The translations under genes and the position numbers were made by a program. The notes beneath the pieces were generated by a model. That model was not told the origin of the DNA. It worked only from the letters and a program-made list of their open reading frames with translations, and did no database searches. 64,000 bases of DNA from Aminobacter niigataensis (GTDB lineage Bacteria > Pseudomonadota > Alphaproteobacteria > Rhizobiales > Rhizobiaceae). Position 1 is the stretch's first letter, and each line of letters begins with the position of its first letter. Where the stretch lies: positions 868,001 through 932,000 of the forward strand of contig NZ_JACHOT010000001.1 of the NCBI RefSeq assembly GCF_014200015.1, written 5' to 3'. This document shows, piece by piece, positions 1-64,000 of this stretch.

Positions 1-271
1 TGACGCTGTGCGAGCCATCGCCGCCAGTGCCGACGATGTCGATGGCGTCAGCCGGCGCTTCGACGCGAAGCATCTTGTCGCGCATGGTGGCGACGGCGCC
101 GGAGATTTCGCTGACCGTTTCGCCGCGCACGCGCAGCGCCATCAGGAAGCCGCCGATCTGCCCCGGCGTCGCTTCGCCCGACATGATGATGTCGAAGGCC
201 TCGCGCGCTTCCTCGAAGGTGAGAGGGGTGCCAGCGGCGACCTTGGCGATGTGAGGCTTGAGTGCGCTCAT
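1..271 (-). CDS. trpD: Anthranilate phosphoribosyltransferase, N-terminal part (gene runs off the left edge)
   Basis: Transfers phosphoribose from PRPP to anthranilate, the second step of tryptophan synthesis, in the cytoplasm. Only about the first 90 residues are inside the window. They begin [11 protein letters not shown], contain the helical N-terminal domain ([20 protein letters not shown]) and reach the phosphate-binding motif [11 protein letters not shown], which is characteristic of TrpD. The ATG overlaps the stop of the upstream foldase gene by four bases (ATGA), so the two are probably translationally coupled and co-transcribed. The catalytic domain lies outside the window. Confidence 0.93.
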
Positions 272-2166
272 TGTGGCGTCACAGCGATCGCGCGGGCGAT
301 CGCAGCCTGGTCGATGGTGGCCTTGTACTCGCCCTGGAGCTGCGCCACCAACTGGTCGAGCAGATCGTCGGACATGCCCGACGCGAAGGTTTTCTGGGCG
401 TCTTCAGGCACGGCGCTTGCGTCGGCACCGGCGGGCTCGAACACCTCGACAACCTTGAACAGGATCTGCGCATCGCCGGCAGGCGCGGGGATGATGCCAG
501 TGCCACCTTCGCCCATGGCAAACATGGAAGCAGCCCCCTCGCGGCCGAAATCGGCGTCGTCGGCTTCGCGCTTGAGACCACGCTTGGTCTGCTTCTCGAG
601 TTTGAGTTCGCCCGCGATCACGTCCATTGCCGCGCCATCCTTGAGGCGCTTTTCAAGTTCCGTCGCCTTGTCCCTGAGGCGCTTGGTCGCTTCGGCGGCG
701 GTCCAGTCCGCGACGACCTTTTCCCGGACTTCGTCGAGGGTGCGGTCGCGAGCCGGCGTGATGCCGTCCACTTCGTAGAAAATGAAACCATTGGTGCCGA
801 TGTTGAGCGGCGGGTTCTCGATGCCGGCCTCTGCCTCGAAGGTCGCCTGGATCAGGTTGCGCGAGTCCGGAAGCGTGTTGACGACTGTGCCGTCGGGCAA
901 CTGGCCTGCGCGGTCGATGGCATCGATCGTCACCACCTTCAGCTTCAGCTTGTCGGCAGTGGCGCGCATCGATTCGCCGCCGGCGCGGGCGTCCTCATAG
1001 GAATCGTGCACGTCGAGCAGGATGCGGTTGGCTTCGGCAAGGGCGAGATCCTTGCGAATCTGATCCTTGACCTCGTCGAACGTCTTCACCGCCTCAGGCG
1101 AGATCTCGCTGACGCGGACCAGCACCGGTCCGAACGAGCCCTGGACCACGTCGCTGACCTGGTTTGCCTGCAGCGCGAAGGCGGCCTCGGCAACGGACTT
1201 GTCGGCAACTGTGTCCTTGGTCAGCGTGCCGAGAGCGACGTCGGCAGCCGTCTTGCCCTGGTCGGCGACGATCTTGTCGAATGCGGTGCCGGCCTTGATC
1301 GCGTCGGACGCAGCCTTGGCGGCGTCGGCGCTGGGGAACACCAGCTGGTCGATCTTGCGCGTTTCGGCGGTGGTGAAATGAGACTTGTTCTTGTCGTAGT
1401 CCTGGCGCACCTGCTCGTCAGTGATCGAGCCGAGATCCATGATATCCTCTGGCTCGAGCTTGACGTAGCTCAGCTTGCGGAATTCGGGTGCTGCGTAGTT
1501 CTTCTTGTTTTCCTCGAACCATGCCTTGAGGACGTCGTCGGCAGGTGCTGCGATCGGCTCGACGAGCGATTTCGGCAGCGGCAGGTAGTCGACCGTGCGA
1601 TCTTCGCCGCGGTAGAGCGCGACGGCACGCAGGAAGGTGTCGGGCGCCTTCATGCCGTCGGAAATTGCCTCGACGATCTGCTGGCGGACAGCCACCTGGG
1701 CACGGTTCTTCAGATAGTCTTCGGGACGCATGCCGATCTGGCGCAGGATGTATTCGAAAGACTGGCGGTCGAACTGCCCGCTGGCATTCTGGAAGGCAGG
1801 ATCCTCCCAGGTCAGCTGGGCAAGGCTATCCTTGGACAGGCCGAGGCCGAGCTTGCGCGCCTGTTCGTCGAGCACTGCGCCGGCCACGAGTTGAGACGCG
1901 ACCTGGTTGTCGATACCGAGGGCAGTGGCCTGCTCGCGGGTCAGACGCTGACCGAACTGCTGCGACATGACGTTGACCTGGCGGTCATAGGCGAGGCGGT
2001 ACTCGACCCCGGAGACGGAGGTTCCTCCAGCGGTGACGACCTTGTCGCCGCCGACGCCACCGAGCATCGAGCCGGAAATGCCCCACGCGGCGAAGCTCAC
2101 GACGAGCAGCAGAAGCAGAAGCTTAGCTACCCAGGTTCCCGCAGCACTTCGCATCGTGTCGAGCAT
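268..2166 (-). CDS. PpiD-like membrane-anchored peptidyl-prolyl isomerase / periplasmic foldase
   Basis: 632 residues. A single hydrophobic segment at about residues 13-30 ([18 protein letters not shown]) follows a short basic N-terminus, as in PpiD, so the bulk should be periplasmic. A SurA-N-like helical region spans about residues 35-170 and a parvulin-type (rotamase) domain about 240-360 ([19 protein letters not shown] onward), followed by a long C-terminal region. PpiD family members help outer-membrane and secreted proteins fold after Sec export. The gene precedes trpD with a 4-bp ATGA overlap and is divergent from tpiA. The start is the first ATG of the frame, with the basic-hydrophobic signal anchor immediately after it. 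Confidence 0.88.
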
Positions 2167-2311
2167 GTATCAGATCCTGTATACGCGCATTTTCACATGC
2201 GCCTGCATGAACGAAGCGCAATAGCGCCCTTCGCCGCCAGTGTCGATTGCTTTGTGGCTTGTTTTTGGTAGTGAGGTTGCCCGAGCGAACATCGATTTCG
2301 AGGAAAAGCAC

Positions 2312-3076
2312 ATGACGCCAGGAATTCGCCCACTCGTTGCAGGCAACTGGAAAATGAATGGCACCAGCGCCTCGCTCAACGAATTGCGCAGCATCGCCGG
2401 CGGCTTCATGAGTGGCCTCGATGCCGAGACCGAAGCACTTCTGTGCGTGCCGGCCACGCTTTTGTCGCGGGCTGCTGAAATCCTTCACCGCACGCCGGTC
2501 AAAGCCGGCGGGCAGGATTGCCACGCCAAGGAAAGCGGCGCTCACACCGGCGACGTCTCGGCCGAGATGTTGAAGGACGCCGGCGCCAGTCACGTTATCG
2601 TCGGCCATTCGGAACGGCGCACCGACCACGGCGAAACCGATGCAGTTGTCCACGCCAAGGCGGATGCGGCATGGCGGGCGGGGCTCGTGGCCGTCATCTG
2701 CATCGGCGAGACACATGCCGAACGTGAAGCAGGCGCCACGCTTTCAGTATTGTCGCGCCAAATCGAGGGTTCGGTGCCGGGGACGGCCACGCCGGCCAAT
2801 ACCGTCATTGCCTATGAACCCGTCTGGGCTATCGGTACCGGCCTGACGCCGACCGTTGCCGATGTCGCCGAAGCCCATGCGCATATCCGCGCTCGGCTCG
2901 CCGACAAGCTCGGTGAATCGGCCGGCAAGATGCGCATTCTTTATGGCGGCTCGGTCAAGCCGTCCAATGCCGGCGAACTCCTCGCAGTCGCCAATGTCGA
3001 CGGCGCGCTGGTGGGCGGCGCCAGCCTCAAGGCGGCAGACTTCCTCGGCATCGCCGAGGCGTACCGCAAGCTCTGA
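2312..3076 (+). CDS. tpiA: Triosephosphate isomerase
   Basis: Interconverts dihydroxyacetone phosphate and glyceraldehyde 3-phosphate in glycolysis and gluconeogenesis. 254 residues, the normal length. Substrate-binding N/K appear in [10 protein letters not shown], the catalytic His in VIVGHSERR, the catalytic Glu in [12 protein letters not shown], and the phosphate-gripping loop in [10 protein letters not shown]. The frame is open from a GTG at 2240, but the ATG at 2312 is preferred because it has a Shine-Dalgarno-like GAGGAAAAG just upstream and begins where family members begin. Divergent from the foldase gene; secG follows after about 150 bases. Confidence 0.96.
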
Positions 3077-3230
3077 TTAGCCTCGGGTGGCCGTTGCAAA
3101 GGCAACGTGTCACCCCATATTCGGCCGGCGGGCTTGGAAATGCCTAGAAAGCATTGTATTGAGCCGCCTCCGGAATGTCGGGCGCTTCGGCGCGCGGCCA
3201 ATCCCCGTCAGAAGAATCCCAGGAAGCGCA

Positions 3231-3707
3231 ATGGAAACCGTCGTTATCGTCATTCACCTGATGGTCGTGCTCGCCCTTGTCGGCGTTGTGCTCCTGCAGC
3301 GCTCGGAAGGTGGCGGCCTCGGCATCGGCGGCGGTTCGGGCTTCATGACGGCGCGTGGTGCTGCCAATGCCCTGACCCGGGCCACGGCCATTCTGGCGAC
3401 GGTGTTTTTCGTCACGTCGCTGACGCTGTCGATCATCGCACGCTACGGCGAGAAGCCGATCGATATTCTCGACCGCGCTCCGGCCACCCAGAATGGCGCT
3501 CCGAGCGGCAGCGGCCAGGGCATTCTCGACCAGCTCGGCGGCTCCTCCGCCCCGGCACCGGCTGCACCGGCGTCGGGCACGACCGCTCCTGCGGCACCGG
3601 CCACCGAGCAACCGGCAGCGCCGGCTGCACCGGCAGCTTCGGGCACCATCGAGCAGCCCGCTGCGGGCGGTGCCGCGGCGCCGGCTACACCCCAGGTTCC
3701 GAACTAA
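3231..3707 (+). CDS. secG: Protein-export membrane protein SecG
   Basis: Small auxiliary subunit of the SecYEG translocon. 158 residues: two transmembrane segments (about 4-22 and 53-73) separated by a conserved cytosolic loop (LQRSEGGGLGIGGGSGF), followed by a long Ala/Pro-rich, low-complexity tail (about residues 95-158). Such an extended tail is common in alphaproteobacterial SecG and is longer than in E. coli. The ATG at 3231 has AGGAAGCG directly upstream. The frame is open further upstream, but that part has no family resemblance. tpiA-secG-pyrG adjacency is usual in rhizobia. Confidence 0.93.
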   Translation: METVVIVIHLMVVLALVGVVLLQRSEGGGLGIGGGSGFMTARGAANALTRATAILATVFFVTSLTLSIIARYGEKPIDILDRAPATQNGAPSGSGQGILDQLGGSSAPAPAAPASGTTAPAAPATEQPAAPAAPAASGTIEQPAAGGAAAPATPQVPN

Positions 3708-3718
3708 ATCTGGCCTGC

Positions 3719-3757
3719 TTGCCGCAACCTGTTGTTGTTTGAACACAGTTGCGGCAA
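3719..3757. repeat. Inverted repeat downstream of secG
   Basis: TTGCCGCAACCTG at 3719-3731 pairs with CAGTTGCGGCAA at 3746-3757, giving about 12 bp with one bulged C. No T-run follows, so it is not a canonical Rho-independent terminator. A second hairpin (AGCCGG...CCGGCT, with CGCCTC/GAGGCG inside) lies at about 3790-3823. The gap 3708-3923 shows no gene. Confidence 0.5.
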
Positions 3758-3923
3758 ATGCAGCAATGATCACCTGAATTCGTACATCTAGCCGGGGGCG
3801 CCTCACTTGAGGCGTCTCCGGCTAATCGATTATAGCTTGGGCTGCGGCATATCGGCGGGGGCGCCTTGGGGCACTGCGCGTTGCCGCGCGAAAATTTGCT
3901 GTGAACGTTCGGGATCCTTCGCC

Positions 3924-5018
3924 ATGCAGCTCCGCCGCATCCTACTTGCTGGAATTTGCGCCTCTCTCATGAGCTCGACCGCCTTTGCCGCCACTTCGGT
4001 CGGCACGGCTGCGCCGCCGCAGCCCGGGGCAACGAGCGGCGTGATCGCGGTTGCCGCCAAGAGCGATGCCGCCGAGCTTAAGCTGTTGAAGAAAAAGAAG
4101 AAGCCGACCGACGAGGACCTGGTCCGGATCAAGGACCTCGAAGCCAAGATCAAGGCCGACCGGGAAGTCGCGCGCCTGAAGATGCTCGAAGCCAAGAAAA
4201 TGGCGATGCGGGCGGCGGCCAAGGAAAAGGCCGAGAACGCACGTGAAGTCGCTCGCCTCAAGAAGGCCGAGAAGGCGACGACCCAGGTTGCCGCAGCAGC
4301 ACCGGCGCCGAAGCGCAATCTTCAGCCGCTCGAGGTCACCAAGCCGATCGAGCCGTTGGCGCCTGACGTCATGGAAATCGCCGCCACCGGCAACAACGGT
4401 GAGTTGCGCAGCGAAAGCAAGGATCGTCCGCGCCAGACCGGTCTTCTCGCCGGCATCTTCGGCGGCAGCGCCCCGCAGCAGTCGATGCTGCCGCAGACGC
4501 GTGCGCTCGACGCCGTACTGCAATCCAAGCAGGCCAAGAAGCAGTTCAAGGTCAAGTCCGATTTCGAGCCGCAGGAGGTGTCGTTCACGGGCTATGAGCG
4601 TGGCCAGATCGTGGTCGATACCGGCGCTCGCTATCTCTACCTGATCGAATCATCCTCGACCGCGCGCCGCTACGCCATTGCGGTCGGCCGCGAGGGCCTG
4701 GAATTCAAGGGCAAGGCCACCATCGGCGACAAGCAGGAATGGCCGCGCTGGATTCCGACCAAGGATATGCAGGAGCGCGAGCCCAAGAAGTACGGCCAGT
4801 ATAAGGACGGCATGAACGGCGGGCCGGAGAATCCGCTCGGCGCGCGCGCCATCTACCTTTACCAGGGCAAGAAGGATACCCATATCCGTATCCATGGTAC
4901 CAACCAGCCGCAGACGATCGGCACGAATTCTTCGAACGGTTGCTTCCGCATGGTCAACGACCATGTCATGGACCTCTACAATCGCGTGAAGATGGGCTCT
5001 GAAGTCATCGTCATGTAA
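3924..5018 (+). CDS. Secreted L,D-transpeptidase (YkuD domain) with N-terminal coiled coil
   Basis: 364 residues from the ATG at 3924, the point where a clean signal peptide starts (MQLRRILLAG, hydrophobic core, cleavage near STAFAA). Residues about 50-125 are Lys/Glu/Ala-rich heptad-like sequence starting with KLLKKKKKPTDEDL, a probable coiled coil. The C-terminal YkuD domain (about 225-364) carries the catalytic signature H-x-n-SNGCFRM: HIRIHGTNQPQTIG followed by SSNGCFRM with the nucleophile Cys. YkuD enzymes form 3-3 cross-links in peptidoglycan or attach proteins to it. In Hyphomicrobiales, which rely heavily on 3-3 links, such paralogues are numerous, so the exact role is not assignable. 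Confidence 0.88.
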   Translation: MQLRRILLAGICASLMSSTAFAATSVGTAAPPQPGATSGVIAVAAKSDAAELKLLKKKKKPTDEDLVRIKDLEAKIKADREVARLKMLEAKKMAMRAAAKEKAENAREVARLKKAEKATTQVAAAAPAPKRNLQPLEVTKPIEPLAPDVMEIAATGNNGELRSESKDRPRQTGLLAGIFGGSAPQQSMLPQTRALDAVLQSKQAKKQFKVKSDFEPQEVSFTGYERGQIVVDTGARYLYLIESSSTARRYAIAVGREGLEFKGKATIGDKQEWPRWIPTKDMQEREPKKYGQYKDGMNGGPENPLGARAIYLYQGKKDTHIRIHGTNQPQTIGTNSSNGCFRMVNDHVMDLYNRVKMGSEVIVM

Positions 5019-5042
5019 GGCGTCTTCAGACGCTGATACCCG

Positions 5043-5068
5043 GGCCGGCCTGACCGCCGGCCTTTTTG
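5043..5068 (+). terminator. Rho-independent terminator of the L,D-transpeptidase gene
   Basis: GGCCGGC (5043-5049) pairs with GCCGGCC (5056-5062) across a 6-nt loop and is followed by TTTTTG. Confidence 0.85.
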
Positions 5069-5177
5069 TTTGCGTGGCCTACCCGGCAGCAAGACTGAAC
5101 AGCCAGATAGGGAAAAGTCCGACGCGGCGGATTTTTCTCTGGCGGAATCGATTTGGCCGCGTTAAGCGATGAATCCC

Positions 5178-6806
5178 ATGGCGCGATATGTTTTTATTAC
5201 CGGCGGCGTGGTCTCTTCCCTTGGAAAAGGCATAGCCGCAGCGGCCCTCGGGGCTCTTCTGCAGGCACGCGGATATCGCGTGCGCATCCGTAAACTCGAT
5301 CCGTACCTCAACGTCGACCCGGGAACGATGTCGCCTTACCAGCATGGTGAGGTGTTCGTGACCGACGACGGTGCGGAAACCGACCTCGATCTTGGTCACT
5401 ACGAACGGTTCACCGGACGCTCGGCGAACCAGAGCGACAACATCACCACCGGCCGCATCTACAAGAACATCATCGAACGCGAGCGGCGCGGCGACTATCT
5501 TGGCGCAACCGTGCAGGTCATTCCGCACGTCACCGACGAGATCAAGAACTTCATCCTCGACGGCAATGACGAGTACGATTTCGTGCTCTGCGAGATCGGC
5601 GGCACAGTCGGCGACATCGAAGCCATGCCGTTCCTCGAGGCGATCCGCCAGCTCGGCAACGACCTGCCGCGCAACAACGCGGTCTACGTTCACCTGACGC
5701 TGATGCCCTACATTCCGACGGCGGGCGAGCTCAAGACCAAGCCGACCCAGCATTCGGTCAAGGAATTGCGTTCGATCGGCATTGCGCCGGATATCCTGCT
5801 GGTCCGCGCGGACCGTGACATCCCCAAGGAAGAGCGCCGCAAGCTGTCGCTGTTCTGCAACGTGCGCGAATCGGCGGTCATCCAGGCGCTCGACGTCGGC
5901 CACATCTACGACGTGCCGCTGGCCTACCATAAGGAAGGCCTGGATTCGGAAGTTCTGGCCGCCTTCGGCATCGATCCGGCGCCCAAGCCGCGCCTCGACG
6001 CCTGGCAGAACGTCTCGCAGCTGATCCACAATCCGGAAGGCGAGGTCACCATCGCCGTGGTCGGCAAGTATACCGGCCTCAAGGATGCCTATAAGTCGCT
6101 GATCGAGGCGCTGTCGCATGGCGGCCTTGCCAACAACGTCAAGGTCAAGCTTGACTGGATCGAGAGCGAGGTCTTCGAGAAGGAAGACCCGGTACCGTTC
6201 CTGGAGAAGGTCCACGGCATCCTGGTGCCCGGCGGCTTCGGCGAACGCGGCTCGGAAGGCAAGATCCTCGCTGCCAAGTTCGCCCGCGAGCGCAAGGTGC
6301 CGTATTTCGGCATCTGCTTCGGCATGCAGATGGCTTGCATCGAGGCGGCCCGTTCGCTGGCTGGCATCGAAAATGCCTCGTCGACCGAGTTCGGCGCGAC
6401 CAAGGAGCCGGTCGTCGGCCTGATGACCGAGTGGCTCAAGGGTAACATGCTTGAGAAGCGCAAGGCCGCAGGCGACCTTGGCGGCACGATGCGCCTCGGC
6501 GCGTTCGAGGCGCGACTGTCCGAGGGATCGAAAATCGCCGAGATCTACGGCGATACCGACATCTCCGAACGCCATCGCCACCGCTACGAGGTCAACATCG
6601 ACTACAAGGACCGCCTCGAAGAGTGTGGCCTGGTCTTCGCCGGCATGTCACCGGACGGCGTGCTGCCCGAGACGGTCGAATACCCCGACCATCCCTGGTT
6701 CATCGGCGTCCAGTACCATCCGGAGCTGAAGAGCCGTCCGCTGGAGCCGCATCCGCTATTTGCAAGCTTCATCGAAGCTGCGGTCGAACAGAGCCGGCTC
6801 GTCTGA
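5178..6806 (+). CDS. pyrG: CTP synthase
   Basis: Makes CTP from UTP, ATP and glutamine. 542 residues from the ATG at 5178. The synthetase half starts with the family N-terminus [18 protein letters not shown], whose P-loop is [10 protein letters not shown], and contains the CTP-binding [10 protein letters not shown]. The glutaminase half (about 290-540) has the nucleophile elbow [10 protein letters not shown] and the HPE dyad in YHPELKSRP. An ATG nine bases upstream (5169) is in frame; the downstream one is chosen because it matches the conserved protein start. No strong Shine-Dalgarno precedes either. Followed by a very strong terminator. Confidence 0.96.
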
Positions 6807-6811
6807 TAGCC

Positions 6812-6850
6812 ATGCGCGCCGCCGTGAACGCGCCGGCGCGCATTTTTTTC
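6812..6850 (+). terminator. Rho-independent terminator downstream of pyrG
   Basis: A perfect 10-bp stem (6812-6821 with 6834-6843) around a 12-nt loop, followed by a run of seven T residues. Confidence 0.9.
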
Positions 6851-6867
6851 CCCAGGTGGCATCCCGC

Positions 6868-7410
6868 ATGACCACCTACGTCGCGCTCCTCTACAGCATC
6901 GTCCTGGGCCCTGGCCGTCGCGTCATCATGTCCGACCTGCGCGACATGGCAGTCGATCTCGGCCTTGCCAATCCACGCACGCTGGTCGCGACCGGAAATC
7001 TTGTCTTCGAAGCCGAAGGCAAGTCGGTTGCCACGCTGGAGCGTGAACTCGAAGCAGCCTTCGCCCAAAAGTTCGGCAAGCATGTCGACATCATCGTCCG
7101 CGATGCTGCTGCCTGGCTTAAGCTTGTCGCCGCCAATCCGTTTCCCGAGGAGTCCGAACGCGAACCCGATCAGGTCGGCGTGCGCGTGATGCGTGAGCCG
7201 GTGACACCTGACGTCATCGAAAGGCTCCTCCCTTATGTCGCTGCCGATGAAAGGCTCACGTCGGTCGACGGCGATATCTGGATCTATTTTTCCCGCAGCG
7301 CCGGTTCGTCGCGGCTGCTCGGCGCGCTGACGCCCAAGCGGGCCGGCGGCATAGGGACCTCGCGCAACTGGAACACCGTGCGGCGCCTCGGCGACATGGT
7401 GGCATCGTAG
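6868..7410 (+). CDS. DUF1697 family protein
   Basis: 180 residues beginning MTTYVALLYSIVLGPGRRV. The pattern of an N-terminal beta strand, MSDLRDMAVDLGLANPRTL, the TGNLVFEA strand and the C-terminal TSRNWNTVRRL is typical of DUF1697 (PF08002), a ferredoxin-like-fold family without an established biochemical function. The ATG at 6868 starts at the conserved first strand. It is the first gene after the pyrG terminator and is followed at about 50 bases by the VOC gene. No membrane segment or signal peptide. Confidence 0.85.
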   Translation: MTTYVALLYSIVLGPGRRVIMSDLRDMAVDLGLANPRTLVATGNLVFEAEGKSVATLERELEAAFAQKFGKHVDIIVRDAAAWLKLVAANPFPEESEREPDQVGVRVMREPVTPDVIERLLPYVAADERLTSVDGDIWIYFSRSAGSSRLLGALTPKRAGGIGTSRNWNTVRRLGDMVAS

Positions 7411-7462
7411 GTGGCCTAGGCGCAGTCTTGCGCCTTTGGCGGAATTCAGGCACAGCGCAGCG

Positions 7463-8317
7463 ATGACCAAAAGCCCTTCCGACAGCCCGCGTCCGCTCGA
7501 CCATGTCGTGCTGCCGACCGCCGATCTCGCCATCGCGCGGCAGAGGCTGACGGCCCTCGGTTTCACCGTTTCGCCCGTCGGCATCCATCCCTTCGGCACG
7601 GTCAATTGTTGCGTCTATCTCGGTGACGGTACGTTCCTGGAGCCGCTGGCGATCGGCGATAGCGCCGCCGCCGGCGAGGCGGTCGCCGCAGGCAACGTCT
7701 TTGTCGGTCGCGACAGCGCGTTCCGCAACGCACATGGCGACGAAGGCTTTTCGGCAGTCGTATTCGGCACAAACGATGCCGATGCCGACCATTCCGAGTT
7801 CGTTGCCGCTGGCGTGTCGGCCGGCCCCAGGCTCGATTTTTCACGTCCCTTCGTCGATGCGTCAGGCAAGTCCGACGTGGCGTCGTTCCGGCTTGCCTTT
7901 GCCGCCGAACCAGGCTCGCAAGGGGATGCATTCTTGTTCACCTGCGAGCGCGTGAATGCGCCCGATGTCGACCGCTCGGCGCTGCAGGCGCATGCAAATG
8001 GGGCACGCCGGGTGCTTGCCGTTGAGGCAAGCGTCGCGGAGCCGGCTGCGGCGGCTGACTTGTTGGCGACAGTGGCGCGCAGCAGCGTCGACGCCGTGTC
8101 CGAAATCCCACTCTCTAATGCGCGACTTGCCGTCCGCGCGATGGCCGGTTCCAGTGGGCTTCGCCTCGACGCGATGGTGTTTGCCGTCGACGATCTCGCT
8201 GTGGCAAGAGAGCTTCTTGCACGAAACGGCATCGCGCACGATCTAAGCGGGCAACGGCTGGTGATTCCGCCAGCGCCGGGGCAGGGTGCCGCCTTCATTT
8301 TCGAGGAAAAGTCATGA
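7463..8317 (+). CDS. VOC/glyoxalase-like domain protein
   Basis: 284 residues, starting at the ATG at 7463; an in-frame TTG 27 bases upstream is less likely. The opening [18 protein letters not shown] is the first beta-alpha unit of a vicinal-oxygen-chelate fold and resembles the Glyoxalase_3-type proteins (PF13468). A second VOC module is suggested by [19 protein letters not shown] near the C-terminus. The substrate is unknown. The stop overlaps the kdsA start by four bases (ATGA), so the two are translated from the same message. That says little about chemistry, because kdsA has different partners elsewhere. Confidence 0.75.
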
Positions 8318-9147
8318 CCAAGCCGAATGCAAATGTGACGGTCGGCAAGACCCTTTTCGCCAACAACGCGCCGCTGTCGCTGATCGCCGGCCCGTGCCAG
8401 TTCGAATCGCGCCAGCACGCCTTCGACATGGCCGGCAAGCTCAAGGAACTGACGCAGAAGCTCGGCATTGGCTTCGTCTACAAGTCGAGCTTCGACAAGG
8501 CCAACCGTAGCTCGCTGTCGAGTACCCGCGGTGCCGGGCTCGATGCGGCACTGCCGGTCTTCGCCGACCTGCGCAAGGAGCTCGGCGTTTCCGTCCTCAC
8601 GGACGTGCACACCGAAGAGCAGTGCGCCATCGTCGGCGAGGTGGTCGATGTGCTGCAGATCCCGGCCTTCCTCAGCCGCCAGACCGATCTTCTGATCGCT
8701 GCCGCCAAGACCGGCAAGGTGGTCAACGTCAAGAAGGGCCAGTTCCTGGCGCCCTGGGACATGAAGAACGTCGTCGCCAAGGTGACCGGTTCGGGCAACG
8801 CCAACGTGCTCGTCACCGAGCGCGGTGCTTCCTTCGGCTACAACACGCTCGTCTCCGACATGCGTGCGTTGCCGATCATGGCCGACATCGGCGCCCCCGT
8901 GATCTTCGATGCCACCCATTCGGTGCAGCAGCCGGGCGGGCAGGGCGCAACCTCCGGCGGCGAGCGCCGTTTCGTCGAGACCCTGGCGCGTGCGGCCGTC
9001 GCCGTCGGTGTTGCCGGCGTGTTCATCGAAACGCATGAAGACCCCGACAACTCGACCTCGTCGGACGGCCCCAACATGGTACCGTTCAAGGACATGCCGG
9101 CTCTGCTCGAAAGGCTGATGGCTTTCGACCGGGTCGCCAAGGGCTGA
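8314..9147 (+). CDS. kdsA: 3-deoxy-8-phosphooctulonate (KDO-8-P) synthase
   Basis: Condenses PEP and arabinose 5-phosphate to KDO-8-phosphate for the lipopolysaccharide inner core. 277 residues. Diagnostic stretches are [15 protein letters not shown] (PEP loop), [22 protein letters not shown], and [15 protein letters not shown] near the end. The residue after KANRSS and the metal-site positions were not examined closely enough to say whether it is the metal-dependent or metal-independent class. Start at the ATG overlapping the stop of the VOC gene. Confidence 0.95.
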
Positions 9148-9225
9148 CACAACTCCTGCTTGAGCCGGGCTTCCGCCCGGCGTAGGCTTTCCTCCGTGAC
9201 TGAGCGTATCGGCCGGAGGAATCCC

Positions 9226-9429
9226 ATGTCTGTTGCCCGCGTTACGGAAATCACTTCATCGTCGACCAAGAGCTTTCAGGATGCGATCGAACAGGGCATC
9301 GCCCGTGCGTCGATGACGCTGAAGAACGTCGAAGGCGCCTGGATCCAGGACCAGAAGATCGTCGTCGAGAACGGCAAGATTACCGCCTACCGGGTCAACA
9401 TGAAGGTGACTTTCATTCTCACCGACTGA
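9226..9429 (+). CDS. Dodecin
   Basis: 67 residues: SVARVTEITSSSTKSFQDAI, then a single helix, then GAWIQDQKIVVENGKITAYRV and MKVTFILTD. This beta-alpha-beta-beta pattern with W in the flavin-stacking position (GAW) is that of dodecin (PF07311), a dodecameric flavin-storage and sequestering protein. A strong GGAGGA lies just upstream of the ATG. It stands alone between kdsA and the PRC-barrel gene, all on the same strand. Confidence 0.92.
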   Translation: MSVARVTEITSSSTKSFQDAIEQGIARASMTLKNVEGAWIQDQKIVVENGKITAYRVNMKVTFILTD

Positions 9430-9518
9430 ATGGGATCAGCAGCAGCCGCGGAAAGTTTGGAACCTCCGCACCGGGGGACCGTTAGTCCTGCATCCACCAA
9501 CCAACGAGGAGCAGGATC

Positions 9519-9884
9519 ATGACGACTGTCACTGGTCACACCGAAGCCATTCCCGCATCGCGGGTCATCGGCACCAATGTCTACAACACTGCCGGCGAGA
9601 GCATCGGCTCGATCGAGGATGTCATGCTCGACAAGACATCCAACGGCATCATGTTCGCCGTCATCGGCTTCGGAGGCTTTCTCGGCATCGGCGAGCGCTA
9701 TCACGCCATCCCATGGTCCACGCTGGACTACGACAAGAGCCGTGGCGGCTACGTCGTTCCGTTCTCCAAGGAGCAATTGAAGGGCGCTCCGTCCTACTCG
9801 GTCAACGAGCTGACCGAGGACGATGGCCGTGCCGTGCGGGATGCCTCGTTCGAGCACTATCGCGTCGAGCCGTATTGGCACTGA
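9519..9884 (+). CDS. PRC-barrel domain protein
   Basis: 121 residues. The segment ASRVIGTNVYNTAGESIG followed by IEDVMLDKTSNGIMFAVIGF is a PRC-barrel (PF05239), a beta-barrel found alone in many rhizobial soluble proteins and in the photosynthetic reaction-centre H subunit. AACGAGGAGCAGG precedes the ATG. A strong bidirectional terminator follows 16 bases after the stop. The role is not known; many homologues are stress-related, but nothing in the sequence proves that here. Confidence 0.87.
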   Translation: MTTVTGHTEAIPASRVIGTNVYNTAGESIGSIEDVMLDKTSNGIMFAVIGFGGFLGIGERYHAIPWSTLDYDKSRGGYVVPFSKEQLKGAPSYSVNELTEDDGRAVRDASFEHYRVEPYWH

Positions 9885-9897
9885 TCCGCAGCACAAA

Positions 9898-9925
9898 AAC
9901 AGCCCCGCATGAGCGGGGCTTTTTC
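9898..9925 (+). terminator. Terminator between the PRC-barrel gene and the small lipoprotein gene
   Basis: AGCCCCGC (9901-9908) pairs with GCGGGGCT (9913-9920) around an ATGA loop, with A-rich sequence before and TTTTT after. It can act on both converging transcripts. Confidence 0.88.
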
Positions 9926-9938
9926 GTTGTGCCGTAAT

Positions 9939-10061
9939 CTACCTTGCCGTCGGAATGATCCGCACCTGCGACGTGCCCTGAGGGGGCGGTTGACTGTCGC
10001 ATGAGGTCAGGAATGCTGCGGCGATGAAGAACAAACTCAGGATACCACTTAACTCGGACAT
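9939..10061 (-). CDS. Small putative lipoprotein (40 aa)
   Basis: A 40-residue protein, too short for most gene lists. It starts MSELSGILSLFFIAAA, so a short hydrophobic stretch, then FLTSC, a good lipobox with Cys at about residue 21, followed by a Pro/Gln-rich tail (DSQPPPQGTSQVR). An AGAGGGAG Shine-Dalgarno lies eight bases before the ATG. It converges with the PRC-barrel gene on a shared terminator. The lipobox plus Shine-Dalgarno make it credible as an entericidin-like small lipoprotein, but the family is not recognised and a chance ORF remains possible. Confidence 0.6.
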   Translation of the reverse strand: MSELSGILSLFFIAAAFLTSCDSQPPPQGTSQVRIIPTAR

Positions 10062-10168
10062 GGCGAAACTCCCTCTGTTTCGCCCCGCGCGGGGATAGTT
10101 TACCCGAAAGTTTGGACGATGCCTGCCCGATGGGATGAATTATCATGACAGCGCTTTGCCGAAAGTGA

Positions 10169-11566
<1,398 letters not shown>

Positions 11567-11589
11567 GCGCTTCACCATTGACGAACTGG

Positions 11590-11617
11590 AAAAGGCGGGA
11601 TGTTTCCCGCCTTTTTT
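11590..11617 (+). terminator. Rho-independent terminator of eno
   Basis: AAAGGCGGGA (11591-11600) pairs perfectly with TCCCGCCTTT (11605-11614) around a TGTT loop and runs into six T residues. Confidence 0.93.
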
Positions 11618-11698
11618 GCTTTGACGAAGCTCCGACCGCCGACTGTAACCGTCCATTAAGCACAATCGAGCGACAAGAACCTGAGAGAGGTTCGGACC

Positions 11699-12028
11699 AT
11701 GTGGACACGCCAGCACAAGCAGACAAAATCCGGGCGCCTGATCGTTCCGGCGCTGGCGGTGATGTTCCTGTCCTATTTCGGCTTTCACGCCTATCACGGC
11801 GAGTTCGGCATCTATTCCAAGTACCGGCTCGAGGCCCAGGCCGTCGAGCTCCAGGCTCGGCTCGACACGGTCCGGGCGCAGCGGATGGATGTCGAGCGCC
11901 GCGTGCAGATGCTGCATGACGGCTCGCTGGAGAAGGACATGCTTGACGAGCAGGCGCGCAACGCGCTCAATATGTCCCATGCAGACGAGCTGACCATCAT
12001 GCGCCCATCCGCGCAGACGATTAACTGA
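11699..12028 (+). CDS. ftsB: Septum formation initiator FtsB/DivIC family
   Basis: 109 residues: basic cytoplasmic N-terminus, one transmembrane segment at about 14-33 (LIVPALAVMFLSYFGFHAY), then a heptad-rich coiled coil (LEAQAVELQARLDTVRAQ) and a conserved end with LDEQARNALNMSHADELTI. This is the PF04977 layout of FtsB, the bitopic divisome protein that works with FtsL and FtsQ. It sits between eno and pdhA, the usual place for alphaproteobacterial ftsB. Confidence 0.88.
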   Translation: MWTRQHKQTKSGRLIVPALAVMFLSYFGFHAYHGEFGIYSKYRLEAQAVELQARLDTVRAQRMDVERRVQMLHDGSLEKDMLDEQARNALNMSHADELTIMRPSAQTIN

Positions 12029-12202
12029 GTCTCGGTTAATCAAGAAGAAATTCAACGTTTTTCGACGCTTAACCGCATGCCTGCTATGCATTTTTCCGCA
12101 TGGCGCAGCGTCACTCCCCATGCTAGCGTTTTAGTCATGGAGAGGAGAGACAATGCATGATCTCCTCAATGTCCGCAAAGAGACGCCACTAGGGAGTGAT
12201 GC

Positions 12203-13246
12203 ATGGCCACCGCCGCCAAAAAAGCGCCTGCCAAAGCCAAATCCGATTCAAAATCCCCATCAGCGCCGGTAACGCCCAAACCGGTTGAGTTTACCAAGGA
12301 CCAGGATCTCAACGCCTATCGCGAGATGCTGCTCATCCGCCGTTTCGAGGAAAAGGCCGGCCAGCTCTACGGCATGGGCTTCATCGGCGGCTTCTGCCAC
12401 CTCTATATCGGCCAGGAAGCCGTCGTCACCGGCCTGCAGATGTCGCTAATCGAAGGCGACCAGATGATCACCGCCTACCGCGATCACGGCCACATGCTGG
12501 CCATGGGCCTTTCGGCGCGCGGCGTGATGGCCGAATTGACCGGGCGCCGGGGCGGCTTGTCGAAAGGCAAGGGCGGCTCGATGCACATGTTCTCCAAGGA
12601 AAAGCATTTCTACGGCGGCCACGGCATCGTCGGCGCCCAGGTGTCGCTTGGCACCGGGTTGGCCTTCGCCAATCGCTACCGCGAGAACCCGAATGTCTCG
12701 GTGACCTATTTCGGCGACGGCGCTGCCAACCAGGGCCAGGTCTACGAGAGCTTCAACATGGCCTCGCTGTGGAAGCTGCCGGTGATCTACGTCATCGAAA
12801 ACAACCGCTACGCCATGGGCACCGCGGTGTCGCGCGCTTCGGCCGAAACCGATTTTTCGCAGCGCGGCCTGTCGTTCAAGATCCCCGGTATCCAGGTCGA
12901 CGGCATGGACGTGCGCGCCGTCAAGGCAGCCGGCGACCTGGCCACCGAATGGTGCCGCTCGGGCAACGGCCCGATCATCCTCGAGATGCAGACCTACCGC
13001 TATCGCGGTCACTCGATGTCCGATCCGGCGAAGTACCGCTCCAAGGACGAAGTGCAGAAGATGCGCTCCGAGCATGACCCGATCGAACAGGTCAAGGCGC
13101 GTCTGATCGCCAAGAAGTGGGCGAGCGAGGACGACCTCAAGGCGGTCGACAAGGATGTTCGCGACATTGTGGCTGACGCCGCAGACTTTGCTCAGACCGA
13201 TCCCGAGCCGGATGTTGCCGAGCTCTGGACCGACATCTTGATCTAA
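12203..13246 (+). CDS. pdhA: Pyruvate dehydrogenase E1 component, alpha subunit
   Basis: 347 residues. With PdhB it performs thiamine-diphosphate-dependent decarboxylation of pyruvate. After a Lys/Ala/Pro-rich N-terminal extension of about 30 residues come [14 protein letters not shown], the [18 protein letters not shown] helix and the thiamine-diphosphate motif [13 protein letters not shown]...ENN. The conserved phosphorylation-loop-like region [15 protein letters not shown] is also present. GGGAGTGATGC precedes the ATG. First gene of the operon pdhA-pdhB-pdhC, with only 14 bases to pdhB. Confidence 0.96.
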
Positions 13247-13260
13247 GGGAGGGCGCGAAC

Positions 13261-14643
13261 ATGCCGATCGAAATTCTCATGCCTGCGCTCTCGCCGACGA
13301 TGGAAGAGGGTAATCTGTCCAAGTGGTTGAAGAATGAAGGCGACAAGGTTGTCGCCGGCGACGTCATCGCCGAAATCGAAACCGACAAGGCGACGATGGA
13401 AGTCGAAGCCGTTGACGAAGGCGTTCTGGGCAAGCAGCTGATCGCTGCCGGCACCGAAGGCGTCAAGGTCAACACGCCGATCGCCGTGCTGCTGCAGGAC
13501 GGCGAAAGCGCTGCCGACATCGGCAAGGGCGCAGCTCCTGCCAAGGTTGAGGCACCTGCTGCCGCCGCAGCACCCGCCGCTGCTCCGGCTGCCGCCGCAC
13601 CCGTCGCCGCCGCCCCGAAGACGGAAGTTGCTGCCGATCCGGACATTCCGGCTGGCACCGAGATGGTGTCAATGACGGTCCGCGAGGCGCTGCGCGATGC
13701 CATGGCCGAAGAGATGCGCCGCGACGGCGACGTCTTCGTCATGGGCGAGGAAGTTGCCGAGTACCAGGGCGCCTACAAGATCACGCAAGGCCTTCTGCAG
13801 GAATTCGGCCCGCGCCGCGTCGTCGACACGCCGATCACCGAGCATGGTTTTGCTGGCGTTGGCGTCGGTGCGGCGATGGCCGGCCTCAAGCCGATCGTCG
13901 AATTCATGACCTTCAACTTCGCCATGCAGGCGATCGACCAGATCGTCAACTCGGCCGCCAAGACGCTCTACATGTCCGGTGGCCAGATGGGCGCGCCGAT
14001 CGTCTTCCGCGGACCCAGCGGTGCGGCCGCCCGCGTCGCTGCCCAGCACTCGCAGTGCTATGCGGCGTGGTACAGCCACATTCCGGGCCTCAAGGTGGTG
14101 ATGCCGTACTCGGCAGCCGACGCCAAGGGCCTGCTCAAGGCTGCGATCCGCGACCCCAATCCGGTCATCTTCCTCGAGAACGAAATCCTCTACGGCCACC
14201 ATTTCGACGTGCCGAAGCTCGACGATTTCGTCCTGCCGATCGGCAAGGCGCGCATCCACAAGCCGGGCAAGGACGTCACCATCGTCTCCTTCGGCATCGG
14301 CATGACCTATGCGATCAAGGCCGAGGCGGAACTCGCCGCCATGGGCATCGACGTCGAGATCATCGATCTCCGGACCATCCGTCCGCTCGACTTCGACACC
14401 ATCATCGCGTCGGTCAAGAAGACCAATCGCCTGGTGGTTGTGGAAGAAGGCTTCCCGCAGTCCTCGGTCGGCGATCATATTGCCAACCAGGTGTCGCAGC
14501 GCGCCTTCGACCATCTCGATGCGCCCGTCATCACCATCGCCGGCAAGGATGTGCCGATGCCCTACGCCGCCAATCTCGAAAAGCTCGCTCTGCCGAATGT
14601 CGGCGAAGTGATCGAGGCGGTCAAAGCAGTCACGTATCGCTGA
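13261..14643 (+). CDS. pdhB: Pyruvate dehydrogenase E1 beta subunit with N-terminal lipoyl domain
   Basis: 460 residues, about 130 longer than a plain E1 beta. Residues 1-78 form a biotinyl/lipoyl domain ([15 protein letters not shown], lipoyl Lys in DKA), nearly the same as that of PdhC. An Ala/Pro linker (about 95-130) leads into the E1 beta transketolase domain with [30 protein letters not shown] and the C-terminal domain ([14 protein letters not shown]). A lipoyl domain on E1 beta is a known alphaproteobacterial arrangement. The protein forms the E1 heterotetramer with PdhA. Gaps of 14 and 18 bases to its neighbours show one operon. Confidence 0.96.
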
Positions 14644-14661
14644 CACGGGCGGGAGGTCATC

Positions 14662-16029
14662 ATGCCGATCAATATCACCATGCCTGCCCTTTCGCCGACG
14701 ATGGAAGAGGGCAATCTGGCCAAGTGGCTGGTCAAGGAAGGCGACAAGGTTGCCCCGGGCGACGTGATCGCCGAGATCGAAACCGACAAGGCGACGATGG
14801 AAGTCGAAGCCGTCGATGAAGGCACCGTTGCCAAGCTCGTCGTCCCTGCCGGCACCGAAGGCGTCAAGGTCAATTCGCTGATCGCCATTCTCGCTGCTGA
14901 AGGCGAGGATGTCGGTGCTGCGGCCAAGGGCGGCAATGGCGCGCCTGCCGCGGCCCCCAAGGCCGAGGCACCGAAAGCCGAGGCTGCTCCAGCCGCGGCG
15001 CCGGCTCCGGCCGCTCGCGCAGCGACCCCAGTCGCCGCTGCACCGGCTGCAACCAACGGCGCCGCTGTCTCCAGCGACGGCCGCACCATCGCATCGCCGC
15101 TCGCCCGCCGCATTGCCAAGGATTCCGGCATCGACCTTTCGGCCGTTACCGGCACCGGCCCGCATGGCCGTGTCGTCAAGGCCGACGTCGAGGCGGCGAT
15201 CGCCGGCGGCGGTGCCAAAGCTGCACCTGCAGCGAAGGCTCCTGCCGGCGCTCCGGCTGCGGCCCCCGCTGCCAAGGGCATGTCGGACGACCAGGTGCTC
15301 AAGCTGTTCGAAGAAGGCAGCTACGAGCTCATCCCGCACGACAACATGCGCAAGACCATCGCGCGCCGCCTTGTCGAGGCCAAGAGCACGATCCCGCATT
15401 TCTACCTGACGCTCGACTGCGAGATCGATGCGCTGCTGGCCCTGCGGGCCCAGCTCAACGCGGCGGCGCCGGTGCGCAAGACCGACAAAGGCGACGTGCC
15501 GGCCTACAAGCTGTCGGTCAACGACATGATCATCAAGGCGATGGCCTTGGCGCTGACGGCCGTGCCCGATGCCAACGTGTCGTGGACGGACCAGGCCATG
15601 GTCAAGCACAAGCACGCCGATGTCGGCGTCGCCGTATCGATCCCGGGCGGTCTGATCACCCCGATCATCCGGAAGGCCGATATCAAGACGCTGTCGGTCA
15701 TCTCCAACGAGATGAAGGACATGGCTGGCCGGGCGCGCAACCGCAAGCTCAAGCCCGAGGAATATCAGGGCGGCTCCAGTGCCGTGTCCAATCTCGGCAT
15801 GTTCGGCATCAAGGACTTTGCCGCCGTCATCAACCCGCCGCACGCCACCATCCTGGCTGTCGGCGCGGGCGAGGAGCGGGCCGTGGTCAAGAACGGCGAG
15901 ATCAAGATCGCTAACGTGATGTCGGTGACGCTGTCGACCGATCATCGTGCCGTCGATGGTGCGCTCGGTGCCGAGCTGCTCTCGGCCTTCAAGCGCTTCA
16001 TCGAAAACCCGATGGGCATGCTGGTGTAG
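14662..16029 (+). CDS. pdhC: Dihydrolipoamide acetyltransferase, E2 core of pyruvate dehydrogenase
   Basis: 455 residues. Lipoyl domain at 1-76 (lipoyl Lys in [15 protein letters not shown]), Ala/Pro linker, peripheral-subunit-binding domain at about 145-180 (ASPLARRIAKDSGIDLSAV) and the catalytic acetyltransferase domain from about 220 to the end. The active-site His and Asp appear in LSTDHRAVDGALGAELL. It forms the core to which E1 and Lpd bind. GGGAGG precedes the ATG. Confidence 0.96.
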   Translation: MPINITMPALSPTMEEGNLAKWLVKEGDKVAPGDVIAEIETDKATMEVEAVDEGTVAKLVVPAGTEGVKVNSLIAILAAEGEDVGAAAKGGNGAPAAAPKAEAPKAEAAPAAAPAPAARAATPVAAAPAATNGAAVSSDGRTIASPLARRIAKDSGIDLSAVTGTGPHGRVVKADVEAAIAGGGAKAAPAAKAPAGAPAAAPAAKGMSDDQVLKLFEEGSYELIPHDNMRKTIARRLVEAKSTIPHFYLTLDCEIDALLALRAQLNAAAPVRKTDKGDVPAYKLSVNDMIIKAMALALTAVPDANVSWTDQAMVKHKHADVGVAVSIPGGLITPIIRKADIKTLSVISNEMKDMAGRARNRKLKPEEYQGGSSAVSNLGMFGIKDFAAVINPPHATILAVGAGEERAVVKNGEIKIANVMSVTLSTDHRAVDGALGAELLSAFKRFIENPMGMLV

Positions 16030-16040
16030 TTCCCCAAGTT

Positions 16041-16061
16041 CCCCTCCCCAAAAGGGAGGGG
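16041..16061. repeat. Palindrome between pdhC and the SGNH hydrolase gene
   Basis: CCCCTCCC (16041-16048) and GGGAGGGG (16054-16061) form a perfect 8-bp stem around CAAAA. Without a following T-run it resembles the G/C-rich palindromic intergenic elements of rhizobial genomes more than a terminator. It may reduce read-through or stabilise the pdhABC message. Confidence 0.55.
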
Positions 16062-16078
16062 ATTCGAGGACTCCGATC

Positions 16079-16717
16079 ATGAAGACTGTGCTTTGCTACG
16101 GCGACTCGCTGACCTGGGGCTACGACGCGGCCGGTCCCGGCCGCCATGTGTTCGAAGACCGCTGGCCGAGCGTGCTGCAGGCTGAACTGGGCGAAGGCGT
16201 GTACGTCATCGCCGAAGGGCTGAACGGCCGCACCACCGCATTCGACGATCATCTCGCCGGCACCGACCGTAACGGCGCGCGCACCTTGCCGACCATCCTC
16301 GGCACGCATGCGCCGCTCGATCTCGTCGTCATCATGCTCGGCGCCAATGACATGAAGCCGTGGATCCACGGCAATCCACTGGCTGCCAAGCAGGGCATGG
16401 CGCGGCTGGTGTCGATCGTCAGGGGCTACGACCACGGCATGGACTATCCTGTACCAAACATCCTGCTGGTTTCGCCGCCGGCCGTCAGCCGCACCGACAA
16501 TGCCGAGTTCAAGGACATGTTCGCCGGTGGCGACAAGGCGTCCCAACAGCTTGCGCCCCTTTACGCGGCACTGGCCGACGAGGCTGGCTGCGGCTTCTTC
16601 GACGCCGGATCGGTGGCGCTGACCACGCCGCTCGACGGCGTCCATCTCGATGCCGAGAACACGCGGAAGATCGGCCTTGCACTCGCGCCTGTCGTGCGCG
16701 TGATGCTGGAGCTCTGA
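16079..16717 (+). CDS. SGNH/GDSL hydrolase (arylesterase-like)
   Basis: 212 residues starting MKTVLCYGDSLTWGYDAA. Block I with the nucleophile Ser is GDSLTWG, block III with the oxyanion Asn is GANDMK and block V with catalytic Asp/His is DGVHLD, so a complete SGNH hydrolase. It resembles soluble rhizobial arylesterases or acyl-CoA thioesterases of this fold. No signal peptide, so cytoplasmic. The natural substrate cannot be read from sequence. Lies inside the pdh-lpd block, just before the GNAT gene. Confidence 0.87.
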   Translation: MKTVLCYGDSLTWGYDAAGPGRHVFEDRWPSVLQAELGEGVYVIAEGLNGRTTAFDDHLAGTDRNGARTLPTILGTHAPLDLVVIMLGANDMKPWIHGNPLAAKQGMARLVSIVRGYDHGMDYPVPNILLVSPPAVSRTDNAEFKDMFAGGDKASQQLAPLYAALADEAGCGFFDAGSVALTTPLDGVHLDAENTRKIGLALAPVVRVMLEL

Positions 16718-16718
16718 T

Positions 16719-17300
16719 TTGGCCGGCGCTGTCACCATCCGCAGGGCCGAACGGCGCGATGCCGCCGAGATGGCGATCCTTGTCGATTTGTCGTCGCATG
16801 GCTTGGCCTCGTGGCTCTGGTACGGCGCGGTGCTCGAGGGCGCAACGCAGACGGCGCTCGAACACGGGCGCAACCAGATGCGCCGCGATAACGAGCGCGC
16901 CGGCTGGAAAGATGCGAGCCTGGCCGAAGTGGAAGGCGAGATTGCAGGCTTGGTGATCGGCCACTTGGTTGACCCGTCATTCGCCGACGAAGTGGCGCCG
17001 CATCCGGTTTTTGAGCCGATCCTCGGCCTCCAGAAGCAGGCCATCGGCAACTGGTTCATCGACAGCGTCGGTGTGTACCGGCACCATCGAGGGCGCGGCA
17101 TCGGCCGCAGACTGGTCGACCACGAGCTCGCACGTGCTGCGGGGCATGCGGTCAGCCTGATCACCGAAGGCGACAACGACGTGGCGCTCGGCCTCTACAA
17201 ATCCAGCGGATTTGAGGAAGTGACGCGGCTTCCGTCCATACCGCTCGACGACAACGGCAAGAAACACGACTGGGTGCTGCTCACGCGCAGCGCGACCTGA
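16719..17300 (+). CDS. GNAT family N-acetyltransferase
   Basis: 193 residues, probably using a TTG start one base after the previous stop, with TGGAG upstream. The N-terminus VTIRRAERRDAAEMAILVD and the acetyl-CoA-binding motif A (VYRHHRGRGIGRRLVDHE) identify a GNAT fold; the C-terminal YKSSGFEEV is the usual last strand. The acceptor substrate is unknown. Wedged between the SGNH hydrolase and lpd, so probably co-transcribed with the pyruvate dehydrogenase genes. Confidence 0.85.
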   Translation: MAGAVTIRRAERRDAAEMAILVDLSSHGLASWLWYGAVLEGATQTALEHGRNQMRRDNERAGWKDASLAEVEGEIAGLVIGHLVDPSFADEVAPHPVFEPILGLQKQAIGNWFIDSVGVYRHHRGRGIGRRLVDHELARAAGHAVSLITEGDNDVALGLYKSSGFEEVTRLPSIPLDDNGKKHDWVLLTRSAT

Positions 17301-17315
17301 ACAAGAGGCACACTC

Positions 17316-18761
17316 ATGGCTGAGAATTACGACGTCATCATCATCGGCTCCGGTCCCGGCGGCTACATCGCGGCGATCCGTGCTGCGCAGCTCGGTCTCA
17401 AGACGGCCGTCGTCGAGCGCGAGCACCTGGCCGGCATCTGCTCCAACTGGGGCTGTATCCCGACCAAGGCGCTGCTGCGCTCGGCCGAGGTGCTGCACCT
17501 CGCCGAACATGCCAAGAACTACGGGCTCAAGCTCGAAGGCTCGATCTCGCCGGACCTGAAGGCCATTGTCGATCGTTCGCGCGGCATTGCCCAGCGCATG
17601 AATGGCGGCGTCGGCTTCCTGATGAAGAAGAACAAGGTCGACGTCATCTGGGGCGAGGCAAAGCTCACCAAGCCCGGCCAGATCGTCGTTTCCAAGTCGT
17701 CGAAGAAGCCGATGGAGCCGCAGGCACCGCTGCCCAAGAACACGCTTGGCGAGGGCACCTACAACGCCAAGCACATCATCGTCGCCACCGGTGCCAGGCC
17801 GCGCGCGCTGCCCGGCATCGAGCCGGACGGCAAGCTGATCTGGACTTATTTCGAGGCGATGGTGCCGCCGGAAATGCCGAAGTCGCTGCTGGTCATGGGC
17901 TCGGGCGCGATCGGCATCGAGTTCGCCTCGTTCTACCGCACGATGGGCGTCGAGGTGACCGTCGTCGAGGTGATGCCGGCCGTCATGCCGGTCGAGGATG
18001 CCGAAATCTCGGCCTTCGCCAAGAAGCAGTTCGACAAGCAGGGCATGAAGATCCATCTCGAGGCCAAGGTGACCAAGGTCGAGAAGAGCGCCAACTCGAT
18101 CACCGCCCATGTCGAGATGAAGGACGGCAAGGTCGAAAAGATCACCGCAGATCGCATGATCTCGGCCGTCGGCGTCCAGGGCAACATCGAAAACATCGGC
18201 CTGGAAGCGCTTGGCGTGAAGACCGATCGTGGCTGCATCGTCATCGACGGCTACGGCAAGACCAACGTGCCGGGCATCTACGCCATCGGCGATGTCGCCG
18301 GTCCGCCTATGCTGGCGCACAAGGCCGAGCACGAGGCGGTCATCTGCGTCGAAAAGATCGCCGGCCTGCCCAACGTCCACCCGATGGACAAGCTGAAGAT
18401 CCCAGGCTGCACCTACTGCAACCCGCAGGTCGCATCCGTCGGCCTGACCGAAGCCAAGGCCAAGGCCGAAGGCAAGGACATCCGCGTCGGCCGCTTCCCC
18501 TTCGTCGCCAACGGCAAGGCCATTGCGCTGGGCGAAGACCAGGGCATGGTCAAGACCATCTTCGACAAGAAGACCGGCCAGTTGCTTGGCGCGCATCTTG
18601 TCGGCGCCGAGGTCACCGAGCTGATCCAGGGTTTTGTCGTCGCCATGAACCTCGAAACCACCGAGGAAGAACTGATGCACACCATCTTCCCGCATCCGAC
18701 GATCTCGGAGACCATGAAGGAAAGTGTGCTTGATGCCTATGGGCGTGCGCTCAACGCATGA
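17316..18761 (+). CDS. lpdA: Dihydrolipoyl dehydrogenase (E3)
   Basis: 481 residues. Re-oxidises dihydrolipoyl groups on E2 with NAD. The FAD motif is IIGSGPGGYIAAIRAAQLG, the redox disulfide is in CSNWGCIPTK, the NAD-binding Rossmann motif in VMGSGAIGIEFASF, the second FAD motif in YAIGDVAGPPMLAHKA and the catalytic His-Glu pair in FPHPTISETMKE. Position directly after pdhABC assigns it to the pyruvate complex, although it could also serve other 2-oxoacid complexes. AAGAGGCAC precedes the ATG. Confidence 0.96.
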   Translation: MAENYDVIIIGSGPGGYIAAIRAAQLGLKTAVVEREHLAGICSNWGCIPTKALLRSAEVLHLAEHAKNYGLKLEGSISPDLKAIVDRSRGIAQRMNGGVGFLMKKNKVDVIWGEAKLTKPGQIVVSKSSKKPMEPQAPLPKNTLGEGTYNAKHIIVATGARPRALPGIEPDGKLIWTYFEAMVPPEMPKSLLVMGSGAIGIEFASFYRTMGVEVTVVEVMPAVMPVEDAEISAFAKKQFDKQGMKIHLEAKVTKVEKSANSITAHVEMKDGKVEKITADRMISAVGVQGNIENIGLEALGVKTDRGCIVIDGYGKTNVPGIYAIGDVAGPPMLAHKAEHEAVICVEKIAGLPNVHPMDKLKIPGCTYCNPQVASVGLTEAKAKAEGKDIRVGRFPFVANGKAIALGEDQGMVKTIFDKKTGQLLGAHLVGAEVTELIQGFVVAMNLETTEEELMHTIFPHPTISETMKESVLDAYGRALNA

Positions 18762-18842
18762 CGTGTGTGCGTCGGCGCGCCTGTTGCGGCGCGCCAGATG
18801 CCACTATATCAGCTGAAGCCAAGGACTGGCCGGAGAGGAGCG

Positions 18843-19124
18843 ATGGAGCAGAGTTACGGAATTCTCGGCATGCCCGGTGTCGGCTTCTTCGGCATGTTGC
18901 TCATCGGTTTCCTTGCCGGCTACGTTGCCGAGCGGACGATGAACCGCGATCACGGCTTCCTGACGAATATCCTCGTCGGCATCGCCGGTTCCTTTGTCGG
19001 CGGCACTCTGGCGGGGTTGCTCGGCATCAATTATTACGGGTTCCTGGGCAACCTCATCGTCGCCATCGCAGGCGCCCTGATCTTGCTCTGGATTTTCGGC
19101 CGCTCGCAGGCGCGGCAGCCTTGA
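18843..19124 (+). CDS. GlsB/YeaQ/YmgE family membrane protein
   Basis: 93 residues, nearly all membrane: GVGFFGMLLIGFLAGYVAE, TNILVGIAGSFVGGTLAGLL and NLIVAIAGALILLWIF form three hydrophobic segments typical of the transglycosylase-associated (GlsB/YeaQ/YmgE) family, small inner-membrane proteins often linked to stress. The ATG at 18843 follows GGAGAGGAGCG, better than the more upstream in-frame start. It lies 12 bases before lipA. Confidence 0.85.
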   Translation: MEQSYGILGMPGVGFFGMLLIGFLAGYVAERTMNRDHGFLTNILVGIAGSFVGGTLAGLLGINYYGFLGNLIVAIAGALILLWIFGRSQARQP

Positions 19125-19136
19125 TAGGATGAACTG

Positions 19137-20099
19137 ATGGTCACTGTTCTCGATCTCAACGACCGTCCGCGCGCACGGCACCCCGAAAAGGCCCATCGGC
19201 CCGACCAGGAGGTTCTGCGCAAGCCGGACTGGATCCGCGTCAAGGCGCCGGTTTCGCGTGGCTACCAGGAAACGCGCGACATCGTGAAGTCGCACAAGCT
19301 GGTCACCGTCTGCGAAGAGGCCGGCTGCCCCAATATTGGCGAGTGCTGGGAAAAGAAGCACGCCACCTTCATGATCCTGGGCGAGATCTGCACGCGCGCC
19401 TGCGCCTTCTGCAATGTCGCGACGGGCATCCCGACCGCCGTCGATCCGAACGAGCCGGAAAGCGTTGCCAAGGCTGTCGCCCAGATGGGCCTGACCCACG
19501 TCGTCATCACCTCGGTCGACCGTGACGATCTTGCCGACGGCGGCGCCCAGCATTTTGCCGACGTCATCCATGCCATCCGCCGGCTGACGCCGTTGACGAC
19601 CATCGAAATCCTGACGCCCGACTTCCTGCGCAAGGAAGGCGCGCTCGAGATCGTCGTCGCTGCCCGTCCCGACGTCTTCAACCACAATCTCGAAACTGTG
19701 CCGTCGAATTACCTGACCGTGCGCCCCGGCGCGCGTTACTTCCACTCGATCCGGTTGTTGCAGCGGGTCAAGGAACTCGACCCGTCGATCTTCACCAAGT
19801 CGGGCATCATGGTCGGCCTCGGCGAGGAGCGCCACGAGGTGCTTCAGTTGATGGATGACCTGCGCACGGCCAATGTCGACTTCATGACCATCGGCCAGTA
19901 CCTCCAGCCGACGAAGAAGCATCACCCGGTCAAGAAGTTCGTGACGCCGGACGAGTTCGAGTCCTACGCCACAGTCGGCAAGTCGAAGGGCTTCCTGCTC
20001 GTGGCGTCGAGCCCGCTGACGCGTTCGTCGCACCATGCCGGCGACGATTTCGCCAAGCTGCGCGCGGCCCGCGAAGCGCGTCTCGCCAAGTCGGCCTGA
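19137..20099 (+). CDS. lipA: Lipoyl synthase
   Basis: 320 residues. Radical-SAM enzyme that inserts two sulfurs into protein-bound octanoyl groups. The auxiliary cluster Cys are in [12 protein letters not shown], the radical-SAM CX3CX2C in CTRACAFC. It supplies the lipoyl modification for PdhB, PdhC and other 2-oxoacid complexes, consistent with its place next to the pdh-lpd block. AGGATGAACTG precedes the ATG. Confidence 0.96.
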
Positions 20100-20117
20100 C
20101 GCGCGCCCCAGGCCAAC

Positions 20118-20579
20118 ATGCCGAAGTTCGAAACCACGCGCCGGGTCAGCCACTCGCCGGAAGAGATGTACGCGCTTGTGGCCGACGTGGAAAAATATCC
20201 GGAATTCCTGCCGCTGTGCGAAGCGCTGAACGTGCGCTCGCGGCGCGAGCGCGACGGTCGCGAAATCCTCGTGGCCGACATGACTGTGGGCTACAAGGCG
20301 ATCCGCGAGACATTCACCACCCAGGTCCTGCTCACGCCCGCGGAGAACACCATCGACGTCAAATACCTCGACGGGCCGTTCCGCTACCTGACCAACGAGT
20401 GGAAATTCGTGGCAGCAGTTGGCGGCGGTTCGGATGTCGAGTTCTTCATCGACTATGAGTTTAAGAGCCGCATCCTGGGTGCGCTGATGGGCACGATGTT
20501 CGACCGCGCCTTCCGCATGTTCGCCGAAGCGTTCGAAAAGCGGGCGGACGCGATCTATGGGCCGGCAAAAGCGGTCTGA
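20118..20579 (+). CDS. Coq10/RatA-type START-domain protein
   Basis: 153 residues starting MPKFETTRRVSHSPEEMYAL, then LVADVEKYPEFLPLCEAL. These are hallmarks of the polyketide-cyclase/Coq10 (SRPBCC) family. Homologues bind ubiquinone (Coq10) or, in E. coli, are known as RatA. Immediately downstream of lipA and probably co-transcribed, a common alphaproteobacterial pairing. The 3' end overlaps the convergent pncC gene by 25 bases. Confidence 0.88.
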   Translation: MPKFETTRRVSHSPEEMYALVADVEKYPEFLPLCEALNVRSRRERDGREILVADMTVGYKAIRETFTTQVLLTPAENTIDVKYLDGPFRYLTNEWKFVAAVGGGSDVEFFIDYEFKSRILGALMGTMFDRAFRMFAEAFEKRADAIYGPAKAV

Positions 20580-21061
20580 TCGACGGCCCGCAGTCCAAGG
20601 CCAAGCGCTGTCCGAACCGTCTCACGGCGGATGAAGTCGCGGCCCTTGTCCTCGAACAGGCGGAACTCCGCCTCTACTGGCATGCCTTTCCTGGCGACGC
20701 CGAACCAGACCAGCCCGACGGGTTTTTCAGCCGAGCCGCCGCCGGGGCCGGCAACACCGGTCACCGCTAGTGCAAGGCCGGCACGCGAATGGGCAAGGGC
20801 GCCAGCGGCCATTTCAAGCGCCGTTTCGCGGGAGACTGCGCCATGCGCCTTGAGTGTCGCTTCGGAGACGCCGAGCATCTCCATCTTGGCTTCGTTGGAA
20901 TAGGTGATGAAGCCGCGGTCGACGACCGCCGACGAGCCGGCGATGTCGGTGAGAGCCGCGATGATCATGCCGCCGGTGCAGCTTTCGGCGGTGGCTATCA
21001 TCGTGCCATGTGCCTCGCAGGCTTCGAGCAAGGCCGAGGCGAGGGCGCCGATGTCGCTCAT
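20555..21061 (-). CDS. pncC: Nicotinamide-nucleotide amidase, CinA C-terminal domain protein
   Basis: 168 residues: only the CinA C-terminal domain, as in stand-alone PncC. Motifs are [19 protein letters not shown] with the nucleophile Ser, [12 protein letters not shown] and [19 protein letters not shown]. The family deamidates nicotinamide mononucleotide in pyridine-nucleotide salvage. The ATG overlaps the stop of ispDF by four bases (ATGA), a conserved alphaproteobacterial couple. The 3' end overlaps the Coq10-like gene on the other strand. Confidence 0.9.
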
Positions 21062-22281
21062 TCCGGCAGTTCCCCGGGATAGACCACGCTTGCGGTTGCG
21101 ATCGCGGCGATGCCTTCCTCGCGGCCGACGAAACCCAGCTTCTCATTGGTGGTGGCCTTGATCGAGACACGCTCCGGCGAGATGCGTAGCATGTCGGCCA
21201 GTTCCGCCGTCATCGCCTCGCGATGCGGGCCGACGCGCGGGGCCTCGCAGATCAGGGTGATATCGGCGTTGGCGATCCGCCCGCCGCGCGCGCGCACGAT
21301 TTTTGCGGCATGCTCGACAAACTGGCGCGATGCGGCGCCCTTCCATTGCGGGTCCGATGGTGGGAAATGGGTGCCGATGTCACCGGCGCCGCAGGTGGCC
21401 AACAGCGCGTCGGTCAGCGCGTGCAGGCCGACATCGGCGTCGGAATGGCCGTTCAGCTTCTTCGAATGCGGGATTTTCACACCGCACAGCCAGACATGGT
21501 CGCCGGTTTCGAAGGAATGCACGTCGTAGCCGTTGCCGGTGCGCACGTCGGGAAAGCTTGGTGAGTGGCCGGAAAGGCGCTGGTCGGCCATGGCGATATC
21601 CTTTGCCCAGGTCAGTTTGATGTTGTCGGGCGAGCCGAGCACCAGCCGGACCGGGATGCCGGCCCATTCGGCGATCGCTGAATCGTCGGTGAAGTCGCTA
21701 CGCCCGGCCTCGAAGGCGCGCTGGTGTGCGGCGAAGATCGGCCCGAACGGGAAACCCTGCGGCGTCTGCGCCGCATGCAGGCCCGCGCGCGGCACGGTCT
21801 CAGCCACCGTGCTGTCGGATGCTTCCCGCTTCAGCGTATCGGAGACCGGCAGCGACGGCAGCGACCCATGCTCGTCGTCGATGCCTCCAATCGTGCGATC
21901 GATGACATCGGCGCCGATGAAGGGTCGAACGCCGTCATGGATGAGCACCGCGGCCGGCTTCGTATCCTGCAAGGCGAGCAGGGCAAGCCGCGTCGAATCC
22001 TGCCGCGTGGCGCCGCCAATGACTGCCGTGACACGGTCGGCGAACTCGTCCGCTGCGGCTGCGAAAAGCTCGGCGTCGTCGGCATGGATCGCTACCGCCA
22101 CCGGGCCGATGCTTGGGTGGTCGAGGAACGCCTTCAGCGTGTGCCAGATGACGGCCTTGCCGCCGATCCTGCGATACTGCTTGGGGCCTTCGGCCTGGCC
22201 GGCGCGTTCGCCGCGCCCGGCCGCCACGATGACGACCGCGACCTTCGAATTGGGATGGTTGGAGGGGGCTTCTGAACTCAT
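21058..22281 (-). CDS. ispDF: Bifunctional IspD/IspF (MEP isoprenoid pathway)
   Basis: 407 residues. Residues about 10-230 are IspD, 2-C-methyl-D-erythritol 4-phosphate cytidylyltransferase ([14 protein letters not shown], GAKxxP-like region replaced by [11 protein letters not shown]). Residues about 245-407 are IspF, the cyclodiphosphate synthase ([28 protein letters not shown] with the metal Asp/His). The fusion is typical of many alphaproteobacteria. It makes precursors for ubiquinone and undecaprenyl phosphate. Translationally coupled to pncC downstream and divergent from dusB. Confidence 0.95.
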
Positions 22282-22421
22282 GCGCAGAGGCTTAGCCGCG
22301 AGGTCTGCCGAAGGCCAGAAGAATCCAGAAAGCGCCGCATTCCCCTGTCATTTCGCAGTTGCACAATGAACGGATCATGGCTACTCATTGTGCAGAGGCG
22401 AATGGTGCTTTGTTTTTGTGC

Positions 22422-23444
22422 ATGAATAAGCTTTCAAAACTCGGCGAGCCGCTTTCGGTCGGCGGCGTCACGATCCGCAACCGGGTGTTTCTCGCCCCGA
22501 TGTCTGGCGTCACCGACGAGGCATTCCGCACGCGCGCCTATGCCCATGGCGCTGGCCTGGTGGTTTCCGAGATGGTCGCCAGCGGCGAACTCGCCAAGGG
22601 GCGCGGCTCCAGCGGCTTTCGGATCCGCCATTCGGGCCTGCCGGTGCACATGGTGCAACTGGCCGGCCGCGAAGCTGCTCACATGGCCGAAGCCGCCCGC
22701 ATCGCCGTCGGCGAGGGCGCCGATGTAATCGATATCAATATGGGTTGCCCGGCCAAGAAGGTGACCGGCGGCTACGCCGGTTCGGCGCTGATGCGCGACC
22801 TCGACTTCGCGCTGACCCTGATCGACGCGGTCGTCGAGGCGGTTGATGTGCCGGTGACGCTGAAGATGCGGCTGGGTTGGGACGACGATGTGCTCAACGC
22901 GCCGGAACTGGCGCGCCGCGCCGAGCAGGCCGGCGTCAGCATGGTCACCGTTCACGGCCGCACGCGCTGCCAGTTCTACAAGGGCAAGGCCGACTGGCAG
23001 GCGATTGCCCGCGTCAAGCAGGCGGTGAGCATTCCCGTGGTCGCCAATGGCGATGTGGCTACGCCAGAGGACGCAGCCGAGATTCTGGAGCAATCCGGTG
23101 CCGATGCCGTCATGGCCGGGCGCTCGCACTACGGCGCTCCCTGGACGGCAGGCATGATCGCAGCGGCGGCGAGCGGCGCAAGTGCTGCCGGCGTGCCGAG
23201 TTCGGCGTCGGCGTTGGCCGACTATGCGATTGCCCATTACGAGGACATGCTGGCGCTTTACGGCACCGAGAGCGGCCTGCGCCAGGCGCGCAAGCATCTC
23301 GGCTGGTATCTCGACCGTCACGCCGCTGAGATGCCTGACGAATTGCGCCGTGGCGTGCTCACCTCATTCGATCCTGCCCAGGTGATTTCGTCGCTGCGCG
23401 AAGCGCTCACGTCGTTTGGCGAACCCGAAAGGAATGCGGCATGA
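22422..23444 (+). CDS. dusB: tRNA-dihydrouridine synthase B (NifR3)
   Basis: 340 residues. FMN-dependent reductase that makes dihydrouridine in tRNA. After [18 protein letters not shown] comes the catalytic Cys in [19 protein letters not shown], then the FMN phosphate motif [13 protein letters not shown] and GRSHYGAPW. The ATG at 22422 is taken because upstream in-frame sequence has no family likeness. It is the first gene of the classic nifR3-ntrB-ntrC operon of alphaproteobacteria, overlapping ntrB by four bases. Confidence 0.94.
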
Positions 23445-24583
23445 AGTTCAACCCGGCACCGGCAGCAGATCCGGCGGATGCCGCGCAGATCGTCCTCAAT
23501 ACGATCCGGCGTCCGGTCATCATGATCGGGCCCGACAACTTCATCACCTTCGCGAATGCCGACGCCGAGGATTTTTTCCGCTCCAGCGCCACCGTGCTGG
23601 CGCGCAGCGATCTTTCGCGCTTCGTTCCTTTCGGCAGCCCGATCCTGACCCTGGTCGAGCAGGTGCGCGAGCGTCTCACGCCGGTCAACGAATACCGCGT
23701 CGATGTGTCCTCGCCGCGTCTTGGCGTCGAGAAGATGGTCGACCTCTACGTCGCCCCGGTGTCGGAGCTGCCGGGATCGGTGGTGGTGATGTTCCAGGAA
23801 CGCTCTATGGCCGATAAGATCGACCGCCAGATGACGCATCGTGGCGCGGCGCGCTCGGTCACCGGGCTTGCCGCCATGCTCGCCCACGAGATCAAGAACC
23901 CGCTCTCCGGCATCAGGGGCGCAGCCCAGCTTCTGGAACTGTCTGCCTCCGACGAGGACCGCTCGCTGACGCGGCTGATCACCGACGAAACCGACCGGAT
24001 CGTCAAGCTTGTCGACCGCATGGAGGTGTTCTCAGACGAGCGACCCATCGACCGCTATCCGGTCAATATCCATGTCGTGCTCGATCATGTGAAGGCGATC
24101 GCCAAGAACGGTTTTGCCAATGGTATCAAGATCCTGGAGGATTATGATCCATCGTTGCCTCCGGTCTATGCCAACCGCGATCAACTGGTCCAGATCTTCC
24201 TCAACCTGGTCAAGAACGCCGCCGAGGCGATCGGCCATCACCCGCGCGGCGAAATCACCCTGTCGACCGCCTTCCGGCCCGGTATCCGCATGTCGATCCC
24301 CGGCACCCAGGACCGGGTCTCGCTGCCACTGGAATTCTGCGTCCACGACAACGGAGCGGGCGTGTCCGAAGACATCCTGCCGATCCTGTTCGACCCGTTC
24401 ATCACCACCAAGCCGAACGGTTCGGGGCTCGGCTTGGCTTTGGTCGCCAAGATCGTCGGCGACCATGGCGGGGTGATCGAATGCGATTCGACGCCGCGTG
24501 GCACCACCTTCCGCATCCTGATGCCTGCCTGGAAGGAACTGCCGGGGCATTCGACCGACGTCAGTGAAGGAGACCATCGATGA
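23441..24583 (+). CDS. ntrB: Nitrogen sensor histidine kinase/phosphatase NtrB
   Basis: 380 residues, soluble. N-terminal PAS domain at about 15-125 ([17 protein letters not shown]), the H-box [18 protein letters not shown] with the phosphorylated His and an ATPase domain with [20 protein letters not shown] and GSGLGLALV. NtrB phosphorylates NtrC when nitrogen is short and dephosphorylates it when unmodified PII (GlnB, encoded at 43.9-44.2 kb here) is bound. ATGA overlaps at both ends give one coupled dusB-ntrB-ntrC operon. Confidence 0.95.
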
Positions 24584-26037
24584 GCGTGCGCGGAAACATT
24601 CTCGTCGCCGACGACGATGCGGCCATCCGCACCGTGCTCAACCAGGCGCTGTCGCGCATGGGGCATGAGGTGCGCGTCACCTCCAATGCCGCGACGCTGT
24701 GGCGCTGGGTGGCGGCCGGCGAGGGCGACCTGGTCATCACCGACGTCGTCATGCCCGACGAGAACGCCTTCGACATGCTGCCGCGCATCAAGAAGGCGCG
24801 ACCGGAGCTGCCGGTCATCGTCATGAGCGCCCAGAACACCTTCATGACGGCGATCCGCGCCTCCGAGACCGGCGCCTACGAATACCTGCCCAAGCCCTTC
24901 GACCTCACCGAACTGCTCAGCATCGTCAACCGGGCGCTGGCCGAGCCTCGGCGACCAAAGATCGAGCAGCGCCATGACGACCAGCCCGATTCGATGCCGC
25001 TGGTCGGCCGCTCGGCGGCGATGCAGGACATCTACCGCATGCTGGCGCGCATGATGCAGACGGACCTTACCGTCATGATCTCGGGCGAATCGGGTACCGG
25101 CAAGGAGCTGGTGGCGCGTGCGCTCCATGAATATGGCCGCCGCCGCAACGGACCGTTCGTCGCCATCAATATGGCCGCGATTCCCCGCGACCTGATCGAG
25201 TCCGAACTATTCGGGCACGAAAAGGGTGCCTTCACCGGCGCGCAGAACCGCTCGACCGGCCGCTTCGAGCAGGCCGAGGGCGGCACGCTGTTCCTCGATG
25301 AGATCGGCGACATGCCGATGGAGGCGCAGACAAGGCTGCTGCGCGTGCTCCAGCAGGGCGAATACACCACTGTCGGCGGGCGCACGCCGATCAAGACCGA
25401 CGTGCGCATCGTCGCCGCCACCAACAAGGATCTCAGGTCACTGATCAACCAGGGCCTGTTCCGCGAAGACCTGTTCTACCGCCTCAACGTCGTGCCGCTT
25501 CGACTGCCGGCGCTACGCGAAAGATCCGAGGATATTCCCGATCTTGTCCGGCATTTCTTCAAGCAGGGCGTGAGCGAGGGGCTGCAGGCCAAGCGCATCT
25601 CCGCCGGCGGCGTCGAGTTGATGAAGCGCTACCCCTGGCCGGGCAATGTGCGCGAACTCGAAAACCTGGTGCGCCGGCTGGCCGCGCTCTATCCACAAGA
25701 CGAGATTTCGGCCGAGATCATCGAATCGGAACTGAAGACCGGCGAGCAGCCGGTGGTTCCCGGCGGCAATCTCATCCCCGACGACCTGTCGGTCGGGCAG
25801 GCGGTCGAGCATTTCCTGCAGCGCTATTTTGCCATGTTCGCCGACGACCTGCCGCCGCCCGGTCTCTACCAGCGCATTTTGGCGGAGGTCGAATATCCGC
25901 TGGTCCTGGCGTCGATGACGGCAACGCGCGGAAACCAGATCAAGGCCGCTGAATTGCTGGGCCTGAACCGCAATACATTGCGCAAGAAGATCCGCGAGCT
26001 CGGCGTCAACGTCTACAAGTCGGCGCGTCCAGGCTGA
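24580..26037 (+). CDS. ntrC: Nitrogen response regulator NtrC (sigma-54 activator)
   Basis: 485 residues. Receiver domain at 1-120 ([14 protein letters not shown], phospho-acceptor in [10 protein letters not shown]), AAA+ domain at about 140-380 with Walker A GESGTGKE, the sigma-54-contacting loop in [11 protein letters not shown] and Walker [11 protein letters not shown], then a Fis-type HTH at the end ([20 protein letters not shown]). It activates sigma-54 promoters of nitrogen-scavenging genes; the glnII and glnBA promoters below are likely targets. The start overlaps ntrB. Confidence 0.96.
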
Positions 26038-26102
26038 CCAGGCGAAGGCAAAACGCTTAGCTGTCGAAAGCCTGCCGAAACATTTTCGCTTGCGGACAAA
26101 AT

Positions 26103-26131
26103 GTTGCATAATCGCCACAATGCGTTGCATA
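26103..26131 (+). promoter_or_regulatory. Two GTTGCATA direct repeats spaced 21 bp upstream of ntrY
   Basis: GTTGCATA occurs at 26103-26110 and again at 26124-26131, exactly two helical turns apart, in the short gap before ntrY. This is the geometry of a tandem operator or activator site. No known consensus was recognised. Confidence 0.35.
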
Positions 26132-26146
26132 GATGCGACGCATTCA

Positions 26147-28465
26147 ATGGCTCTACACGGCAGCATGGCGAACCGGGCAACACCAGCAACAGAAGCAAGC
26201 CGACCCGTAAAGGGAACGCAGGACGGCAGACGCCTTCTTGCGCTCCCGGGCGTGGTGGCGATCGCTGCGGCGCTGGTCACGGCCGCGGTCTCCTTCGCCA
26301 TTCTGGTCGGCGTCACGCCGATCACGCCGGATTCGACGACGACGCTGACCCTTATCGGCATCAACGCCGTTTTCATCCTGATCCTCGTCGGCCTGATCTT
26401 GATCGAGGTGCAGCGCATCATCATGGCGCGCCGACGCGGCAAGGCTGCGTCCCGCCTGCATGTGCGCATCGTCACCATGTTCGCACTGGTGGCGGCATTG
26501 CCGGCATTGCTGGTTGCGATCGTCGCGTCGATCACGCTGGATATCGGGCTCGACCGCTGGTTCGAGATCAGGACGAAGACCATCGTCAATTCGTCGCTGT
26601 CGATCGCCGAAGCCTATGTCCAGGAGAATGCGCGCAACCTGCAGGGCACCACCCTGTCGATGGCCAACGACCTCGACAATGCGCGCTCGCTCTATGGCCT
26701 CGACCGGAGCGGCTTCCTCGACTTCATGGGCCGGCAGGCGCAATTGCGTGCGCTCGCACATGCCGCGCTGATCAGACCCGACGGTTCTTTCGTCATGAGC
26801 GCAAAGACCGGCGCCGACTTTGCCATGCCCGAACCTCCTGCCACGGCAGTGCAGGCTGCGGCCGACGGCAAGCCGGTGCTGATCGAGCCGAAGACGCGCA
26901 ACATCGTCGGCGCCATCATCAAGTTGCGCGAGATCGAAGGGCTCTATCTCTATACCATCCGCCTGGTCGATCCCGAGGTGATCAAGGCACGCCAGATCGT
27001 CACCGCAAACACCGAAGAGTACCGCGACCTTGGCGCGAGTCGGCGCACGACGCAGATTGCCTTCGCTCTGCTCTATCTCGGCTTGACGCTCATTGTCGTG
27101 CTGTCGGCGATCTGGACCGGCATTGCCGTCGCCGACCGGCTGGTGCGGCCGATCCGGCAGCTCATCGGCGCTGCCGACGAGGTTGCCACCGGCAATCTCG
27201 ATGTGTCGGTGCCGGTGCGGCTGTCCGACGGCGATGTCGGCGCATTGAGCGGCACGTTCAACAACATGCTGCTCGAACTCAAGTCGCAGCGCAACGAGAT
27301 CCTGACCGCCAAGGACGTCATCGACGAACGCCGCCGCTTTTCGGAGGCGGTGCTTGCCGGCGTCACTGCCGGCGTCATCGGCGTCGATCCCTATGGCAGC
27401 ATCACCATCGTCAATCCGTCGGCGGAGTCGATGCTGGCGATCTCCGCTGCGGATTCGCTCGGCCAGAACCTGTCGATCCTGTTGCCGCATGTCGGCCGCG
27501 TTTTCGAGATCGGGCGCAAGTCGGGACGGGCGGTCTATCGCGAGCAGGTGACGTTCTACCGTGCCGGCGCCGAGCGCACCTTCAACGTTCAGGTGACGGT
27601 GGAGGAGGGCGACAAGGAAGCGATGGACGCCGATGACACGTCGTATGTGGTGACCATCGACGACATCACCGACCTCGTTACCGCCCAGCGCACGTCGGCC
27701 TGGGCCGATGTGGCTCGGCGCATCGCCCACGAGATCAAGAATCCGCTGACACCGATCCAGCTTTCGGCCGAACGCATCCGCCGCCGCTACGGCAAGGTCA
27801 TCACCGAGGACCGCGAGGTCTTCGACCAGTGCACCGAAACGATCATCCGCCAGGTTGGCGATATCGGCCGCATGGTCGACGAGTTCTCGGCATTCGCACG
27901 CATGCCCAAGCCGGAAATGAAGGTGATCGACATTCGCGAACCGCTGCGCGAGGCGTCGTTCCTGGTCGAGGTCAGCCGTGCCGACATCGCCTTCGAGCGT
28001 GAAATCACCCCGGGCCCCCTCAAGGGCACCTTTGACAGCCGCCTGATGGCCCAGGCGTTTGGCAATGTTATCAAGAACGCCGCGGAGGCCATCGAGGCGG
28101 CGGAACGCCAGACCGGCGAGCCCGGTGTCATCAAGATCCGGGCACGGCGTGACGGCAATTCGATCCGGATCGACGTCATCGACAATGGCAAGGGCCTGCC
28201 GCGCGAGCATCGCCAGCGGCTGCTCGAGCCCTATATGACGACGCGCGAGAAGGGCACGGGCCTTGGCCTCGCTATCGTCAAGAAGATTGTCGAGGACCAC
28301 GGCGGAAGATTGGAACTCCACGACGCTCCAGCCGATTTCCATGGCGGGCGCGGCGCGATGATCAGCATGGTCCTGCCTGCGGCGGCCGAAGAGGCCGCGG
28401 CACCCAAGAGTGCCGACGAGGCAGCGCAGGCCCAAGAAATCGAGAAGGTCGGAAATGGCGTCTGA
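26147..28465 (+). CDS. ntrY: Membrane sensor histidine kinase NtrY
   Basis: About 772 residues from the ATG at 26147; another ATG lies at 26165 and a TTG at 26090, none with a clear Shine-Dalgarno. Three N-terminal hydrophobic segments (VVAIAAALVTAAVSFAILV, LTLIGINAVFILILVGLIL, LVAALPALLVAIVASITL), a periplasmic sensor part, a fourth membrane segment, HAMP (RLVRPIRQLIGAADEVA), PAS, then the H-box [19 protein letters not shown] and ATPase motifs (NVIKNAAEAIEA, DNGKGLP, GTGLGLAIV). It pairs with NtrX; the pair links nitrogen, redox and cell-cycle control in alphaproteobacteria. Overlaps ntrX by 11 bases. Confidence 0.93.
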   Translation: MALHGSMANRATPATEASRPVKGTQDGRRLLALPGVVAIAAALVTAAVSFAILVGVTPITPDSTTTLTLIGINAVFILILVGLILIEVQRIIMARRRGKAASRLHVRIVTMFALVAALPALLVAIVASITLDIGLDRWFEIRTKTIVNSSLSIAEAYVQENARNLQGTTLSMANDLDNARSLYGLDRSGFLDFMGRQAQLRALAHAALIRPDGSFVMSAKTGADFAMPEPPATAVQAAADGKPVLIEPKTRNIVGAIIKLREIEGLYLYTIRLVDPEVIKARQIVTANTEEYRDLGASRRTTQIAFALLYLGLTLIVVLSAIWTGIAVADRLVRPIRQLIGAADEVATGNLDVSVPVRLSDGDVGALSGTFNNMLLELKSQRNEILTAKDVIDERRRFSEAVLAGVTAGVIGVDPYGSITIVNPSAESMLAISAADSLGQNLSILLPHVGRVFEIGRKSGRAVYREQVTFYRAGAERTFNVQVTVEEGDKEAMDADDTSYVVTIDDITDLVTAQRTSAWADVARRIAHEIKNPLTPIQLSAERIRRRYGKVITEDREVFDQCTETIIRQVGDIGRMVDEFSAFARMPKPEMKVIDIREPLREASFLVEVSRADIAFEREITPGPLKGTFDSRLMAQAFGNVIKNAAEAIEAAERQTGEPGVIKIRARRDGNSIRIDVIDNGKGLPREHRQRLLEPYMTTREKGTGLGLAIVKKIVEDHGGRLELHDAPADFHGGRGAMISMVLPAAAEEAAAPKSADEAAQAQEIEKVGNGV

Positions 28466-29816
28466 TATTCTTATCGTTGACGATGAGGAAGACATCCGTG
28501 AACTGGTCGCGGGCATCCTGAGCGACGAAGGTCACGAAACCCGCACGGCGTTCGACGCCGACAGCGCGCTTGCCGCCATAGCGGATCGTGCGCCGCGCCT
28601 GGTTTTCCTCGACATCTGGCTCCAGGGTTCGCGGCTCGACGGGCTGGCCCTGCTCGACGCGATCAAGACCCTGCATCCCAACCTGCCCGTGGTGATGATC
28701 TCGGGCCACGGCAACATCGAAACTGCTGTCTCGGCGATCCGTCGTGGCGCCTATGATTTCATCGAAAAGCCGTTCAAGGCCGACCGGCTGATCCTGATCG
28801 CCGAGCGCGCGCTCGAAACCTCGAAGCTCAAGCGCGAGGTCTCTGACCTCAAGATGCGCAGCGGCGAGACCCACGACCTGATCGGCATGTCGTCGGCGAT
28901 GAGCCAGTTGCGCCAGACCATCGACCGGGTTGCGCCGACCAATAGTCGCGTCATGATCATCGGTCCGTCCGGCTCGGGCAAGGAGATGGCCGCGCGGGCC
29001 ATCCACGCGCTCTCCGCTCGCAAGACCGGCCCGTTCGTCACGCTGAATGCCGCCACGATCACGCCCGAACGCATGGAGATCGAGCTGTTCGGCACCGAAT
29101 CGAACGGCGGCGAACGCAAGGTCGGCGCCCTCGAGGAGGCCCATCAGGGTATCCTCTATCTCGACGAAATCGCCGACATGCCACGCGAGACCCAGAACAA
29201 GATCCTGCGCGTGCTGGTCGACCAGCAGTTCGAGCGCGTCGGCGGCACCAAGCGCGTCAAGGTCGACGTGCGCATCATTTCGTCGACCGCCCAGAACCTG
29301 GAGGCGATGATCGCCGAAGGCCGGTTCCGCGAAGACCTTTACCACCGCCTGGCGGTCGTGCCGGTCATGGTGCCGGGGCTTGCCGAGCGTAGGGAGGACA
29401 TTCCCTATCTCGTCGACAATTTCATGAAGCAGATGGCCAAGCAGGCCGGCATCAAGCCGCGACGCATCGGTGACGACGCGCTTGCCGTGCTCCAGGCCCA
29501 CAACTGGCCCGGCAACGTGCGCCAGTTGCGCAACAACGTCGAACGCCTGCTGATCCTTGCCCGCAGCGACAATCCCGAAGCGCCGATTACTGCCGACCTT
29601 CTGCCATCGGAGATCGGCGACGTCATGCCGCGCGCGCCGAACCAGTCCGATCAGCACATCATGGCGCTGCCGCTGCGCGAAGCGCGCGAGATGTTCGAGA
29701 AGGAATATCTCATTGCACAGATCAATCGCTTCGGCGGCAACATCTCCAAGACGGCCGAGTTCATAGGCATGGAGCGCTCGGCGCTGCACCGCAAACTCAA
29801 GTCGCTGGGCGTGTAA
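28455..29816 (+). CDS. ntrX: Response regulator NtrX
   Basis: 453 residues. Receiver domain (ILIVDDEEDIRELVAG; acceptor Asp in LVFLDIWLQGS), AAA+ domain (GPSGSGKEMAARAI, ILYLDEIADMP) and a C-terminal Fis-type HTH (ISKTAEFIGMERSALHRKL). The GAFTGA loop that contacts sigma-54 is absent: where NtrC has EKGAFTGAQ this protein reads TESNGGERKVGALEEA. That loss is typical of alphaproteobacterial NtrX, which is thought to work with other sigma factors. The ATG at 28455 lies inside the end of ntrY. Confidence 0.94.
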   Translation: MASDILIVDDEEDIRELVAGILSDEGHETRTAFDADSALAAIADRAPRLVFLDIWLQGSRLDGLALLDAIKTLHPNLPVVMISGHGNIETAVSAIRRGAYDFIEKPFKADRLILIAERALETSKLKREVSDLKMRSGETHDLIGMSSAMSQLRQTIDRVAPTNSRVMIIGPSGSGKEMAARAIHALSARKTGPFVTLNAATITPERMEIELFGTESNGGERKVGALEEAHQGILYLDEIADMPRETQNKILRVLVDQQFERVGGTKRVKVDVRIISSTAQNLEAMIAEGRFREDLYHRLAVVPVMVPGLAERREDIPYLVDNFMKQMAKQAGIKPRRIGDDALAVLQAHNWPGNVRQLRNNVERLLILARSDNPEAPITADLLPSEIGDVMPRAPNQSDQHIMALPLREAREMFEKEYLIAQINRFGGNISKTAEFIGMERSALHRKLKSLGV

Positions 29817-29848
29817 GCTGTGGCTGGCAGTCAGGATAGAGATCCAGC

Positions 29849-31225
29849 ATGCGCGTAATCATCTGCGGGGCCGGGCAGGTCGGTTACGGCATCGCCGAAC
29901 GGTTGGCGGCGGAAAAGAACGACGTCTCGATCATCGATACGGCGCCTGAGCTGATCCATTCGGTCCGCGACCAGCTCGACGTGCGTGGCTTCGTCGGCCA
30001 CGGATCGCATCCGGAAGTGCTGGAGGCCGCCGGCGCGCAGAACGCCGACATGATCATCGCCGTGACCCTCTTCGACGAGGTCAACATCGTTGCCTGCGAG
30101 GTGGCGCACGCGCTGTTCAACGTGCCCATGAAGGTCGCGCGCATTCGGTCGCAAGCCTATCTCCAGCCGCACTATCAGGACCTGTTTTCGCGCGAGCATC
30201 TACCGATCGACGTGATCATCTCGCCCGAGCTCGAAGTCGGCGAGATGGTGCTGCGGCGCATTACGCTGCCGGGCGCGACCGACGTCGTCCGCTTTGCCGA
30301 CAACCACATCATCATGGTGGCGATCGAGTGCCTGGAGGACTGCCCGGTCATCAACACGCCGCTGGCCCAGCTCAGCGAACTGTTCCCCGATCTGCCCTCG
30401 ACGGTGGTTGGCGTCAGCCGCAACGACCGCCTGTTCATCCCGCATTCGGCCGATCAGCTGGTGGCCGGCGATCTCGCCTATGTCGTGACGACCAAGGAAC
30501 AGGTGCGCCGGACGCTCGGCCTGTTCGGGCATGACGAGCAGGAGGCAACGCGCATCGTCATCGCCGGCGGCGGCAATATCGGCCTTTATGTCGCCCGCAC
30601 CATCGAGAAGCGCCAGAGCCGCACCAAGATCAAGATCATCGAGGCGAACCGGGACAGGGCCGTCAAGGTCGCGGACGAATTGCGCCGGACCGTGGTGCTC
30701 AACGGCAGCGCTCTCGACCAGAAGCTGCTGATGGAAGCCGACATCCAGGATGCCGACCTGATGGTGGCGCTGACCAACAACGACCAGGTCAACATCCTGT
30801 CCTCCGTCATGGCCAAGCGGCTGGGCTGCAAGGGCAATCTCGCCCTCATCAACAACCCGGCCTATCACGATCTCACCAAGCCGCTCGGCATCGACGCGCA
30901 TGTCAATCCGAGTGCGGTGACCATCTCGCGCGTGCTCCAGCACGTCCGGCGCGGGCGCATCCGCCAGGTCCACTCGATCCAGCGGGGAGCCGCCGAAATC
31001 ATCGAAGCCGAGGCGCTGGAAACGTCGCCGCTGGTCGGCACGTTGCTGCGCGACCTCGAATTGCCCGATGGCATGCGCATCGGCGCGATCTATCGCGACG
31101 GCAAGATCGTCAAGCCGAGCGGTTCGGTGCAGATAAAGCCCAAGGACCGCGTCGTCATTTTCGCGCTCGACAAGGCGGTCAAGCAGGTCGAGCAGATGTT
31201 CCGGGTCAGTCTCGAATTCTTCTGA
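29849..31225 (+). CDS. trkA: Trk potassium transport regulator TrkA
   Basis: 458 residues made of two RCK repeats. Each begins with a Rossmann NAD-binding motif: VIICGAGQVGYGIAERLA at the N-terminus and IVIAGGGNIGLYVARTIE near residue 235, and each ends in a TrkA-C domain. TrkA is the peripheral gating subunit of the TrkH/TrkG potassium channel; no channel gene is in the window. It follows ntrYX closely, the conserved ntrX-trkA order. Confidence 0.94.
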   Translation: MRVIICGAGQVGYGIAERLAAEKNDVSIIDTAPELIHSVRDQLDVRGFVGHGSHPEVLEAAGAQNADMIIAVTLFDEVNIVACEVAHALFNVPMKVARIRSQAYLQPHYQDLFSREHLPIDVIISPELEVGEMVLRRITLPGATDVVRFADNHIIMVAIECLEDCPVINTPLAQLSELFPDLPSTVVGVSRNDRLFIPHSADQLVAGDLAYVVTTKEQVRRTLGLFGHDEQEATRIVIAGGGNIGLYVARTIEKRQSRTKIKIIEANRDRAVKVADELRRTVVLNGSALDQKLLMEADIQDADLMVALTNNDQVNILSSVMAKRLGCKGNLALINNPAYHDLTKPLGIDAHVNPSAVTISRVLQHVRRGRIRQVHSIQRGAAEIIEAEALETSPLVGTLLRDLELPDGMRIGAIYRDGKIVKPSGSVQIKPKDRVVIFALDKAVKQVEQMFRVSLEFF

Positions 31226-31303
31226 CCTAGTCCAGCCAATTGACCGTTGCCGCCCGTCGCAGATCGACTAGAACTCCGTAAAATTCCGAGGGTCACGAAA
31301 ACC

Positions 31304-32167
31304 ATGCCGCGCATCGCTTACGTCAACGGCCGCTACGTCGCCCATTCAGATGCCTCCGTGCATATCGAGGACCGCGGCTACCAGTTCGCCGACGGCGTCT
31401 ACGAGGTTTGCGAGGTGGCGCGCGGCTTCATCGTCGACAGCGTAGGCCACCTCGACCGGCTCGGCCGCTCGCTGTCGGAACTCAGGATCGACTGGCCGCT
31501 CAACCGCGCCGTGCTCGTGCATGTCATGCGTGAGGTCATCCGCCGCAACCGCGTCCACAATGGCATGGTCTACCTCCAGGTGACGCGCGGCGTGGCGCCG
31601 CGCGATCACGTCTTTCCGGCAAACGGCACGCGTCCCGCACTGGTGGTAACCGCCAAGCGCACCGACCCCGTGGCCGCGGCCAAGAAGGCCGGGGCAGGGC
31701 TCAAGGTCATCACCGTGCCGGAAAACCGCTGGGAGCGCGTCGACATCAAGACTGTCGGTCTCCTGCCCAACGTCCTGGCGCGCCAGCAGGCCAAGGAGGC
31801 CGGCGCCCAGGAGGCGTGGTTCGTCGATCCGGACGGCACGGTCAAGGAAGGGGCAGCCACCAACGCCTGGATCGTCACCAGGGACGGTGTGCTCGTTACG
31901 CGCCCGGCCGACCACGGCATCCTGCGCGGCATCACCCGGACCACGCTGTTCAAGGTCGCCGAGAAGCTCGGGCTGACGGTCGAGGAACGCGGTTTTACCG
32001 TCGAGGAAGCCAAGGCAGCGCGCGAAGCGTTCATCACGGCCGCGACCACACTCGTCATGCCGATTGTTGCCATCGACGGCCAGCCCGTCGCCAATGGACA
32101 CCCCGGATCGGTGGCGCTTTCCCTGCGCGAAGCCTTTTTTGACGTTGCGGAAAAAATCCAAGCCTGA
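31304..32167 (+). CDS. dat: D-amino-acid (D-alanine) transaminase
   Basis: 287 residues, class IV PLP aminotransferase. MPRIAYVNGRYVAHSDASVHIEDRG is split here as MPRIAYVNGRYV and HIEDRGYQFADGVYEV; the PLP Lys sits in the VDIKTVGLLPNVLA segment and TAATTLVMPIVAIDG closes the active site. The order between trkA and hfq and the similarity to DAAT rather than IlvE favour D-alanine/D-glutamate supply for peptidoglycan. A branched-chain or aminodeoxychorismate-lyase-type activity cannot be fully excluded from sequence alone. The ATG at 31304 is preceded by a CGAGGG Shine-Dalgarno-like site. Confidence 0.88.
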   Translation: MPRIAYVNGRYVAHSDASVHIEDRGYQFADGVYEVCEVARGFIVDSVGHLDRLGRSLSELRIDWPLNRAVLVHVMREVIRRNRVHNGMVYLQVTRGVAPRDHVFPANGTRPALVVTAKRTDPVAAAKKAGAGLKVITVPENRWERVDIKTVGLLPNVLARQQAKEAGAQEAWFVDPDGTVKEGAATNAWIVTRDGVLVTRPADHGILRGITRTTLFKVAEKLGLTVEERGFTVEEAKAAREAFITAATTLVMPIVAIDGQPVANGHPGSVALSLREAFFDVAEKIQA

Positions 32168-32305
32168 TAACCGCTTGGGCGTAAATGGTTAAATTCATCT
32201 CGTTCAGCTTGCCGCGCGATGTGGCAAGGGGTGTTTGCTCGCTTGACATGAGCCCGGTAATTTGGCGCATTGGCAGCAGACAGGGATCGGCGAAAGAAAA
32301 AAACA

Positions 32306-32551
32306 ATGGCGGAACGATCGCAGAATCTTCAGGACCTTTTCCTGAATTCAGTTCGCAAGAGCAAAAACCCACTCACCATTTTCCTCATTAACGGCGTGAA
32401 ATTGACCGGAGTCGTTACTTCCTTCGACAATTTCTGTGTTTTGTTGCGCCGTGACGGGCATTCCCAGCTCGTCTACAAGCATGCCATCTCCACGATCATG
32501 CCGAGCCAGCCGGTTCAGATGTTCGATGGCGAGGAAAGCCAGGGCGGCTGA
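32306..32551 (+). CDS. hfq: RNA chaperone Hfq
   Basis: 81 residues: [20 protein letters not shown], the Sm1 strand region [20 protein letters not shown] and the Sm2 motif [15 protein letters not shown], followed by only a short tail as usual in alphaproteobacteria. The hexameric ring matches small RNAs with mRNAs. In diazotrophic rhizobia it was known as nrfA for its effect on nifA. The hflX start follows its stop directly. Confidence 0.97.
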
Positions 32552-33943
32552 TTGGCACGCGACAGGAACGCCGGCGCCAAGGCCGGTGCCAGCAATGGAC
32601 CCGAATCGATAGGGGGCGACAAAGCCCCCACGCGCGCGGTCGTCATCGTGCCGGTGCTGACGCGCCAGCCCAAGAGTGACGACGACAGCGCACGTCCGCG
32701 CCTGCAGCGTTCGGCCGACGCCCGCCACGACGAAGCCGTGGGGCTCGCCCGCGCCATCGATCTCGAACCCGTTCATACCGCGATCGTCACGCTCAACGAC
32801 CCGCGCCCGGCGACATTGCTGGGCACCGGCAAGGTCGAGGAGTTCGCTGAGATCGTGAAGGAGCGCGGCGCGGAACTGGTCATCGTCGACCATCCGCTGA
32901 CGCCGGTGCAGCAGCGCAACCTCGAAAAAGAGATGAACGCCAAGGTGCTAGACCGCACCGGGCTGATCCTCGAAATCTTCGGGCGCCGGGCGCGCACCAA
33001 GGAAGGCACGCTGCAGGTCGAGCTTGCCCATCTCAACTACCAGAAGGGCAGGCTGGTTCGCAGCTGGACCCACCTCGAGCGCCAGCGCGGCGGTGCGGGC
33101 TTCCTCGGCGGTCCGGGTGAAACGCAGATCGAATCCGACAGGCGCGCGCTCCAGGAAAAGATCATCAAGCTCAAGCGCGAGCTGGAGACGGTGGTCCGCA
33201 CGCGTGACCTGCACCGCGCCAAGCGCCGCAAGGTGCCGTTCCCGGTCGTCGCCATCGTCGGCTACACCAACGCCGGTAAGTCAACGCTGTTCAACCGGCT
33301 GACCGGCGCCAGCGTGCTGGCCGAGGACATGCTGTTTGCCACGCTTGATCCGACGTTGCGCCGGGTGCGGCTGCCGCACGGCACGCCGATCATCCTGTCC
33401 GACACCGTCGGTTTCATCTCCGACCTGCCGACGCACCTGATCGCCGCCTTCCGGGCGACGCTGGAAGAAGTGGTCGAAGCCGACCTCGTCATTCATCTCA
33501 GGGATATTTCCGATCCGGATACCGCGGCCCAGGCCGAGGATGTCGAACGCATCCTTGCCGATCTTGGCGTCGATGCGGCGGATACCGACCGGGTGGTCGA
33601 AGTCTGGAACAAGATCGACCAGCTCGACGAGGGCAATCGCGAGCGCCTGCTTTCCGACGGCTCCGATGGCCGCAAGCTGCCGCCGATCGCGATCTCGGCA
33701 ATCACCGGCGAGGGCATCCCTGCACTTGCCGGCTTGATCGAGCAGCGCGTCTCGGGCGAGCTCGAATCGATCGACGTCACGCTGGAACCCAGCCAGCTTG
33801 GCCAGATCGATTGGCTCTATCGCAATGGCGACGTGGTTTCGCGCACCGACAATGACGATGGCAGCGTGTCGATGACGCTCAAGGCAACCGCTTCGGCGCG
33901 CGACGAGATCGCGGCGAGAATACTACGCAAAAACAAAGGCTAG
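32552..33943 (+). CDS. hflX: GTPase HflX
   Basis: 463 residues, TTG start immediately after the hfq stop. N-terminal HflX domain with the glycine-rich GGAGFLGGPGETQIE loop, then the G domain with Walker A IVGYTNAGKSTLFNRL, DTVGFISDLP and NKID (WNKIDQLD). HflX splits stalled ribosomes, particularly under heat stress. The hfq-hflX pair is conserved in proteobacteria. It converges on mazG with a 6-base gap and a weak shared hairpin (33943-33962). Confidence 0.94.
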   Translation: MARDRNAGAKAGASNGPESIGGDKAPTRAVVIVPVLTRQPKSDDDSARPRLQRSADARHDEAVGLARAIDLEPVHTAIVTLNDPRPATLLGTGKVEEFAEIVKERGAELVIVDHPLTPVQQRNLEKEMNAKVLDRTGLILEIFGRRARTKEGTLQVELAHLNYQKGRLVRSWTHLERQRGGAGFLGGPGETQIESDRRALQEKIIKLKRELETVVRTRDLHRAKRRKVPFPVVAIVGYTNAGKSTLFNRLTGASVLAEDMLFATLDPTLRRVRLPHGTPIILSDTVGFISDLPTHLIAAFRATLEEVVEADLVIHLRDISDPDTAAQAEDVERILADLGVDAADTDRVVEVWNKIDQLDEGNRERLLSDGSDGRKLPPIAISAITGEGIPALAGLIEQRVSGELESIDVTLEPSQLGQIDWLYRNGDVVSRTDNDDGSVSMTLKATASARDEIAARILRKNKG

Positions 33944-33949
33944 GGCGCG

Positions 33950-34774
33950 TTATTTCGCGCTCTTTGCCTGTTGCCACAAGGCTTCCATCTCGTCGAGCGT
34001 TGCCGCCTCCAGGCTGTGGCCAGCATCGTTGAGCGACTTTTCGACGTAGTGGAACCGCTTGCGGAACTTGTCGTTGGTTCCTGACAGCGCAGCCTCGGAA
34101 TCGAGCTGCAGGTGGCGGCCGAGATTGACCAGCGCAAACAGCATGTCGCCGAACTCGTCCTTGACCGCGGCCTGATCGCCGTTGGCCATGGCCTCGCGCA
34201 ACTCGCCGATCTCTTCTTCGATCTTGTTGAGGATGGGTGCTGCCTCGCCCCAGTCGAAGCCGACGCGCGCCGCCTTCTCCTGCAGTTTGAGTGCACGGGT
34301 AAGTGCTGGCAGCGCCACCGGCACCCCGTCCAGAAAACCCTTGCCGTGATCTTCAGGGTCAAGCCCGCGGGCGATGCGCGCCGCGCGCCGCTCGGCCTTC
34401 TCTTCGGCCTTGATCTTCTCCCACATGCCCTTCGCCGAACGCGCCTCGCGCGCCTTGGCGTCGCCAAAGACATGCGGATGCCTGCGGATCATCTTGGTGG
34501 TAATGGCTTCGACCACGTCGCCGAAGGCAAACTCGCCCGCTTCCTCGGCCATCTGGGCGTGATAGACGACCTGCAGGAGCAGATCGCCGAGTTCCTCGCG
34601 CAGATGGTCGATGTCATTGCGCGAGATCGCGTCGGCGACCTCATAGGCTTCCTCGATCGTGTAGGGCGCAATCGTCGCGAAATTCTGCTCGATGTCCCAG
34701 GGACAGCCGGTTTCCGGCTCGCGCAGGGCGGCCATGATCTCGATCAGGCGGGAGATGTCTTTGGAAGGTTGCAT
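33950..34774 (-). CDS. mazG: Nucleoside triphosphate pyrophosphohydrolase MazG
   Basis: 274 residues with two MazG helical modules. The first has YTIEEAYEVADAISRNDIDH and LREELGDLLLQVVYHAQMA (metal-binding ExxE and ExxD), the second KIEEEIGELREAMANGDQAA and DEFGDMLFALVNLGRHL. It hydrolyses NTPs/dNTPs to monophosphates and, in E. coli, lowers ppGpp through MazEF. The start is the ATG before PSKDISRLIEIMAALR. Convergent with hflX. Confidence 0.94.
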   Translation of the reverse strand: MQPSKDISRLIEIMAALREPETGCPWDIEQNFATIAPYTIEEAYEVADAISRNDIDHLREELGDLLLQVVYHAQMAEEAGEFAFGDVVEAITTKMIRRHPHVFGDAKAREARSAKGMWEKIKAEEKAERRAARIARGLDPEDHGKGFLDGVPVALPALTRALKLQEKAARVGFDWGEAAPILNKIEEEIGELREAMANGDQAAVKDEFGDMLFALVNLGRHLQLDSEAALSGTNDKFRKRFHYVEKSLNDAGHSLEAATLDEMEALWQQAKSAK

Positions 34775-34925
34775 GGCGCGATGCTATAGCCCGCCTTACC
34801 TTATCCCAACAATGGCGTGCCGCACGCCGGCCTTGTCCACAGCCTAATCCCTTGCCCCGGCGGCCATCGTGCCTGTGGCGCTCGGGAGCTGTGCTAATGA
34901 CCAGAAATCCGGACGCAGGCAGGAC

Positions 34926-35309
34926 ATGCCCATGCTTCATCTATCGCTCGTTGCAGTCGGCGGCGCCATCGGCGCATCGCTGCGCCATCTGGCCAATCTC
35001 GTAGCACTCAGGCTGGCGGGGCCGAACTTTCCCTGGGGCACGTTGGCGATCAACATTGTGGGTTCGTTTGCCATGGGCCTGTTCATCGGCTGGCTCGCCC
35101 GCCGCACCGGGACATCGAACGAACTGCGCTTGTTCGTTGCCACGGGTATTTTGGGCGGCTTCACCACCTTTTCGGCGTTCTCGCTGGATTTTGCCACCTT
35201 GTGGGAGCGCGGATCGACTTTGCCGGCCTTCGGCTATGCCTTTGCCAGCGTCATATGCGCCATCCTGGCCCTGTTCCTGGGAATGTGGCTCGCAAGAAGC
35301 ATCGGCTGA
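34926..35309 (+). CDS. fluC: Fluoride channel FluC/CrcB
   Basis: 127 residues, four membrane segments. Family signatures are GGAIGASLRH, the Asn-containing TLAINIVGSFAMG and GGFTTFSAFSLD with the Phe residues of the fluoride pore and the central sodium site. It exports fluoride. No fluoride riboswitch was recognised in the 150-base upstream gap. The ATG at 34926 is used; MLHLSL, 6 bases further, is an alternative. Confidence 0.93.
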   Translation: MPMLHLSLVAVGGAIGASLRHLANLVALRLAGPNFPWGTLAINIVGSFAMGLFIGWLARRTGTSNELRLFVATGILGGFTTFSAFSLDFATLWERGSTLPAFGYAFASVICAILALFLGMWLARSIG

Positions 35310-35344
35310 TGCTATTGGGCCGCTTCGAAAAGGACAATTGAACA

Positions 35345-36328
35345 ATGGCAGGCGTTGAACAGATCACGGTGGAAGCCGGCGAAACGGGCATGAGGCTCGA
35401 CCGCTGGTTCAAGTCCCACTATCCGGGGCTCGGCTTCGGCCACCTGCAGAAACTGCTGCGCTCGGGCCAGATCCGGGTCGACGGCGGCCGCGTCAAGGCC
35501 GACACGCGCGTCGAGCCAGGCCAGGTGATCCGCATCCCGCCGCTCGAGGTCGACAAGAAGAACGACGGCCCGCTGACCGCCCGGACCATGCGCGATCAGG
35601 ACGATGGCGACGTGCTGGCCAAGATGCTGATCTACGAAGACTCCAAGGTCTTCGTCTTCAACAAGCCGGCCGGCCTCGCCGTTCAGGGCGGTTCGGGCAT
35701 CGTGCGCCATCTCGACGACATGCTCGAGGCCTGGCGCAACAAGAAGGGCGAAAAGCCGCGCCTGGTGCACCGGCTCGACCGCGACACCTCGGGCGTGCTG
35801 GTCGTGGCGCGCACGCGCCTGGCGGCAATGAAGCTCGCCGAGGCCTTCCGTGCCCGCGAAACCAAGAAGACTTACTGGGCCCTGGTCAAGGGCGCGCCGC
35901 CCAAGCGCGAAGACAAGATCTCGACCTGGCTGATCAAGGAACAAACGCCAGACGGCGACCGCATGCGCGTCGCCAAGCATGGCGAAAAGGGCGCCGATCA
36001 TGCGGTTTCCTACTACCGCGTGCTGGAGCAGGCCGCCCAGACCATGACCTGGCTGGAGATGGAGCCCTATACCGGCCGCACGCACCAGCTGCGCGTGCAC
36101 GCTGCCTTTATCGGCTGCCCGATCATCGGCGATCCGAAATATTTCGAACACGACACCAACTGGGAATTTCCCGGCGGCCTGCAGAACAAGCTGCATCTGC
36201 ATGCGCGCCGCATCGTCATTCCGCACCCAGACCATGGCGTGATCGACGTCACCGCGCCGATGCCGCCGCATATGCGCCAGAGCTGGAACCTCATCGGCTT
36301 CGATGATGAAAGCGGGGAGCCGGCGTGA
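35345..36328 (+). CDS. rluC: RluC/RluD-type 23S rRNA pseudouridine synthase
   Basis: 327 residues. N-terminal S4 RNA-binding domain (LQKLLRSGQIRVDGGRV) and the catalytic core with the conserved Asp in VHRLDRDTSGVLVVART, then GRTHQLRVHAAFIGCPIIGD. The family converts specific uridines in 23S rRNA helices; whether it is RluC or RluD in specificity cannot be told from motifs. It overlaps the HAD gene start by four bases (GTGA). Confidence 0.9.
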   Translation: MAGVEQITVEAGETGMRLDRWFKSHYPGLGFGHLQKLLRSGQIRVDGGRVKADTRVEPGQVIRIPPLEVDKKNDGPLTARTMRDQDDGDVLAKMLIYEDSKVFVFNKPAGLAVQGGSGIVRHLDDMLEAWRNKKGEKPRLVHRLDRDTSGVLVVARTRLAAMKLAEAFRARETKKTYWALVKGAPPKREDKISTWLIKEQTPDGDRMRVAKHGEKGADHAVSYYRVLEQAAQTMTWLEMEPYTGRTHQLRVHAAFIGCPIIGDPKYFEHDTNWEFPGGLQNKLHLHARRIVIPHPDHGVIDVTAPMPPHMRQSWNLIGFDDESGEPA

Positions 36329-37014
36329 CGGCAGCCTCGTCGCGCGACAGCACCGCGGGCGCGTTGAAGCTGGTGCTGTTCGATTGCGACGGCACGCTGG
36401 TCGACAGCGCCGACCTCATCCATGCCACGATGGTCGCGACGTTTCGCGAGGCCGGCCTTGCGGCGCCGCCGCTGGAAGCTACCAAGGGCATCATCGGCCT
36501 GACGCTCGATCTTGCCATCGCGAGGTTGCTAGACCGTCCGCTCGATGCCGAGTGCGGCCGTCTGGCCGAGCGCTACAAGGCGCATTTCACCGCCTCGCGC
36601 GCGCCGGCGAATTTCCATGAGCCGCTCTATGACGGCATCGCCGAACTGATCGACGTGCTCGCCAGGCGCGACGACGTGCTGATCGGCATGGTCACCGGCA
36701 AGTCGCGCCGCGGCGTGCAGCGTGTGCTGGAAACCTATGGTTTAGGGCGCCATTTCGTGACCATCCGCACCGCCGACGACTGCCCCTCCAAGCCGCATCC
36801 CGCCATGGTGCTGGAATGTTGCGCCGAAACCGGCATCGAACCGGCCTCGACTTTCGTGGTCGGCGACGCCATTTATGACATGCAGATGGCCAGAAGTGCC
36901 GGTGCACGCGCGATAGGTGTGTCCTGGGGCTACCATGACCGCGAAGGCTTGCTGGCTACCGGTGCCGAGACTGTGCTGGCCAAGCCCGGCGATTTGCTCG
37001 CCCTCATCGACTGA
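36325..37014 (+). CDS. HAD-superfamily hydrolase (phosphoglycolate phosphatase-like)
   Basis: 229 residues with a GTG start overlapping the rluC stop. HAD motif I is LFDCDGTLVDSA, motif II about MVTGKS, motif III Lys in DDCPSKPHPAMV and motif IV FVVGDAIYDMQMARSAGA. A helical cap between motifs I and II is present. Similar to Gph/PGP phosphatases, but substrates vary within the family. Translational coupling to rluC and closeness to atp12 repeat across rhizobia. Confidence 0.87.
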   Translation: MTAASSRDSTAGALKLVLFDCDGTLVDSADLIHATMVATFREAGLAAPPLEATKGIIGLTLDLAIARLLDRPLDAECGRLAERYKAHFTASRAPANFHEPLYDGIAELIDVLARRDDVLIGMVTGKSRRGVQRVLETYGLGRHFVTIRTADDCPSKPHPAMVLECCAETGIEPASTFVVGDAIYDMQMARSAGARAIGVSWGYHDREGLLATGAETVLAKPGDLLALID

Positions 37015-37043
37015 TTGCCCTTTGCGACTGATAGGAAGAACTC

Positions 37044-37838
37044 ATGCGTGACATCCTGAGCGACCTTGAAACCGGCGACTTGCTGTCCGATCCCGATCCG
37101 ATCCGCCGCGCGCAAAGCACGATGCGCCGGCAACTGCCCAAGCGGTTCTACGAAACGGCATCGGTTGCCGCCGTCGAGGGTGGTTATGCGGTCCAGCTCG
37201 ACGGCAAGCCGGTGCGCACGCCGGGCAGGGCGCTGCTTGCACTGCCGACGGAGGCAGCCGCGCAACTGGTCGCCGACGAATTTGCTGCCCAGGTCGAGAG
37301 CATAAACCCATTCACCATGCCGGTGCTGCGCCTGGTCAACACGGCGATCGACGGTGTTGCTACCGACCCGCAGGCCGTGCTCGAGGACATCCTGCGCTTT
37401 TCGTCGTCGGATCTGCTTTGCTACCGCGCCGACAGCCCGGAAAAACTCGTCGAGCGCCAGTCCGAGGCGTGGGATCCGGTGCTGGACTGGGCGCGTGCGT
37501 CGCTGAGCGCGCATTTCGTTCTGGCCGAGGGCGTCATGCATGTCGAGCAGCCGCGCGCGGCCATTGCCGCCCTTGGCGTCCACCTGTCGCAGCGCGCCGA
37601 GCCGATGCGGCTGGCCGCACTCCATCTGATGACCACGTTGACCGGCTCGGCGCTTCTTGCGCTGGCCGTCGAAACCGGCGAACTGGATGTCGAGGCGGCC
37701 TGGGCCGCCGCCCATGTCGACGAAGACTGGCAGGTCGAGCATTGGGGCCAGGATTCCGAGGCCATTGCCCGCCGCGCCAATCGCAAGCGCGACATGGTTT
37801 CGGCGGTGGCGCTGCTTGAGGCGCTGAAGGCCGGCTGA
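37044..37838 (+). CDS. atp12: ATP12-family F1-ATPase assembly chaperone
   Basis: 264 residues. RRQLPKRFYETASVA and VQLDGKPVRTPGRALLALP are the signature of the ATP12 family (PF07542); WDPVLDWARASLSAHF and a C-terminal acidic/aromatic stretch (HVDEDWQVEHWGQD) also fit. The mitochondrial homologue binds the F1 alpha subunit before assembly. It occurs in alphaproteobacteria and mitochondria, supporting the lineage call. Confidence 0.92.
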   Translation: MRDILSDLETGDLLSDPDPIRRAQSTMRRQLPKRFYETASVAAVEGGYAVQLDGKPVRTPGRALLALPTEAAAQLVADEFAAQVESINPFTMPVLRLVNTAIDGVATDPQAVLEDILRFSSSDLLCYRADSPEKLVERQSEAWDPVLDWARASLSAHFVLAEGVMHVEQPRAAIAALGVHLSQRAEPMRLAALHLMTTLTGSALLALAVETGELDVEAAWAAAHVDEDWQVEHWGQDSEAIARRANRKRDMVSAVALLEALKAG

Positions 37839-37976
37839 CCCCGTCTTGGCCAGCTGGGCGGGCTGCGCCCGAGTCTTGGGCAGAATGTCAGTGTGGCTGC
37901 CCTGGTTTGCCTGTTTTTTGAGCATCGGCTTTTTCCTCGACCTCCGGGACCAGCGCGGATCCTGCTTTTTTCGAGT

Positions 37977-37993
37977 TGGCACGAGGCTTGCTT
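37977..37993 (+). promoter_or_regulatory. Sigma-54 (-24/-12) promoter of glnII
   Basis: TGGCAC-GAGGC-TTGCTT matches the sigma-54 consensus TGGCAC-N5-TTGCW at every conserved position, with GG and GC at the required distance. Transcription should start near 38003, about 50 bases before the glnII ATG. NtrC, encoded at 24.6-26.0 kb, is the expected activator. No clear NtrC-binding dyad was found in the remaining upstream sequence. Confidence 0.85.
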
Positions 37994-38051
37994 CTTCTCT
38001 TGCGACACGCTGGCCGCCAATGGCTGGCAGGCACGACACCGAGAGGATAGC

Positions 38052-39092
38052 ATGACGAAGTACAAGCTCGAGTACATCTGGCTGGATGGTTACACGCCGG
38101 CGGCCAATCTCCGCGGCAAGACCCAGGTCAAGGAATTCGCGGAGTTCCCCAAGCTCGAGCAGCTTCCGCTCTGGGGTTTCGACGGCAGCTCGACCAAGCA
38201 GGCCGAAGGCAAGAGCTCCGACTGCGTGCTCAAGCCGGTCGCCGTTTATCCCGATCCGGCCCGCAAGAACGGCGCGCTCGTCATGTGCGAGGTCATGATG
38301 CCGGATGGCGTCACGCCGCATCCGTCGAACACCCGTGCGACCGTCCTCGACGACGATGGTGCCTGGTTCGGCTTCGAGCAGGAATATTTCTTCTATAAGA
38401 ACGGCCGTCCGCTCGGTTTCCCCGAAACCGGCTTCCCGGCACCGCAGGGCCCGTACTACACCGGCGTCGGCTACCAGGCCGTCGGCGATATCGCCCGCCA
38501 GATCGTCGAAGAGCATCTCGACCTTTGCCTCGACGCCGGCATCAACCACGAGGGCATCAACGCCGAAGTGGCCAAGGGCCAGTGGGAATTCCAGATCTTC
38601 GGCAAGGGCTCGAAGAAGGCGGCCGACGAGATGTGGCTCGCTCGCTACCTGCTGCAGCGCCTGACCGAAAAATACGGCATCGACATCGAGTATCACTGCA
38701 AGCCGTTGGGCGATACCGACTGGAACGGCTCGGGCATGCACGCAAACTTCTCGACCGCCCACCTGCGCGAAGTCGGCGGCAAGGCCTATTTCGAGGCGCT
38801 GATGGATGCGTTCGGCGAAGCCCGCGAAGATCACATCGCTGTCTATGGCCCGGACAACCACCTGCGCCTGACCGGCAAGCACGAGACGGCGTCGATCGAC
38901 GTGTTCACCTGGGGTGTTGCCGACCGCGGCGCTTCGGTGCGCGTGCCGCACAGCTTTGTCCGTGACGGCTATCGCGGCTATCTCGAAGACCGCCGTCCGA
39001 ACTCGCAGGGCGACCCCTACCAGATCGCCTCGCAGATCCTGAAGACCATTAGCTCGGTGCCGACCAGTGTCGAGACCAAGGCTGCTGCTTAA
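38052..39092 (+). CDS. glnII: Glutamine synthetase type II (eukaryotic-like GSII)
   Basis: 346 residues, short as expected for GSII and unlike the 469-residue GlnA at 42.4 kb. MTKYKLEYIWLDGYTPAANL and LPLWGFDGSSTKQAEGKSSD are GSII-specific; GFEQEYFFY and NGSGMHANFSTAHLRE carry metal and ammonium-site residues. It makes glutamine from glutamate and ammonium, works as a heat-labile octamer or decamer and is not adenylylated. Expression is normally NtrC/sigma-54 dependent; the matching promoter lies upstream and GAGAGGATAG serves as ribosome site. Followed by a very strong terminator. Confidence 0.96.
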   Translation: MTKYKLEYIWLDGYTPAANLRGKTQVKEFAEFPKLEQLPLWGFDGSSTKQAEGKSSDCVLKPVAVYPDPARKNGALVMCEVMMPDGVTPHPSNTRATVLDDDGAWFGFEQEYFFYKNGRPLGFPETGFPAPQGPYYTGVGYQAVGDIARQIVEEHLDLCLDAGINHEGINAEVAKGQWEFQIFGKGSKKAADEMWLARYLLQRLTEKYGIDIEYHCKPLGDTDWNGSGMHANFSTAHLREVGGKAYFEALMDAFGEAREDHIAVYGPDNHLRLTGKHETASIDVFTWGVADRGASVRVPHSFVRDGYRGYLEDRRPNSQGDPYQIASQILKTISSVPTSVETKAAA

Positions 39093-39107
39093 ACATTAGG
39101 CAGCGTC

Positions 39108-39150
39108 GAAAAGAAAAACCCCGGGTTTCAGCCCGGGGTTTTTCTTTTCG
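39108..39150 (+). terminator. Very strong bidirectional terminator between glnII and the RHH gene
   Basis: A perfect 18-bp stem: 39108-39125 (GAAAAGAAAAACCCCGGG) pairs with 39132-39149 around TTTCAG. Purine-rich on one side and T-rich on the other, it can end transcripts from both directions. Confidence 0.95.
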
Positions 39151-39182
39151 TGATCAGGTCAGCCAAGCGGCTGGGTGTCGGT

Positions 39183-39488
39183 CTATGCAGCGTAGCGCTT
39201 CAGGGCCTCGATCTCGTCGGCGCCGGGCTTGTGGCCGCGCAGATAGAGCGCGCATGTGGTGCGCAGCATGGATGCGAAGTTCGGGATCGCTCCGTTGATC
39301 TCGATCGCCTCGTCATAGAGCTTCGAGATGAATTTCGGCGTCGTCAGCCCCTGAGAGGACGCGATTTCGTCGAGAAGGTCCCAGAAGGTGGCCTCAAGCT
39401 GGATGCTGGTCGAATGGCCGGCGATCCGGATCGACCGGTTGATCTGGTGATAGCCCTTCGGATCCTGTCCGGCAAATACCCTGCACAT
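39183..39488 (-). CDS. Ribbon-helix-helix domain protein
   Basis: 101 residues. The short basic strand NRSIRIAGHSTSIQLEATFW and helix EIASSQGLTTPKFISKLY fit the RHH_4 family (PF13467), possible small DNA-binding regulators. The ATG at 39488 is chosen over the earlier in-frame ATGs because GGGAGG sits just before it. It converges with glnII on their shared terminator. No toxin partner is next to it, so an antitoxin role is not supported. Confidence 0.78.
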   Translation of the reverse strand: MCRVFAGQDPKGYHQINRSIRIAGHSTSIQLEATFWDLLDEIASSQGLTTPKFISKLYDEAIEINGAIPNFASMLRTTCALYLRGHKPGADEIEALKRYAA

Positions 39489-39691
39489 ATCAATCCTCCC
39501 GATGGCTTGCCCCGGCGTGCGGCACCGGCGCTGGCTGTCGGACGCCATCATCGGCCCAACAGCACGTCATCGCAACCATGCTTTCGTCCCTGCGTAGCAA
39601 ACTATGCTCCAGCACGCGTGGTAACGGGCTGCCACCACTTGGGGCTGCGCGGATTTCATAATCCTCCTGCTTCTAACTGCCAGGAGGACGA

Positions 39692-40087
39692 ATGGCGAAG
39701 GCAATACATTCCATGGTGCGCGTGCTCGATGAGACGCGTTCCGTATCGTTCTATCGCACGGCCTTCGGCCTCGAAATTGCCGACCGGCTCGATTTCGAGA
39801 CGTTCACCCTGATCTATCTCAGCAACCCTGAAACCGAATTCGAGGTCGAGCTGACCGTCAACAAGGGCCGGACCGAGCCCTACGTCTTGGGTGACGGTTA
39901 CGGCCATTTGGCCGTGTCGGTGGACGACCTGGAAGCCACGCACCGGCGGTTTGTTGCGGCCGGCCTGGCCCCCAAGGACATCGTCGACTTCGCGCCGGGC
40001 GGCAAGCCGCTCGCCCGCTTCTTCTTCATCGAAGACCCCGACGGCTACAAGATCGAGGTTTTGCAGCGGGGAGGCCGGTTCAAGTGA
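39692..40087 (+). CDS. VOC family protein, lactoylglutathione lyase-like
   Basis: 131 residues, one glyoxalase domain pair: SMVRVLDETRSVSFYRTAFGLEI, then YGHLAVSVDDLEATHRRF and EDPDGYKIEVLQRG. The metal ligands expected of glyoxalase I (His near the N-terminus, Glu in TEFEVELT, His in GHLAV, Glu in KIEVL) are visible except that the N-terminal one reads HSMVR. CCAGGAGGACGA precedes the ATG. Possibly methylglyoxal detoxification; the following dehydrogenase genes are on the same strand. Confidence 0.85.
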   Translation: MAKAIHSMVRVLDETRSVSFYRTAFGLEIADRLDFETFTLIYLSNPETEFEVELTVNKGRTEPYVLGDGYGHLAVSVDDLEATHRRFVAAGLAPKDIVDFAPGGKPLARFFFIEDPDGYKIEVLQRGGRFK

Positions 40088-40159
40088 AGCATACGCGGCG
40101 AGGGAGAGCGCCGCGCCAGCCAAGCGCCGACGGCGCATAGCAAGCAAGGGAGGAAAATC

Positions 40160-40693
40160 ATGGTGACGATCTATCAAGGCAAGTCCGGCCTGTCGCGGCG
40201 CGAACTGCTCAAGCGCGGTAGTGCTGCTGGCGCGCTGCTTATCATCAGCGGCTCAGCCGTCCTCAGCGCGGGCGAAGCATGGGGGCTCGAGAGCACGGCA
40301 TTGAAGCCGGAAACGCTGGCCACGCTGATCCAGATGGCGCGCGACGTCTATCCCCACGATCAGGTGCCGGACAAGTTCTACGCCATCGCCATCAAGAGCC
40401 ACGACGAGCAGGCGGGCAAGGATGCGGCGCACAAGGACCTCATCGAGAAGGGCATTGCCGACCTCGACCAGAAATCGGGCGCGGGCGGATATACCGGCCT
40501 TGGCTGGGAGGACGAGCGAGTGGCCATCCTCCGGCAGATCGAGGACACGCCATTTTTCCAGGCGATCCGCGGCGGACTTGTCGTCGGCCTCTACAACCAG
40601 AAGGAGGTGTGGCCGATCTTCGGTTACGAGGGCGAGTCCTACTCCAAGGGCGGATACATCGCGCGCGGCTTCGACGACATCGAGTGGCTCTGA
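40160..40693 (+). CDS. Tat-exported small subunit of a membrane GMC dehydrogenase (gluconate 2-dehydrogenase subunit 3-like)
   Basis: 177 residues. A twin-arginine signal (SRRELLKRGSAAGALLIISG) starts at about residue 12 and is followed by the subunit-3 domain typical of gluconate, sorbitol and fructose dehydrogenases (LATLIQMARDVYPHDQVPDKFY, FFQAIRGGLVVGLYNQKEVW). In that family the small subunit carries the Tat signal and escorts the FAD subunit across the membrane. GGGAGGAAAATC precedes the ATG; the flavoprotein gene starts 51 bases later. Confidence 0.87.
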   Translation: MVTIYQGKSGLSRRELLKRGSAAGALLIISGSAVLSAGEAWGLESTALKPETLATLIQMARDVYPHDQVPDKFYAIAIKSHDEQAGKDAAHKDLIEKGIADLDQKSGAGGYTGLGWEDERVAILRQIEDTPFFQAIRGGLVVGLYNQKEVWPIFGYEGESYSKGGYIARGFDDIEWL

Positions 40694-40744
40694 TCGGGCC
40701 CCTGTCGCGAATCCAGCCTTTTCAGCATTCCCCGGGAGGAAAAC

Positions 40745-42316
40745 ATGCCTGCACCTTACGGTCTCAACGACGATAGCGTCGTCGTCATCATCGGCTCCGG
40801 AGCCGGTGGCGGCACGCTCGGCAACGAACTCGCCCAGAAGGGCATCGACGTCGTCATTCTCGAAGCCGGCCCGCGCATCGAATATGAGGACTTCATCAAC
40901 GACGAGTGGGACTCCTTCGGCCAGCTTGCCTGGCTGGACAACCGCACGACCGGCGGCGGCTGGCGGGTCCACAAGGACTTTCCCAATCTGCCTGCCTGGA
41001 TCGTCAAGGCGGTCGGCGGAACGACCACGCACTGGGCCGGCGCATCTCTGCGCATCCAGGAGCATGAGTTCAAGACGTTGACCAACTACGGCAAGGTCGA
41101 AGGGGCGAACCTGCTCGACTGGCCGATCACGCTCGCAGACCTCGAGCCGTATTACGCCAAGGCCGAGGACAAGATGGGTGTGACCCGCACCAACGACATT
41201 GAGGGCCTGCCCGGCAACAACAATTTCAAGGTGTTCAAGGCCGGTGCCGACAAGCTCGGCTACAAGGAATGCCACACCGGCAACATGGCGATCAACTCGG
41301 CGGATCGCGACGGCCGCATGGGCTGCCAGCAGACCGGGTTCTGCTTCCAGGGCTGCAAATGGGGCGCAAAATGGTCGACCCTCTACACTGAAATCCCCAA
41401 GGGCGAGGCGACCGGCAAGCTGGAGGTCCGGCCCAGCAGCCATGTGCTGAAGATCGAGCACGACGACAGCGGCAAGGTGACAAGCGTCGTCTACGCTGAC
41501 AAGGACGGCAAGATGCAGAGCCAGAAGGCGCGCATCGTCTGCGTCGCCGGCAACTCCATCGAAAGCCCGCGGCTGCTACTCAACTCCGCCTCGTCGAAGT
41601 TCCCGGATGGGCTGGCCAATTCGTCGGGGCAGGTGGGCAAGAACTACATGCGCCATACCACCGGGTCGGTCTACGCGATCTTCGACAAGCCGGTGCACTT
41701 CTGGCGCGGCACCACCATGGCCGGCATCGTCCGGGACGAAGCCAAGCACGATCCGTCACGCGGTTTCGTCGGCGGCTACGAGCTGGAGACGCTGGCGCTC
41801 GGGCTGCCGTTCATGGCTGCATTCCTCGATCCTGGCGGCTGGGGCCGTTCGTTCACCACCGCGCTGGACCACTACGACAAGATGGCAGGCATGTGGATCG
41901 TCGGCGAGGACATGCCTCAGGAGCAGAACGCGGTGAAGCTGCACGGCGAGCTGAAGGACAAGTACGGCATGCCGATACCTGATGTCTGGTTCACCGACCA
42001 TCCCAACGACGTCGCCATGCGCAACCACGCCTACAAGCAGGGCATGGCGATGTACGATGCCGTCGGTGCCACCCGCTCGTTCCCGACGCCGCCATATCCG
42101 TCGACGCACAATCTCGGCACCAACCGCATGAGCGAAAAGGCATCCGACGGCGTGGTCAACAAATGGGGCCAGACGCACGACATCAAGAACCTGTTCGTGT
42201 CCGACGGCAGCCAGTTTACCACCGGTGCGGCGGAGAACCCGACGCTCACCATCGTGTCGCTCGCCATCCGCCAGGCCGACTACATCGCCGAACAGATGGG
42301 CGCCAAGAGCATCTGA
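40745..42316 (+). CDS. GMC-family FAD dehydrogenase, large subunit
   Basis: 523 residues without its own signal peptide. FAD-binding VVVIIGSGAGGGTLGNELAQ and ILEAGP; GMC C-terminal region with THNLGTNRMSE and FVSDGSQFTTGAAENPTLT. It resembles the flavoprotein of membrane-bound gluconate, sorbitol or 2-keto-gluconate dehydrogenases and should move to the periplasm with the Tat-tagged partner upstream. The usual third subunit, a membrane cytochrome c, is not encoded next to it, so the electron acceptor must be elsewhere. Sugar or polyol specificity cannot be read. CGGGAGGAAAAC precedes the ATG. Confidence 0.88.
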   Translation: MPAPYGLNDDSVVVIIGSGAGGGTLGNELAQKGIDVVILEAGPRIEYEDFINDEWDSFGQLAWLDNRTTGGGWRVHKDFPNLPAWIVKAVGGTTTHWAGASLRIQEHEFKTLTNYGKVEGANLLDWPITLADLEPYYAKAEDKMGVTRTNDIEGLPGNNNFKVFKAGADKLGYKECHTGNMAINSADRDGRMGCQQTGFCFQGCKWGAKWSTLYTEIPKGEATGKLEVRPSSHVLKIEHDDSGKVTSVVYADKDGKMQSQKARIVCVAGNSIESPRLLLNSASSKFPDGLANSSGQVGKNYMRHTTGSVYAIFDKPVHFWRGTTMAGIVRDEAKHDPSRGFVGGYELETLALGLPFMAAFLDPGGWGRSFTTALDHYDKMAGMWIVGEDMPQEQNAVKLHGELKDKYGMPIPDVWFTDHPNDVAMRNHAYKQGMAMYDAVGATRSFPTPPYPSTHNLGTNRMSEKASDGVVNKWGQTHDIKNLFVSDGSQFTTGAAENPTLTIVSLAIRQADYIAEQMGAKSI

Positions 42317-42381
42317 CGCATCGTTTGGCCGAGCATCCTCCACAGTGGTCGGGCATTTGCCAGATTGCTGCACCGCCAAAC

Positions 42382-42412
42382 AAAAAGCCCCGGATCGCTC
42401 CGGGGCTTTTTT
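42382..42412. terminator. Bidirectional terminator between the GMC dehydrogenase gene and glnA
   Basis: GCCCCGGA (42387-42394) pairs with TCCGGGGC (42399-42406) around TCGC, flanked by AAAAA on the left and TTTTTT on the right, so it works for both converging genes. Confidence 0.93.
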
Positions 42413-42428
42413 CTTTGTTTTTCGGGTC

Positions 42429-43838
42429 TTAGACCGAGTAGTACATGTCGTACTCGACCGGGTGCGGGGTCATTTCGAAGCGCATGACCTCGGCCATCTT
42501 CAGCTCGATGAAGCTGTCGATCTGGTCGTCGTCGAAGACGCCGCCGGCCTTGAGGAAGCCGCGGTCCTTGTCGAGGCTCTGGAGCGCTTCGCGCAGGCTG
42601 CCGCAGACGGTCGGGATCTTCTTGAGTTCCTTCGCCGGCAGGTCATAGAGATCCTTGTCCATCGGCTGGCCGGGGTGGATCTTGTTCTTGATGCCGTCGA
42701 GGCCGGCCATCAGCAGCGCCGCGAAGCAGAGGTAGGGGTTCGCGCCCGGATCGGGGAAGCGGACCTCGACGCGCTTGGACTTCGGCGAGTTGCCGAACGG
42801 GATGCGGCAGGAAGCCGAGCGGTTGCGCGCGGAGTAGGCGAGCAGGACCGGGGCCTCATAGCCCGGGACCAGGCGCTTGTAGGAGTTGGTCAGCGGATTG
42901 GTGAAGGCATTGATCGCCTTGGCGTGCTTGATGACGCCGCCGATGAAATAGAGGCAGTTTTCCGACAGGCCTGCATATTCGTTGCCCGCGAAGGTCGGCT
43001 TGCCACCCTTCCAGATCGACAGGTGGACGTGCATGCCCGAGCCGTTGTCGCCGAAGATCGGCTTCGGCATGAAGGTGGCCGTCTTGCCGTAGGCGTTGGC
43101 GACCTGGTGCACGACATACTTGTAGATCAGCATCTTGTCGGCGTTGCGGACCAGCGTGTCGAACTTGATGCCGAGCTCGTGCTGGGCGGCAGCCACCTCG
43201 TGGTGGTGCTTTTCAACTCGCACGCCCATCTCGGACAGCACGGTCAGCATCTCGGAGCGCATGTCCTGGCAGCTGTCGATCGGCGGGACCGGGAAATAGC
43301 CGCCCTTGACGCGCGGACGGTGGCCGAGGTTGCCGGTCTCATAGTCGGTGTCATCGTTGGACGGCAGTTCGGTCGAATCGAGCTTGAATCCGGTGTTGTA
43401 GGGATCGGCCTTGTACTTGACGTCGTCGAAGACGAAGAATTCGGCTTCCGGGCCGACATAGACGGTGTCGCCGATGCCTTCGGCCTTGAGGTAAGCCTCG
43501 GCCTTCTTGGCAATGCCGCGCGGGTCGCGGTTGTAGGCCTCGCCCGAAACCGGGTCGAGAATGTCGCAGAGGATGACCATGGTCGACTGGGCGAAGAACG
43601 GGTCCATGTGGACCGTGTCCATGTCGGGCATCAGCACCATGTCGGATTCGTTGATGGCCTTCCAGCCGGCGATGGAGGAGCCGTCGAACATGACGCCGTC
43701 GGCGAACATGTCTTCCTCGACCTCGGCGATGTCCATGGTGACGTGGTGGAGCTTGCCCTTGGGGTCGGTGAAGCGCAGGTCAACGAACTTAACGTCGTTG
43801 TCCTTGATCTGCTTCATGATGTCTTTGGCTGTCGTCAT
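42429..43838 (-). CDS. glnA: Glutamine synthetase type I
   Basis: 469 residues. Ammonium assimilation enzyme, dodecameric. Signatures: [43 protein letters not shown], the Glu-rich metal sites, and the adenylylation Tyr in [13 protein letters not shown]. Unlike GlnII it should be controlled by adenylylation. It lies downstream of glnB in a glnB-glnA operon read from the sigma-54 promoter at 44.3 kb, the usual rhizobial arrangement. Confidence 0.97.
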
Positions 43839-43888
43839 GTGATGGTTCCCTGTCTGATGACGTTAGGACGAGAAGAAATTTCGAAGGG

Positions 43889-44254
<366 letters not shown>

Positions 44255-44285
44255 TCAGGGTGATGCACCCACTCGCGCCTATCTC

Positions 44286-44302
44286 AAGCACGAAGCGTGC
44301 CA
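44286..44302 (-). promoter_or_regulatory. Sigma-54 (-24/-12) promoter of glnBA
   Basis: Read on the minus strand: TGGCAC-GCTTC-GTGCTT. It matches TGGCAC-N5-TTGCW with correct GG-to-GC spacing and one mismatch (G for T at the first base of the -12 block). The start of transcription would be near 44276, about 50 bases before glnB. The rest of the gap to nnr (44303-44554) shows no gene. Confidence 0.72.
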
Positions 44303-44554
44303 AGTCTAGTGGCTGCGACAAGTTTGACCACTTTGCCTTGATGGCAACCGCAGAACGCTGGTTCCGGTACCGGTTTGGACCTGCCGCACGAAGATCGCCC
44401 AAAATTTCAGCGTCCTCCACCGCAAATCTATGCACAAAAAATCGGCATGGTGCTCATAATTTGCACCTGATGTGGCCAGGTGCATCTTTGTTTCGGTCAA
44501 GGGTGGCGGCGTGCTAACTCTCAAGGACGGTGCTGGAATTTTGCGGATACCGCC

Positions 44555-46054
44555 ATGGCGTTTGAACTGCTGACACCCGACGAAATGACCGAGGCCGACA
44601 GGCTGACAATCGGCGCGGGGCCGGTCGACGGCATCGGGCTGATGCGGCGGGCAGGCGGTGCTGTCGCCGATCTGGTCCTGTCGCGGTTTGCGTCGGCACA
44701 TCCCGTCCATGTGCTGTGCGGACCGGGCAACAATGGCGGCGACGGTTATGTCGTGGCGCGCCTGCTGGTGGAAAGCGGCGTCGCTGTCAGGCTTTTTGCA
44801 ACAGGCGTCCCGCGTGCCGGCAGCGATGCCGCGCTCGCGGCGGCGGAGTGCCCGGTCGCGGTGGAGCCGTTGTCGGCATTCGCGCCCGAACCGGGCTCCC
44901 TGGTGGTCGACGCGCTTTATGGCGCCGGGCTTTCCAAGCCTCTTGCCGGCGAAGTCCTGGCAGCGGTCGCGCGGACTGTCGAGGCCGGTGTGCCAGTCGT
45001 CGCAGTCGACCTGCCGTCGGGTGTGTCCGGCGCAACGGGCGAGGTGTTGGGCGGCGCCTTCAAGGCGGCGGTGACAGTGACTTTCGCCCGCAAGAAGCCA
45101 GGGCACCTGCTGTTTCCCGGCCGGGCGCATTGCGGCGAAGTCATCGTCGCCGATATCGGCATTTCCGATGCGACTGTCGTTGCCACAGGGACGCGATGCC
45201 TCGAAAACGATCCGGCATGGTGGCGCCCGCTCTTCCCCTCGCCAGCCAACGACGCCCACAAATACAGCCGCGGCCATGTCGGCGTCTTTTCGGGCGGTGT
45301 GGCGGCCACCGGGGCGGCACGCCTGTCGGCGATGGCGGCGGCACGGGCAGGGGCGGGCGCGGTGACGGTCCTGTCGCCGGGGGCTGCGCTGGCGGCCAAT
45401 GCGGCGCATCTCACCTCGATCATCCTCAGGCGTTCGGATAGCCTCGAAGACGCGATCGCCTTCCTCGACGCCCGCAAGCCGGCTGTCCTGGTCTACGGTC
45501 CGGGCCTGAGCCCGGAGCCCGAGGTGGGGCGCTTCGCGCTGGGGCTGATGTCGCACGCTTCCGGGCGCTTTGGTGCGCTGGTGCTTGATGCCGATGGCAT
45601 CACATCGCTTTCGCACCAGAGGGCCGCCTTCTTCGAGGCCGCCAAGCGACCGATGGCGCCGGCTCTGGTGCTGACGCCGCATCATGGCGAGTTCGGCCGG
45701 CTGTTTCCCGACATCGCCGGCGACCCGTCATTGTCCAAGCTCGAGCGCGCGCGGGCTGCTGCCGCCAAGGCAAATGCCGTCATCGTCTACAAGGGTCCCG
45801 ACACGGTGATCGCCGCGCCCGACGGACGGGCGGCGATCAACAGCAACGGCACGCCGCTTCTGGCGACGGCCGGTTCGGGTGACGTGCTGTCCGGCATCGT
45901 CGCAGCACTGGTGGCGCAAGCCATGCCGGCGTTCGAGGCGGCCTGCGCTGCCGTCTGGATGCATGCCGAGGCGGCGCGGCGGTTCGGGCCGGGGCTGATT
46001 GCCGAGGACCTGCCGCTGGCGCTGCGCGAGGTGGTGGCTAGGTTGAGTGTGTGA
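44555..46054 (+). CDS. nnr: Bifunctional NAD(P)HX epimerase/dehydratase
   Basis: 499 residues. The N-terminal YjeF epimerase domain (about 1-210) has LCGPGNNGGDGYVVARLL and VVDALYGAGLSK. The C-terminal ribokinase-like ADP-dependent dehydratase (about 225-499) has LVLTPHHGEFGRLFP and LLATAGSGDVLSGIVAALV. It repairs damaged hydrated NAD(P)H. The ATG at 44555 starts the conserved FELLTPDEM. Commonly next to glnB in rhizobia, divergent as here. Confidence 0.93.
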   Translation: MAFELLTPDEMTEADRLTIGAGPVDGIGLMRRAGGAVADLVLSRFASAHPVHVLCGPGNNGGDGYVVARLLVESGVAVRLFATGVPRAGSDAALAAAECPVAVEPLSAFAPEPGSLVVDALYGAGLSKPLAGEVLAAVARTVEAGVPVVAVDLPSGVSGATGEVLGGAFKAAVTVTFARKKPGHLLFPGRAHCGEVIVADIGISDATVVATGTRCLENDPAWWRPLFPSPANDAHKYSRGHVGVFSGGVAATGAARLSAMAAARAGAGAVTVLSPGAALAANAAHLTSIILRRSDSLEDAIAFLDARKPAVLVYGPGLSPEPEVGRFALGLMSHASGRFGALVLDADGITSLSHQRAAFFEAAKRPMAPALVLTPHHGEFGRLFPDIAGDPSLSKLERARAAAAKANAVIVYKGPDTVIAAPDGRAAINSNGTPLLATAGSGDVLSGIVAALVAQAMPAFEAACAAVWMHAEAARRFGPGLIAEDLPLALREVVARLSV

Positions 46055-46065
46055 GCGGCGCCTTG

Positions 46066-46250
46066 CCTTCTCCCTTGCGGGAAAAGTGCCCCGCCCCTCG
46101 ATAGGCTCGGGAGGGCGGATGAGGGGTGCAGGACGGATCGGGACGTTTCAGATTGCTTAGCAACCAGAGCCTTCTTCTGTAACCTCTCGTTTCTTCCAAC
46201 ACCACTCATCCGTCGCCTTCGGCGACACCTTCTCCCGCAAGGGGAGAAGG
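46066..46250. repeat. Pair of inverted REP/RIME-like palindromic elements
   Basis: The unit CCTTCTCCCTTGCGGGA (46066-46082) with GATGAGGGGTG to 46128 reappears inverted at 46200-46250, where CACTCATCCGTCGCC precedes CCTTCTCCCGCAAGGGGAG. The unit is itself a hairpin. Such G/C-rich paired palindromes are typical of rhizobial RIME-type intergenic repeats. The unit sits right after the nnr stop. Confidence 0.65.
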
Positions 46251-46989
46251 CAGGTCGCGCGCGTCGTCCCGGCTCTCGCTGCGCTCGGCCGGTATGACGA
46301 CGTCGGCGCACGGGTGCCAAGCTTGTTCACCGCCACGCTCGCTTTCGCGCCTGGCCATTGTCAAAGAGCGGGAAGCGGGGCGCGAGGCCGTGCCTTCCGA
46401 TAGTAATTATGTGGCGCGACGTTCGCGCCCCGCCCGGTTGCTTGCCCCGCTCAGTCGCCTCGGCTTTCACCGCCAGCCGCCGCAAGGCCCGGACTTGGGG
46501 GCTCATCACCCAGCAGGAGATCCGACCTCCTGCCAGCCCGGCACCGGCGCTTCCCCCCGCTGCCCGGTGCGCACCGGGGTCCCGTGGAAGATCGCAAGGA
46601 TGAGGATACGGGAGGTGGAGATAGGGTGGATAAACGTGGCCGGCTATCCACGCGGGATGCTGACAGATGGTGACAGCCGCTCTTGCCTTACGAAGCAAAT
46701 CTTCCGCGTCGCGATCCTTCGCCCCCCACAAGGAGGGAGATCACGCCTTCATCGGCGCCGCAGTTAATCGCCAATATCGCAAGGCTTATCCTTTACGACG
46801 TTGCAGAATGGGCGCCGCCGGCGACGAGACTAATCTCCCTCTTTGTGGGGGAGATGGCCGGCAGGCTAGAGGGGGGTGCGAAGGATCGCGACTGAGGAGA
46901 CCTTTGCGTGGCGATTGCCGTTCAGAAGAACGCGAAGCGTGCAAAACCTTTTCACGCCCTGAGGGCGCAAGGGATCCGTTCGCCCGCCA
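46251..46989. other. Gene-free repeat-rich stretch between nnr and the DUF72 gene
   Basis: No credible coding sequence on either strand: the open frames present have no Shine-Dalgarno, no recognisable family and odd composition. The stretch contains a further imperfect inverted repeat (listed separately) and reads as an assembly of intergenic mosaic elements. Confidence 0.6.
46708..46892. repeat. Second large inverted repeat (mosaic element)
   Basis: GTCGCGATCCTTCGC at 46708-46722 is repeated inverted as GCGAAGGATCGCGAC at 46878-46892. The arms also share the CCCCACAAGGAGGGAGAT block (46723-46742), matched by ATCTCCCTCTTTGTGGGG at 46832-46850. The right arm has about 27 additional bases, so the left arm seems to carry an internal deletion. 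Confidence 0.65.
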
Positions 46990-47799
46990 TCAGCCGCCAC
47001 CCAGCCGCTTCATCAGCGCCATGGCGCCGAAGGGGGCGCGGACCTTGCCTTCGGTGATGAAGTAGACGAACACGTCGCGTGTCTTGGCTGGTGCGTCGGT
47101 GGAGGGGTCGGCGCGCGGCAGATCGGCCGGCATGCCACCATCGGCCCAGACCTTGGCACGCGCGGCCCATTTATCCAGGGCCTTGGGCGTGTAGCAGTCG
47201 TGGTTGTCGTCACTGCCGGTCTGCAGCCTCGCATAGACGAAATCGCCAGTGACGTCGGCAATCGCCGGATATTTGGCATGGTCGGCATAGACGATGGCGA
47301 CATCATGCTTCCTGGCCAGGGCGGCGAACTCGGGGACGACGAAGGAATCGTGCCGCACCTCGACCGCGTGGCGCAGTTTCACGCCATCCTGCTTTTCCGG
47401 CAAAAGCTTGAGGAAGGCCTCGAAGTCGTCGGCATCGAACTTCTTGGTCGGCGCGAACTGCCACAGGATCGGCCCGAGCTTGTCGCCAAGCGCCGCCACA
47501 CCCGAGCCGAGGAAGCGCATCATCGACTCGCCGGCCTCGCCAAGCACGCGGCGGTTGGTGACAAAACGGTTGCCCTTGAGCGCATAGACGAAACCGTCGG
47601 GGGCCTCGCTCGCCCATTTGAGGAATGTCGGTTCTTTGAAGCTGGAATAATAGGTGCCGTTGACCTCGATGGTCGGCACCTGGGCGGTGGCGAACTGAAG
47701 CTGTTTGGCCTTGGACAGCTTGTCAGGGTAGAAGGTGCCTTCCCAGGGCTCGAACGTCCAGCCGCCCATGCCGGCACGGATTTTTCCTGACTTGGTCAT
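46990..47799 (-). CDS. DUF72 family protein (YecE-like)
   Basis: 269 residues. GKIRAGMGGWTFEPWEGTFYP, the ALKGNRFVTNRRVL strand and GPILWQFAPTKKFDADDFEA are characteristic of DUF72 (PF01904), a TIM-barrel family of unknown enzymatic role. It begins at the ATG at 47799, just after GGGAGGAACGA; the more upstream ATG (47820) is less likely. No signal peptide. Confidence 0.88.
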   Translation of the reverse strand: MTKSGKIRAGMGGWTFEPWEGTFYPDKLSKAKQLQFATAQVPTIEVNGTYYSSFKEPTFLKWASEAPDGFVYALKGNRFVTNRRVLGEAGESMMRFLGSGVAALGDKLGPILWQFAPTKKFDADDFEAFLKLLPEKQDGVKLRHAVEVRHDSFVVPEFAALARKHDVAIVYADHAKYPAIADVTGDFVYARLQTGSDDNHDCYTPKALDKWAARAKVWADGGMPADLPRADPSTDAPAKTRDVFVYFITEGKVRAPFGAMALMKRLGGG

Positions 47800-47816
47800 T
47801 CGTTCCTCCCTCGTAG

Positions 47817-48359
47817 TCAAGCACTTCGCAGTAGCGAGCCGCGCTTTGTGCGTGGGTCAGCCAAAATCTCGCGATTATGTCTATATTTTTCGACAGTTCT
47901 CCGAAGCCTGCGCTTTTGCTCTTGGCGGCCCACATCCCCTATTCGAGGAAACATTGTTCGATACGGAGTTGGGTCAGCTTCTGGACTCATTTTGTCTTCG
48001 TTGGTCGCGTACCACCACACTTGGAAAACTTGCACCTCTACAGGTAGGCATTTGGTCAGCAACATATAATCCAGCCACCCCATAAACAGAGGTGCATCGT
48101 TTGCGGCGTCGGAAAATTCTGCCATCAGCGCATCGTCGTCGCGAGCGCCTGCACCATCAAGCCGGTAGTAATGCTTTATTGCGTTCCAATACTGATTTCG
48201 TAGTGCCTTTATCTTGCGCATGTCGACATTTGGAAATGTCGCAAGGATATGCGTTGAAAGTGTAGGTATCTGCGCTTCTGAGGCCAATCCCTCGATGATT
48301 TCGCTGCCTCCGCACGCCAATGCCTGTACGGAAAATGGATCCTTATTTCGAATGAACAA
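47817..48359 (-). CDS. Hypothetical protein, N-terminus uncertain
   Basis: At least 180 residues (TTG start at 48359), no family named. Mostly helical and soluble: [60 protein letters not shown] and a basic C-terminus. The first stretch recalls a rhizobial/sphingomonad group of small hypothetical proteins from memory only. The frame stays open upstream to a TAA, and the extra codons ([18 protein letters not shown]) look like protein although no start codon is present. A GGAGG at 48414-48418 with a TTG (48409) sits in another frame, so a start-region frameshift is possible. Confidence 0.6.
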
Positions 48360-48437
48360 ATCCAGCGCCGCTCCGAGTGATTGCGCGCAATTTGCAGCTT
48401 GATCGACAAGTTACCTCCAGCGCCTCTCACTTCCGAG

Positions 48438-51359
<2,922 letters not shown>

Positions 51360-51512
51360 TGCCGCGCCGCCGCCTCAAATCTGGAATTGCTCGGAGTGGC
51401 GGGTTTGCCCGACCATTCCCTCATGTAGGTATTTTCGCCGCCCGGTCGAGAGGCAGCGCAATACACCCCGCACTGCGTTTAAGCGCCTTTGGCGGGCAGG
51501 GGCAAGGGAAAA

Positions 51513-51527
51513 GAACAAAGGCCGAAC
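51513..51527 (-). promoter_or_regulatory. LexA (SOS) box upstream of uvrA
   Basis: GAAC-AAAGGCC-GAAC on the plus strand, i.e. GTTC-N7-GTTC read in the uvrA direction, an exact match to the alphaproteobacterial LexA operator. Confidence 0.8.
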
Positions 51528-51558
51528 GGGCTCCTGACAACGTTATGGCAGGAGCCCG
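51527..51558. repeat. 10-bp perfect inverted repeat beside the uvrA LexA box
   Basis: CGGGCTCCTG (51527-51536) and CAGGAGCCCG (51549-51558) around a 12-base loop. It abuts the LexA box and has no T-run on either side, so it is not an obvious terminator. Confidence 0.55.
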
Positions 51559-51610
51559 GCAGGGCGAGAGCCAGGCTTCGATCACATTTTTCGCCTCTAA
51601 CAACGTTGTG

Positions 51611-52028
51611 GTTGACGTAGCGGAATCAGGGATGCAAACTCCTGACGTCGCCTGAAGCCGAGCCTCTCTTGAGGGCTCCTCACCATGCTACGGTCGGTCT
51701 GCGAGACGCCGCAGACACGCGAGTTGAGCAGCAGGCGTACAATTGGCGCAACTGACGTAGGAGCTAGGCATGACTCCACCGGACAGTCCCTTAAGGTTCC
51801 GCTAGCGAGACGGAACCGCAGCAGGCAGAGGTGCCGGCATTTCTGTTAGGAAAAGCCCTGCAAACCGTGACCTACTGATCCCCTACAATTTGAGACCATG
51901 GTCGGATCTGTGGCCGAGAGCCACTATGAATCCGAGAGAGCAAAGCCGGTAAACCACTCCCGGCAGTCAAGGGTATAACCCGACAAAAGGCCCCGTGCGC
52001 TCCTGGGAGCGGCGGGGCCATATTTTTT
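51611..52028 (+). ncRNA. Candidate structured non-coding RNA ending in a Rho-independent terminator (class not recognised)
   Basis: No credible gene occupies 51360-52284, but this part is densely structured. A three-way junction is closed by CGTAGC (51616-51621) with GCTACG (51687-51692) and holds hairpins TCAGG/CCTGA (51626-51645) and GAGCC/GGCTC (51660-51678). Further hairpins are GTCTGC/GCAGAC (51697-51716), GGAG/CTCC (51760-51777), GGTTCCG/CGGAACC (51795-51817), CATGGT/ACTATG (51897-51928, with one G-U pair that favours the plus strand), GCCGG/CCGGC (51945-51964) and GGG/CCC (51971-51981). A terminator closes it at 51989-52028. Motifs of tmRNA, RNase P, 6S and cobalamin riboswitch were sought and not found. 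The 5' end is approximate. Confidence 0.5.
51989..52028 (+). terminator. Rho-independent terminator with no coding gene before it
   Basis: GGCCCCG (51989-51995) pairs with CGGGGCC (52013-52019); inside, CGCTC/GAGCG forms a second stem with a CTGG loop. TATTTTTT follows on the plus strand; on the minus strand only TTTT follows. The nearest upstream plus-strand gene is more than 5 kb away, so the terminator implies a local transcript. Confidence 0.85.
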
Positions 52029-52284
52029 GGGCTGTTTCTTGGGTCGGGAGACTTGCCCGTCGACGGCAAGGGCTGCCTGCAGCATCCCATGGGCGATGAT
52101 CTTTCTAGCGACGTGGCGAATGCGTCTCGGCGGCCATTTGGCATACTCCTAGCTTTGATCCGTCAGGGGGGACGCGACGAAACTGGTGCCGGGCCATTAA
52201 GATCGGCTGTCGGCCGGTGAGGCTTGCCAGCGGTTCAGGATGCCAAGGGCAGAGGTGGCCGCGTGATGAATGCCTCCCCCTATT

Positions 52285-52887
52285 CTATACTGCACTATTG
52301 CCGCGATCCGACATCAGCCCTGCACTATTGCCGCGGTCCGACATCAGCAGGACGCAAGGCCCGTTATTCCAGCCGGTTGGAGGCTGAAGGCAGAATTCAG
52401 TGAAGTGACGTTTTCCGAATACATCAAGATAATCGGCATAGCCAAAGAAGAACAGCTTGCCTTTGGACATACCCTTCAACTCGTCCTGCAATCTCGCCCA
52501 AGTACGCGCTGTTATTTCGGTTTCGAGTTCGCGCAGATGTGTCGGACCGAGCGACTCTTCAGCGGAGTCGCGGGTCATATTTCGCCAATTTTCCACGTCA
52601 GGCTCTTCGGCGGCGAAAATGTTGGTTGCAGCCGTCAAGCGCTGAGCCGGCGTCTGTCCAACGTTTTCAAGCCTAATCAGGTAAACGAGGACTGGCGTAC
52701 TAGACTTTGGTTTTGGTGGAGAGAACCTGGTTATCCTTCCGTCCTTAATGGCAACGTAGGCCCGACTTTGTGTCTCGGAAGAGACACGCAGCTGTTTCAG
52801 CGTTTGCCACAAGACAAGCAAGGACAAGGCGGCGAGCCCGAACGCTGCAAATTCGACCACGTCACAATTGTTGTCACACCAATTCAC
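52285..52887 (-). CDS. Hypothetical protein with one N-terminal membrane segment
   Basis: 200 residues with a GTG start; AGGAG lies about 11 bases upstream. One hydrophobic stretch at about 10-27 (VVEFAAFGLAALSLLVLWQTL) is followed by a polar domain with a beta-rich middle (AYVAIKDGRITRF, VLVYLIRLENVGQTPAQRL). The layout of a single membrane helix then a soluble domain with an ENVGQTPA strand recurs in many uncharacterised bacterial membrane proteins. The last 20 residues are a tandem duplication (LMSDRGNSA twice), caused by a 30-bp repeat. The function is unknown. The terminator at 52.0 kb could also end this transcript. Confidence 0.65.
   Translation of the reverse strand: MNWCDNNCDVVEFAAFGLAALSLLVLWQTLKQLRVSSETQSRAYVAIKDGRITRFSPPKPKSSTPVLVYLIRLENVGQTPAQRLTAATNIFAAEEPDVENWRNMTRDSAEESLGPTHLRELETEITARTWARLQDELKGMSKGKLFFFGYADYLDVFGKRHFTEFCLQPPTGWNNGPCVLLMSDRGNSAGLMSDRGNSAV
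52291..52348. repeat. 30-bp tandem duplication inside the 3' end of the hypothetical gene
   Basis: TGCACTATTGCCGCG at 52291 recurs at 52321. Each copy continues with the same 28 bases apart from one A/G difference. The period is 30 bp, i.e. 10 codons, so the reading frame is kept. Confidence 0.9.
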
Positions 52888-53101
52888 TTGGCGCGCCTCT
52901 CCTGTTGACCAAGAATAACATGTTTACGATGGGAGAGCAGCATGAACGCACCGGGGCTCCTTTCGCCAAGCAGTTCCTGAAGCAGTCGAAGCAGAACAGG
53001 CGCGATCTGCGCCATGCTCACATCGATTGACGTCTACCGGCGCGTTGCCAGTTTCCTCAGTACTGAAATAGAGTACGTCGTTCGAACCATCGGGGAGGAC
53101 A

Positions 53102-53836
53102 ATGACTGTTCGTCAGACGCAGCTTATCGGCCTGCTCGGGGGCATGAGCTGGGAATCCAGCGCGCTCTATTATCGCCTAATCAACGAGGCGACGCATCGC
53201 CGGCTGGGCGGACACCACAATGCGCGCTCGCTGATGTTCACGCTCGATTTCGACGAGCTGAACGATCTAGCCGCCAGGGGCGAGTGGGAGCGTGTCGCCG
53301 AAGTGATCACCAAGGCTGCGCGGCATCTCGAGGCCGGCGGCGCGGCTTTCGCCATGATGACCGCGGTGACGGCGCACTACGTCGCCGACAAGGTTGCCGA
53401 GGCGATCAAGATCCCACTGCTGCACATCGCCGATCCGACCGGCAAGTCGCTGCAGGCTGCCGGACACCAGCGGGTCGGGCTGCTGGGCACGCGCTACACG
53501 ATGGAGCTGGGCTTCCTGGCCGAGCGGCTGCAACGGCAATTCGGCATCGAAGTGCTGGTTCCGCCGGAAGAGGAGCGAACAGCCTTGCATCGCATCATCA
53601 TCGATGAGCTGACGCTCGGCATCGTGAAGCCGGAGTCCAGGGCGGAGCTGTTGCAACTGGCCAATGGGCTGGAGGCGCGCGGAGCCGACGCAATCGTGGT
53701 CGCCTGCACGGAGCTGCCGTTGCTGGTGGCCATGGAGGACTATCCGATGCCCGGTTATGACGTGGTCAGGCTCCACGCCGAGGCGGCAGTGGAGCTGGCG
53801 CTTGCCGGCGCGCCATCGCAAGACGAACGGGGCTGA
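53102..53836 (+). CDS. Aspartate/glutamate racemase family protein
   Basis: 244 residues. The N-terminal LIGLLGGMSWESSALYYRLIN and C-terminal AIVVACTELPLLV identify the Asp/Glu racemase family. The second catalytic Cys is present (VACTEL). At the first position, where most members read C in ICTNTMH, this protein has Thr in MMTAVTAHYVAD. A Thr/Cys pair is known from the E. coli L-Asp/Glu-specific racemase YgeA, so a one-directional or L-specific enzyme is possible. GGGGAGGACA precedes the ATG. It is followed after 9 bases by the DUF1801 gene. Confidence 0.85.
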   Translation: MTVRQTQLIGLLGGMSWESSALYYRLINEATHRRLGGHHNARSLMFTLDFDELNDLAARGEWERVAEVITKAARHLEAGGAAFAMMTAVTAHYVADKVAEAIKIPLLHIADPTGKSLQAAGHQRVGLLGTRYTMELGFLAERLQRQFGIEVLVPPEEERTALHRIIIDELTLGIVKPESRAELLQLANGLEARGADAIVVACTELPLLVAMEDYPMPGYDVVRLHAEAAVELALAGAPSQDERG

Positions 53837-53845
53837 AGCAGCAAC

Positions 53846-54271
53846 ATGGCGCCACCACCCGTGCCGAGGACGATCATGGAGGCGCTGTCGCGCCATCCGG
53901 AGGCGGTGCGGGCGCGGCTGCTCGATATCCGCAGCCTGATCTTCGAGGTCGCGGCGGAAAGCGAAGGCGTCGGGCCGCTGACCGAAACGCTCAAATGGGG
54001 CGAGCCTGCCTATCTGACCGAGGCCAGCGGCAGCGGCTCGACCGTGAGGCTGGGCGCGCCAAGGTCTTTTCCCGACAAATGCGCGGTGTTCTTCAACTGC
54101 AATACGACGCTTCTGGAGACCTTCCGTTCGCATCTCGGCGGCGAGCTGGAATTCGAAGGCAACAGGGCCGTCATCGTGCCGGCCGAGGCGGCCGTTCCGG
54201 AAGCGGCTCTGGCATTCTGCCTGCACGCGGCGCTGACATATCACCAGCGGAAAGCCGGCCAGCGACCATGA
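53846..54271 (+). CDS. DUF1801 domain protein
   Basis: 141 residues. ETLKWGEPAYLTE with the conserved KWG/P core, LGAPRSFPDKCAVFFNCNTTL and the hydrophobic terminal helix place it in DUF1801 (PF08818, YdhG-like), small proteins of unknown function. It starts nine bases after the racemase stop, so the two are probably co-transcribed. It converges with the LytTR regulator gene. Confidence 0.8.
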   Translation: MAPPPVPRTIMEALSRHPEAVRARLLDIRSLIFEVAAESEGVGPLTETLKWGEPAYLTEASGSGSTVRLGAPRSFPDKCAVFFNCNTTLLETFRSHLGGELEFEGNRAVIVPAEAAVPEAALAFCLHAALTYHQRKAGQRP

Positions 54272-54343
54272 CGTGGGCAGGCGGTTGAGCGAGGCGGCGC
54301 TGCCGTGGGAAGTACCCGTCCGTACCGAAGCCGCTCGCAATCG

Positions 54344-55264
54344 TCAGATGCCGAGCCTTTGGCGCAATTCCTGCTGATAGGCGCGGGAAACCGACCATGG
54401 CTTGGACAGTGTCCGCAATCGAACATCCCATCTGACGCCGCTGGGTGGCCGGTCGAGTTCGACGACGTGTTGCAGATTGACGATGGCGGTGCGGTGGATG
54501 CGCATGAATCCTGCCTTCGGCACCAGGCCAGCCCAGATCTTGAGCGGACGCTGGTCGAGCACCACCGATCCATCGCCAAGCCAGACCTCGGTGTAGTTCT
54601 GGGCGGAGCGCAGCCCCAGAATTTCGTCCAGGCCAACGCCGCGCGCACCGCTTTGGCGCAACAGAAAGATCAGAGGCGCGGGCGTGGCGGCAGCGTCGGC
54701 GAGGGGCTGTCCGACGGGAGCGGGGCAGCCATAACGGGCCGTAGCGATGAGCGCGGCACACCTGGAGAGTTCGTTGGCCTCCTCGAGGCGCCAGCGGCGC
54801 TTATGCCTGGTCATGTCGAAGCCGAGGCAGGCGCGCAGGCTGCCGTCATGCATGACCGGAACGCATAAGACGCTCTTGTCGTTTTGCCGGAGCATTTCGA
54901 TCTGAAGCGAACGGGCGACGCGCGGCAGGTTGTCCACATCATGGATCATCAGAGCCTCACCCTTGACCAGAGATTGATGCAACCAGGCGATCAGGGTGAC
55001 CGGCGTATCCTGCAATTCCTTGAGGAAGGATCGGACGCCGCAGCGGCACCATTCATACGCATTGCGAAAACGCAGGTGGTGCAGGTCGTATTCCAGCATG
55101 AACACGCGGTCGACATCGGCTGCCTTGCCGATGTCCGCAAACAGCATCGAAATGGCCTCGTCGACCGGGTTGGACAGAAGCCGCTTCGACGCCTGATAGG
55201 CCCAATCCAATTCAGGTTCCGATGAGCAGCAATCGATTGCTTCGAACGGTCTCCGTCCCGGCAT
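54344..55264 (-). CDS. GAF-LytTR transcriptional regulator
   Basis: About 306 residues from the ATG at 55264; a TTG two codons upstream with AGGA before it is an alternative. The N-terminal half is GAF-like (ISMLFADIGKAADVDRVFML, IHDVDNLPRVARSLQIEML, SVLCVPVMHDGSLRACLGFD). The C-terminal about 100 residues are a LytTR DNA-binding domain (GVGLDEILGLRSAQNYTEV, GLVPKAGFMRIHRTAIVNL). LytTR proteins bind direct repeats; this one lacks a receiver domain and likely responds to a small ligand. Divergent from the PAP2 gene, so possible control of that gene or itself. Confidence 0.85.
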   Translation of the reverse strand: MPGRRPFEAIDCCSSEPELDWAYQASKRLLSNPVDEAISMLFADIGKAADVDRVFMLEYDLHHLRFRNAYEWCRCGVRSFLKELQDTPVTLIAWLHQSLVKGEALMIHDVDNLPRVARSLQIEMLRQNDKSVLCVPVMHDGSLRACLGFDMTRHKRRWRLEEANELSRCAALIATARYGCPAPVGQPLADAAATPAPLIFLLRQSGARGVGLDEILGLRSAQNYTEVWLGDGSVVLDQRPLKIWAGLVPKAGFMRIHRTAIVNLQHVVELDRPPSGVRWDVRLRTLSKPWSVSRAYQQELRQRLGI

Positions 55265-55581
55265 GTCCAACCGCGTCCTAGGGCAAGACGCGCAGCAGGA
55301 GCCTCGGTCGGTCTAGCGTTGCTTTGGGCAACAGGGCGCAACGTCCGCATTCAAGCATCGGTAATGTGTCCATGGAAAATTCAAATATATAAAATAGCTT
55401 TCAATAGCACTTCACCAAAGTTGTTGAAACATAAAACTCGACCGTTCATCCGACCGGCGTGGTGATTGGTCATCTCGTTGTTGTCGCCCTCCCAATTCGC
55501 TGTCACCGACGATTTTGTCGGGGTCGATTCCGACTTGGGGGGAGTTTCGATGAATAGAATTCGCTTTTCGCCAGCTGCGAA
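55265..55581. other. AT-rich intergenic region between the LytTR and PAP2 genes
   Basis: 317 bases without a gene, noticeably richer in A/T around 55370-55440 than the rest of the window. Divergent promoters are expected. A small dyad (GTCGG/CCGAC, about 55517-55534) is visible. No clear LytTR-type direct repeats were picked out by eye. Confidence 0.5.
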
Positions 55582-56364
55582 ATGACTGCTTTTCAGTCAA
55601 CACCTGCATTTGGCAGTCGGAGGCTGGGTCGTTTTGGAGTCTGGAGCGACCCGGCATTCGCCGTCGGCCTGGTGGTCCTGTGGGTCGCCCTGGCATTTTT
55701 CTTCAACCGTTTGCCACAAATCGACAAGGCCGTGTCGTCGCTGTTCTTTGCCGCGACCAATTGCGCGACGGGGGATGCCACCCGTATCTGCGGAGAATTT
55801 CCCGCGGCGGACATGAATGGCTACAAGTTGCTGCGGAGCGCTTTCATGGCTTTGCCAATCGTCGCTGCCCTGGTGGTTGCGGCCATTCTCTCGCGTGATC
55901 TTGTTGCCGGCCGCAGATGGCATCACGAGCGGGTTCGCGCATCCGCGGTGGCGCTTGCTGCGCTCGCGGTGGGGCCGGGCCTGCTGGTGAACGCCTTCCT
56001 GAAGGAATACATCGGGCGGGCGCGGCCGCAGAGCACATCGTTGTTTGGCGGCGAGCAACCTTTTGTGGCGGCAGCGGAATGGTCGGATGCCTGCCAGCAC
56101 AACTGTTCTTTCGTTTCGGGGGAGGCGGCGGCCATTGCCTGGCTCGCCTGTCTCTTGCCCCTGTGCTCAAGGCAGGTGAGGCGCATGCTGATCCTGCCAA
56201 TGGGGCTCATCATCGTCACGGCCGGTATGCTGCGCGTCGCATTTGGACGCCATTTCCTTTCCGACGTTGTTCTTGGCTCCCTTTCCACACTGGTTGTCTT
56301 CTGCCTTCTGGCCTGGGCCTGCGAATATCTGGCACGCGGCAGCCGGGTGTTGGCTCCGAGATAG
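55582..56364 (+). CDS. PAP2-family membrane phosphatase
   Basis: 260 residues, about six membrane segments. The phosphatase signature is present: motif 1 KEYIGRARP, motif 2 NCSFVSGEAAA and motif 3 RVAFGRHFLSDVVLG. In motif 2, Glu stands where the common PSGH has the proton-donor His. It probably removes phosphate from lipid substrates (lipid A, undecaprenyl-PP or phosphatidylglycerol-P) on the periplasmic side; LpxE-like activity is possible but unproven. Divergent from the LytTR regulator and upstream of ssb. Confidence 0.83.
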   Translation: MTAFQSTPAFGSRRLGRFGVWSDPAFAVGLVVLWVALAFFFNRLPQIDKAVSSLFFAATNCATGDATRICGEFPAADMNGYKLLRSAFMALPIVAALVVAAILSRDLVAGRRWHHERVRASAVALAALAVGPGLLVNAFLKEYIGRARPQSTSLFGGEQPFVAAAEWSDACQHNCSFVSGEAAAIAWLACLLPLCSRQVRRMLILPMGLIIVTAGMLRVAFGRHFLSDVVLGSLSTLVVFCLLAWACEYLARGSRVLAPR

Positions 56365-56483
56365 CTCTAGCAACTCGCAAGCTTGCCGGCTGGCCAGGCG
56401 TGTGCGTCGGGCCGGCGATCGCGACATCGAAGGCGGCGAGTCCGCTTTCCCAAAGGCCTTGCCAACACCCGCCAAAAGCCTTA

Positions 56484-56498
56484 GAACAAAATAAGAAC
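56484..56498 (+). promoter_or_regulatory. LexA (SOS) box upstream of ssb
   Basis: GAAC-AAAATAA-GAAC, an exact match to the alphaproteobacterial LexA operator, about 125 bases before the ssb ATG. Confidence 0.8.
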
Positions 56499-56623
56499 AA
56501 AAATGACTTGTGGACTGCACAAGGATTTCAGCCTGCAGGGGGCGCGGGCGGACGGTGCAATGGGCTAGGGTGCGCCTTCATATTTTCTTGGAATTCGGTT
56601 TCGGACGAGCGCGGAGCGGTGTC

Positions 56624-57214
56624 ATGGCAGGTAGCGTCAACAAGGTCATTCTGGTCGGCAATCTGGGGGCGGACCCTGAAATCCGCCGGCTCAATTCGGG
56701 CGAGCCGGTCGTCAACCTGCGCATCGCGACCTCGGAAAGCTGGCGCGACAAGAACTCGGGCGAGCGCAAGGAAAAGACCGAGTGGCACCAGGTCGTCATC
56801 TTCAACGACAACCTCGCCAAGGTCGCCGAGCAGTACCTGAAGAAGGGCATGAAGGTTTACATCGAAGGCCAGCTCCAGACCCGCAAGTGGGAGAAGGACG
56901 GCATCGAGCGCTACACCACCGAAATCGTGCTGCAGAAATTCCGCGGCGAGCTGCAGATGCTCGACGCGCGCGGCCAGGGCGGTGACGCAGGTTATGGCGG
57001 CGGCCAGGTCGGCTATGGCGGCGGGCAGGGTGGCGGCTATGGCGGCGGCGGTGGTGGACGCGGATCCGATTTCGGCCAGTCGAGCCCGACCGACAGCTAT
57101 GGCGGCGGACGTGGCGGTTCAGGCGGCGGCGGTGGTGGCCGTAGCGGCGGCCAGGGTGGCGGCGGAATGGGCGGTGGCGGCTCGCGCGACCTCGACGACG
57201 AAATCCCGTTCTGA
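56624..57214 (+). CDS. ssb: Single-stranded DNA-binding protein
   Basis: 196 residues. OB-fold at 1-112 ([39 protein letters not shown]), a Gly-rich disordered linker (about 120-185), and the acidic interaction tip DDEIPF that binds RecO, PriA, exonuclease I and others. The ATG at 56624 is the conserved start; upstream in-frame sequence is not family-like. SOS regulation is likely through the LexA box upstream. Confidence 0.95.
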
Positions 57215-57276
57215 TCCAGCTAGGCGCGGGTGGGTGATGGATTTCAAAGTCCTAAGCCCGCACGCTGCCTCGGACC

Positions 57277-57789
57277 ATGGCAATCCCGCAGAACAAAGCT
57301 GAACTGCTCGAGGCCATCAATGCCAGCTATGACAGGCTGGCGCGTGATTTGGCGACCATACCGGAACATCTGGCCGATGAAGCCAGCCTCGATGGGCATG
57401 CCAAGGGAACTCTGATGAGTGTCCGCGACCTGGTCTCCTACCTCGTAGGCTGGAACGAACTGGTGCTTAAATGGCATGCGGGCCGTACTGCCGGGGCGGC
57501 TGTCGACTTTCCGGAAACCGGCTTCAAGTGGAGCGAACTCGGCCGCCTGGCGCAGAAGTTCTATGGCGACTATCGATCGCTTGCCTTTCCCGAACTGTTG
57601 CAGCGTCTTGGCGAAGCCAAGGCACGGATTGTCGCGCTGGTGGAAAGCCTGGGCGATGGCGAGCTCTACGGTGCGCCATGGTACGAGAAATACACGCTGG
57701 GCCGGATGACCCAGTTCAACACGTCTTCGCCCTACGCCAATGCGCGAGGCCGCCTGCACAGGTGGAAGAAGGCGAAGGGGCTGGATTGA
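57277..57789 (+). CDS. ClbS/DfsB family four-helix-bundle protein (DUF1706)
   Basis: 170 residues. IPQNKAELLEAINASYDRL, SVRDLVSYLVGWNELVLKWH and APWYEKYTLGRMTQFNTSSP fit the DfsB family, which includes ClbS, the colibactin-resistance hydrolase. Most members are uncharacterised, so self-resistance should not be inferred. The ATG follows the ssb stop by about 60 bases on the same strand. Confidence 0.82.
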   Translation: MAIPQNKAELLEAINASYDRLARDLATIPEHLADEASLDGHAKGTLMSVRDLVSYLVGWNELVLKWHAGRTAGAAVDFPETGFKWSELGRLAQKFYGDYRSLAFPELLQRLGEAKARIVALVESLGDGELYGAPWYEKYTLGRMTQFNTSSPYANARGRLHRWKKAKGLD

Positions 57790-57946
57790 TTTGCCCCTAA
57801 CTCCGGGGTGTTGAACGGACGACTCTGCGGCAATCCGACTTTCGTTACCAGAAGTTGTAGCATCAATCGCGCGCGCAAAGAACTTTCGCGACGGGGCGCG
57901 ATCTCGCAGCCTCGCGAATCTTTCAGGTTCGCGTTAGTAAACGCAA

Positions 57947-58900
57947 ATGGGATTCGGGGTCTTTATTCACAGGTCGGATTCGATCTACGACGACAATCCA
58001 GCTGAGCGGTATCAGTTTCCGCCGCAATACCTGCGCAGGGTCCAAGCGTGCATCGGCGATTGGATCATCTACTATGAACCTCGCAAGGTTCCGGGCACGC
58101 GAGGATACTTCGCTGTCGCCAAGGTGCAGCAGGTTATTCCAGACCCCGGTGCGCAGGGCATGTTTCTCGCTCTGATCGAGTCGGGCACTTACCTCGATTT
58201 CGCGATGCCCGTTCCGTTCAGCGGCACCGCGGGATTGGTCGAAAGGGGTGTTCTCAACAATGACGGGCGCATCTCCGGCCGCGCCCAGGCGGCAGTGCGA
58301 CCGCTTTCGCCCAGCGATTTCAGCCGGATCGTCGCGCTCGGGTTGGATCAAGCGGAGCCTCTACTTCCGAGGGTCGATCCGGCATTTCCTGGTACAGGCT
58401 TGTCCGAAGAGCAGACGCCGTTCGTTTTCGAGGAGAGCCGAGAGCGGGTCCAGCACCTGACGTCAAGGATCGTGCGCGACCGCGTCTTCCGAAAGATCGT
58501 CCTGCGCGCCTATGACGAGCGCTGCGCGGTGACTGGACTGAAGCTCATCAACGGCGGCGGACGTGCGGAGGTGGAAGCCGCTCACATCCGGCCTGTGGAG
58601 GCAAGCGGACCTGACGTTGTGAGCAATGGCATCGCCCTTTCAGGTACGGCTCACTGGATGTTCGACAGGGGCCTAATCGGCTTGTCGGATGATCTCGATA
58701 TCCTGATTTCTCGGCATGCAAATGATCCCGATGGCATAAGGGAATTGTCAATCGCACCGGGCGTGCGATCGTTCCACTGCGCTGCTCCGAGCAGCCGCAC
58801 CGACATTTCCTGCATTGGCATCGCAATCACTGCTTCAAGCAGTAGGCTGGTCTCGTCACCGCGCGCTGTAGCGCAATTCACATCGCGATCAATGCCTTGA
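57947..58900 (+). pseudogene. HNH endonuclease, frameshifted near its C-terminus
   Basis: The open frame gives 317 residues. MGFGVFIHRSDSIYDDNPAE and the middle CAVTGLKLINGG...EAAHIRPV, HWMFDRGL form an HNH_2-type nuclease (PF13391) with an N-terminal putative modified-DNA recognition part. After about residue 264 (DPDGI) the frame becomes unlike protein. The +2 frame from about 58740 gives IVNRTGRAIVPLRC and SEQPHRHFLHWHRNHCFKQ, ending with TAG at 58843-58845, which is the kind of ending these proteins have. One base appears lost in the AAGGGA run near 58740. The read-through frame overlaps marC. It could be a real mutation or an assembly error. Confidence 0.75.
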
Positions 58901-59507
58901 TGCCGTCGGCGACGAACTGGACGGCGAGTGCGGCGAGGATTACGCCGAGCAGGCGGGTGAGGATCGAGCGGCCGGTCTGGCCGAGAAACTGGTCAATGCG
59001 TTCGGCGAGAATGAACACCAGATAGGTCAGCGCCAAGCAGGCCAGGATGATCAGCACCAGCGCGAGCTGGCCGGCCCAACCCTGGAACGAACCCGACAAC
59101 AGAACCGTGGCCGAGATGGCGCCGGGGCCGGCGATCAGTGGGATGGCGAGCGGGAAGGCGGCGATGTTGTGGATGTGGTCGCGGGTGATGGCGACATCCG
59201 AGATCTTCTCCTTGCGGTCCTGCCGCTTCTCGAAAACCATCTCGAAGGCGATGAAGAACAGCAGGAAGCCGCCGGCGACGCGGAAGGCCGGCAGCGTGAT
59301 GCCGAAGACCGTCAGGATGGCAGCGCCCGCAATGGCAAAGACGGCCAGCACGATGAAGGCGATGATGCTGGCACGCATCGAAACCTGGAGGCGCTGCTCG
59401 CGGTTCATGCCGCGGGTGACTGCCAGGAACAGGGGTGCCAGGCCGGGCGGGTCGATGGTCACGAGAATGGTGACGAAGGCATTGAAAACACTGTCGAAAA
59501 ACGGCAT
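58878..59507 (-). CDS. MarC family integral membrane protein
   Basis: 209 residues, six membrane segments. FDSVFNAFVTILVTIDPPGL and the AFPLAIPLIAGPGAISATVL motif are typical of MarC (PF01914), inner-membrane proteins whose transport function is unclear; the name comes from the mar locus, but E. coli MarC does not confer resistance. The first ATG is used. The end overlaps the shifted tail of the HNH frame. Confidence 0.9.
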   Translation of the reverse strand: MPFFDSVFNAFVTILVTIDPPGLAPLFLAVTRGMNREQRLQVSMRASIIAFIVLAVFAIAGAAILTVFGITLPAFRVAGGFLLFFIAFEMVFEKRQDRKEKISDVAITRDHIHNIAAFPLAIPLIAGPGAISATVLLSGSFQGWAGQLALVLIILACLALTYLVFILAERIDQFLGQTGRSILTRLLGVILAALAVQFVADGIKALIAM

Positions 59508-59733
59508 CCGATGTCTCCCCCGGCGGACTCAGGCTAACCCGGGGCGGCCGGCAATGCCAGAGCCCTTGCGCATGATTGCAGCGCTGTGCGCGGGCAAAGC
59601 CCAACAGAGCTGCCGGACAGACTGTCGCGGATCAGGTCGCAGTGCCTATCCTTTTGATTTCTAGTGTAAAATCAGCGTTGGAAAAGCGCGGCCAAAATTG
59701 GTCAATTGCAGGCCGTTCCTATATAAGGAGCAA

Positions 59734-59763
59734 ATGATTCCCAACATGCGTGATCAGAGTTGA
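59734..59763 (+). CDS. Possible 9-residue leader peptide overlapping the gyrA start
   Basis: ATG at 59734 with AAGGAG seven bases upstream encodes MIPNMRDQS and stops with TGA at 59761-59763. That TGA overlaps the TTG start of gyrA (TTGA). The arrangement suggests translational coupling. Translation has not been shown. Confidence 0.4.
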
Positions 59764-62537
59764 CCGACCAGAAATCACCGCGCGGACCTGACGGTCCCTC
59801 CGGCATCGAGCCGATTTCCATCATCGAGGAGATGCAGCGCTCCTATCTCGACTACGCGATGAGCGTGATCGTGAGCCGCGCGCTGCCCGACGTGCGCGAC
59901 GGCATGAAGCCGGTGCATCGCCGCATTCTCTACGCCTCGCATGAGAGCGGCTATCACTGGAACCGCAAATATGTGAAGTCGGCGCGCCCCGTCGCCGACG
60001 TGATGGGTAAATATCACCCGCACGGCGACGCCTCGATCTATGACGCCCTGGTGCGCATGGCGCAGGACTGGTCGATGAGCGTTCCGCTTATCGACGGTCA
60101 GGGCAATTTCGGCTCGATCGACGGCGATCCGCCTGCGGCGATGCGCTACACCGAAGCGCGCCTGACCAAGGTCGCACACGAACTGCTCGAGGACATCGAC
60201 AAGGATACCGTCGATTTCCAGGACACCTACGACGCGTCGGGCCGCGAGCCGCGCGTGCTGCCGGCGCGCTTTCCGGCACTTCTGGTCAATGGCGCCGGCG
60301 GCATCGCCGTCGGCATGGCGACGAACATTCCGCCGCACAACCTGGTCGAAATCTGCAACGGCACCATCGCCGTCATGGAAAACCCTGGCATCGACCTGCC
60401 TGACCTGATGGAGATCATCCCAGGCCCCGATTTCCCGACCGGCGGCCTGATCCTCGGCCGCTCGGGCATCTACAATGCCTATTCGACCGGGCGCGGCTCG
60501 GTCATCATGCGCGGCAAGGTCAACATCGAGCAGCGGGCGGGCGATCGCGAGTCGATCATCATCACCGAAGTTCCCTTCCAGGTGAACAAGGCGACGATGA
60601 TCGAGAAGATGGCCGAGCTGGTGCGCGACAAGCGCATCGAGGGCATCTCCGATATCCGCGACGAGTCCGACCGCCAGGGCTACCGCGTCGTCATCGAGCT
60701 CAAGCGCGACGCCAATGCCGAGGTGATCCTCAACCAGCTCTATCGCTTCACCCCGCTGCAGACGTCGTTCGGCGCCAACATGGTGGCGCTCAACGGCGGC
60801 AAGCCGGAAGTGCTGACGCTGCTCGACATGCTGAAGGCGTTCGTCGCCTTCCGCGAAGATGTGATCAGCCGGCGCACCAAATTCCTGCTCAGGAAGGTGC
60901 GCGACCGCGCGCACGTCTTGGTCGGCCTGGCGATCGCCGTTGCCAATATCGACGAAGTCATCAAGCTCATCCGTACCGCGCCCGATCCGCAGACCGCGCG
61001 CGAGCAGTTGATGACGCGCCGCTGGCCGGCAGCCGACGTCGAGTCGCTGATCCAACTGATCGACGATCCGCGCCACCGCATCAACGACGACGGCACCTAC
61101 AACCTGTCGGAAGAACAGGCGCGCGCCATCCTCGAACTGCGCCTGCAGCGCCTGACGGCACTTGGCCGCGACGAAATCGCCGACGAACTCAACAAGATCG
61201 GCGCCGAGATCACCGATTACCTCGACATCCTGTCGTCGCGGGCGCGTATCCAGCAGATCGTCAAGGACGAGCTGCTGGCGGTGCGCGACGAATTCGGGGT
61301 GCCGCGCCGGACCGAGATCACCGACGCCGGCGCCGACATGGAAGACGAGGACCTGATCCCGCGCGAGGACATGGTCGTTACCGTCAGCCATTCCGGCTAC
61401 ATCAAGCGCGTGCCGCTTTCGCTCTACCGGGCGCAGCGCCGTGGCGGCAAGGGCCGCTCGGGTATGTCGACCAAGAACGAGGATTTCGTCACCCGCCTGT
61501 TCGTGGCCAACACGCACACGCCGGTGCTGTTCTTCTCGTCGCGTGGCATCGTCTACAAGGAAAAGGTCTGGCGCCTGCCTATCGGCAATCCGCAGTCGCG
61601 CGGCAAGGCACTGATCAACATGCTGCCGCTCGAACAGGGCGAACGCATCACCACCATCATGCCGCTGCCCGAGGACGAGACGAGCTGGGGCGAGCTCGAC
61701 GTGATGTTCGCGACGACACGCGGCACCGTGCGCCGCAACAAGCTCAGCGATTTCGTCCAGGTCAACCGCAACGGCAAGATCGCCATGAAGCTGGAGGAAG
61801 AAGGCGACGAGATCCTCGGCGTCGAGACCTGCACCGACAATGACGACGTGCTTCTGACCGCCGATTCCGGCCAGTGCATCCGCTTCCGCGTCGACGACGT
61901 GCGCGTGTTCCAGAGCCGCAATTCGGTCGGCGTGCGCGGCATCAGCATGGCCGATGGCGACCGCGTCATCTCGATGGCGATCATCGAGCATGTCGAGGCG
62001 AGCCCGGCCGAGCGTGCCGCGTATCTCAAGCGTTCTGTCGCCGAGCGGAGGCTGGCAGCTGGTATTGCAGCGGGCGAAGACGAGGACATCGCGCTGACCA
62101 ACGAGGAGATCGGTGAGGAAGCCGACATCTCCGAAGACCGCTACCAGTTCCTGGGCCAGCACGAGCAGTTCGTGCTGACAGTGACCGACTACGGCTACGG
62201 CAAGCGCTCGTCGTCCTACGACTTCCGCCTGACCAATCGCGGCGGCAAGGGCATCCGCGCCACCGACGTGTCGAAGACGGCCGAGATCGGCAAGCTGGTG
62301 GCGACGTTCCCGGTCGGCAACGACGACCAGATCATGCTGGTCTCCGATGGCGGGCAGGTGATCCGCGTGCCGGTTGACGGCATCCGCTTCGCCAGCCGCG
62401 CCACCAAGGGCGTGACCATCTTCAATACAGCCGAAGGCGAGAAGGTGGTTTCGGTGGAGCGCATTTCCGAGCCGTCGGGCGACGAAGATGGCGACGAGGC
62501 GCCAAACGGCGATGCCGTTGTGAGCGAGGAAGGCTGA
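59760..62537 (+). CDS. gyrA: DNA gyrase subunit A
   Basis: 925 residues with a TTG start. Type II topoisomerase subunit that breaks and rejoins DNA. The active Tyr is in [12 protein letters not shown]; the GyrA box in the C-terminal barrel is QRRGGKG. At the quinolone-resistance region the sequence is [10 protein letters not shown], so residue 91 is Ala where E. coli has Ser83; Ala here is linked to natural low quinolone susceptibility in Bartonella and other Hyphomicrobiales. An acidic tail ([14 protein letters not shown]) ends the protein. The TTG overlaps the possible leader peptide. Confidence 0.95.
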
Positions 62538-62603
62538 CCTACCCTCAGATGCGCTGAAGGGCGTGTCAAATCAAAGGGGTAGAGGGAAAAATTAAAGAGA
62601 AGA

Positions 62604-62630
62604 AAGCGGCGCCGAAGCGCCGCTTTTGCC
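62604..62630. terminator. Hairpin terminator between gyrA and the small membrane protein gene
   Basis: AAAGCGGCG (62604-62612) pairs with CGCCGCTTT (62619-62627) around CCGAAG, with a short TTTT after on the plus strand and a pyrimidine-rich run after on the minus strand. It can serve both converging genes. Confidence 0.7.
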
Positions 62631-62648
62631 TGGAGGGGCAGAAACTGT

Positions 62649-62801
62649 TCAGCGCGGGACGCGCGGATTACGCCAGCCGGGAAGCTGGACGCGGGCCGTC
62701 TGCACCTTGGTGCGGACGCGATGCGCCTCGTGATGGAGGCTGAAGGCAGTGGCAACAAGCATGGCCAGAGTCATGGCCGCGGCGAGCATGTAGATCATCA
62801 T
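62649..62801 (-). CDS. Small membrane protein (50 aa)
   Basis: 50 residues. MMIYMLAAAMTLAMLVATAF forms one membrane helix, followed by a His/Arg-rich tail (SLHHEAHRVRTKVQTARVQL). GCAGGAG lies eight bases before the first of two tandem ATGs. The family is not recognised. Converges with gyrA across the shared hairpin. The membrane helix, good Shine-Dalgarno and terminator support a real gene. Confidence 0.65.
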   Translation of the reverse strand: MMIYMLAAAMTLAMLVATAFSLHHEAHRVRTKVQTARVQLPGWRNPRVPR

Positions 62802-63000
62802 GGCGCTGTTCTCCTGCTTGAAACAACGGACGAACCGGCATTTGGTTTCATCTGATATACACAGGGTTTATTCACATCCGCTTGAACCGATCCTGAGATT
62901 GCCGTTCATCGTGCATTCATCTCGTAAACCATTGGCCGAAGGTACCGGGTGCCGCCAAAGTGCGCTTCCACCTTTGGCGCCGATGTTCTAGAAGCAGCGC

Positions 63001-63501
63001 ATGACTGATCGCATCGCCATCTATGCCGGGTCGTTCGACCCGCTCACCAACGGCCACCTCGACGTGCTCAAGGCGTCGCTGGCCGTCGCCGACGTCGTCT
63101 ACGCCGCCATCGGCATCCATCCCGGCAAGAAGCCGCTGTTCGCGTTCGAGGAGCGGGTGGCGCTGATCGAGGAAGCGACGAAGGTCGAGTTCGGCAAGGA
63201 CGGCGCCCGCATCAAGGTGGTGGCCTTCGACGGGCTGGTGATCGACGCGGCGCGCAAGCAAGGCGCCTCGATCATGATCCGTGGCCTGCGCGACGGCACC
63301 GATCTCGACTACGAGATGCAGATGGCGGGCATGAACGAGACCATGGCGCCGGAACTGCAGACGGTTTTCCTGCCGGCAAGCCCTTCGGTCCGCACGATTA
63401 CCGCCACACTTGTCCGCCAGATAGCCTCGATGGGCGGCGACATCCGCCCGTTCGTACCGGCGGCGGTCGCCGGCGCGCTCACGGCAAAATTCGCGAAATA
63501 A
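63001..63501 (+). CDS. coaD: Phosphopantetheine adenylyltransferase
   Basis: 166 residues. Fourth step of coenzyme A synthesis, joining phosphopantetheine to ATP. The nucleotidyltransferase motif (T/H)xGH is [14 protein letters not shown]; the second motif is [37 protein letters not shown] is the substrate site. The ATG follows immediately after a short AT-rich region with no strong Shine-Dalgarno. Usual rhizobial order is gyrA-coaD-ppi. Confidence 0.95.
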
Positions 63502-63518
63502 TTTCGGAGTATCGAACC

Positions 63519-64000
63519 ATGCAGCTCAGAAAGCTTGCCTCGTCCTTCGTCGTCCTCACCGGCCTGCTCGCAGGATCGGCTGCTGCACTGGCCGCCGAGC
63601 CGGAGAACACGATGATCATCACGCTGAAGGGCGGCGACGTGACGGTGGCGCTGCGTCCCGACCTCGCACCCAAGCATGTCGAGCAGATCAAGGCGCTGGT
63701 GCGCGAAGGTGCTTACGACAATGTCGCGTTCCACCGCGTCATCGAGGGCTTCATGGCGCAGACCGGCGACGTCGAGTTCGGCGACACGAAGGATGGCTAC
63801 AGCGGCGACCGCGCCGGCACCGGCGGCTCGAAGCTGCCCGACCTGCCGGCCGAATTCTCCAAGGAGACCTTCAAGCGCGGCGTCGTCGGCATGGCACGTG
63901 CCCAGGATCCGAATTCGGCGAATTCGCAGTTTTTCATCATGTTCGATACCGCATCCTCGCTTGACGGCCAGTACACCATCGTCGGCGATGTCGAGAGCGG
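63519..64000 (+). CDS. Secreted cyclophilin-type peptidyl-prolyl isomerase (gene runs off the right edge)
   Basis: About 160 residues visible. A signal peptide (MQLRKLASSFVVLTGLLAG, cleavage near ALAAEPE) leads into a cyclophilin domain with VAFHRVIEGFMAQTGD, GTGGSKLPDLPAEF and the active-site MARAQDPNSANSQFFIMF. It catalyses proline isomerisation in the periplasm. CGGAG precedes the ATG. The last part of the domain lies outside the window. Likely co-transcribed with coaD, 17 bases upstream. Confidence 0.9.
   Translation, partial: MQLRKLASSFVVLTGLLAGSAAALAAEPENTMIITLKGGDVTVALRPDLAPKHVEQIKALVREGAYDNVAFHRVIEGFMAQTGDVEFGDTKDGYSGDRAGTGGSKLPDLPAEFSKETFKRGVVGMARAQDPNSANSQFFIMFDTASSLDGQYTIVGDVES

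Follow-up and report, generated by a model that had tools for sequence, protein, structure and literature searches.

A candidate free-standing RNA gene with a conserved Met-X-Pro-Pro mini-ORF, usually located between divergent uvrA and ssb in Rhizobiales

Alpha_tmRNA (RF01849), found in alphaproteobacteria, is structured and includes a short coding stretch. It shares these two features with the RNA candidate described here, but it has no match at this locus. Further related systems are described in the papers cited in this paragraph. In Sinorhizobium meliloti, rnTrpL/peTrpL (PMC10117765) is likewise a small RNA of a related bacterium with a very short translated ORF; it is leaderless and derives from the trp attenuator, whereas our candidate has a Shine-Dalgarno (SD) site, a putative promoter of its own, a diproline, and no attached operon. 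The mgtL leader of Salmonella (PMC5021804) likewise contains a short, proline-rich ORF, the translation rate of which decides RNA folding, as we propose for our candidate. However, mgtL leads a downstream gene while our RNA stands alone, and the two are likened by description, not by sequence. The EF-P-dependent PPX motifs (PMC4140641) share with the mini-ORF a Pro-Pro followed mostly by Asp or Gly, but they lie inside ordinary proteins, whereas here Pro-Pro occupies codons 3 and 4 of a mini-ORF that has little else conserved. Finally, the Downstream-peptide/yfr6 RNAs of cyanobacteria (PMC2864571) also combine a structured RNA with a short ORF backed by synonymous changes; they belong to another lineage, their RNA motif is the 5' UTR of the ORF, and their model, RF01704, was unmatched here.

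The window (the whole stretch of DNA analyzed) comprises 64,000 nucleotides of the Aminobacter niigataensis genome. In it, the RNA candidate occupies the spacer between uvrA (48438-51359, minus strand, recognized by its Pfam UvrA domains) and a group of accessory genes. According to the initial annotation, this spacer contains a candidate unclassified structured RNA on the plus strand and no plausible gene. Our revised boundaries place a putative promoter at 51612-51640 and the inferred transcript of about 380 nt at 51647-52028, from the presumed start to the T-run; they are based on the promoter and terminator positions and on a block of conservation in alignment A2. Thus delimited, 51612-52028 looks like a free-standing RNA gene on the plus strand. 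The interval was indeed intergenic and contained local hairpins, but a mini-ORF at 51770-51805 had been overlooked. Since this mini-ORF is conserved, the RNA is probably not purely noncoding. A 54-codon plus-strand ORF (51685-51849) was rejected as a gene, its frame being lost by eye in the relatives L011 and L012. The next sizeable ORF 3' of the RNA (52285-52887, minus strand) encodes 200 aa without a Pfam match, and ssb follows on the plus strand at 56510-57214, 4.5 kb from the RNA. By eye, a 30-bp unit is present twice in tandem at 52290-52349 (CTGCACTATTGCCGCG-TCCGACATCAGC-), at the 3' end of the 200-aa ORF.

A search against Rfam 15 at the gathering thresholds yielded 0 matches in the window; in the RNA region, the only hit up to E 10 was a chance-level one to NEAT1_1 (E=7). 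Likewise, 0 Rfam matches up to E 0.5 were obtained in 20 relatives. The sole alpha_tmRNA match in the genome (308.8 bits) was at C1:468389-468748. In line with the initial proposal of an unclassified RNA, none of the Rfam families fitted, and the tmRNA is at another place. The default alternative is that divergence has hidden a known RNA, be it tmRNA, 6S, RNase P, or a named small RNA of rhizobia. It draws on a candidate of 2010, "Rhizobiales-1," which is listed without an Rfam number in a table of PMC2864571; given the searches, we regard this alternative as highly improbable. In open-licence literature, we found no paper on the locus or on the letters of the peptide, and uvrA is not mentioned in the main texts of PMC5596092, PMC3927594, PMC10117765, and PMC2864571. 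We call the RNA family new in the sense that it was not found in Rfam 15 or in open-licence papers, Rhizobiales-1 being known to us from its table listing alone.

By BLASTN, the RNA stretch was detected at at least 85% identity in 10 of 10 genomes of the genus, and short cores were matched in 2 further genomes of other genera (61 genomes searched). The conservation had sharp edges: the mean pairwise identity within the genus was 0.82 to 0.98 in 40-column blocks inside the element but fell to 0.52 immediately upstream of it and to 0.68 at its 3' edge. A core pattern (GGAG, ATG, 12 further fixed bases, and two Y) occurred in 40 of 394 genomes of the window's family, at one place each, while its reversed control gave 0. 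With a similar pattern, 106 stretches were found in named genomes; the 80 listed were mostly from Mesorhizobium, with others from Aminobacter, Pseudaminobacter, Chelativorans, Nitratireductor, Aquibium, and unclassified bins. Of 56 representatives, an alignment of 35 omits L044, L061, and L136, which are chance pattern matches, together with 18 closer relatives. One pattern match, L071, is a record labelled Cellvibrionaceae with the RNA core and ssb in the rhizobial arrangement, and is probably a misbinned contig.

A covariance model (R1), built from 32 sequences obtained with a pattern that fixes Pro-Pro, matched 136 of 394 genomes of the family, representing 56 of its 109 genera (142 places, E 0.01). 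We fetched 60 of these places, all among the 72 with E-values from 8.9e-20 to 3.2e-6; another 27 of the 142, at E 1.1e-4 to 0.01, lie outside this checked set. In an order-wide sample, R1 matched 18 of 397 genomes at E 1e-4, including 8 outside the family. A broader model (R2) matched 37 of 103 genomes of a second family (39 places, 30 of which were fetched) and 3 of 289 genomes in a class sample, the window's own included. The large model searches ran with stricter filters, which lose weak matches. Two isolated matches, L329 (MTPPD...) and L330 (MNPPD...), belong to the same class but lie outside the order and may reflect transfer or a taxonomy error. Overall, the matches suggest a family that is spread through the order in a patchy manner and is rare beyond it.

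To check its absence, we took 39 genomes that lacked a clear match, 3 of which had weak R1 matches elsewhere, and examined 40 stretches upstream of ssb. With the filters off, R1 matched one stretch clearly (L276) and three others near E 0.5; of these three, L280 was accepted by eye (SD, MSPPD-stop, promoter, and terminator). Divergent copies were therefore present in 2 of the 40 stretches, 5 of which (L274, L275, L276, L279, and L280) were read by eye. The start of uvrA is no more than about 440 nt from ssb in 31 of these stretches.

The RNA usually lies between divergent uvrA and ssb. Among the 106 named loci, uvrA was seen in 97 and was divergent and upstream of the RNA in all 97, while ssb was seen in 80 and was downstream on the same strand in all 80; both genes were seen in 75 loci and neither in 4. 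The same arrangement was found at 60 weaker model matches (uvrA 56/56, ssb 47/47; both in 44, neither in 1). Because the models know nothing of the neighbors, this synteny validates the weak family matches. At eight loci from other families, three keep the order uvrA-RNA-ssb, one is rearranged, and four have neither gene in the stretch examined.

The constant position of ssb on the same strand, together with the classic attenuator layout of a leader ORF followed by a terminator, would suit a cis-acting leader or attenuator of ssb or another downstream gene. However, among the 88 named loci whose sequence extends far enough, 58 have a ClpP-like ORF on the opposite strand within 3.2 kb downstream (named by reading the sequence in loci L043-L148), the end of which is at a median of about 0.7 kb after the mini-ORF ATG. 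At those loci, the RNA is therefore not the leader of that gene. Moreover, in the window the next sizeable ORF is the minus-strand one, with ssb 4.5 kb away, and in L326 ssb faces the other way. By eye, L011 and L012 have GAAC-N7-GAAC boxes, the alphaproteobacterial LexA motif, between the RNA terminator and ssb, which suggest a separate ssb promoter. A cis-acting leader would have a co-directional regulated gene directly downstream in all members, which is not the case here, and we consider the leader improbable.

Compensatory changes in an alignment of homologs had been proposed as a test of the RNA. They were found in six helices, which covary: H1, H2, H3, an inner helix of H3, H4, and the terminator. 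Each was paired in 89 to 97% and had 14 to 106 double-changed cells, and neither value was reached in any of 1,000 shuffles. This count is not a probability, because shuffling ignores how closely the sequences are related. There is also a bias toward H2, H4, and the terminator, whose pairs were adopted or extended from the consensus fold of the very alignment tested; H1 was defined by its loop, and H3 was placed by eye. The 5' part aligns poorly, and its consensus fold therefore contained no structure.

Hairpin H1 (GTCTGC-gagacgcc-GCAGAC, 51697-51716) was counted in the 44 of 88 sequences that have the loop; its outer four pairs were 92.0% paired with 37 double-changed cells, against 12.3 in shuffles (0/1000), and only 53.4% paired when slid by one. 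Hairpin H2 (GGTTCCG/CGGAACC, 51795-51817) overlaps the end of the mini-ORF. It was analyzed in alignments A3 (without L100) and A5 (without L280). In A3, double changes occurred at 5 of 8 pairs (23 cells, 0/500 shuffles), and in A5 at 7 of 8 pairs, a spread that 32 of 500 shuffles reach, with 45 cells versus 12.8 (0/500). On both alignments, slid controls were far lower. Hairpin H3 (51902-51935) is formed by TCGGAT/ATCCGA (51902-51907/51930-51935; 44 double-changed cells, 0/1000) and encloses the inner helix GTGGC/GCCAC (51910-51924; 14 cells, 0/1000). A single-stranded ACAAT precedes H3 in 26 of 60 and 11 of 32 matches (controls 1 and 6, and 1 and 1, respectively). Hairpin H4 (GCCGG/CCGGC, 51945-51964) had 33 double-changed cells versus 8.0 in shuffles (0/1000). 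The strong stem with a T-run that had been predicted to close the interval was confirmed as a covarying Rho-independent terminator (51989-52028, T-run 52023-52028; 106 double-changed cells versus 26.6, 0/1000).

By contrast, the two helices that had been singled out did not hold. In ten sequences of the genus, CGTAGC/GCTACG (51616-51621/51687-51692) showed one-sided changes only, with unpaired cells at 5 of 6 pairs, and the putative promoter overlaps its 5' arm. In CATGGT/ACTATG (51897-51902/51923-51928), one pair could not form in 8 of the 10 sequences (in one of these because of a gap) and another could not form in 6; the helix kept at this site is that of H3. In summary, the interval, the terminator, the presence of hairpins, and the strand were upheld, while the two named helices and the lack of a gene were not. 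Covariation, the sharp conservation edges, the lack of an Rfam family, and the spread over several families of the order all support the proposal of an unclassified structured RNA.

The folding energy was modestly favorable for 51600-52030 (z -2.47; 1 of 100 shuffles equally good) and for 51648-52028 (z -1.97; 1 of 100). Since the value for the minus strand is slightly more favorable still (z -3.39; 0 of 100), the energy gives no choice of strand. In the covarying helices, however, G-U cells outnumbered A-C cells, clearly in H1 (19 versus 2), H2 (34 versus 5), and the terminator (29 versus 7), and weakly in H3 (19 versus 12), its inner helix (4 versus 2), and H4 (17 versus 11). Because of these wobble cells, the plus strand, as proposed before, is the better-supported one.

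Promoter and terminator were assigned by comparison, since a consensus promoter scan found no promoter and a simple terminator scan performed at chance level (1 found, 0.8 expected). The putative -35 element is TTGACG (51612-51617): TTGAC was present 110 to 230 nt before the ATG in 53 of 60 family matches and 28 of 32 other matches, compared to 2 of 60 and 3 of 30 control stretches. A -10-like element, CAAACT (51635-51640), follows after 17 nt. Hexamers starting with CA were the commonest at the -10 spacing in the window's family (13 family cases were unreadable there), but not in the second family. Further upstream, the alignment of 35 sequences revealed the motif CGATCACATTTTT (51579-51591, plus strand), which may be an activator or UP site. 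GATCAC at -300 to -150 was frequent in the window's family (33/60 matches) and rare in the second (2/32 others). The motif was also considered as the marker of a regulon; the own genome has 4 copies of GATCACATTTT versus 1 of its reversed control. On the uvrA side, a GAAC-N7-GAAC box is present at 51513-51527. LexA control of the RNA was rejected, since this box is 85 nt before the -35 element and fits uvrA better. An inverted repeat, GCTCCTG...CAGGAGC (51530-51555), lies beside the uvrA promoter region and is also present in L011.

The mini-ORF (51770-51805, plus strand) would encode MTPPDSPLRFR and is preceded by an SD sequence, GGAG (51760-51763). In all 92 model matches (60 from the family, 32 from the second family and the class), an SD-like 4-mer was followed by ATG-NNN-CCN-CCN. 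GGAG, GAGG, or AGGA was present at -16 to -5 in 60/60 and 32/32 matches (GGAG itself in 55 and 32), while six control offsets gave 2 to 12 of 60 and 0 to 10 of 32. Among 180 SD-ATG sites in the window, Pro-Pro at codons 3 and 4 occurred in 2, one of which is the mini-ORF (1 of 179 others). The matches were partly selected for Pro-Pro, because R1 and R2 score that stretch and R1 was seeded by a Pro-Pro pattern; we estimate that strong matches should survive loss of the Pro codons.

Codon-position entropies and invariant columns were in line with coding. In alignment A4, consisting of the 60 family matches without an ORF filter, the ATG was invariant, codons 3 and 4 were always CCN, and codons 1, 3, and 4 were fixed at positions 1 and 2. 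Variable positions were the third positions of codons 2 to 5 (0.75 to 1.17 bits), the second position of codon 2 (0.97), and the first position of codon 5 (0.53), the replacements being Thr to Asn, Ser, or Ile and Asp to Asn, Lys, or Gln. The periodicity faded from codon 6, although G still predominated at its position 2, and the H2 stem constrains codon 9. Alignment A6 (32 matches, 30 from the second family) had the same Met-X-Pro-Pro core and used all four Thr codons at codon 2, and its 15 ORFs of 19 codons all encode MTPP with third-position changes only; this set is not independent, since copies from some of its genomes helped build R2. In alignment A5 (28 sequences), the invariant columns were exactly the start codon ATG and the first two bases (CC) of codons 3 and 4, though eight rows had been cut with the Met-X-Pro-Pro start as an anchor after the model had found them.

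These patterns bear on whether the peptide is made at all. The RNA could act in trans as an untranslated small RNA, with SD-ATG-CCNCC serving for pairing or protein binding and its C-rich stretch as an anti-SD-like seed. In line with this, most of its length is structured and covarying, codon 2 varies at position 2, and GACAGT is kept in 39 of 40 pattern matches where GAY-AGY was allowed, more than the amino acids require. GACAGT is lost in more distant copies, and its retention in close relatives hints at an extra role at the RNA level. However, the freest positions of codons 3 and 4 are exactly the third positions of the frame set by SD and ATG, and codon 2 changes (TCA in L316, GAA in L276) while ATG and Pro-Pro stay. 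Furthermore, by eye, GGAG-CTCC pairing is lost when codon 2 is ACC or ACG, and sequestration of the SD by GGAG/CTCC was rejected for this reason. An untranslated RNA therefore seems rather unlikely to us.

Alternatively, the RNA might be a small mRNA with the micropeptide itself as the functional product. As a peptide, the N-terminal MTPP seems to be conserved, and ORFs of 19 codons are more frequent than those of any other single length in both sets (14/60 and 15/32). But the ORF length ranges from 6 to 29 codons in one set and from 7 to 28 in the other, and in L280 the mini-ORF is only MSPPD-stop (five codons; RNA-sense position about 804), with promoter and terminator kept. In addition, the coding pattern is lost gradually from codon 6 onward, the H2 stem coincides with later codons, and the bulk of the conserved RNA is outside the ORF. 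We consider a functional micropeptide unlikely. Constraint at the protein level thus seems limited to about codons 1 to 5, in matches that are partly model selected. As in dual-function small RNAs, a promoter and terminator of its own and conserved structure were identified, by comparison alone.

Comparison thus identifies the gene, its strand, the helices, SD-ATG, and the Met-X-Pro-Pro core, and the description of the locus as an RNA gene with a conserved Met-X-Pro-Pro mini-ORF is very likely correct. How the RNA works is more speculative. Our preferred reading, which we put forward as tentative at somewhat less than even chances, is that ribosome pausing at Met-X-Pro-Pro governs how this stand-alone RNA folds or how stable it is. 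Transcription, translation, pausing, a switch, and a role in trans are all inferred parts of this reading. The RNA gene would be transcribed from its own promoter to its own terminator, and the good SD site would drive translation of the mini-ORF. The start, Met-X-Pro-Pro(-Asp/Gly), would then pause the ribosome at codon 4, to an extent set by EF-P. H2 starts 25 nt after the A of the ATG in 30 of 32 rows of A3 (24 nt in the other two), which corresponds to +16 when counted from the first base of codon 4. Toeprints usually lie at this distance, so that the front edge of a ribosome paused at codon 4 should be at the start of H2. The leading edge of the paused ribosome would thus stand at the foot of H2, which would be left folded with its base touched, while a ribosome running on would open H2. 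Pause or read-through may decide the folding of H2 and the 3' domain, or the lifetime of the RNA, and the RNA would act in trans on an RNA or protein target, reporting translation status.

The residue after Pro-Pro is relevant to pausing. In the 60 family matches, codon 5 was D in 51, E in 3, K in 3, N in 2, and Q in 1; in the 32 others it was G in 19, D in 7, E in 2, and H, Y, S, or Q in 1 each. Pro-Pro (92/92) was therefore followed by Asp or Gly in 77 of 92 matches and by a pause-favoring D, N, or G in 79, with other residues in 13. According to PMC4140641, PPD and PPN occur only in the pausing set, PPQ and PPK occur in both sets, and at PPG a ribosome lacking EF-P pauses while peptidyl-Pro occupies the P site and Gly-tRNA the A site; many PPX sites show no pause in vivo. 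Proline pausing is also treated in PMC8129111 and PMC5021804. Codon 5 is sometimes Lys, Gln, His, or Tyr, which are weaker or unassessed pause contexts, and this counts against the mechanism.

In its most specific form, the proposal is that the stand-alone RNA reports on the state of EF-P or of the ribosome. Arrest at the four-codon Met-X-Pro-Pro start would park the ribosome against H2 and so switch a conserved, trans-acting 3' domain. We regard this version as doubtful, but if true, the reporter RNA would be a ribosome-arrest switch that leads no gene.

The locus thus defines an RNA family that is absent from Rfam 15 and present in several families of the order, with hairpins under selection. 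The clearest constraint at the protein level is the Met-X-Pro-Pro at the start of the mini-ORF. Arrest motifs are known from the leaders of regulated genes. A free-standing RNA built on such a motif would be a new use of translation arrest, and it would provide a handle on EF-P function in alphaproteobacteria.
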